Below are positions 1 through 32,970 of a stretch of DNA of 32,970 nucleotides, in pieces. A program made the translations under genes and the position numbers. The stretch is from a virus, in IMG/VR virus record IMGVR_UViG_3300025138_000182, positions 1 to 32,970 of that record. One strand, 5' to 3'. The notes below the pieces were generated by a model that worked only from the letters and a program-made list of their open reading frames with translations, made no database searches and was not told where the DNA came from. The stretch's first letter is position 1. Each line of letters opens with the position of its first letter.

Positions 1-33
1 AGAGACTACCTTAGAATACGAAAGGATAATGTG

Positions 34-120
34 ATGGATAAATGGTATTGGTTCAACACTATTATGGGTGGGTGCTGTGTATTTCTACTCTTTATTATTC
101 TATATGTAGCAACACCGTGA
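34..120 (+). CDS. 28-residue hydrophobic peptide, or C-terminus of a cut gene
   Basis: The frame reads MDKWYWFNTIMGGCC followed by a hydrophobic stretch (VFLLFIILYVA) and stops at TGA 118-120. An AAAGGA at 21-26 lies 7 nt before ATG 34, so a stand-alone membrane peptide is possible. The frame is open to the left window edge, with a GTG at 31 directly before the ATG, so this could also be the tail of a longer gene. One membrane helix of about 18 residues is predicted. No family is recognised. Confidence 0.35.
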   Translation: MDKWYWFNTIMGGCCVFLLFIILYVATP

Positions 121-130
121 TCATTACCTA

Positions 131-174
131 GAGTACACCTTGCGGGGTGTACTTCATGGTACTGAGACAGTACC
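131..174 (+). other. two back-to-back hairpins upstream of the HTH gene
   Basis: The first hairpin pairs AGTACACC (132-139) with GGTGTACT (146-153) around a 6-nt loop. The second pairs GGTACTG (158-164) with CAGTACC (168-174) around AGA. They sit between the small peptide and the HTH gene with only 4 nt between them. Neither is followed by a T-run, so a simple intrinsic terminator is unlikely. An RNA-processing site or a protein-binding site is possible. Confidence 0.4.
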
Positions 175-202
175 TTCACGTTCTTAGAAAGGAACAAAAA
201 CA

Positions 203-703
203 ATGCCCTCTTATTCTTTAGATCTGAAGAAAGAAGTAGTAGAGTTCTACAAGGAAAATTCCTTGAAAGACACTACAGAGAAGTACAATGTGTCTGTGAA
301 CGCCGTGTGTTCTTGGTATAACAAGATAACAGGGGGACGTAAAAGACCCTCTTACAAGAGGCATAGCTTAGACCTGATCCATTGTGCTTGCCAGTACTAC
401 ACACACCATACATGGTGGCAGACCTGTGAGGCTTTCAACATCAGTCAAGCCACACTATACAAGTGGCGTGATGACTATGGGTATCCACGAAAGATACAAA
501 ACAGGAACTTGTCTAATGACAAGACATCTAATGATGTGTCACAGCTACACGCCAAAGCAATGTGGGAAGCTAACAAACAAGCTGAAGACTATCGTGAGAA
601 GATGCGTGAGCTTGAAGGTCTGGTGGATAACCTACGTTCTGATGCGTCATCCATACAGAATAAAATGTTTGACTTTCTTGAATCACTCAAAGAAGATGAA
701 TGA
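203..703 (+). CDS. tandem helix-turn-helix protein with C-terminal coiled coil
   Basis: The 166-residue protein contains two similar HTH units of about 40 residues. The first (residues about 4-42) starts YSLDLKKEVVEFY and ends in SVNAVCSWYNK. The second (about 53-92) starts HSLDLIHCACQYY and ends in SQATLYKWRDDYG. Both share the SLDL start, a hydrophobic/aromatic first helix and a recognition helix closing in W-Y/R. Residues about 110-160 are charged with heptad spacing and probably form a coiled coil for dimerisation. HTH plus coiled coil is the plan of IS3 OrfA-type proteins, but no transposase catalytic partner is next to it. The start ATG follows AGAAAGGAAC. It probably binds DNA as a regulator; its target is unknown. 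Confidence 0.6.
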   Translation: MPSYSLDLKKEVVEFYKENSLKDTTEKYNVSVNAVCSWYNKITGGRKRPSYKRHSLDLIHCACQYYTHHTWWQTCEAFNISQATLYKWRDDYGYPRKIQNRNLSNDKTSNDVSQLHAKAMWEANKQAEDYREKMRELEGLVDNLRSDASSIQNKMFDFLESLKEDE

Positions 704-762
704 AATCACTACCCCTCATGCAATACTGTGTGAGGGTTCACCCTTCTTTATAGGAGATTGAT

Positions 763-2397
763 ATGCCATATGAGATAGTAATGGTAGATCCTGAGCTTGC
801 AAAGAGTGTATGTATTGGTAGGGCAATCACTGACAACAGTGACTACCTTGTTGATATGTACATTGAGAGATGGAAGCCTTACCCTGTCAGGCAGAATGAC
901 GAGATACATGATGGTGGTGGTCTGGTCGGTGGCTTCATCACCATTGCTGACAGCAAGGTGCGTGTCATGTTTGGTATGACACCAAGTGACAATGGTTTCA
1001 TTGTTCGTAGGGTTGCTAATCTACACCCTACTGATGCTGTGCTGCAAAGGTTTGGCCCCTTTGAGGATGACAATGCTTTCTTTCAAGATGATATCTTTGT
1101 CACTTGGCTCAGGAATTTTCTTCTCAAGTCTGACATGGATGAAAATGAACCTGATGATCAGAACTGGTTGTTACGTCTACGTGCATTGCAGCCTATCCGT
1201 TCCAAGATTTCACATGGTAAGATCAGTCTGTATCAAACCCGCAAGGATGCTGACAATGACAGGCATGTAGCTATGAAAGCTGGTCGTGCATTGAAGTATA
1301 TCTTTCCTGAGTTATCTGACTCAGACATTGAGATACTTGGTGATGCCTTCCGTGAGAAGTTCAGCTTACGTACCTTCACACTCAAGACAGGTACATCACC
1401 TGATGACTTCACTCATGCCTATTCACATGATCAAGCTGACATGGACAATCCTAGGACTACCACTACCAGAAAGGCTATTGCTCATTCATGTATGCGGTAT
1501 GAGTTTGAGAGACTTGAGGTTCACCCTTGCTCTATCTATGGCAGTGGTGACTTCAAGATTGCTTGGCTTGAGACTGACAAGGGTAAGATTGCTGGTCGTG
1601 TAGTGGTGTGTACATCACACAAGTCTAAACCTCAAGCTGGTCCTATCTATGGTGTCTGTGAAAATTCTCTGAATCAACTACAAGATTGGCTTGACAGTAT
1701 CAATGCAGTAGGGTATGACAGTGGATCATCTTGGATAGGTGCAAAGGTATTGGCTGTACCTTACGATGACAATGGTGCATACATCGGTCCATACTTAGAC
1801 GTGATGCCCCAACGTATGACTGAACCTGATGACGGTAAGTATCTCATTATTGATGGCTGTGGTGAGATAAATGCCAGTACATACCACGGCATACTCAATG
1901 GTCATTACACAAATTGTTCTGAGTGTGGTGATGGTCTTAGTGAGGATGATTACTACTACTCAGAATACACAGAGGAACATTACTGTGAGTGTTGTTACAA
2001 CAACGAGCATACTTACTGCGAAGTTACAGGTGACATGGTACACAACTCTGAGCTTGTTCAGGTATGGAGTAGCAGTAGGTGGGGTATACAGTCAGAGATG
2101 GTATCTGAGTGTGACCGTGACAACAACTACATAGAGTGTACTGATGGTAAGCATTGGCCTGATGATCAAGTATCATACTGTCAGTCCGAAGAGGTATGGA
2201 TATCACCTGTAGACATGGAAGATAATTACTTCCAATCAGATTGGGACGGTGAGGTATATCCCAATAGTGTCATGTGTACTACTGAAGATGGTGATAATGT
2301 GGCAGAGAGTGAGTTTCTTAAACATGAGGATACTTGGGATTGTGACACATCAGATGTATGGGTAAGAATACCAGAAGAGGAGTTTGAAAATGTATAG
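763..2397 (+). CDS. large acidic protein with Cys-rich C-terminal third, function unknown
   Basis: This 544-residue protein is not assigned to a family. Residues 1-370 are mixed alpha/beta without a recognised motif. From about residue 385 onward it is very rich in Cys, Asp, Glu, Tyr and Trp, with repeated knuckle-like pairs: CSECG, YCECC, YCEV and further single Cys in ECDRDN, IECTDG, SYCQ and MCTTE. The spacing suggests several zinc-binding knuckles folding a compact, acidic module. The start ATG has TAGGAG at a good distance. Its last 8 nt overlap the next gene, so the two are translationally coupled. Acidic, zinc-knuckled early phage proteins can act as inhibitors or DNA mimics, but nothing here proves that. 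Confidence 0.75.
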   Translation: MPYEIVMVDPELAKSVCIGRAITDNSDYLVDMYIERWKPYPVRQNDEIHDGGGLVGGFITIADSKVRVMFGMTPSDNGFIVRRVANLHPTDAVLQRFGPFEDDNAFFQDDIFVTWLRNFLLKSDMDENEPDDQNWLLRLRALQPIRSKISHGKISLYQTRKDADNDRHVAMKAGRALKYIFPELSDSDIEILGDAFREKFSLRTFTLKTGTSPDDFTHAYSHDQADMDNPRTTTTRKAIAHSCMRYEFERLEVHPCSIYGSGDFKIAWLETDKGKIAGRVVVCTSHKSKPQAGPIYGVCENSLNQLQDWLDSINAVGYDSGSSWIGAKVLAVPYDDNGAYIGPYLDVMPQRMTEPDDGKYLIIDGCGEINASTYHGILNGHYTNCSECGDGLSEDDYYYSEYTEEHYCECCYNNEHTYCEVTGDMVHNSELVQVWSSSRWGIQSEMVSECDRDNNYIECTDGKHWPDDQVSYCQSEEVWISPVDMEDNYFQSDWDGEVYPNSVMCTTEDGDNVAESEFLKHEDTWDCDTSDVWVRIPEEEFENV

Positions 2398-3370
2398 CTT
2401 AATAGAAATGCTGCGGTACAAAAGACCGCAAGGTTCCAGCACTCAGCAAGAGTTCTGTGAACGGTTCCTAGAACCACACTTTGGTTTGCCTGATATCAAC
2501 GGCAACTACATACTGCGTATAGGTGACAATCCCACCATATGCTTTGCGTCACACCATGACACAGTACACAAGACAGAGGGCTTACAAAAGCTAGTTGTTA
2601 CTAACAACATAGTATCCGTAGCTGACCCTACTATATCATCTTGCCTTGGTGCTGACTGTACTACTGGTATATGGCTCATGATGGGTATGATTGAGGCAGG
2701 TATTGAGGGTGTGTATGTAGTCCATGCAGCAGAAGAGTCTGGTTGTATTGGTAGTAGCGCACTTGTCAAGAGCAATCCTTATTGGTTGACACACATTGAC
2801 GCAGTGATATCCTTTGACAGATACGGTGACAACTCAGTGATCACACATCAGATGGGCAGACGTACAGCATCAGATGACTTTGCTAGATCATTTGCTGATG
2901 CACTTGACCTACCACAGCTTGTGGCTGACACAGGTGGTTCATACACTGACAGCAATGAGTATTCTGACAAAGTTCCTGAGTGTACCAACATCAGTGTAGG
3001 TTACTATGGTCAGCACGGTGTCAATGAGACACAAGACCTTGAGTATGCTGACCTGTTGATGTATGCCTTGACACAAGCTGACTGGTCCAAGCTAGTGATA
3101 TCACGTGATCCATCCATGTACGAGATGAACTATGGTGATGATGACTTTTGGAGAGGTTGGGATAGCTTAAGTGGTAAAACTTATGGTAACTACAATGAGC
3201 CTCTGGATAATTATGACACTGAGGATATGCACATATTAGTTTCAGAACATCCTGATCTAGTAACTAAAATGCTTATTGAGATGGGGTTCACACCTGATCT
3301 ACTGATTGACGAGGCCAAGATTGAATCACGGAGTTATGCCAATGATTATGTAGCAAGAAAGTACATGTGA
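2390..3370 (+). CDS. M20/M28-like zinc metallopeptidase
   Basis: A probable two-zinc hydrolase of the M20/M28 clan. All five ligand positions can be read: H55-x-D57 in SHHDT, bridging D89 in LGADCTTG, E115-E116 in AAEESG (base and ligand), D143 in SFDRYG, and a C-terminal H209 in YGQHGVN. ATG 2390 is chosen over an in-frame TTG at 2384 because AGAGGAG lies 7 nt upstream; this gives 326 residues and an 8-nt overlap with the previous gene. No dimerisation insert is obvious, and the last 80 residues are acidic and unassigned. The substrate is unknown: a peptide, acyl-amino acid or cell-wall fragment is possible. There is no signal peptide, so it should act in the cytoplasm. Confidence 0.7.
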   Translation: MYSLIEMLRYKRPQGSSTQQEFCERFLEPHFGLPDINGNYILRIGDNPTICFASHHDTVHKTEGLQKLVVTNNIVSVADPTISSCLGADCTTGIWLMMGMIEAGIEGVYVVHAAEESGCIGSSALVKSNPYWLTHIDAVISFDRYGDNSVITHQMGRRTASDDFARSFADALDLPQLVADTGGSYTDSNEYSDKVPECTNISVGYYGQHGVNETQDLEYADLLMYALTQADWSKLVISRDPSMYEMNYGDDDFWRGWDSLSGKTYGNYNEPLDNYDTEDMHILVSEHPDLVTKMLIEMGFTPDLLIDEAKIESRSYANDYVARKYM

Positions 3371-3382
3371 CAACAGGTCACA
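3366..3382. promoter_or_regulatory. TGTGAC-N5-GTCACA inverted repeat
   Basis: A perfect 6-bp inverted repeat (3366-3371 and 3377-3382) with a 5-nt spacer overlaps the peptidase stop codon and ends 1 nt before a -35-like TTGACT. It could be an operator or a short RNA hairpin. No T-run follows. Confidence 0.35.
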
Positions 3383-3383
3383 C

Positions 3384-3410
3384 TTGACTGTCAATCTAAT
3401 TGAGTATAAC
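3384..3410 (+). promoter_or_regulatory. sigma70-like promoter upstream of the integrase
   Basis: TTGACT (3384-3389) and TATAAC (3405-3410) are separated by 15 nt, one to two shorter than ideal. The same two hexamers recur at 11381-11408 with 16 nt. The -10 runs into the first ACTTAAAGT palindrome, as expected for a repressible promoter. It would drive the integrase and the cargo genes behind it. Confidence 0.45.
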
Positions 3411-3476
3411 TTAAAGTACTTACTTAAAGTTTTTATTACTACTATTAATTATAAAGGTAGTAATAATACTTAAAGT
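3409..3476. repeat. three ACTTAAAGT palindromes and a 10-bp inverted repeat
   Basis: ACTTAAAGT occurs at 3409-3417, 3422-3430 and 3468-3476. Each copy is an odd palindrome (ACTT-A-AAGT), and the third extends to ATACTT-A-AAGTAT. Between copies two and three, TTATTACTAC (3433-3442) pairs with GTAGTAATAA (3457-3466) across 14 nt. The tract is strongly AT-rich and lies directly before the integrase start. It fits an operator array, integrase arm sites within attP, or an iteron-type origin. The sequence alone does not decide between these. Confidence 0.6.
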
Positions 3477-3491
3477 ATACAGAAGGTAAAC

Positions 3492-4580
3492 ATGAAGTAT
3501 ACACATAAGATCAAACGAAAGATTGACGGTGGTACAAGCTGGATGTTTGTTCCACCAGATGACGTAGTTAGGGCTGGGATATTATCCACTAAGACATTTA
3601 GGGATGGTCGTACAGCTAGGCATGAGATACCCAAGCTAATAGCTTTAGTTGACAGCTTTAGGAGAGGGGAGATAGTAGTAGGTAGATGTGGTCCAAGCTC
3701 TACCATAAGCCAAGTCCTAGACTACTACCTAAACACAAAGCATTTTAATTCTCTGTCGTACAACACACAGAAAAACTATGAGTACAATCTTAAATCTATT
3801 TGTGCTGGCACTGTGTTTAATAAATCAGTAGGCAATACTCCGCTCAACAGGTTGAACACAAACATATGCACTGAGATGTACGACCAGTGGGAAGCCTCTG
3901 TAAGTACAGATCATGCTAATCAATTAGCTAGGATATTCTCGGTGCTTATCAACTACTGTATTTCAATAGAGTTGATGATGTATAACCCCATGAAGAACGT
4001 GAAGAAGCGTAGCCACACACCACGTTCAATCATCTGGACCAATGAACAGGTTGAGTTGTTCTTAGACACAGCGTTCAGTAAATACAAGTGGCGTAACGTA
4101 GGGTTGCTTGTACTGTTTGCATACGAGTGGGGTCAACGTCCTGTGGACATACGCAACCTCACATGGGACAGCATTGACTTCACTAAGAAGACTGCAACTA
4201 TCACACAATCTAAACGTGGTGCTACCGTTGAGTTACCTATTGATGATCGCCTGATGGAGATGCTTGAGCAACAAGATGCTGATTGGGGTTGGCAACAGTA
4301 TGTAGTACCCTGTCAGAGAGCATCAGACAACGCCTACAGACCACTCTCTGTTAGTCAGATGACCTACCTAGTGGGTGAGGTAAAGGATGCCTGTGGCTTA
4401 TCATCAGAGCTACGTGTGGGTGATCTAAGAAAGACAGCTATAGTTGAGATGATTAAGGGTGGGGCTGAGGCTATGCAGGTTATGTCTGTCACTGGGCATA
4501 AGAACATTACGTCACTCAACCCCTACCTCAAACATAATCTTGAGACTGCTACTGAGGCATTGGATAGGAGAAAGAGATGA
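3492..4580 (+). CDS. int: tyrosine recombinase / phage integrase
   Basis: A 362-residue tyrosine integrase that would catalyse site-specific recombination between phage and host att sites. It has an N-terminal arm-binding region, a SAM-like core-binding domain (about 70-175) and a catalytic domain (about 180-362). The catalytic residues seen are R216 (GQRPVDIRNLTW), K241 (QSKRGA), R313 (GDLRKT), H336 (TGH) and nucleophile Y345 (PYLKH), with the usual 9-residue H-to-Y spacing. The position that is usually His in HxxR is G310. Start ATG follows AGAAGG. The upstream AT-rich palindromes may be arm sites or operators. Its stop overlaps the next start as ATGA. It supports a temperate or formerly temperate lifestyle. 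Confidence 0.93.
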   Translation: MKYTHKIKRKIDGGTSWMFVPPDDVVRAGILSTKTFRDGRTARHEIPKLIALVDSFRRGEIVVGRCGPSSTISQVLDYYLNTKHFNSLSYNTQKNYEYNLKSICAGTVFNKSVGNTPLNRLNTNICTEMYDQWEASVSTDHANQLARIFSVLINYCISIELMMYNPMKNVKKRSHTPRSIIWTNEQVELFLDTAFSKYKWRNVGLLVLFAYEWGQRPVDIRNLTWDSIDFTKKTATITQSKRGATVELPIDDRLMEMLEQQDADWGWQQYVVPCQRASDNAYRPLSVSQMTYLVGEVKDACGLSSELRVGDLRKTAIVEMIKGGAEAMQVMSVTGHKNITSLNPYLKHNLETATEALDRRKR

Positions 4581-4741
4581 AGGCTAGAGAAGAACTACTT
4601 AGGGATATAGGAGCATTAAAACGTGAGGCTGAATACTGGGAGTTAGAAGCTAAAAGATTGGTGGTTAAGTATCATGATTTAAAGAAAGACTTAACTAAAG
4701 CTAAGGCAGAGCTGGAACTATGGAAAGGTACAGCACCTTGA
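4577..4741 (+). CDS. 54-residue coiled-coil peptide
   Basis: The ATG overlaps the integrase stop as ATGA, with TAGGAGAAAGAG just upstream as ribosome site. The product begins MKAREELLRDIGALK and is almost entirely charged helix with Leu/Ala/Val at heptad spacing, ending KAELELWKGTAP. It has no membrane segment. It is too short for an excisionase with a winged HTH and shows no such fold. It overlaps the transporter start by 22 nt, so it may act as a translational leader as well as a product. Confidence 0.55.
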   Translation: MKAREELLRDIGALKREAEYWELEAKRLVVKYHDLKKDLTKAKAELELWKGTAP

Positions 4742-5172
4742 ATAACTATGTATATACAGCCATTGGACTTGTAGTCTTTTATGTGGGACTAAAAATGTTT
4801 AGTGGGGGTATGAAATCTATGGGTAACATAGACCACTTGACTTGGTTTTTGGGCAACCCAATCTATATGTTCTTTGGGTCAATCGTTATGACACTGGCAT
4901 GGCAGAGTAGTAGCCTATCCACTACGGCTATCATTGCATTGGTTGCATCAGGTGTACTACCGTTACCTTCTGCTGTGGCTGCTGTGCTTGGGGCTAACAT
5001 AGGTACGACAGGTACGATCTGGTTGGCAGGGCTGCTAGTGTCTGACGGTATGCCAAGAGGTGACACATTACGCATAGCCATGATACACACTGGTGTTAAT
5101 CTTTTGATGGCGATAAGTCTGTTGCCATTTGTAAATCACATAGCTAAATTTGTAGGGAAGGTAGGTCAATGA
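4720..5172 (+). CDS. half-length Na+/phosphate cotransporter (single repeat)
   Basis: The 150-residue membrane protein matches one Na/Pi-cotransporter (SLC34/NptA, Na_Pi_cotrans) repeat from end to end. Helix 1 is about residues 11-31 (GLKMFSGGMKSMG). The family signature Q62-S-S-S65 lies in TLAWQSSSLSTTA, and G91-ANIGTT97 follows in the second signature. RIAMIHTGVNLL (118-129) begins the last helix. Full transporters such as NptA or YjbB carry two inverted copies, each with a QSSS, so this is half of one. It would have to work as a dimer, with both topologies if it copies the family fold. It is coupled to the genes on both sides (22-nt overlap, then ATGA). No strong ribosome site precedes ATG 4720; a TTG at 4738 with GGAAAGG upstream is an alternative start. 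Likely role: phosphate uptake in the inner membrane. Confidence 0.85.
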   Translation: MERYSTLNNYVYTAIGLVVFYVGLKMFSGGMKSMGNIDHLTWFLGNPIYMFFGSIVMTLAWQSSSLSTTAIIALVASGVLPLPSAVAAVLGANIGTTGTIWLAGLLVSDGMPRGDTLRIAMIHTGVNLLMAISLLPFVNHIAKFVGKVGQ

Positions 5173-5486
5173 GACAGCACATATACGAAACGTGGACACT
5201 GATCATGGACTCAGATAGAAGCCCACTAAGGAATATACCTGACAACAATGCCCGTCATTTAATCCTGCAGATACTTGCATGGATGTGGTGCATTGTGTTT
5301 AGTATTTTCTTGGGTAGCTATGTTGTGTTTGGTCTAACAGCAATAGCTCACGTGTTACTATTAGCTGCAATAGCTATCACCGTTGGTACGTTTGATACTG
5401 CTAACAGAAACCCAAAGATGTTGTCTGATTTCGCTAGGAGAATTGACGGATATAATGGTAGACGTAACAACGGAGAGCATGACTGA
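5169..5486 (+). CDS. two-helix membrane protein next to the transporter
   Basis: The 105-residue product has a polar N-terminus of about 30 residues, two hydrophobic helices (about 31-54, rich in Trp/Ile/Phe, and about 56-76), and an Arg-rich polar tail (RRIDGYNGRRNNG). It starts in an ATGA overlap with the Na/Pi gene and ends in a TGATG overlap with thyX, so it sits in one coupled run. Under the positive-inside rule both ends would lie in the cytoplasm. No family is recognised. A partner subunit for the transporter or a holin-like protein are both conceivable. Confidence 0.6.
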   Translation: MRQHIYETWTLIMDSDRSPLRNIPDNNARHLILQILAWMWCIVFSIFLGSYVVFGLTAIAHVLLLAAIAITVGTFDTANRNPKMLSDFARRIDGYNGRRNNGEHD

Positions 5487-6163
5487 TGATTGAAGTAACA
5501 TACATAGACCACATGGGTAGTGACTTGTCTGTAGTTAATGCAGCACGTGTATCCTTCGGTAAAAATAGTAAGGAATTAGGTTGGAGTGGTGTTGAAGGGG
5601 ACCGTATGACACCTATCCTACATGATACAGACAAGAGGTTGATCAAGTACTTAGCCAAGCATAAGCATATGTCACCATTCGGTCATGCCTTTGCATCCTT
5701 CCATGTTAAGGCGCCTATCTTTGTGGCTAGACAGTTAGTCAAGCACAAGTTCCTACGGTGGAATGAGATTAGTCGTAGGTATGTTAAGACTGACCCTGAG
5801 TTCTACTATCCTGATCATTATCGTCAATCATCTGATGATAAGAAGCAAGGATCAGGTGGTAGAGTAGAGGATGCTGTAGGCAATATGTCTATACAAAATG
5901 TGACTAGGCATGTTGCTCAGTGCTTAATACTGTATCAAAACTTACTCTCTGATGGGGTGTGTGAGGAACAAGCACGTATAGTACTACCACAGAACACAAT
6001 CACTGAATGGTATTGGTCAGGTAGTCTTGATGCCTTTGCTGATATGTGCAATCTAAGATGCAAAGAGGATACGCAATTTGAAACTTCACAGGCAGCACGG
6101 TGTGTGTCTCAGGGCATGAGAGATTTATTTCCTATATCATGGGGGGCTTTAGTTGATGGGTGA
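5486..6163 (+). CDS. thyX: flavin-dependent thymidylate synthase ThyX
   Basis: ThyX methylates dUMP to dTMP with methylene-THF, FAD and NADPH, giving the phage its own thymidylate supply. The signature is seen as KHKFLRWNEISRRY at residues 86-99; it aligns with the usual RHRxxSxNExSxRY, with the active-site Ser at S96. Two motif Arg are replaced by Lys (K86, K88), and the first motif Ser by R91. The C-terminal half has the expected QARIVLPQNTITEWYWSGSLDAF and the FETSQAAR region. Length, 225 residues, is normal. The start is ATG in a TGATG overlap; the end overlaps the primase-helicase by 8 nt. Confidence 0.93.
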   Translation: MIEVTYIDHMGSDLSVVNAARVSFGKNSKELGWSGVEGDRMTPILHDTDKRLIKYLAKHKHMSPFGHAFASFHVKAPIFVARQLVKHKFLRWNEISRRYVKTDPEFYYPDHYRQSSDDKKQGSGGRVEDAVGNMSIQNVTRHVAQCLILYQNLLSDGVCEEQARIVLPQNTITEWYWSGSLDAFADMCNLRCKEDTQFETSQAARCVSQGMRDLFPISWGALVDG

Positions 6164-7757
6164 TAACCCACACCTAGCTTGTCCCTTTGAGGACTGTGGA
6201 TCATCCGATGCATTCAACTGGAATGATGACGGTTATGGTTTCTGTCATAGCTGTGGTGAGTCCTACCCATCTAAGAAGAGTATGTTGACATTTGATTGGG
6301 TTGCTGGTACATACCCTTTGAAACAGAGGATAAGTATTATGGACATACCCGTTAAGAGTAGCACCTTTAACGACATAAGAGGATTGAAACCTGATATCTG
6401 TCAGGTATATGGTATTCAAGTTCAACTAGGTGAAGACAATAAACCTGTAAGATACGCTTACAAGTACCCGCATACAGTCAAGTACCGTGACTACAACGAC
6501 AAGTCTAAGTCTTGGATGAAAGACAGAGGCATGGGCATGAACAATTTGTTTGGCCCAGATTTTAACACAGGATCATCCACACGCATATACATCACTGAGG
6601 GAGAGTTTGATGCAGCATCTTTGTATCAAATACTAGGTGAGAAATATCCAGTAAAGTCCTTGCCCAGCGCCTCAATAGGCGAGAAGTTTATCAAGGCTAA
6701 CCACACCTACCTCAACTCCTTCAAGGAAGTTGTATATGCAGGTGAGCTTGACGATGCAGGTAGACGTGCAGCAGACAAACTGTATGAAGCATTAGCTGAT
6801 AAGTTTTGGTACGTCCCTATGTCCAAGCACAAGGATGCTAATGACTTCCTGATGAACGGTGACAGTGATGATCTTAAATGGGCTGCACTTAAACCACAAA
6901 GGTATTCACCTGATAACTTCTTCTGCTCTGACGAGGAAGTAGAGGCAGCTATACGCAATGAGAACCCCTATGAGTATGTGCCTACTGGTCACGTGGGTCT
7001 TGATGACAAGCTGCGTGGTCTAGTTAAGGGTGGCATCACGTTTATCAAAGCACCACGTGGTACTGGTAAGACTGAGGTGATACGTTACTTTGAGACAGGC
7101 TTATTAAAAACACCTGATGTACGCATTGCCCTACTACACATGGAAGAGATGAAGTCTACAACTTACCGTTCTATGGCTACCTATGAGTTAGGTTGCAATG
7201 TCCGTACCAAGGATGATGCTAGGGAGAATAATATCTCTGAGGAAAGAGTGATAGAGGCAGCAAAGACAGCCACTAAAGGTGAGCGCACCATTGTCTTTGA
7301 GATGAGGTCACATGATGATCCGCTAAAGCTTTTGCAATACATACGTCTAGCAGCTAGTGTGTATGGTGCAGGGTACATCTTCATTGATCATGTGCAACGT
7401 CTTGCATACCTATCCAACTCAGGTGTTGATGGTGCTACAAGTACACTCACCACACTAGGCTCACGTGCAGCACAACTTGCCAAGGAGCTGAACATTGGTG
7501 TGATCTTTATCTCTCAGGTTAATGATGATGGACGCACTAAGTATGCCGCCTCTCTTGAGGAAGAAGCAATCATATGCATCAAGATTGAGCGTGATGTTGA
7601 GACTGATGACGAAGTTTTGCAGAACACTACCAACTTTATCATTGACAAGAACAGACCCTTTGCTAAGTTAGGCAACGCTGGGTCAGTTTATTATGACCCT
7701 GACACTACAATACTAAGTGAAGAGTCTTATGTTGAAAGGAGTGATATGGCAGCATGA
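6156..7757 (+). CDS. T7-type bifunctional primase-helicase
   Basis: The 533-residue protein unwinds DNA and makes primers at the fork. It has an N-terminal zinc module (C9-x4-C14, C30-x2-C33), a Toprim fold (E148 in ITEGEFDA; E197-L-D199 in ELDDAGRRA) and a RecA/DnaB-type helicase domain. Walker A is APRGTGKT with K305, Walker B is YIFIDHVQR, and the following FISQVNDDGR matches motif H3/4. The first Toprim acidic residue is Glu where T7 gp4 has Asp. ATG 6156 is preferred to an in-frame TTG at 6153; a G-run (6141-6146) may serve as ribosome site. It overlaps thyX by 8 nt and the polymerase by 4 nt. Confidence 0.93.
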   Translation: MGDNPHLACPFEDCGSSDAFNWNDDGYGFCHSCGESYPSKKSMLTFDWVAGTYPLKQRISIMDIPVKSSTFNDIRGLKPDICQVYGIQVQLGEDNKPVRYAYKYPHTVKYRDYNDKSKSWMKDRGMGMNNLFGPDFNTGSSTRIYITEGEFDAASLYQILGEKYPVKSLPSASIGEKFIKANHTYLNSFKEVVYAGELDDAGRRAADKLYEALADKFWYVPMSKHKDANDFLMNGDSDDLKWAALKPQRYSPDNFFCSDEEVEAAIRNENPYEYVPTGHVGLDDKLRGLVKGGITFIKAPRGTGKTEVIRYFETGLLKTPDVRIALLHMEEMKSTTYRSMATYELGCNVRTKDDARENNISEERVIEAAKTATKGERTIVFEMRSHDDPLKLLQYIRLAASVYGAGYIFIDHVQRLAYLSNSGVDGATSTLTTLGSRAAQLAKELNIGVIFISQVNDDGRTKYAASLEEEAIICIKIERDVETDDEVLQNTTNFIIDKNRPFAKLGNAGSVYYDPDTTILSEESYVERSDMAA

Positions 7758-9592
7758 TTGTATTTGATATTGAGACTGACGGTCTTAACCCTTCAAAGAT
7801 ACACTGCCTTTCCTACACCAGAGATGGTTATGAATATAAATCTATCACTGACTATGAAGACATGAGACAGTTAGTACTGAATGAGAGGGGCTTAGTAGGT
7901 CACAACATTGTACGTTATGATATACCTGTGCTTGAACGTATCCTTGGTATCAAGATCAAAGCACGTCTGTTTGACACCCTTCCTATGTCATGGGTGATGA
8001 ACTATGACAGGGGTAAGCATGGGCTTGAAGGATTCGGTGAAGACTTTGGGATACCCAAACCTGTTATCACTGATTGGTCTGAGCAACCAGTAGAAGTATA
8101 CATCCATCGTTGTGAAGAGGATGTTAAGATCAACTGGAAACTATGGCGTAATCTTCTAAAGCGTTTTCTGTTTGTGTACAAGGATAAGAAAAACCTTGAC
8201 AAGTTCTTTGGTTATCTGTCGTTCAAGATGAACTGTGCGTATGTTGCAGAACACGTGGGGTGGAAGCTTGACGTTGATCTTGCTGAGTCAAGCATTGAGA
8301 AACTAAAAGAGCAACAAGACCACAAGGTTAAGGAGCTACGTGAGGTCATGCCTATGCGTAAGGTTATGTCTGTCAAGACTAAGCCCAAGGTGTGCGTCAA
8401 GAAGGATGGCTCTGTGTCTGCTCATGGTCAGCGTTGGTACAATCTATTGTCACAACATGGATTACCCAAAGACTATGAGGGTGATGTAACTGTAGTGAGG
8501 GGCGTTGAGGATTCTAACCCTAACTCTCCTGAGCAGGTTAAGGATTGGCTCTTTAGTCTAGGCTGGGAGCCTTGCACTTATAAGTTTGATAAGAACAAAG
8601 AGACAGGGGAAGAGAAGAAGATACCCCAAGTCCGTAAGAACGGTGAGCTTACTAGGTCTGTAGAGTTACTCATTGAAGATAACCCAGCAGTGAATGTACT
8701 TGATGGTCTAACTGTCATACAACATAGGCTAGGCATTCTTCATGGTTTCATACAGTGTCAGGAGAATGGTTATCTTAAAGCTGGGGTCAAGGGTTTGACT
8801 AACACCTTACGCTTCAAGCATGTAAAACCTTTGGTTAATCTGCCCGGTGTTGATAAGCCTTGGGGTAGAGAGATACGTGGTTGCTTGATTGCACCAGAGG
8901 GTTACACATTGTGTGGTGCTGATATGACTTCCCTTGAGGATACCACTAAGCGACACTACATGAAGCCGTATGACCCTGACTACGTAGAAGAAATGTCTAA
9001 GGAAGGCTTTGATCCACACCTTGACCTTGCTAAACATGCTGGTGCTGTTACTCAGGATCAGATAGACAAGCACAACTCAGGTGAGTCTAGCCTTAAATCT
9101 TTGCGTAAGAATTACAAGGTGGTCAACTACTCAGCCACCTATGGGGTAGGTGCAGCAAAGCTATCACGTGAGACAGGCATGTCTGTAGGTGAGGCATCAT
9201 CTTTGCTTGATGCATATTGGGAGCGTAACTGGGCTGTCAAAAAGTTTGCTGAGGATCAGAAGATCAGAAAGATTGATGGTGAGATGTGGGTACAGAATCC
9301 AGTGAGTAAGTTCTGGCACAATCTACGCTATGAGAAAGATGCCTTCTCTACAATCAATCAAAGTACAGGAGCTTACTGCTTTGACAAGTGGGTTGCAATG
9401 TACCGTACTAAGAGAGGCAACATCATTGGACAATTCCATGATGAAAGTATTAACTTAGTTAAGAAGGGTGACGAGCAGACACACACTGATGCATTACTGT
9501 GGGCTATAAAAAAACTTAATGAAGAACTTAAATTAAATGTTGACTTAGGAATAGATGTGCAGTATGGTCTCCGCTATAGTGATATTCACTAA
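7754..9592 (+). CDS. family A DNA polymerase with 3'-5' exonuclease domain
   Basis: This 612-residue replicative polymerase resembles T7 gp5. The N-terminal proofreading domain shows D5-I-E7, the GHNIVRYD segment and CEEDVKINW. Polymerase motif A is D390-MTSLE395, motif B is R451-KNYK455-x3-Y459-x3-Y463-G, and motif C is H562-D563-E564. The motif B residue equivalent to E. coli Phe762 is Tyr459, as in T7. Motif A ends LEDTT instead of the usual IELR. The start overlaps the primase-helicase stop (ATGA), so the two fork proteins are coupled. The host thioredoxin dependence seen in T7 cannot be judged here. Confidence 0.95.
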   Translation: MIVFDIETDGLNPSKIHCLSYTRDGYEYKSITDYEDMRQLVLNERGLVGHNIVRYDIPVLERILGIKIKARLFDTLPMSWVMNYDRGKHGLEGFGEDFGIPKPVITDWSEQPVEVYIHRCEEDVKINWKLWRNLLKRFLFVYKDKKNLDKFFGYLSFKMNCAYVAEHVGWKLDVDLAESSIEKLKEQQDHKVKELREVMPMRKVMSVKTKPKVCVKKDGSVSAHGQRWYNLLSQHGLPKDYEGDVTVVRGVEDSNPNSPEQVKDWLFSLGWEPCTYKFDKNKETGEEKKIPQVRKNGELTRSVELLIEDNPAVNVLDGLTVIQHRLGILHGFIQCQENGYLKAGVKGLTNTLRFKHVKPLVNLPGVDKPWGREIRGCLIAPEGYTLCGADMTSLEDTTKRHYMKPYDPDYVEEMSKEGFDPHLDLAKHAGAVTQDQIDKHNSGESSLKSLRKNYKVVNYSATYGVGAAKLSRETGMSVGEASSLLDAYWERNWAVKKFAEDQKIRKIDGEMWVQNPVSKFWHNLRYEKDAFSTINQSTGAYCFDKWVAMYRTKRGNIIGQFHDESINLVKKGDEQTHTDALLWAIKKLNEELKLNVDLGIDVQYGLRYSDIH

Positions 9593-9607
9593 TAAATGGA
9601 GGGCCAA

Positions 9608-10117
9608 ATGGCTACACGTAGATTAAAATTAACTGGTATTGCTGAGTGGGCGAAGGTGTTTACTCAGAACCGTGACATGCTAGGCTTTGAAGAAGCATAT
9701 GTAAGTTGTGATGGTGCTTGTACTCTTGATCTAATTATGGATGATAAGAACATGGCACTACTTAAAGCTTCCAAGTCTATGAAGCGTGGCAAAGAAGACC
9801 CAGAGGGTAGGGGTACTATGGTGCGTCTTGTGCGCAAGTACAACACAGGATACGCTTGGGCTGATGGACCACCACAAGTTGTCAAAGCTGATGACAGTGA
9901 GTGGGACTATGACACTGAAGGTGGCATTGGTAATGGTTCACTGGTTGAAGTTATTGTATCAGTCTATGATACAAAGATGAAGAGCATTGTAGGTACACGT
10001 TTGGACAAGGTTAAGGTACTAAAACACGTTGAGTATCAAGCACCTAATGATGATATACAATCAGTTGCACCACCTACTGAATCCCCTGCTCTAGAAGAAG
10101 ATGCGGTGATGTTCTAA
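9608..10117 (+). CDS. gp2.5-like single-stranded DNA-binding protein
   Basis: A 169-residue protein that should coat ssDNA and organise the replisome. It has an OB-fold-like basic body followed by an acidic, disordered tail that ends EEDAVMF. The acidic tail with a terminal Phe is the hallmark by which T7 gp2.5 contacts polymerase and helicase. ATG 9608 is chosen because GGAGG (9598-9602) lies 5 nt upstream; an in-frame ATG at 9596 overlaps that ribosome site and would add four residues. It stands between polymerase and exonuclease, as expected for a replisome component. It ends in a TAATG overlap. Confidence 0.85.
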   Translation: MATRRLKLTGIAEWAKVFTQNRDMLGFEEAYVSCDGACTLDLIMDDKNMALLKASKSMKRGKEDPEGRGTMVRLVRKYNTGYAWADGPPQVVKADDSEWDYDTEGGIGNGSLVEVIVSVYDTKMKSIVGTRLDKVKVLKHVEYQAPNDDIQSVAPPTESPALEEDAVMF

Positions 10118-10806
10118 TGATTCTTATTGACGGTGATATTATTGCATACCGTGCAGGGTTTTCCTCAAATGACCTTGAGGCAAAGGATGCAGAAGATAAG
10201 GTTGATGCCTTGATTGATACCGTCATTGAGGATACTGAGTTTATCTATACAGATTATCAAGTGTATCTTACTGGTAAAGGCAACTACCGTTTTGACATTG
10301 CTAAGACAATTGAATACAAGGGCAACCGTAAAGATGCCCCTAAACCTGTACACTTGAAGCATGTACGTGACTACCTTACTGATAAGTATGAAGCTATTGT
10401 AAGCAAAGGCGAAGAAGCTGATGATCTAATTGCTATAGCTGCAACAAAACTAGAGATGAATGCAGTAGTTGCATCTATTGATAAGGATATGTTACAGATA
10501 CCGTGCTTTCATTATAATCTTACTAGAAGAGAACTCAGTGCTGTAAGTGAATTTGAAGGTACAAAGTTTTTCTATACTCAAATACTTACAGGTGACAAAG
10601 CTGATAACATAAAGGGGCTGCACCGTTGTGGCCCCGTTAAAGCAGGTAAGATTCTAAATGATTGTGAGACTGAGCAATCTCTGTGGGATGCCTGTGTAGA
10701 AGCATATGATGGTGACGTTGAACGCATCATTGAGAACGCTAGATTACTTTGGTTGAGAAGAGAAGTGGACCAGATATGGGAGCCACCTATTGAGCAGAGC
10801 AGCTAA
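10117..10806 (+). CDS. 5'-3' exonuclease, FEN/PIN-like
   Basis: The 229-residue nuclease resembles the T7 gp6 / pol I 5'-nuclease family, which removes primers and degrades host DNA. Metal-binding acidic positions are visible: D5-G-D7 at the N-terminus, EEADDLIA, SIDKDML, and TGDKADNIKG followed by GPVKAGKIL, a helix-hairpin-helix-like DNA-binding element. The family is usually about 250-300 residues, so this is compact. It begins in a TAATG overlap with the SSB and ends 17 nt inside the next gene. The last residues PPIEQSS look disordered. Confidence 0.9.
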   Translation: MILIDGDIIAYRAGFSSNDLEAKDAEDKVDALIDTVIEDTEFIYTDYQVYLTGKGNYRFDIAKTIEYKGNRKDAPKPVHLKHVRDYLTDKYEAIVSKGEEADDLIAIAATKLEMNAVVASIDKDMLQIPCFHYNLTRRELSAVSEFEGTKFFYTQILTGDKADNIKGLHRCGPVKAGKILNDCETEQSLWDACVEAYDGDVERIIENARLLWLRREVDQIWEPPIEQSS

Positions 10807-11137
10807 AGCTAAAGGTAGGACAGGTCAACAAGAAGTCAGAGACAAGTTACTAAAAACTTTCCCTGAGTTTGAACCTGATGATATTAAAAGCACAACTATG
10901 GGTGACACAGGGGAAGACATACAGTTATCTCCTGCTGCACGTAAGAAACTACCCATAAGTATTGAGGTCAAGCGTAGAAAGAATGACCTTAAAACTGTGT
11001 ATGGTTACATGGAACAAGCATCTAAGCATGGCAAAGGAGAGCCTGTAGTTTTCTATCGCTCGGATAGAAAGCCTTGGGTTGTCATGATAGGTATGGATCA
11101 CTATACTGAACTCCTACGTAACTGGAAGAAAGAATAA
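10790..11137 (+). CDS. PD-(D/E)XK nuclease, probable Holliday-junction resolvase
   Basis: The 115-residue protein has the order of catalytic elements of small Hjc-like resolvases: an N-terminal helix with Glu (TGQQEVRDKL), an Asp in GEDIQL, and an E-x-K in ISIEVKRRKN, then a beta strand VVFYRSD. It stands where T7-type phages carry endonuclease I and probably resolves branched replication products. The start is TTG 10790, preceded by GGGAG 7 nt upstream; the next Met (residue 37) would delete the first helix. It overlaps the exonuclease by 17 nt. Related nucleases in marine phages make this assignment likely, but sequence similarity is short. Confidence 0.7.
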   Translation: MSRAAKAKGRTGQQEVRDKLLKTFPEFEPDDIKSTTMGDTGEDIQLSPAARKKLPISIEVKRRKNDLKTVYGYMEQASKHGKGEPVVFYRSDRKPWVVMIGMDHYTELLRNWKKE

Positions 11138-11139
11138 TT

Positions 11140-11379
11140 ATGTCAATAAAAATTTGGGATATAGTGTCAGGTCCAATATCCAAAGAAGATAGTGATGACC
11201 CTGATGACTACCCTAATAACTGTAATTGTATGTTAGTCTGTAAGGTAGAACTTAACGGTAAAATAGTAGATGTTGACTACTGGTTTGAGCATCTTGAAGA
11301 TGCAGATGCATGGATACAACATTTTAAAACAAGTATTGAACCTTTGGAAATATTTTCTGAGGGTAATGGCAAAGCATAA
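11140..11379 (+). CDS. small acidic protein, function unknown
   Basis: The 79-residue product is strongly acidic, with a DSDDPDDYP stretch and a central CNCMLVCKVEL. The second half reads YWFEHLEDADAWIQHF. It follows the resolvase after a 2-nt gap; no clear ribosome site precedes ATG 11140 beyond AAGAAAGAA. No family recognised. It is the last gene before the internal promoter-like site. Confidence 0.55.
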   Translation: MSIKIWDIVSGPISKEDSDDPDDYPNNCNCMLVCKVELNGKIVDVDYWFEHLEDADAWIQHFKTSIEPLEIFSEGNGKA

Positions 11380-11380
11380 C

Positions 11381-11408
11381 TTGACTTATTTCATTTATGT
11401 GGTATAAC
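11381..11408 (+). promoter_or_regulatory. sigma70-like internal promoter
   Basis: TTGACT (11381-11386), 16 nt, TATAAC (11403-11408). The same hexamers occur upstream of the integrase at 3384-3410. It lies in the only open gap in this part of the early arm and would start RNA near 11415, just before ATG 11424. It could raise expression of the MazG-NrdJ group. Confidence 0.55.
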
Positions 11409-11423
11409 TACGGGTTTCAGGAC

Positions 11424-11588
11424 ATGGAATATGAAATTATTTTAAACATAAAAATAGACCCATCTTGTAATTATTTAGAGGTGGATGATATAGAAAGTTC
11501 TAGGGTAGTTCTAGAATTAATACAGGATATTCTGTATGAAATAGACGATCTAAGTATAGCAAAAATAGAGGTAACAAGACGTGACTAA
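11424..11588 (+). CDS. 54-residue acidic protein, function unknown
   Basis: The reading begins MEYEIILNIKID and continues as an acidic, beta/alpha small protein ending KIEVTRRD. ATG 11424 is preferred over an in-frame ATG at 11397, because the latter lies inside the spacer of the promoter-like pair and has no ribosome site. The ribosome site for 11424 is itself weak, CAGGA almost touching the ATG, so initiation may be low or leaderless-like. Its end overlaps the following GTG start by 8 nt. No family is recognised. Confidence 0.5.
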   Translation: MEYEIILNIKIDPSCNYLEVDDIESSRVVLELIQDILYEIDDLSIAKIEVTRRD

Positions 11589-11781
11589 AGTAACACTAGA
11601 CGATGTAGAATATGAGTCAGAAAATTTTTCTGAAAGTCAAAAGAAAATTCTTAATGAGATACTCTACAATAAAAAACTATCCTCTAATTTAAGTTATCAA
11701 GTAACAAGTCTTAACGTAGTATCCGAAATACTTTCAAACAAATTAAAAACTTCTTTAAAAAAGGATAAAACTAATGATTAG
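11581..11781 (+). CDS. small phage protein, DUF6447-like
   Basis: The 66-residue protein opens MTKVTLDDVEYESENFSE followed by an amphipathic helix. This opening matches the pattern of a small conserved protein of marine phages (DUF6447-like), whose role is unknown; the match is from memory of the motif. It starts with GTG 11581, with AGAGG 8 nt upstream, and overlaps the previous gene by 8 nt and mazG by 8 nt. The C-terminus is basic (KTSLKKDKTND). Confidence 0.55.
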   Translation: MTKVTLDDVEYESENFSESQKKILNEILYNKKLSSNLSYQVTSLNVVSEILSNKLKTSLKKDKTND

Positions 11782-12109
11782 TGCAGAGGGAATGAAAGCT
11801 TTTCAAAGCTACAGCGAGTGGGTAGAAAGAAAGATAGTAACTGAGCCACAAGATAGGCTCAATGAAAACGTTCTTGGTTTGTGTGAAGAAGCAGGAGAAG
11901 TTGCAGGTAAGATTAAAAAACGTATACGTGATAATAAAAAAGTCTCTCCTGAGTCTATCATAAGTGAACTAGGTGATGTGTTATTTTATACTACTGCCCT
12001 AGCTAACTACTACAATTTTAATCTTGCTTCTGTTATTACACAGAACATGATGAAGCTTGACGGACGTGAAGCTAGAGGTACAATCAAAGGCAGTGGAGAT
12101 GAACGATAG
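11774..12109 (+). CDS. mazG: MazG-like nucleotide pyrophosphohydrolase
   Basis: The 111-residue single-domain MazG protein hydrolyses nucleoside triphosphates, and possibly alarmones, to monophosphates. The metal site E39-x2-E42 (CEEAGEVAG) and E65-x2-D68 (SELGDVLFY) is intact in the expected all-alpha context. It has one domain, as is usual in marine phages, unlike the two-domain E. coli MazG. It is followed closely by nrdJ, so it may tune nucleotide pools or host starvation signalling. ATG 11774 follows AAAAAAGGAT. Confidence 0.88.
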   Translation: MISAEGMKAFQSYSEWVERKIVTEPQDRLNENVLGLCEEAGEVAGKIKKRIRDNKKVSPESIISELGDVLFYTTALANYYNFNLASVITQNMMKLDGREARGTIKGSGDER

Positions 12110-12293
12110 AGATACTGCAAGTCGTGCTGCTCAATTAATGAAACCTATTGAACAACAAATACTTATGTGTGATAGTAAAGAAGAGACTTTACTTTTTGCC
12201 TGTGCTATGCTTGAAAGGGCTAAGACTATACTTGAAGCCCACATAGGCGAAAAAGGTAGAAAAGAATTATTTATTATGGGAAACGAAAGATGA
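12099..12293 (+). CDS. 64-residue helical protein, function unknown
   Basis: The product begins MNDRDTASRAAQLMKPIEQQ and is predicted to be all-helical, with conserved-looking ILMCDSKEETLLFACAMLERAK. ATG 12099 is chosen over an upstream in-frame TTG (12057) because AAAGG (12086-12090) lies 8 nt before it and the TTG lies deep inside mazG. It overlaps mazG by 11 nt and nrdJ by 4 nt. Such a protein next to RNR genes resembles small conserved proteins of marine podoviruses, without a known role. Confidence 0.55.
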   Translation: MNDRDTASRAAQLMKPIEQQILMCDSKEETLLFACAMLERAKTILEAHIGEKGRKELFIMGNER

Positions 12294-14200
12294 AAAGTAA
12301 CTACTTACCTACTGACTATCAAACCTTTATTGCCACCAGTAGATATGCTAGATGGCTTGAGGATAAAGGTCGTCGTGAGACTTGGGGTGAGACAGTAGAA
12401 AGATACATGAACAATATTGTATCCCCCTTAATTGATGGTGAAGATCCATTTATAACAGACGAAATACGTGATGCTATACTAGGCCTTGAGGTAATGCCTA
12501 GCATGAGGTCAATGATGACAGCAGGTAAAGCTTCTTCACGTGACAATACTTGTATGTATAACTGTAGCTACCTACCCGTAGATGATCTTAAGTCTTTTGA
12601 TGAGGCTATGTTCATCCTCCTTTGCGGGACGGGGGTTGGTTTCAGTGTTGAGCGTCAGTTCATTACTAATCTCCCAGATGTTCCTGACCTTTTCCAAAGC
12701 GATACGACTGTCGTTATCAAGGACAGTAAAGAAGGGTGGGCGAAAGGACTCAGACAAGTTTTGGCACTCCTATGGGCAGGTGAAATCCCTAAGTGGGATA
12801 TATCTAAAGTCCGACCAGCCGGTGCTAGACTAAAGACATTCGGTGGTAGAGCATCAGGTCCATCACCATTGATTGATCTGTTTAACTTTGCTATTACTAT
12901 ATTTAAACAAGCACAAGGGCGCAAGCTTTCTAGTATTGAGTGCCATGATCTTATGTGTAAGATAGGCGAGGTAGTGGTAGTAGGTGGTGTTAGACGTAGT
13001 GCTATGATCAGCTTATCCAATTTGTCTGATGATCGTATGCGTCACGCTAAGTCTGGTAACTGGTGGGAGAATGCAAGTCATAGAGCTTTAGCTAATAACT
13101 CTGTCTCTTATACAGAGAAACCAGATAGCATGGCGTTCATGCGTGAGTGGACAGCCTTAATGGAGAGTGGTAGTGGTGAAAGAGGTATCTTCAACAGAGA
13201 AGCATCAGTTAAACAAGCTGAAAAGAATGGCAGGAGAGAGTCTTGTTACGAGTTCGGAACAAATCCGTGTTCGGAAATCATACTTAGGCCGAATCAGTTT
13301 TGTAATCTTACGGAAGTTGTCATCCGTGCTAACGACAGTTTGGAAGATCTTGCAAGAAAAACCCGTATTGCAACTATACTTGGAACCATTCAGTCAACCT
13401 ACACTCACTTCCCATATTTGCGAAAGGTGTGGCACACCAATACATCAGCGGAACGTTTGCTCGGTGTGTCACTCACAGGGATAATGGACAATAAGCTGAT
13501 GACCTTAGAGAATAAAGGGTTGTCCGAAACATTGGAGTATCTTAAAAATGTGGCTGTTTCTACTAACGCTGAGTGGGCTGACCGTCTTGATATCAATCAC
13601 AGCACTGCTATTACTTGTGTCAAGCCCAGCGGAACAGTTTCCCAACTGGTTGATTCATCTTCTGGTATTCATGCTCGTCACAGTCCCTATTATATCCGTA
13701 CTGTGCGTGGAGATAACAAAGACCCATTGACTAAGTTTATGATGGATCAGGGTATACCCAATGAGCCTGACGTAATGAAGCCTGATGCTACTACTGTGTT
13801 CAGCTTTCCTATGCAAGCACCACAAGGTGCTACATGCACTGCCGACATGACTGCATTAGAGCAGCTTGAGATGTGGCTGATGTATCAACGTCATTGGTGT
13901 GAGCATAAGCCTAGTGTTACAATCAATGTCAAAGCTGACGAGTGGTTTGATGTTGGGGCGTTTGTGTATAAACACTTTGATGAAATGTCAGGTGTATCCT
14001 TCTTGCCATACAATGAACACACCTATCAGCAAGCACCATACCAAGAGTGTGACAAAGAAGATTACTATAATATGATTGATGCATCACCATTGTCTATTGA
14101 CTGGACAAAGTTAGCAGGGTATGAACAAGAAGATAATACTAGCGGGATGCAGACAATGGCGTGTAGTGGTGATGTATGTGAGATGGTTGATATTACTTAA
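12290..14200 (+). CDS. nrdJ: class II (adenosylcobalamin) ribonucleotide reductase
   Basis: A monomeric class II RNR (RTPR type, 636 residues) that reduces ribonucleoside triphosphates to dNTPs using a B12-derived radical. The active-site set is complete: C92 (YNCSYLP) and C338 (NQFCNL) as redox pair, thiyl C327 and E329 in NPCSEI, and a C-terminal shuttle pair C625-x4-C630 (CSGDVC). The 11-residue distance from C327 to C338 equals that of C408 to C419 in the Lactobacillus enzyme. It is about 100 residues shorter than that enzyme. No NrdB-like subunit is present, as expected. It needs host cobalamin but no oxygen. It overlaps neighbours by 4 nt and 1 nt (TAATG). Confidence 0.93.
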   Translation: MKSNYLPTDYQTFIATSRYARWLEDKGRRETWGETVERYMNNIVSPLIDGEDPFITDEIRDAILGLEVMPSMRSMMTAGKASSRDNTCMYNCSYLPVDDLKSFDEAMFILLCGTGVGFSVERQFITNLPDVPDLFQSDTTVVIKDSKEGWAKGLRQVLALLWAGEIPKWDISKVRPAGARLKTFGGRASGPSPLIDLFNFAITIFKQAQGRKLSSIECHDLMCKIGEVVVVGGVRRSAMISLSNLSDDRMRHAKSGNWWENASHRALANNSVSYTEKPDSMAFMREWTALMESGSGERGIFNREASVKQAEKNGRRESCYEFGTNPCSEIILRPNQFCNLTEVVIRANDSLEDLARKTRIATILGTIQSTYTHFPYLRKVWHTNTSAERLLGVSLTGIMDNKLMTLENKGLSETLEYLKNVAVSTNAEWADRLDINHSTAITCVKPSGTVSQLVDSSSGIHARHSPYYIRTVRGDNKDPLTKFMMDQGIPNEPDVMKPDATTVFSFPMQAPQGATCTADMTALEQLEMWLMYQRHWCEHKPSVTINVKADEWFDVGAFVYKHFDEMSGVSFLPYNEHTYQQAPYQECDKEDYYNMIDASPLSIDWTKLAGYEQEDNTSGMQTMACSGDVCEMVDIT

Positions 14201-14628
14201 TGCAACTTGAGTTGTTTGAAGCACTAAGTCCCCAACCTTACGAGGGCGGCATAGAGTGTAACAACTGTGGTGTAGTTCAGCCTATTGATAACTTTCAACA
14301 AATGTTGGCAGGAGAAATAAAAAGAAAGTGTAGAACCTGTGCTAGAAATCAATCAGGACTTGTCAAACATCTCAAGTCTTTGCATCCATATCCTGACAAA
14401 AACTATTGCTGTCCTATCTGTAATAGAAATATTAAAGAGGTAAGTAGAACAGGACAGAAAATGTTACAGTCTTGGGTACTAGATCACTGCCATGAGACAG
14501 AAACATTTAGAGCATGGTTATGTTTTAATTGTAATACAGGACTTGGTGCTTTTAAAGATAATATTGATAGAGTAACAAAAGCTAAAAATTATTTAGAAAA
14601 TCATATACAAAAACAAAAGGAGAAGTAA
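14200..14628 (+). CDS. endonuclease VII-like junction-resolving nuclease
   Basis: The 142-residue protein matches T4 endonuclease VII (His-Me finger). It has zinc cysteines C71-x2-C74 (CPIC) and C108-x2-C111 (CFNC), the catalytic D95-H96-C-H98 and N112 after the last Cys, then GLGAFKDNIDRV. A second Cys quartet in the N-terminal 50 residues (CNNC, CRTC) suggests an added zinc module. Between C74 and D95 it has about 7 residues more than T4. It cuts branched DNA and mismatches, so with the small resolvase this phage has two junction nucleases. It starts in TAATG with nrdJ. Confidence 0.85.
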   Translation: MQLELFEALSPQPYEGGIECNNCGVVQPIDNFQQMLAGEIKRKCRTCARNQSGLVKHLKSLHPYPDKNYCCPICNRNIKEVSRTGQKMLQSWVLDHCHETETFRAWLCFNCNTGLGAFKDNIDRVTKAKNYLENHIQKQKEK

Positions 14629-14629
14629 T

Positions 14630-14851
14630 ATGATATGGGTTTATACAGTAGTAATGATGATGATAGAACCAAAAACAAGTGAGAAAACTTTCATAGTATT
14701 TTCTCCAAACACCGCCTTTATAAGTGAAGAGTCTTGCCAACAATGGAGAGAGATTGATATGCTAAGGTTATATAATTCAAGACCAACACCAGATGCAAAG
14801 GCAATAAGTAAATGTACTTCCTTTCCTTTTACTGTGGATAAAGGGGTATAA
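14630..14851 (+). CDS. small protein with two Cys, possible exported peptide
   Basis: The 73-residue product has a short hydrophobic N-terminus (IWVYTVVMMMI), a polar body and two Cys (in EESCQQW and SKCTSF) that could form a disulfide. AAGGAG lies well placed before ATG 14630. The hydrophobic stretch is only about 11 residues, so a signal peptide is uncertain. No family is recognised. It sits 1 nt after the endonuclease stop. Confidence 0.5.
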   Translation: MIWVYTVVMMMIEPKTSEKTFIVFSPNTAFISEESCQQWREIDMLRLYNSRPTPDAKAISKCTSFPFTVDKGV

Positions 14852-14854
14852 GTA

Positions 14855-15112
14855 TTGACTAAGTGGACTATCCCCGAAGAAAAATCTTTTAATCCTGTAA
14901 CTAAGCCTTTACATTATAACATAGGTGAGATAGAATGCATTGACTATATCAAGCAGGTGTTAGGCGTTGAAGGTTTCATTGCATATTGTCACGGTAATAT
15001 GATCAAGTATCAACATCGTCACAGGTACAAGAACAAACCTGTTGAAGATATGGATAAGGCTGATTGGTATATGCAAAGAATGAGAGAAACTATGAGGGAG
15101 ATTCATAAGTGA
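14855..15112 (+). CDS. DUF3310 protein
   Basis: The 85-residue protein carries the DUF3310 pattern: KPLHYNIGEIECIDYI, then the GF-x3-CHGNMIKYQHRHRYKNK core, then DMDKADWYM. DUF3310 proteins are common beside phage nucleotide and replication genes, often called SaV-like or putative nucleotide kinases, but their activity is unproven. The start is TTG 14855 with AAGGGG 8 nt upstream; the next Met is inside the core motif. It overlaps the next gene by 4 nt (GTGA). Confidence 0.8.
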   Translation: MTKWTIPEEKSFNPVTKPLHYNIGEIECIDYIKQVLGVEGFIAYCHGNMIKYQHRHRYKNKPVEDMDKADWYMQRMRETMREIHK

Positions 15113-15276
15113 AGCCATACGATCAGGGCAGAGAAGCTTTCATTAAGGGTAAGTTAGGCAACCCTTATAAGAAAGACACACGCCCTAACAAAGATTGGGA
15201 GTTTGGTTTTAACACTGAATATTTCAAGAACTTAAAAAAAGTAAAACAGGATGAACAAGCTAGAGCAGGAAGCTAA
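15109..15276 (+). CDS. RMF/CrpP-like small basic peptide
   Basis: A 55-residue protein starting MKPYDQGREAFIKGKLGNPY and continuing with a W-E-F-G-F segment. The pattern G-x2-A-x3-G, NPY, and a later W-x2-GF matches the ribosome modulation factor / CrpP-like small proteins. Family members bind the 70S ribosome and dimerise it. GTG 15109 lies 8 nt after GAGGGAG, one of the best ribosome sites in the window, and overlaps the DUF3310 stop. The tail is Lys/Gln-rich. The similarity is short, so ribosome binding is an inference. Confidence 0.5.
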   Translation: MKPYDQGREAFIKGKLGNPYKKDTRPNKDWEFGFNTEYFKNLKKVKQDEQARAGS

Positions 15277-15451
15277 GAAGTACACACGCAAGAAGCGTAA
15301 TCCAGACATGATAAAACCCCTCACTGCCCGAAGGTATCTAGCAGGACAAGCTCTTGCTGGATTACTATCAGGTAGTAAGGGGTCTTTAAATATGTCCGAG
15401 GTAAAGCGTTCAGCATATGAATGGGCAGACTTTATGTTAGATGATAACTAG
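15251..15451 (+). CDS. small basic protein at the end of the early arm
   Basis: The 66-residue product starts MNKLEQEAKKYTRKKRNP, has a central helix ARRYLAGQALAGLLSG, and ends YEWADFMLDDN. It overlaps the RMF-like gene by 26 nt. ACAGG touches the ATG, so the ribosome site is poor. The stop TAG (15449-15451) overlaps the stop of the convergent virion gene. No family is recognised; a DNA- or RNA-binding role is possible given the charge. Confidence 0.5.
   Translation: MNKLEQEAKKYTRKKRNPDMIKPLTARRYLAGQALAGLLSGSKGSLNMSEVKRSAYEWADFMLDDN
15448..15451. other. convergent stop codons sharing CTAG
   Basis: CTAG at 15448-15451 supplies the TAG of the + strand gene (15449-15451) and, on the other strand, the TAG of the 1219-residue virion gene (15448-15450). 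The two arms of the genome end against each other with no spacer, and no hairpin-plus-T-run terminator is seen on either side. Confidence 0.85.
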
Positions 15452-18400
15452 GGGTTAATAGAAATTGTAGGTCGTTTACCTGTGATTTGTTCATAACGAA
15501 CAGCTTCATTTCCTGTCACAGTATCTACTCTATTACCAGATAGTTCTTCTACTTTTTGCATCAGTATCATTTGACGAGATGCAACTTCAGTAGGATTTTC
15601 TGCATCAGCTAAGTACGCACCACTTGTTTCATAGATACCCTCTCCGATTTTATTAGCAGCCTCATTATAAATATCTTCCCCTTCTTTACTAAGATCAATA
15701 AGATATTCATTTTTAATATAATTTATTTTATCTACAGGTTGCAGTTTATCAAACAGATCATTCCAGAATTTAGACTGTTGAGTTATTGATTGTCTAACAA
15801 AACTATCAAGCATCTCTGCTTGTCTTTTGTAAGCTTCTTTCATAGGATAATCTTCTGGATTTTTTTCAGCTCTTTCTAATACTTCATCGTAAGTAAGACC
15901 AAGAAATTTTTGTGGTGTGTTTTTACCTGTTTGACGAATACCTTTTTTCCACATTAAAAATCCTTCGTTCAAAGTTCCTGAAAGACTTTCAGTAACCTTT
16001 CTGTGTACCACAGCGTTCTCTATACTTCTACTTGATATATATTTATATTCTTCAAATTTAAACTTATTAAACTCTCTTTGTATTTCAGTCATAGTAGGTT
16101 CTGCAGCAACACCAGTTAGTTGTCTTTTCAACGGGTTAATTTTACCTATGGGCATAGGGTTTAAAATACTGTAGATTTTTATATCTGTTTCACCATTAAT
16201 AGATTGTGACCTTTGTACAGACCTTAAATCTGGCATAGCTTTTAGTGCTTCAGTCATAAAAATATTGTTAGCAGATTCAGATGCATCTATATCTAACCTT
16301 ATAGGAGTATTATCTTCATCTACTCCTTGAGGGGTATAACCTAAATCTCTGTTATATGCACTACCTGCTGCATCGTAGTCAAATTGACCCACTGTATCTC
16401 TAATAATAGTAAGAGGATAACCTAAAACAGAAATAACTCTTCCTAATTCTTTATCAATGTCTTCTTCTATTTTAGGTGTACTACCTTCACCACTAATTTC
16501 AACGGACATTTTATTAGCTATTGCAGAAAACATGGATAAATCAAATCCCATATCGTTTAGACCACCCATAACGCTGCCTAGGTCTGAGAGCTTATCTCCT
16601 TCAGGTAGCCCCATTTGTTTACGATAGATAAGATCACCTATATACATAGGTGCTAGTAAGAAACCTACAGAGTTCCCTATATCTACGTCAGCACCTATCT
16701 TATCCTCAAGAGAAGCGTAATCTACTTCACCCTCTTTAGATTTAGCTAACTCGTAACCCATTGCTATTAACATCGCACCTGTAGCAGACCTTACATACCT
16801 ATCTTCAGTTGATTTATATGCATCACCAAAAAATGTAATTTCTCCTTTAGCTTTTTTTCTACCCATACGGTTTAATCCGTCAATAATTGGACCCACAAAA
16901 GGCATATAGTCTGCTTGCATTTCTATATGGTTAGCAATGTACCTTGGAAAAGGAATACCCATGGCACTAGATACTACAAAAGGAGCTATTTCATTTGCTT
17001 TTATTGCAAATTTAGCACCTTTACCAAACAAAGATGTGTCGTTGTAGTAATCCCTCTGCATAGTAAATCTCTTAGCATCATCAAGAGCTTTTTCTAATAC
17101 AAAGCCATCTAGTTTTTGAAGATTACCGTTCTTAACAATAAAATCTTTTACATTTAAACCTAGTTCAGGGTTATTTATAGTGCGTAATTGTTTATCAATA
17201 CTACTAAAAAATGCCCCCTGTTTAAATACAGTATCAGTAGCAGTGTTTAATATGTTTACAAATCTACCAGCTTTAGCTAGAGGATTCATACTCTTAGTGC
17301 CTAGCTCTATCCGCATGGTGTCATGAAAAGTGCGCATATAAGCATCAGGCATTTCTAATTCCATCATACCTTTAACCACATCACTAGTGGCGCTGTCTAA
17401 AGACATGCCTCTTAGAGTAGCAGTCATATTACTTACCATGTTTGAGCTAAGACGTTTATCAGTAAAGGGAATATTAACACCTAGTTCACCAGTTTCTCTA
17501 GGTTTAATATTAATTAGGTCGTTTCTTTTTAATGTTATAGCACCTAATAAAGCTCTGTTAAACTCGTCCATACCCTCTACAACACCAAGCAAACCTGTTG
17601 AGGTAACATTTCTTGCAGTTGTAGCAACCTGAGAAGTCATAAATGCAATACGCATTTGATCTAGTATTTGCACACTACGATAGATACCCTTTCCTAAGTC
17701 AATACCAGAGCCTACGGTATTACTTATTGCTTCTTCCACAATATCTGCAGCACGTTTATCATCAATAGTGCTTAGTGAGGCTGAGGTTAATGTTTTTAAA
17801 TCATTAAGGACATTTGTTTTTTTAAATGCAAGGTCATCCAAAGATTTTTTACTTGCTTGTTGTGTGCTTCTTTTAACAATTGAAGCTTCTGCCAAAGTTC
17901 TACCCGCATCAGAAAGATCAGCTAAGTATATTAGAGATAGTTGATCAGAGGTAAGACCGTACTTAGACTTAATATCATCAAGCACTTTAAATGTAGAGCC
18001 GCCATCAATACCTTCACTTCTTATTCTTTCAGCAATAGCTGCAGTAATTCTTGTTCCCTCTGGAACATTAAGTTCTTTAGAAATATCCAGTGTTGCCGCT
18101 GTTATAGAACGAAGTGTATCTATACTTAAACCAGAACTAAACTCAGGCACTGCCTGACCTTCAGGTATACCTTTAAGTATTGCCTGACCCATAGCAACCT
18201 TGTCTGCATCCAAGGGATCTAGTGTAACTTTCTCTCCCCTTTTTGCAGCAATAATGTTTTGAATTTTTAAAGTTCTTTCTAGTGCTGATTTAAATTCTTG
18301 AGAACCTACCGACTCAAAAGTTTTTTTAGCTGTTTTAGATACTTCTTCAAGATTAGCTTTGTTGGTAGCTTGTTGTTTGGCTATAAGCTCTTCAACATTT

Positions 18401-19107
18401 CTAGTTTTTCTACCTGATAAATATCCCCCAGCACCACCTGTAACAAGACCTAGAGTACCTGCTATACCCATGTCTATAGCTGTATCTTTAGGGGTATACT
18501 CATAACCTTCTATAAGATTTTCTCTAGTTTTCCCAGCACCATAACTTTGAACCCCAGCTATACTAGACTCAATAGCTGCACCACCTAATGCACCTTTTAA
18601 TACAGCTTTCTTTTTAAAATAATCAGCAATTCTATTTCTTACTAAAAGTTGTGTGCCTTTAGTAGCTGCTTTTGCACCTGCCTTCGCTAAACCAAGACTA
18701 CCAAAACCAAGGTAAGTAGAGGGAGATTTAATTAACGACTCAGTAAAATCACCTAAGCCAGAAAGAATACCTGTACCTGCTTCTTCAGAGGTATCCCAAG
18801 CTTGAATAAGTCTACCAAAAGATTCTTTACCATCAGGATTATACTTGGGATTCTTAACATAATTTAAATCTTTTACTGCTGTAAAATCATTCCAAGATTG
18901 AAACCTCATATGCTCAATAAATTTATCTCGCATACCTTCTCTACCTGCTTCAGCTATTTCAGCATCAGACAGATTGTATCTTCCACCCTGAAAGAAAGAC
19001 TTTAAGTCTGATTGAAAATCTTCATCTTCTGTTAAATCTTTAAATTTATCAGCAGGGGTTATATAATAATCTAAATCTTTAATTTTGCTAGTAGTTATTT
19101 CTTCCAT
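15448..19107 (-). CDS. large internal virion / ejection protein
   Basis: The 1219-residue protein starts MEEITTSKIKDLDYYITPAD and is mostly helical. It has Gly/Ala-rich, membrane-prone stretches: about residues 110-160 (GTGILSGLGDF, YLGFGSLGLAKAG) and about 175-235 (ALGGAAIESSIAG, MGIAGTLGLVTGG). A further hydrophobic stretch lies near 740-765. Its size, position after a lysozyme and hydrophobic segments fit internal core proteins (compare T7 gp15/gp16) that leave the virion and span the cell envelope at infection. No lytic transglycosylase motif is seen, and that activity may reside in the lysozyme upstream. The ATG overlaps the previous stop (TAATG). Function is inferred from context and composition. 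Confidence 0.6.
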   Translation of the reverse strand: MEEITTSKIKDLDYYITPADKFKDLTEDEDFQSDLKSFFQGGRYNLSDAEIAEAGREGMRDKFIEHMRFQSWNDFTAVKDLNYVKNPKYNPDGKESFGRLIQAWDTSEEAGTGILSGLGDFTESLIKSPSTYLGFGSLGLAKAGAKAATKGTQLLVRNRIADYFKKKAVLKGALGGAAIESSIAGVQSYGAGKTRENLIEGYEYTPKDTAIDMGIAGTLGLVTGGAGGYLSGRKTRNVEELIAKQQATNKANLEEVSKTAKKTFESVGSQEFKSALERTLKIQNIIAAKRGEKVTLDPLDADKVAMGQAILKGIPEGQAVPEFSSGLSIDTLRSITAATLDISKELNVPEGTRITAAIAERIRSEGIDGGSTFKVLDDIKSKYGLTSDQLSLIYLADLSDAGRTLAEASIVKRSTQQASKKSLDDLAFKKTNVLNDLKTLTSASLSTIDDKRAADIVEEAISNTVGSGIDLGKGIYRSVQILDQMRIAFMTSQVATTARNVTSTGLLGVVEGMDEFNRALLGAITLKRNDLINIKPRETGELGVNIPFTDKRLSSNMVSNMTATLRGMSLDSATSDVVKGMMELEMPDAYMRTFHDTMRIELGTKSMNPLAKAGRFVNILNTATDTVFKQGAFFSSIDKQLRTINNPELGLNVKDFIVKNGNLQKLDGFVLEKALDDAKRFTMQRDYYNDTSLFGKGAKFAIKANEIAPFVVSSAMGIPFPRYIANHIEMQADYMPFVGPIIDGLNRMGRKKAKGEITFFGDAYKSTEDRYVRSATGAMLIAMGYELAKSKEGEVDYASLEDKIGADVDIGNSVGFLLAPMYIGDLIYRKQMGLPEGDKLSDLGSVMGGLNDMGFDLSMFSAIANKMSVEISGEGSTPKIEEDIDKELGRVISVLGYPLTIIRDTVGQFDYDAAGSAYNRDLGYTPQGVDEDNTPIRLDIDASESANNIFMTEALKAMPDLRSVQRSQSINGETDIKIYSILNPMPIGKINPLKRQLTGVAAEPTMTEIQREFNKFKFEEYKYISSRSIENAVVHRKVTESLSGTLNEGFLMWKKGIRQTGKNTPQKFLGLTYDEVLERAEKNPEDYPMKEAYKRQAEMLDSFVRQSITQQSKFWNDLFDKLQPVDKINYIKNEYLIDLSKEGEDIYNEAANKIGEGIYETSGAYLADAENPTEVASRQMILMQKVEELSGNRVDTVTGNEAVRYEQITGKRPTISINP

Positions 19108-19979
19108 TATGGGTTTGCCTTATTCCATGCGGTCCATACATCTGATGTAGGTTGTCCAGAAAGTAAAAATTCTTTAAGTCTTAAAATTTCAGTGTCTAGA
19201 AAATTTAAAGCGTTTTCATTTCTATTATAAGAATTTTTATAACCCCTTATTAAATTATCAATTGCTATCCTAACTTGTTGTGCATTTTCACCCACTATCT
19301 GAGGCTGCGGGTCATTCTCAGATTTAAAAGAAAAAGTTGCACCTGCAATGCCTGATAACCTAGCCGCAATATTTCTTTGCAATTTTGATTCTGTTTGAAG
19401 ACCAAAATCACCTGTAAGGGCTTGATAGTTTTGCACAGGCGGAACAGTTACAGTTACATCTGGTCTTCCTCTTTCCCTTGCACGACTTAGTATTTCTCTT
19501 GCAGATAAAAAGTCTGCATCATCTCTTTGAGCATTTGTAATGGCTCTAATAAATTGATCTTGAAGATCATCTACATTACTAGGCACACCATTGTCAGTAA
19601 AATAATTTAATATTTTTTCTCTGCCTTCTTCATCTGGAATAGAGTTCCAAATAAGTTCACTTACATTTTCAAGTGCCTCTCTATTTACAGCACCACCTTT
19701 GGATTCAGCAATTTTTTTAAGTTTAATTATTTGAGTTTCTAAACCACCTTGAAACTCAAGCGCTCGTGCTGCTTGTTGAGTAAACCCTAACTTTATTCCT
19801 TCAGCAATGCGAGCCTTACTAGAGTCTTTCAAATTTTTAATCTCTTCAAATTTAGATAAGCCAGCAGTTAAAAGATACTCTCTATTCTTTGAAACTCTGT
19901 CTTGCATAAAAGCTCTTTTTTCATCTAAATTTTCACTGTAACGTCTTGCAGCGCCTCCGAGGACAGCTTTAAATCCCAT
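19107..19979 (-). CDS. probable virion protein, function unknown
   Basis: The 290-residue protein starts MGFKAVLGGAARRYSENLDEKR. The first 100 residues are charged helix, likely coiled coil, followed by a mixed C-terminal half rich in Asn, Gln and Arg. No enzyme motif is visible. AGGAG, contained in the last codons of the upstream gene, sits 8 nt before the ATG. It lies between a small conserved protein and the ejection protein and ends in a TAATG overlap with the latter, so a structural or chaperone role is likely. Confidence 0.5.
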   Translation of the reverse strand: MGFKAVLGGAARRYSENLDEKRAFMQDRVSKNREYLLTAGLSKFEEIKNLKDSSKARIAEGIKLGFTQQAARALEFQGGLETQIIKLKKIAESKGGAVNREALENVSELIWNSIPDEEGREKILNYFTDNGVPSNVDDLQDQFIRAITNAQRDDADFLSAREILSRARERGRPDVTVTVPPVQNYQALTGDFGLQTESKLQRNIAARLSGIAGATFSFKSENDPQPQIVGENAQQVRIAIDNLIRGYKNSYNRNENALNFLDTEILRLKEFLLSGQPTSDVWTAWNKANP

Positions 19980-19980
19980 C

Positions 19981-20511
19981 TTAAGTACTCCTACTCATTA
20001 AACCTTTTGAGGGTTTTGTTTCTTCTTCTTGTTTAGCTGGGCTTTCTTCAACTTGATCTTTTAAAGTTGTTGCCATACCTTCTAAAAGTTCAAAGCCAGA
20101 GTCTTGTTCTTCTTCAGGTGTACTTTTTAATTCTGCTTTTAAAAGAGACAACGCTTTTTCTTTTGTACCCATAACTTTTTCATCAGGAAATTCTTTAAAG
20201 TCTATCCCTGAATCTTTTGCTAAGTTATAAAGAAACTCATGAAGCACTGGTGCAACAAGTATACTAACATCTATACTATGCATACCTTCTGAAACTTTAG
20301 AGGTTAAATAAGTTTCAACTAAAACATTTAAAGGTAAACCCCTTTCAAGAATAAGCAATAGGTTGTCTATTGAATCTTCCTCTGAAAGATCGTCTAAGTG
20401 AAGTTCAATTATTTCATCTACGTTATTAAATTTACTGGGTTTATCCCAAGGATAATTACCGGGTTTTTTAGTTAAAGATTGGCCGGGAATAGGACCACTA
20501 AGTATTCTCAT
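19981..20511 (-). CDS. conserved marine-phage protein with GPIPGQSLT start
   Basis: ATG 20511 is chosen over an in-frame GTG at 20520, since AAGGG (at the end of the lysozyme gene) spaces correctly only to the ATG. The 176-residue product begins MRILSGPIPGQSLTKKPGNY and then PWDKPSKF, a Pro/Gly-rich start that recurs in marine phage structural clusters as far as I recall. The middle is acidic and helical; the C-terminal 50 residues are Glu/Lys/Ser-rich and probably disordered. No enzymatic motif is visible. The gene starts 1 nt after the upstream stop, so translation is coupled. Confidence 0.55.
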   Translation of the reverse strand: MRILSGPIPGQSLTKKPGNYPWDKPSKFNNVDEIIELHLDDLSEEDSIDNLLLILERGLPLNVLVETYLTSKVSEGMHSIDVSILVAPVLHEFLYNLAKDSGIDFKEFPDEKVMGTKEKALSLLKAELKSTPEEEQDSGFELLEGMATTLKDQVEESPAKQEEETKPSKGLMSRST

Positions 20512-20512
20512 T

Positions 20513-21253
20513 TTATTCACCCTTAAAAAGTTTTTGCTCTGCTAACCTTCTAGCAACAAGCCCGTCTAGTTTTTTACCACCAGCTTTATTATACTCTAAC
20601 ATCATTTTAGCAATCTCTTGTTTATTTCTTTTACCACCATCCATTAACTGATTTAACCTACTTCTTCCTAAATTTTGAGTAAAACTTGTTAGAGCGTCTA
20701 TTTGATTTTTTGTAAATTTATACCCGTACTTATCTTGTAAATCTTCAACAGATTTTTTAGCAGAACTTAAATCTTTTGACAGCATTATTTTAGCTTGTTC
20801 TTCAGTAACTACTTGATCTTTGCCACTAGCTTTACTACCGTAACCTATAGATTGTTGTTTATAATCATCATAAGGAGTCTCCCTAAAACCTTCAAAACCT
20901 GCAACAAGATTTACTAGAGATGTTGATGTAGAATCTGGATCAACTGTTGGTACTGAAAAACCTTTTAACATATCATCTTGTGTAGAACTAGCAACCTTAT
21001 ACTCATTAGCTACTGAATCCTTAAAAGATTTACTTACTTCGTAGTTAGCTTGTTGCCATTCTTTTATTTTTTCAGCAGGTTCATAGGCTGCTTCTGCCCT
21101 AATATATTCTAAACGTTTTTTGCCTCTTGCCATATTAACAGCAACACTTCTTTCCATAAGAGCCTTGGATTCAAGAACACGTTGATTTTGAAAACCAACT
21201 TGCCCTAATCTTTTTCTCGCTCTTAGAATTTCTTTCTTGTTATATAAGCTCAT
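20513..21253 (-). CDS. virion-associated lysozyme (GH24-like) with helical N-terminus
   Basis: The C-terminal 135 residues are a T4-lysozyme-like muramidase that cleaves the peptidoglycan glycan. E121 lies in GFEGFRETPYDDY, D130 is 9 residues on as in T4 (E11 to D20), and the SIGYGSK segment follows, with S135 where T4 has Thr26 and a loop one residue shorter. ALTSFTQNLGRSRL is the usual second signature. The first 100 residues are basic, helical and Gln/Arg-rich, with no signal peptide. This extension, and the place within the virion genes, suggest a wall enzyme carried in the particle and used at entry. A role as endolysin cannot be ruled out, since no other lysozyme is seen. AAAGAGG precedes ATG 21253. 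Confidence 0.8.
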   Translation of the reverse strand: MSLYNKKEILRARKRLGQVGFQNQRVLESKALMERSVAVNMARGKKRLEYIRAEAAYEPAEKIKEWQQANYEVSKSFKDSVANEYKVASSTQDDMLKGFSVPTVDPDSTSTSLVNLVAGFEGFRETPYDDYKQQSIGYGSKASGKDQVVTEEQAKIMLSKDLSSAKKSVEDLQDKYGYKFTKNQIDALTSFTQNLGRSRLNQLMDGGKRNKQEIAKMMLEYNKAGGKKLDGLVARRLAEQKLFKGE

Positions 21254-21282
21254 TTACGACCTCTTTACTTTATTGTAAATTT

Positions 21283-24200
21283 TTATCTTCCTGTTGCCCA
21301 ATCAAAAAGGGCCTGACCAAGAGAAGCATCATCTTTTAAATCCTGTGCAAGGTTTATTGCATCCAGTTCAGCTTGACCTTGAAGTTTTGCAACCAATATC
21401 TGTGTAATCCTGTCTAGTCCACTCTCACCAGCTGTAAAAGCATAGTCCATATCATCACGTTCTTTTTGCCAAATCTGATCTATTACAGCACTGGTAATAC
21501 CAACAGCTACTGATACTGCAGCAGCATTAGCATCATTCTCTTCTGCTGTGTCTATAGTAGCAATCTCTTGACGCCATGTACTATTAGCCTGTTCAATAAT
21601 TAATGCATTAGAAGTTTCATACTGTTGTCTTGCAGATTTTAAAGAGGCATTAAACTTTAGATTTGAATTTGCTTCAGTTAAGTCTAGGGACTTAATTATG
21701 TTTTGTTGCTCTAAATTAAACTTAGATGCATTAGATCCTAAGTCAGCAAAGAATTGATTGGTTTGATTTTCAGACGCAGCATTAAAATTTAATGCAGCAT
21801 TCTCTGCAGCAGCATCTGTAAACAAAGCAGTTACTTGTTGTTGAGATTTAAATATCTCAATTTGTTGTTCATTCTCAAGGTTAGCTAAGTCTAATTGTAA
21901 AAAATTATTTGCATTTTGAACTTCAGCTTGTTGCCTATTATTTAATTCGGTTGTTTCTAAAGAAGAAAGTTGAGCAGCTTCAGCCATAATTAATGCTTGC
22001 TCGTTACTTAAGTTTGCAAGATTTGCTGTTTGTGCAAGTTTAGAGTCTTGCATTGCTTCTGATTGTTCTTTAGCAAAGTTAAGATTAGCAACCTCAGCAA
22101 TTCTTTCAGAATTAATAACTGCTTCTTGTTGGGCGTTACTAAGTTCTTGACCCACTAATGCAGCTTCAATCTGAGCATTAGCTAATGATGCCTGTACCCT
22201 ACTAGAAAGGTTAGTAGTTTCTACCGTTAAATTATTAGTCATGTTATAAATTAAGGTAGATTGCTCAGTTTCAAGAGTAATGCCACGTTCCTGCAATTCA
22301 TTAGCAACATTAAATATTTCTGTTTGTTGTTTGTTATCTATGACTTTACCTTCCAAAGCAGTACGGGCAGCGTACTCTTGGACAAAAGCTTGTTGTTTAT
22401 TTGTCAGGGTAATATCATTTGCAGAAGCATAACGTTCAGTATTAAGTATCTCTACTTGTTGTTTATTATCTAAAACCTTACCTTGAAGTGCGGCTCTCAG
22501 TTGTGCGTTAGCTAGAGCTGTAGCTTCTCTACTGTTTAAATTTTCTACTTCAATATTAAGAGCTTCAGTACTTTTTTGTAGATTAACTTGTTGTTCATAT
22601 GTAAGATTTGTATCATTGACCTCAGCAATTCTGGCAGCATTAAACAAAGCAGTCTGCTGTCTTATATCCATTGACTTACCTTCAAGGGCAGATCTTGATA
22701 TAGCGTCTTGCAGAAATGCTTTATTTTTAGCTGAAGCATCAAACTCTGCTGCACTATAAGCATTAGTAGCTTCAAGCACAGCCATTTGTTGTTCATTAGT
22801 AAGGTTCTGACCCATCATTGCTGCTTTAACTTGTAGAGATGCTATAGCAGATTGTTGATCATTATTTAATTCCGATAGTTCAATCTGTAAATTTTCAGCA
22901 GACTGTTGAAGTAATGATTGTTGCTCATTGCTTAAATTTAACTCTTTCATATCAGCATATGTTGAAGCATTTGTTATAGCAACTTGAGCATTTAAATCTA
23001 AAGATTTATTTTGTAGTGCAGCTTTAACAGTAAAATTTGCAAGAACAACCTCATTCATATTACTTAAGTTGTCGCTTTGAAGTGAGAATGCATTAGTAGA
23101 ATTTTGTATAGCTGCTTTATTTTGATTGGAAAGGTTTTGTAACTCAAGGCCTTGCAACGCAGCAGCATTAGATAAAGCTACAGCTCTAGCATCTGTCAAG
23201 TTAGACATATCCATTTCGCTAAAAATTCTAGCATCCCTTTCAGCAATGGGTAATGCAGACTCTAATGAAGCTTGAAGCATAGCTGATGCTGCCATTGAGG
23301 ATGCGCCCATACCTCTTGAAGCCATAAGTGCTGCTGTAGCTCTCATTGCTGATGCTGCCCATGCCGGTGTACCATCATTAAACTCTTGCATGATGATATT
23401 CATCTGTCCTCTAACAGTAGAACTAGGTTTAACTACCCCTTGTATAGACTCTTGTAAGGTTATTTGCTCAAGAGTTGGCGCACGTAAAACTGCATTATCA
23501 TTAAGTTCTTCCATAATTTTAGCAGTGGTATATACAGCACTATTTACAAGCTCTTTATTAACACCTATGTTGTCGGCATTAATAAGTTCCTCTTCTCCTA
23601 CTTTGCCTTTAGCACCTTCTATATTACTTTGATAGTCTGTCTCAGCTCCTTTTGCATCAGGAAAATCTTTATCTATTGCTGGGTCTGGTGTTTCAGGTAG
23701 AGTAATACTTGAAGTTTCTGGTACGGATAAGCTGTAAGTATCTTCAGAGTCAATAGTTTCTCCATCTTCTACTTTACCTTTAGCTGCTTCCAGATCACTT
23801 GTATGATTACTTACCACTTCTTTTGACTGTTCTGGGGGTAATCCTAAACCTTGAGCCGTGGCTAATTCTTTTTGTGCATCAACGGTTCTTGTTGAATACT
23901 TTGATTCATCAAGATCATAATCAGTAGCGGCTGTTGCTTCTGGGGTTGGGGTTTTAAATGAGGCAGCTTCAATATTAAAAGTTTTGTTTGTTACTACCTC
24001 AATAGCTTTTGGATAGTTTGGAACCATAATTGGTTTACCATTTGCATCTAAAACTGGCTCACCTTTTTCATTAAGTTGTCTTATTGGGGGCAGCACATCA
24101 GCAAGTTTAGCTGCTTTCATTTTGTCTGCTTCAGTTAAAACCATATCCGCTGTTTTAGCAACAGTTGTAATAGCAGTTATTTTTGCAGCATCAAGCCCTG

Positions 24201-25677
24201 CAACCGCTGTAGTTAATTCCATAACTGGATTACCTTCAGCATCCAATACTGGATTACCTTCAGCATCAAGCTTTGGTTTTCTTGGACCTATTGCTGCTGT
24301 AATTGATTTGCTTGGTCCAAAACTGCTTTCCATAACTGGATTACCTTCAGCATCCAATACTGGATTACCTTCAGCATCAAGCTTTGGTTTTCTTGGACCT
24401 ATTGGTGCAGATAGTCCTGCTAGTTTAGTATCAACACTAGTTGCAGTAGTTACAGCTTTGTACTTTGCTACCCCATCTTTAGGTAAAGGTTTTACTGTAA
24501 ACGAACCATTTAAAATTGCTGCTGAATCCTCAACCGTAATCACACCATCGCCATCAGCATCAAAGCGAGGATCATACTCAGCACCTTCTTGTATTTGATT
24601 ACCTAAATCGTCCATGCCTTGTGAAAGATTAAGTGCTATATTTGCATACTGTTCTGGGGTTAAAGGTTCTCCACCGGGAACTTCAACTGCATTACTTTTA
24701 ATTGCTTTGCTAGTACCTGCATCAGTTTCTGAATAATATTTATTAAGATCCAGCCCTGCTTCAGACGCAAGTTCAGCAGGAGTGTATTCTTTTTCAGACG
24801 TGACAAATTTCTTTTTAGCTGCGTTCCAAGATACACCTGCTACTCCCGAATCTGTTATAAGTTTTGTTATATTAAGGTCAGTTGACTTAGCTAAACCAGA
24901 GTCTACAGTTTGACTTTCTAAATCATCAGCACTTTGATCCCCAAGTTTAACAACAGTTTGTTCGGGTACGAACGACATTGGATCGCTAGCCATTGCTGCA
25001 CTAACTTCAGTACCACTAGGTACACCAGATGTAGCTAGATTTTGTGCGTCTACTCCAAGTTTACCTACCAGATCTGTTTCTTTTTTTTGAAGGTCTTGAA
25101 AAGATTTAAAGGTAGCAATTTCTTCATCTGTTCTTGTATCTTCTTCACCTTCAGCAGGTGGATATTTAACCTCCCCAAAATTTTGTATTGCTGATCTAGT
25201 ATCCGTTAAATCTTTTTGTGTTTGATTTATTGTGCTTAACTCAGTTACATTACTTTTAGCAGTGGTAGCATTTTTTCTTAAATCTATTAAGTTATCTAAA
25301 ATATTACCCCCTATTACGGGGGGTGTTAAATACAAAGGATTACCTACACCAAAAGCATCCTTTACTTTTTGTTCAGAGTTTTCGTCCACAAGCATACCTG
25401 AATCAACTAAGTTAAGAGAATTAAAATAGTCGTCATATTCTTTTTGTGCATCTACTGCACCTTGAGCTGAACCATCATCGCCAAAAGGATTGTAAATGCT
25501 TTCTTCATCTGTACCACCACCAACACTACCTCCTGTATTAGCATTGATAACACCACCTTGATACAAACCTTTAGACTTCATAAGATTAGCAACCCTTGCT
25601 TCAATACGGGCCTTTAACCTTGGATTACCCAAAGTATACTTATCTACCAATTCTTGGTGTTCTTTTTTCATACCCAT
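21283..25677 (-). CDS. 1464-residue repeat-rich virion protein
   Basis: A very large structural protein in four parts. Residues 1-370 are low-complexity and acidic. An EF-hand-like loop occupies 373-384. Residues about 420-720 are Pro/Glu/Thr-rich linkers including two copies of a DAEGNPV-containing repeat. Residues 806-1377 consist of 26 uninterrupted 22-residue helical repeats, rich in Asn, Gln, Ala, Leu and Glu. The last 87 residues are an Ala/Asp-rich C-terminus ending QALFDWATGR. Such 22-mers (two 11-residue units) suit a long rod or an amphipathic, membrane-touching helix. It might be an ejected internal protein, a fibre or a rod in the tail; no capsid, portal or protease motif is seen. 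ATG follows AAGAAGG and overlaps the previous stop. Confidence 0.65.
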   Translation of the reverse strand: MGMKKEHQELVDKYTLGNPRLKARIEARVANLMKSKGLYQGGVINANTGGSVGGGTDEESIYNPFGDDGSAQGAVDAQKEYDDYFNSLNLVDSGMLVDENSEQKVKDAFGVGNPLYLTPPVIGGNILDNLIDLRKNATTAKSNVTELSTINQTQKDLTDTRSAIQNFGEVKYPPAEGEEDTRTDEEIATFKSFQDLQKKETDLVGKLGVDAQNLATSGVPSGTEVSAAMASDPMSFVPEQTVVKLGDQSADDLESQTVDSGLAKSTDLNITKLITDSGVAGVSWNAAKKKFVTSEKEYTPAELASEAGLDLNKYYSETDAGTSKAIKSNAVEVPGGEPLTPEQYANIALNLSQGMDDLGNQIQEGAEYDPRFDADGDGVITVEDSAAILNGSFTVKPLPKDGVAKYKAVTTATSVDTKLAGLSAPIGPRKPKLDAEGNPVLDAEGNPVMESSFGPSKSITAAIGPRKPKLDAEGNPVLDAEGNPVMELTTAVAGLDAAKITAITTVAKTADMVLTEADKMKAAKLADVLPPIRQLNEKGEPVLDANGKPIMVPNYPKAIEVVTNKTFNIEAASFKTPTPEATAATDYDLDESKYSTRTVDAQKELATAQGLGLPPEQSKEVVSNHTSDLEAAKGKVEDGETIDSEDTYSLSVPETSSITLPETPDPAIDKDFPDAKGAETDYQSNIEGAKGKVGEEELINADNIGVNKELVNSAVYTTAKIMEELNDNAVLRAPTLEQITLQESIQGVVKPSSTVRGQMNIIMQEFNDGTPAWAASAMRATAALMASRGMGASSMAASAMLQASLESALPIAERDARIFSEMDMSNLTDARAVALSNAAALQGLELQNLSNQNKAAIQNSTNAFSLQSDNLSNMNEVVLANFTVKAALQNKSLDLNAQVAITNASTYADMKELNLSNEQQSLLQQSAENLQIELSELNNDQQSAIASLQVKAAMMGQNLTNEQQMAVLEATNAYSAAEFDASAKNKAFLQDAISRSALEGKSMDIRQQTALFNAARIAEVNDTNLTYEQQVNLQKSTEALNIEVENLNSREATALANAQLRAALQGKVLDNKQQVEILNTERYASANDITLTNKQQAFVQEYAARTALEGKVIDNKQQTEIFNVANELQERGITLETEQSTLIYNMTNNLTVETTNLSSRVQASLANAQIEAALVGQELSNAQQEAVINSERIAEVANLNFAKEQSEAMQDSKLAQTANLANLSNEQALIMAEAAQLSSLETTELNNRQQAEVQNANNFLQLDLANLENEQQIEIFKSQQQVTALFTDAAAENAALNFNAASENQTNQFFADLGSNASKFNLEQQNIIKSLDLTEANSNLKFNASLKSARQQYETSNALIIEQANSTWRQEIATIDTAEENDANAAAVSVAVGITSAVIDQIWQKERDDMDYAFTAGESGLDRITQILVAKLQGQAELDAINLAQDLKDDASLGQALFDWATGR
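21547..23262 (-). repeat. 26 tandem 22-residue (66-bp) helical repeats
   Basis: From E806 to T1377 the protein can be cut into 26 units of exactly 22 residues. Typical units are DNKQQVEILNTERYASAND plus ITL, and NNRQQAEVQNANNFLQLD plus LANL. QQ at positions 4-5 and a final Leu are the best conserved. Units ending in a GK/GQ-type motif (ALQGKVL, ALEGKVI, ALVGQEL) recur at intervals of 3, 2, 3, 2 and 3 units, giving a five-unit (110-residue) higher period. Confidence 0.85.
24217..24404 (-). repeat. 77-bp direct duplication encoding DAEGNPV units
   Basis: Bases 24217-24293 recur without change at 24328-24404, an offset of 111 bp (37 residues). Each copy itself contains a 24-bp (8-residue) internal repeat, so DAEGNPV is written four times. 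A degenerate third block (VLDANGKPIM) lies nearby. The identity at base level points to a recent duplication. Confidence 0.9.
24526..24561 (-). other. EF-hand/dockerin-type calcium loop
   Basis: Residues 373-384 of the large virion protein read DADGDGVITVED, with acidic or polar ligands at positions 1, 3, 5, 9 and 12, Gly at 6 and Ile at 8. This fits a canonical 12-residue calcium-binding loop. Only one loop is seen, as can occur in virion proteins that use seawater calcium for folding. Confidence 0.65.
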
Positions 25678-25943
25678 TATTCAAAACCTTCTTTTAATCC
25701 GTCTAGTATGTCTTGCACACTAACTTTTTTCTTAGCGTTAGGCGTGTACCTGCACATATATGTGTTAGGACATTCACTAAATTTAAACATAGGGTAGTGA
25801 TATCCTATTGTACCATTAGGTCCACGGTAAATGCAAACCATTTCTTTTTGTATCTTAACTCTTTTTGCTAAGTGACATTGTACAAACTCAGGTCTACTTA
25901 ACAGCCCTGCTAATACAAGGGGTAACACAACAAGATTAATCAT
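25677..25943 (-). CDS. small protein with hydrophobic N-terminus and four Cys
   Basis: The 88-residue product starts with a hydrophobic segment (MINLVVLPLVLAGLLS), followed by a basic region and four Cys in CHLAK, MVCIYRGP, SECPN and MCRY. The layout, a signal-like helix then an even number of Cys, suggests an exported or membrane-anchored protein with two disulfides. The CIYRGPNGT core recalls small proteins of marine T4-like and podovirus genomes, with no known role. It overlaps neighbours on both sides by 1 nt (TAATG). Confidence 0.55.
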   Translation of the reverse strand: MINLVVLPLVLAGLLSRPEFVQCHLAKRVKIQKEMVCIYRGPNGTIGYHYPMFKFSECPNTYMCRYTPNAKKKVSVQDILDGLKEGFE

Positions 25944-26422
25944 TAACCAATTCCTAGTGCTATCAGATATATACCCCCACCTAATACACTAATGATTAGA
26001 AACGATAGGGTACATATAGCTAAGTTATTCTGTATCTGTCTTTTAGTTTCCATAGCTTTATATATAGTCTCTTCTCGTTCTTTACGTATTTGCCTACGCA
26101 TCCCTAACATTTCATCGTATGTACCAAGACCAAACCTGTAGTCTAACATAAACTTTATTTCTTTTTCTTTCTCAAGCAATGTCTTTTTACGAACGATAAT
26201 GTCCATTGCCTGTTGCTCTATATTCTCAGAGCCTTGTGTAGCTTTATCTAACCATGTAGGTTTCTTACGTTGTGACTCAGCCCTAGTAATATCAGCTACT
26301 GCACCGTACCACTTACCTAGTTGCTGTGATACATCCTGTATCTCTCTACCAGCACCTACTAGCATCTTGACCCCTTTGAAGGCTGCATTAGCTGCAGCAA
26401 AAGCTGTAACGGGGTCAATCAT
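25943..26422 (-). CDS. helical protein with C-terminal membrane anchor
   Basis: The 159-residue protein starts MIDPVTAFAAANAAFKGV and continues GREIQDVSQQLGKWYGAV, then a charged helical body, and a single C-terminal membrane helix (about 134-157, AICTLSFLIISVLGG). The opening resembles a conserved protein of marine cyanophages with the same MIDP start and GREI-x-DV block. A tail-anchored topology with a large cytoplasmic head is expected. Role unknown; lysis or assembly at the membrane is possible. Confidence 0.55.
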   Translation of the reverse strand: MIDPVTAFAAANAAFKGVKMLVGAGREIQDVSQQLGKWYGAVADITRAESQRKKPTWLDKATQGSENIEQQAMDIIVRKKTLLEKEKEIKFMLDYRFGLGTYDEMLGMRRQIRKEREETIYKAMETKRQIQNNLAICTLSFLIISVLGGGIYLIALGIG

Positions 26423-26426
26423 TTAA

Positions 26427-26681
26427 CTATCTCTTTGCGTGATTAGTCGTAACCACATTTAATGCTTCCTTAATTGCTTCTACATTGGCATCAATACGTG
26501 CAATCATTACGTCATTCTCATGGATATCATTAGCTAGTCTAGCATTTTCTGTACGTACTTCTGATATGGTAGCCTTGTTGTACTTAATGTCTGATACCAT
26601 GCCTGACACTGCCCAGACAATAGCTGCACCTTGAGCTAATAAAGCACCAACTATTGTTACTACTGTCCAGTTAATATCCAT
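26427..26681 (-). CDS. N-terminally anchored coiled-coil protein, spanin- or holin-like
   Basis: The 84-residue protein has one N-terminal membrane helix (about 6-28, VVTIVGALLAQGAAIVWAV) and a following coiled coil with regular Val/Ile/Leu spacing (ISEVRTENARLANDI and on to NVEAIKEAL). This plan is that of an i-spanin (compare T7 gp18.5) or a small holin accessory. It is shorter than most i-spanins and no o-spanin lipoprotein is seen embedded in or next to it. It lies in a small-gene cluster with two other membrane proteins, where lysis genes could be. Confidence 0.5.
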   Translation of the reverse strand: MDINWTVVTIVGALLAQGAAIVWAVSGMVSDIKYNKATISEVRTENARLANDIHENDVMIARIDANVEAIKEALNVVTTNHAKR

Positions 26682-26684
26682 ACT

Positions 26685-27032
26685 CTATCCGTTCAAAGTA
26701 TCAAGGTCATCCCATACACGTTTAGCGTGGGCTGCAGAATCAAACGCAATGGTTTCATCAGGGTCACTAGGATCAGGATCAGTCCAACTATTTGCACTTG
26801 CCATATTAGTCAGGTATGTTTGCAAGTCTGCCTTAGATGTAACTTCTTCAATAGCACCTGATATGTCTGCACCATCATCAGCTATGCCTATCATAATCCA
26901 ATCTTGAGGACTTGCTGTATCAGGATCAAATACAGAATACATACCACCTGTACCTTGAGGTACACCAAACTTTAACCATGTAGGTATCGTACCATTTGAT
27001 TCTAGTCTGTACTTTACTACTTTATACGCCAT
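26685..27032 (-). CDS. small conserved virion-cluster protein
   Basis: The 115-residue protein begins MAYKVVKYRLESNGTIPTW, with an acidic middle (DPDTASPQDW, DPDPSDPDET) and a C-terminal helix HAKRVWDDLDTLNG. No membrane segment. It resembles small proteins of marine phage tail-fibre clusters (MAYKV start), but no function is known to me. The ATG lies 11 nt inside the preceding gene with AGAGGAT upstream. Confidence 0.5.
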   Translation of the reverse strand: MAYKVVKYRLESNGTIPTWLKFGVPQGTGGMYSVFDPDTASPQDWIMIGIADDGADISGAIEEVTSKADLQTYLTNMASANSWTDPDPSDPDETIAFDSAAHAKRVWDDLDTLNG

Positions 27033-27870
27033 CTGTTTTATCCTCTATCTGTGGTGTATTAGTCAAAGACGTTTCATCATATATGACAAACCCACGGCTC
27101 TCTGCAAAGTCACTAGGACAATGCGCCCACTTATCTGCACAAGCCTCTAGCCATTGAACAGTGTGATGATGCTCTGGGGCTTTACCTTCTTTGACAAGCT
27201 CATTTTCCCAATTAAGGTATGACATAACTTCAAGCTGTGCCTGTGCTGCATTAATCCCAAGATCAAATAAGTAGATCATGTTACCTTCGTCAATCACACC
27301 GTTGCGTGGTCTTGCAGAATTAAGTGCCTGTTTCATACAGGTCATAATGTGATACTTAATTTCCTCTAACTCATAATCAGCCTCAGTAAGCTCATCTTTG
27401 CCAATCTTCTTCATCAAGTTTTCATACTGGTTGGTAAAGAAGTTTAACTTACGAACAGCAGCCTCAACATAACCACGACCACTAGCTGCTTGTGCTTGCA
27501 TTTCGTTGATCTTTATTTCCAGCATTTCCTGCTCAAGATCGTCTGTCTCCATACTTAGCTTACGCTCTAGCTTCTTGAGTTTTACTTCTTTCTTTTTCAT
27601 ATTGAAGTAGCCCTCTTGCAGAGCAGCTTTAGTCTTCTCAATCTCAGCTAGTGAGTGCTTCACAGAACGAATAGGAGTGATTGCAGTTACGTCTAGTGTA
27701 ACACTCATCATCTGTGAGTGAGACTTGTAGAAATTAGTAGAAGCCTGTGCAATAGCAGGAGCTTTATCTTTAATATTAGCCAACATAGACTTGTACTCAG
27801 GCTTCGCAGATGGAAGCTGAATGTTAAGGTCTGTTGTAGCTAATGCTGTTTCTTGAATTGTATCTTTCAT
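27022..27870 (-). CDS. coiled-coil protein, function unknown
   Basis: The 282-residue product is largely helical. Residues about 75-165 form a long, highly charged coiled coil (EIEKTKAALQEGYFNM, KKLERKLSMETDDLEQ). A C-terminal part from 185 contains several Cys and Trp (TVQWLEACADKWAHCPSD). No catalytic motif. It sits directly downstream of the three propeller genes, separated from them by only 20 nt, and could be a chaperone or connector for them. ATG 27870 is preceded by AAGAAAG. Confidence 0.5.
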   Translation of the reverse strand: MKDTIQETALATTDLNIQLPSAKPEYKSMLANIKDKAPAIAQASTNFYKSHSQMMSVTLDVTAITPIRSVKHSLAEIEKTKAALQEGYFNMKKKEVKLKKLERKLSMETDDLEQEMLEIKINEMQAQAASGRGYVEAAVRKLNFFTNQYENLMKKIGKDELTEADYELEEIKYHIMTCMKQALNSARPRNGVIDEGNMIYLFDLGINAAQAQLEVMSYLNWENELVKEGKAPEHHHTVQWLEACADKWAHCPSDFAESRGFVIYDETSLTNTPQIEDKTDGV

Positions 27871-27890
27871 AGTTTTCTTTCTTGTTGTTA

Positions 27891-28928
27891 TTATGCTAAA
27901 CCACCGTGTGAAACTGAAGCAGTACCTCCAAGAGTGTACCGTACACCACTGTCACCAAAGTCACTTGCATTTCCTGTTGATGCAATAACTATATGTTCAA
28001 TTCTAGTATTATCACCACTTGGCGCATTTGTACCCCCTGCAAAATAACCAAGTGTTTTAGAAGAAGCCCCACCAACTGATTGTTTAGTTTCTGTTAAATC
28101 ACCAAAGTCTGAAGCATTTCCAGTTGAAGCTATGGTAACGTATTGTATAACATTAACATTGCCGCTAACACTGCCACCAGCTATTACCCCTCTTGTACTA
28201 CTAGCAAGTGCGCCGGGACTTAAATTAACTGCTAAAAGATCACCAAAATCAGTAACATCACCTGTAGAGGCTATAGTAATATATTTAATTTCATCTCTTC
28301 TGCTGCTACCGTTATAACCCCCACAAAAAAGCCCTCTTGTTGTAGATGCAAGTCCTACCTGACCATAAGAATTTTCATCAAAATCACCAAAGTCTGTAGC
28401 ATTGCCTGTTGTATCAATAGTTACATATTCAATAACATTATTTGCAGAAGCATCACCCCCAGACCTAATAGCTCTTGTACCATTAGAAAGAGTACCCGGT
28501 TGATATGCTGCAGTAGTAGCATCTCCAAAATCAGCACCATCACCTGCTGTAACCATATTATAATACTGAATATTATTTATTTTATTGTTGTTTGAATCTA
28601 TACCCATAAAAAGTATAGCACGTGTAGAGGAAGAACATTGCCCGCAGCCGCCATTAGAAATGGGTGTATGTAAATCCCCAAACTCAACATTATCATTAGC
28701 TGTAGTAGTTAAATTAATAGACCTAATAGATTTAGAACCGCTAGCCATGTATTGACTAGTAAAAAAACCTCTTTGTGCATTCCCAGACGTAGGCCAATTA
28801 CCGCCTCTTACATAATCATATTGATCTTGTAAGTTCCACACACCAGATGCTGCATCATCCTGAAACTTACCACTAGGTTCTACTTTTGTGGCAGAGATTA
28901 TGTTGCCTGTCATTTGTTTATATGACAT
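27891..28928 (-). CDS. kelch-like beta-propeller virion protein 3
   Basis: The third of three tandem paralogues (345 residues) has an N-terminal adaptor (MSYKQMTGNIISAT, then ASGVWNLQDQYDY) and six propeller repeats. Each repeat centres on an IASTGNASDFGDL-like strand followed by a TRGVxAGG-like strand. The first two repeats are more divergent. The protein ends SHGGLA, a half blade that may close the ring against the N-terminal part. ATG 28928 overlaps the previous stop as TAATG, with GGAGG upstream; a longer in-frame TTG start is rejected. Likely a surface adhesin or tail spike in the particle; the ligand is unknown. Confidence 0.7.
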   Translation of the reverse strand: MSYKQMTGNIISATKVEPSGKFQDDAASGVWNLQDQYDYVRGGNWPTSGNAQRGFFTSQYMASGSKSIRSINLTTTANDNVEFGDLHTPISNGGCGQCSSSTRAILFMGIDSNNNKINNIQYYNMVTAGDGADFGDATTAAYQPGTLSNGTRAIRSGGDASANNVIEYVTIDTTGNATDFGDFDENSYGQVGLASTTRGLFCGGYNGSSRRDEIKYITIASTGDVTDFGDLLAVNLSPGALASSTRGVIAGGSVSGNVNVIQYVTIASTGNASDFGDLTETKQSVGGASSKTLGYFAGGTNAPSGDNTRIEHIVIASTGNASDFGDSGVRYTLGGTASVSHGGLA

Positions 28929-30720
28929 TATCCTAGTCCTCCGTGACCAGAAGAGCAACTGGTTAAAAATTGTCGGGCAACAGTCAGATCACCAAAATCA
29001 GAAAAACTACCTGAAGAAGCTATAGTAGTACTTTCAATTACATTAAGTTTATTATCACTAGCATCAGACCCTCCTGATGCAAGGGCAGTATTACCACCTG
29101 AAACCATAGCCACTTGAGATTTTGCAACACTTAAATCACCAAAGTCTGTAGCATTACCAGTGCTTGCAGTTACAAAATCTTCTACTGTATTAACAGCACC
29201 ACTCGCAGTTGAGCCTATTCCAATTAAAGTTATAGTACTAGACGAGCAGCCTGATGAGTAAGTTCCTGCTGTAACTAAATCACCAAAGTCAGAAGCATTA
29301 CCAGTAGAGGCTATAGTTAAATAGTCTATAGTATTATAACGTGTAGATGTATAATTACCTCCTGCATAAACAATTCTAGTTGTATTACTTCCAGCCCCTG
29401 ATCTTGCCCTTGTTATGTTAAGATCACCAAAGTCTTGAGAATTACCCTCAGAAGCTATGGTTATATATTCCATTGTATTATTATGATTACCGCCTTTAAA
29501 TGCACAACTATAAACACCTCTAGTTTCATTTGATGCTGCAGCACCTTGTGCAAAAGTATCAGACAAATCACCAAAGTCACTTGCATTTCCTGTAGTTGCA
29601 AATGTGACAAACTGTATTACATTATCGTTGGCTGATCCATTATAACCTCCTGCAATAACCCCTCTAGTAGAACTTGACATACTTGCAACACCGTCACGTA
29701 TAGTAGTCAAATCCCCAAAGTCTGTAGCATTAGCTGCAGTAGATACAACTAAAAAGTCAATTACATTTGACCTTCCACCACTAGCTACTCCACCCGCTAT
29801 AATTGCTATGGCTGGTGGAACAGGCCAATCACTAACATACTGAAGATGTGTTGAGAGGCTCCATACACCATTATAGTTGGGCATTAGGCTAGTCCTCCGT
29901 GAGTGTTAGAACAAGCTCCAAACTCATTGTTTAATACTTGCATATCGCCAAAGTCTGCAGCGTTACCTGTGGTGGCTATTGTAACAAAATCCATAACATT
30001 AGATGGACTTGCATCTGAACCCGGACCCCATACGGCACGAATAGATGAGGATACTCCACCGCTAGTATGTCTTGCATCCGTAAGATCACCAAAGTCTGTG
30101 GCATTGCCTGTGGAGGCTATAGTGATATAATCTATAACATTTGATGCTCCACCAGAAGTCTCATAAGCAGCAAAAAGCCCTCTAGTAGATGAGGCTACCG
30201 CACTATTACCACTTGACCCTGCTGCTTGTGTTAAGTCTCCAAAGTCTGATCCATTACCTGTTGAAGCTATCGTAATATAATCTATTTTATTTGAGAAATT
30301 ACCACCAAAATATCCTGCACCATATACACCTCTCGTAGCAGATGCTAATCCAGATAAACCATAAACGTACTGAGTGGGGTCTCCGAAATCTGTTGCATTA
30401 CCAGCAGATGCTATAGTAATATAATCTATTACAGTATTTCCACCATCACCACCAGCCCAAATCCCCCTAGTAGAGTTTGAAAAGGAAGCTGCCTTTTGAC
30501 GATCATCTGTTAAGTTTCCAAAATCAGTGGCGTTTCCAGCAGATGCAAAGGTTACATAGTCTATTACATCTAGCTTTCCTGTATCATCTTCACCACCGCC
30601 CCACACACCTCTTGTTTCAGACCCTAATGCTCTACGCCCATAAGTACCTACTGTTAAGTCACCGAAATCAGATGAATTACCTTCAGTAGTAATGTTAATT
30701 TGTTCTATTGTTACTTGTGA
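27905..30720 (-). repeat. 18 propeller-blade repeats in three genes
   Basis: Six repeats of about 48-52 residues (roughly 150 bp) occur in each of three adjacent genes. On the + strand the shared DNA reads TCACCAAAGTC-x-GA/GT, then GCATT(A/T)CC, and a GAAGCTAT or GAGGCTAT block before ATAATATA-like DNA. The similarity at base level could allow blades to be exchanged by recombination. Confidence 0.75.
28928..29884 (-). CDS. kelch-like beta-propeller virion protein 2
   Basis: The 318-residue paralogue begins MPNYNGVWSLSTHLQYV, a short adaptor that shares GVW-x-L with the next gene, and then has six repeats carrying DFGDL. These include VIQFVTFATTGNASDFGDL and TIDYLTIASTGNASDFGDL. It ends SSGHGGLG. 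Start and stop are both in TAATG overlaps. The GGAGGA in the last codons of the upstream gene acts as its ribosome site. It lacks the fibronectin domain of its upstream sibling. An alternate ring subunit or a second adhesin is likely. Confidence 0.72.
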   Translation of the reverse strand: MPNYNGVWSLSTHLQYVSDWPVPPAIAIIAGGVASGGRSNVIDFLVVSTAANATDFGDLTTIRDGVASMSSSTRGVIAGGYNGSANDNVIQFVTFATTGNASDFGDLSDTFAQGAAASNETRGVYSCAFKGGNHNNTMEYITIASEGNSQDFGDLNITRARSGAGSNTTRIVYAGGNYTSTRYNTIDYLTIASTGNASDFGDLVTAGTYSSGCSSSTITLIGIGSTASGAVNTVEDFVTASTGNATDFGDLSVAKSQVAMVSGGNTALASGGSDASDNKLNVIESTTIASSGSFSDFGDLTVARQFLTSCSSGHGGLG

Positions 30721-31077
30721 TACTCCACCTCCAAACAAACCTATAGATGCAACAGGAGTAAAACTGTCACTAGCATCGCTAGGGGAAGATGTACCGTAAG
30801 CATTTATAGCCCATACTTTAGCTGTAGCTGCAGTACCGTTAGTAAGACTGCTCACAACAATAGGTGAAGACGTACCTGTACCAGAACCTGCACTATAAGC
30901 TGTACCGTCTGTACTAACCTGTGCAACAAAACCTGTGATAGCAGAAGTACCTGTATCAGTAGGAGCAGTAAATGCTACACTTACCTGTGCATCACCCCCA
31001 GAAGCACTAACACCTGTTGGTGGATCAGGTGCATCTAATCCATCAGTACCAATAAAGCCACCGTTACGTCTTGCCAT
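29884..31077 (-). CDS. fibronectin III plus kelch-like beta-propeller virion protein 1
   Basis: The first of the three propeller genes (397 residues). After MARRNGGFIG a fibronectin type III-like domain covers about residues 13-108 (APDPPTGVSASGGDAQVSV, TAKVWAINAYGTSSPSD). Six repeats with the DFGDL motif follow, such as VIDYITIASTGNATDFGDL. It ends SNTHGGLA. The FN3 module is a common add-on in phage tail proteins and may stick to sugars or act as a spacer. The ribosome site is weak, so expression may depend on coupling to the upstream gene 2 nt away. Confidence 0.75.
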   Translation of the reverse strand: MARRNGGFIGTDGLDAPDPPTGVSASGGDAQVSVAFTAPTDTGTSAITGFVAQVSTDGTAYSAGSGTGTSSPIVVSSLTNGTAATAKVWAINAYGTSSPSDASDSFTPVASIGLFGGGVSQVTIEQINITTEGNSSDFGDLTVGTYGRRALGSETRGVWGGGEDDTGKLDVIDYVTFASAGNATDFGNLTDDRQKAASFSNSTRGIWAGGDGGNTVIDYITIASAGNATDFGDPTQYVYGLSGLASATRGVYGAGYFGGNFSNKIDYITIASTGNGSDFGDLTQAAGSSGNSAVASSTRGLFAAYETSGGASNVIDYITIASTGNATDFGDLTDARHTSGGVSSSIRAVWGPGSDASPSNVMDFVTIATTGNAADFGDMQVLNNEFGACSNTHGGLA

Positions 31078-31079
31078 TG

Positions 31080-31445
31080 TTATGCATCATCCATAAGTTC
31101 AAAGCTACACAAATAAGTTAAGTCACTGTTTGCAGAAGCTGTAACTGCAAGAATATCTTCTTCATCTAAGTAGAACCCATTGTCTTTACCTACAACAACT
31201 AAAGTTGCATCAGCAGGTACAGATACTGTACTAGCTATGGGTACGTAGCTAGAGCCATTATTTATACTTACCTCAACAGTAACAGTAGCAGCATTTGTAC
31301 CATCAATGTTTGCAATAATAAGTGTATTTACTTTGGCTACTTTATCTGCAGCCACGTCAATAATACTTGCCCTACTTGTTGTTATTGCACCAGCTACTGT
31401 CGTAGGAGTAATACTTGATACATTAATTAAGTTTATTACGGTCAT
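31080..31445 (-). CDS. small virion-associated beta protein
   Basis: The 121-residue protein starts MTVINLINVSSITPTTVAG and is predicted to be all-beta. NTLIIANIDGTNAATVTVE, SVPADATLVVVGKD and YLDEEDILAVTAS look like an immunoglobulin-like or decoration fold. Similar proteins, with ANIDG and PADATL blocks, sit in tail-fibre clusters of marine cyanophages as I recall; their role is unknown. AAGGGAAAGA precedes ATG 31445. It lies between the tail fibre and the propeller genes. Confidence 0.55.
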   Translation of the reverse strand: MTVINLINVSSITPTTVAGAITTSRASIIDVAADKVAKVNTLIIANIDGTNAATVTVEVSINNGSSYVPIASTVSVPADATLVVVGKDNGFYLDEEDILAVTASANSDLTYLCSFELMDDA

Positions 31446-31457
31446 TTATCTTTCCCT

Positions 31458-32970
31458 TTATCCGAACACGATTGCCATAGCAATAGCAAAACCTTTAGTG
31501 GCTGAACTACCACTAGCATAAGTTTTTAAATCTGTTGCTGGAATAGTCTTCATTGTTCCACCATCATTAACTACAAAGCCATCAGCATCTGCTATTGTTA
31601 TTGAACTACCAACAGAAGTGTCACCATCTAGTAGATTTAGTTCTCCTGCAGTAGAAGTTACATTAGTACCACCAATGTCTAAAGTAGTTACAGATATTTC
31701 ACCTGCAACTGTAACAAGACCATTTGCAACAGTTATTAAATCTGTATCATCTGTGTGACCAATAGTTGTACCATTAATAAGTACGTTGTCAATGTCTAAT
31801 GAACCACCAGAAATAAGACCTGTAGTAGTAATAGCAGAAGAACCAGTATCAATAGTACCAAACCCAGATGTTATACTACCTGAATTTAATGCTCCTGTAG
31901 TTACAAGGTTAGGCATTGCAGTTATTTCATCGTCAAAGTATGCAGCAAGGTCTGTTACAGCTACTTGAACCATAGTGCCATTATCATTCATAACAACACG
32001 GTCTGCATCTGCCACTGTAGTTGATGTAGCAGAAGTACCACCATCTATTATATTTAGTTCTGTTGTAGTGACTGTTGCACCGTCTAAAATTTCTAATTGT
32101 GCTTCTGTAACCGTAGCAGAACCAAATACTAAGTTTCCAGAAATAGTTGTTGTACCAGAAACTGCTAAATTTCCAACAACATCAATAAGTGTGGCAGTTA
32201 ATTCTATCTCATCTGTAGCAGCTATATCTAATACTGTTGCACTTGCACCTTGAATAAATTGCGAAGCGTCATTAAAGCATAATTTATTTGTTGAATTTAA
32301 AGTTAATCCTGTGCCATCTGTGTGAGTTAATATTGTGTCTTGATCATTACCAAATTGAATTGTACCAGAGTCTGCAAGAAATAAGTCTGAAAATTCTTTA
32401 GAAGCAGAACCTAGTGTTGTTCCGTCTGCACTTACAGGAAGAATAGATGTACCAAATGTACCTGTGTTAATTACAGGAGATGTAAGTGTTTTGTTAGTTA
32501 GTGTATCTGTTGACACAAGTGACACAAGAGTTGAGTTAGCACCTGCAGGTAACATTAAAGTGTTTGTAACACCTGCTGAGTGTGGTTGACCATATACCTT
32601 TTGACCGTGGCTGTTACTTTCACAGTTAAATACAACGGCACCTGAATTAGTGTTACCCCTTACAACAACTGTACCTGTTCCATTAGGAGCTAGATCAAGA
32701 GTTGCATTAGAGGTAGTAACAATGTCAGAACCATTAAGGTCTAAATTACCACCTAGCTGTGGTGAGGTGTCTTCTACTACATTAGATATTGCGCCAGATG
32801 TAGCAAGACCAGCTACAACTGTACTACGTGAAATCTTTTTAAGACCACCACCAGATGTGTCAATAGCTAAAAACACGTCATCGTTAGCTACTGTACTAAT
32901 CTCTGATAGATCACCTACTACAGTAGGGTTAAAGTTTGTACCATCAGCAATAAGTAAAGCACCAGCAGTA
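31458..32970 (-). CDS. tail-fibre protein, cut by the right edge
   Basis: The frame is open to position 32970; the last methionine-type codon (GTG 32876) is not the real start, because the sequence before it (FNPTVVGDLSEISTVANDD) continues the same repeat. At least 504 residues are present. It is rich in Thr, Ser, Gly, Asn and Val, with repeat blocks such as ELNLLDGDTSVGSS, ADADGFVVNDGGTMK and ELNIIDGGTSATST, typical of beta-helical or trimeric fibres. It ends SSATKGFAIAMAIVFG. It probably reads host receptors or builds the fibre shaft that carries the propellers. Confidence 0.78.
   Translation of the reverse strand, partial: TAGALLIADGTNFNPTVVGDLSEISTVANDDVFLAIDTSGGGLKKISRSTVVAGLATSGAISNVVEDTSPQLGGNLDLNGSDIVTTSNATLDLAPNGTGTVVVRGNTNSGAVVFNCESNSHGQKVYGQPHSAGVTNTLMLPAGANSTLVSLVSTDTLTNKTLTSPVINTGTFGTSILPVSADGTTLGSASKEFSDLFLADSGTIQFGNDQDTILTHTDGTGLTLNSTNKLCFNDASQFIQGASATVLDIAATDEIELTATLIDVVGNLAVSGTTTISGNLVFGSATVTEAQLEILDGATVTTTELNIIDGGTSATSTTVADADRVVMNDNGTMVQVAVTDLAAYFDDEITAMPNLVTTGALNSGSITSGFGTIDTGSSAITTTGLISGGSLDIDNVLINGTTIGHTDDTDLITVANGLVTVAGEISVTTLDIGGTNVTSTAGELNLLDGDTSVGSSITIADADGFVVNDGGTMKTIPATDLKTYASGSSATKGFAIAMAIVFG

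Follow-up and report, generated by a model that had tools for sequence, protein, structure and literature searches.

Carrier gene and its neighbours in the window

The window analysed here is the whole of IMG/VR virus record IMGVR_UViG_3300025138_000182, a stretch of 32,970 nucleotides. The features at the locus are given below, with residues numbered from the ATG at 4720.

3492..4580, + strand: tyrosine integrase (Pfam Phage_integrase 8e-19, PHROG 1)
4577..4741, + strand: upstream 54-aa ORF, charged, probably coiled-coil, overlapping the integrase and carrier genes
4720..4737, + strand: ATG start of the initial annotation and six extra codons, probably untranslated in the carrier frame
4738..5172, + strand: half-size Na/Pi carrier gene read from its probable TTG start (144 aa; Pfam Na_Pi_cotrans E=1.3e-14)
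4858..4947, + strand: predicted re-entrant hairpin, residues 47-76 (AlphaFold2 helices 47-61 and 64-76 around QSSS, pLDDT ~90)
4903..4914, + strand: QSSS motif, residues 62-65 (SSS kept in all 125 distinct relatives, Q in 124 of them)
4990..5010, + strand: GANIGTT motif, residues 91-97, on the helix that follows the hairpin, aligned with both SLC34A2a repeats
5169..5486, + strand: downstream 105-aa hydrophobic membrane protein (similar ORF in only 18/223 loci)
5486..6163, + strand: ThyX thymidylate synthase (Pfam Thy1 2.6e-42), last in the overlapping gene chain

The carrier gene lies behind the integrase, as the initial annotation had it, with the 54-aa ORF between them. From the integrase through the 54-aa ORF, the carrier and the 105-aa membrane protein to thyX, each gene overlaps the next, an arrangement that points to translational coupling along the chain; the 54-aa ORF has stop/start overlaps at both ends, with the integrase and with the carrier. 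No match to this ORF was found in Pfam or PHROG, and a small ORF resembling it is present about 150 nt upstream of the carrier in 35 related loci. The 105-aa protein gave no significant family match in Pfam, PHROGs or NCBIfam, and its rarity at the loci compared rules it out as an obligate partner. A thyX gene neighbours the carrier in 57 loci. Elsewhere in the window, a predicted peptidase (2384-3370, + strand; PHROG 4191, E=4.9e-74) lies upstream of the integrase and is unusual cargo for a phage early region, and three consecutive proteins made of repeated 'I(A/T)STGNA(S/T)DFGDL' units (27891-31077, - strand) are probably beta-propeller-like tail or fibre proteins.

The ORF at 4720-5172 (+) has 150 codons and a stop-free translation. 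The reading frame is real, but the ATG at 4720 is a less likely start than the TTG at 4738. The codon for residue 7 was a start codon in 50 of 50 window-clade homologues (ATG 26, GTG 21, TTG 3), lying within the four bases (NTGA) that the carrier shares with the upstream 54-aa ORF, and substitutions 5' of it lacked the codon periodicity of the carrier frame. Because this start codon is kept and periodicity is missing before it, the true start is probably TTG 4738, giving a product of 144 aa, with GAAAGG at 4723-4728 as an SD-like sequence. The extra residues, MERYST, are probably a read-through of the upstream ORF's frame, and the conservation of 4720..4737 is probably due to the overlapping upstream gene.

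Pfam returned a single Na_Pi_cotrans (PF02690) stretch in the window protein, at 54.8 bits against a gathering cut-off of 29.1, a strong match that bears out the homology to SLC34/NptA proposed in the initial annotation; 21 of 21 aligned relatives matched the same family. The motifs QSSS (62-65), GANIGTT (91-97) and RIA-x2-H (RIAMIH, 118-123) are all where that annotation placed them. Its observation that the gene holds only one repeat also stands, since a search of the whole 33-kb record found no other encoded PF02690 repeat. The full-length NCBIfam models scored 38.1 (NF037997), 48.5 (TIGR00704) and 31.6 bits (TIGR01013), below their cut-offs of 50, 210 and 306 bits, as expected because this is a half protein. 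SLC34A2a (9z60 and sister entries) was the sole solved relative found by sequence; it was matched by the family profile at 5e-31, and its two repeats matched the window protein about equally (34.6 and 36.0 bits). Profiles of cellular repeats 1 and 2 scored the phage protein at 57 and 67 bits, respectively. As both match, with repeat 2 slightly better and over the full length, an origin as an RU1/RU2 chimera was set aside.

The phage protein shares the QSSS hairpin, the GxNIGTT motif, the HxxxN helix and the helix order with SLC34/NptA/YjbB (PF02690, TIGR00704, NF037997), and it matches each repeat of these proteins in profiles and in the PDB. Whereas they have two inverted repeats per chain and frames of about 400-950 aa, the phage protein has one repeat, no PhoU-like tail and a frame of about 144-166 aa.

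A conserved one-repeat form in many phages

Four IMG/VR scans, with four different members as queries, each returned from at least 484 to at least 596 relatives. All 160 distinct genes hold one repeat and none is fused; the gene ends at query position 148-150 in 159 of them and at 159 in the remaining one. Two inverted repeats in one chain, as in SLC34/NptA, were found neither in the window gene nor in these 160, so the suggestion that related phages carry a full two-repeat gene failed. No second repeat was found near the carrier at the 298 phage loci fetched, some of which are repeat views of one contig. Searching 47 viral contigs of 22-177 kb as whole records gave exactly one PF02690 match in each (47/47), in frames of 128-182 aa, the 128-aa frame being cut by a contig end. 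The median pairwise dN/dS of about 0.08 indicates purifying selection. Cellular two-repeat queries matched only three viral contigs, with genes of 547-611 aa at 32-35% identity that look like host genes. The low dN/dS, the constant length and the lack of two-repeat phage relatives rule out a broken copy. What is shown is a single-repeat family member that many phages conserve under selection.

In the cellular genomes sampled, the family nearly always takes the two-repeat form. Matches above the cut-off were found in 25 of 61 and at least 46 of 79 genomes of two bacterial phyla, those to which the Helicobacteraceae and Verrucomicrobia loci belong; alphaproteobacterial hosts are outside this sample. 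Among the matches listed, from 71 bacterial genomes, nearly all cellular members are two-repeat frames: those above the cut-off are of at least 404 aa, apart from a 222-aa frame at the edge of a contig, and a few frames of 162-309 aa that score below it cannot be counted as clear members. Most second repeats of cellular proteins pass the PF02690 cut-off. One MAG classified by GTDB as Chloroflexi (locus L082, genome G001) holds a phage-type half gene, 72% identical, as a 165-aa frame on a 28-kb contig, which may be a prophage or a mis-binned phage contig and could hint at a host. In a tree with 12 cellular repeats, which come from only six cellular proteins, 125 distinct phage cores formed one group free of any cellular repeat (support 0.77).

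The window phage appears to be HMO-2011-like or a mosaic, with replication and structural genes nearest those of Roseobacter phages CRP-13, CRP-2 and CRP-6: the primase region is 74.7% identical in nucleotides to CRP-13, a 1219-aa protein is 32% identical to CRP-13 and 24% to CRP-2, and the DNA polymerase is 56% identical to CRP-6. The carrier was also found in an unrelated context. Besides HMO-2011-like roseophage relatives, where it lies behind the integrase and before thyX, it occurs in T4-like phages beside gp59; a T4 gp59-like gene directly follows it in 20 related loci, and a T4-type gp23 capsid gene is present in 7 of 47 carrier-bearing records. PHROGs has no family for the carrier and gave no real match. 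In 50,697 phage isolate records, only distant, unannotated matches were found, labelled Listeria, Staphylococcus or faecal phage; these look cellular, and no clear phage isolate appears to encode the carrier.

Linkage to other phosphate genes was unsupported. PhoH was present in 3 of 47 carrier records and PstS in none of 20, so no second phosphate gene marks the carrier phages. Other neighbours were seen. In 20 deep-clade loci (cluster 11; L088, L120 and others), a Bmp/PnrA-like ABC substrate-binding protein (Pfam E=5e-44) lies near the carrier and is possibly a phage-borne part of nucleoside uptake. In 43 loci (cluster 1; L092, L098 and others), a 291-aa class II tRNA-synthetase-like protein (tRNA-synt_2, E=1.6e-20) is encoded beside it, mostly on the opposite strand; it is too short to hold an anticodon domain as well, and could be an enzyme of the asparagine-synthetase type. 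In L149 (cluster 17, 18 loci), a gene recognised by eye as an IscU/NifU-like Fe-S scaffold sits roughly 675 to 286 nt 5' of the carrier.

A 2022 study described PF02690 genes in eight HMO-2011-type genomes of subgroup I and reported them as a phosphate AMG (PMC9038755), so the claim of a new type of auxiliary gene in the initial annotation falls. By its description, that gene agrees with the window gene in Pfam family, broad phage group and proposed phosphate role, and the available part of the report does not mention half size, conservation, occurrence in T4-like phages or topology. Viral Na+/phosphate symporters also feature in an estuarine survey from 2026 (PMC13288924), again with half size and topology unmentioned in the part available. 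Algal giant viruses, which infect eukaryotes, carry host-derived sodium/phosphate symporters (PMC6163359); these have the idea of virus-borne phosphate uptake in common with the phage carrier, but are proteins of 459-534 aa. Set against the available parts of the 2022 and 2026 reports, what seems new is that the carrier has one repeat and has spread into T4-like phages, together with the question of its topology.

Predicted structure, ion sites and membrane orientation

AlphaFold2, run with 35 aligned sequences, gave a model of the phage protein with pLDDT 85 and pTM 0.77 and helices at 2-34, 38-44, 47-61, 64-76, 82-106 and 115-147, with QSSS at the turn of the 47-76 hairpin. In the same prediction for a cellular two-repeat protein, the phage helix order occurs twice. 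In these models each repeat crosses the membrane with an odd number of helices, a requirement for inverted repeats. A Foldseek search of the PDB and BFVD with the phage model gave no significant match; a two-repeat control likewise gave none, which makes the search uninformative, and the solved SLC34A2a entry 9z60, absent from the fold matches, is probably outside the searched library.

In published models, phosphate and two sodium ions sit in the space between the two hairpins, where the QSSS motifs and the threonines of NIGTTTT form the lining (PMC6325988). The residues lining the modelled phosphate, Na2 and Na3 sites (QSSS, NIGTTxT) are essentially invariant in the phages, as are H123 and N127, and A92, N93, G95, T96 and T97 are identical in 125 of 125 distinct relatives. 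In a mapping counted by hand through the SLC34A2a alignment, the Na1-site residues D209 and N227 seem to be kept as D109 and N127, and D224 and S447 of mammalian NaPi-II would be replaced by T124 and A92. The D224G substitution makes NaPi-IIa electroneutral. With a threonine at the corresponding position, an electroneutral phage carrier is plausible.

The few charged loop residues described in the initial annotation are as stated. With the membrane sides assigned from the AlphaFold2 helix order, K+R comes to 2.0 on one side and 3.0 on the other in the window's clade, close to the dual-topology range on the predicted fold, and such a near-zero bias is compatible with the dual topology suggested there. 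The window's clade has no leader. Two deeper clades have an in-frame upstream leader, MKKKHRxLYDSWKYKKGN or MKVSKKAKLIKKVQK, in which substitutions are enriched at third codon positions, indicating that it is translated. Counted from the outer start, the T4-like and related clades have K+R values of 8.5 or 7.8 against about 3.4, and from the inner start 1.0 against about 3.4. With a ratio of about 8 to 3.4, full-length products of the leader clades should have the N-terminus inside, and pure dual topology of the full-length T4-like product is unlikely.

All 50 distinct leader sequences examined contain an inner start codon, ATG or TTG, in many cases preceded by an SD-like sequence, so that use of both starts could yield the protein in two orientations. 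The long form, with its basic leader, would have the N-terminus inside, and the short form, from the inner ATG, would have it outside. Since the SD strength at the inner start showed only a modest excess over synonymous recodings (mean percentile 0.26), we offer this as a conjecture; that the protein is an antiparallel one-repeat SLC34 homodimer for which a single gene in the T4-like clades makes both orientations from two starts is doubtful.

Proposed mechanism and alternatives

We infer, at about even chances, that the one-repeat protein is an antiparallel, dual-topology homodimer working as a Na+/phosphate symporter that marine phages express in infection. By sequence and prediction, each chain gives one long helix, the QSSS re-entrant hairpin, the NIGTTxT helix and the final H-x3-N helix. 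A cellular chain has these elements twice, the second set inverted relative to the first, and the published models put the phosphate and sodium sites between the hairpins, so the phage protein would most likely insert both ways and pair antiparallel, rebuilding the two-repeat carrier. As one repeat is conserved and never joined to a second, two copies probably pair head-to-tail. The homodimer would use the sodium gradient of seawater to take up phosphate together with sodium, and the added phosphate would benefit infection by feeding DNA synthesis alongside the phage thyX and ribonucleotide reductase. The precedent in unrelated families is solid. Like the phage protein, SMR/EmrE, Fluc, DUF606 and UPF0016 have a single repeat; in them it pairs antiparallel, with low K+R bias, as proposed for the phage protein, though their sequences are unrelated and outside SLC34. 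In UPF0016 and DUF606 the single stage is accompanied by paired and fused ones (PMC4067407), whereas the phage carriers show neither of the latter.

A half protein of fixed orientation might instead join a host membrane protein, replacing or capping a transporter repeat or regulating a phosphate carrier, as the initial annotation also proposed. The basic leader of the T4-like clades, under coding constraint, would hold the N-terminus in the cytoplasm as this reading expects, but the window's clade has no leader, very different phages would all need a compatible host partner, and the sampled genomes, with two-repeat carriers in just 25/61 and at least 46/79, do not assure one. Both key motifs are moreover invariant, as expected of a working site, and we regard a host partner as rather unlikely. 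The same invariance, at the modelled phosphate, Na2 and Na3 sites (PMC6325988), argues against a working one-repeat carrier of some other anion or one that acts mainly through a sodium leak or a change in membrane potential. Phosphate is taken from the family only, the mammalian Na1 residues D224 and S447 appear replaced, and phosphate genes seldom co-occur with the carrier; another substrate or effect is thus marginally less probable than a host partner.

A heterodimer, its second half supplied by a separate and very divergent phage gene, is improbable to a much greater degree. A hydrophobic protein does directly follow the carrier in the window, but it has no family match and few counterparts (18/223 loci), none of the 47 whole records, one 177-kb T4-like record included, held a second PF02690 match, and cellular second repeats are mostly detectable above the cut-off. 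Having one of the two family repeats would also suit a functionless remnant of a host-derived two-repeat gene, but with a dN/dS of 0.08, the same length in 160 distinct genes across many phage lineages, and two-repeat genes in only three viral contigs (547-611 aa, 32-35% identical to the cellular query), a remnant is barely credible.

Inverted-repeat transporters are thought to derive from single-repeat proteins that paired antiparallel. To our knowledge, the single-repeat stage survives in no member of most families of such transporters. If the antiparallel homodimer reading is true, the one-repeat Na+/phosphate carrier would be a surviving single-repeat stage for the medically important SLC34 family, and that stage would be testable with a 144-aa protein. 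It would also be a widely distributed phosphate-uptake gene of abundant ocean phages, one without representatives in isolates or PHROGs, and it may serve where there is no pstS or phoH.
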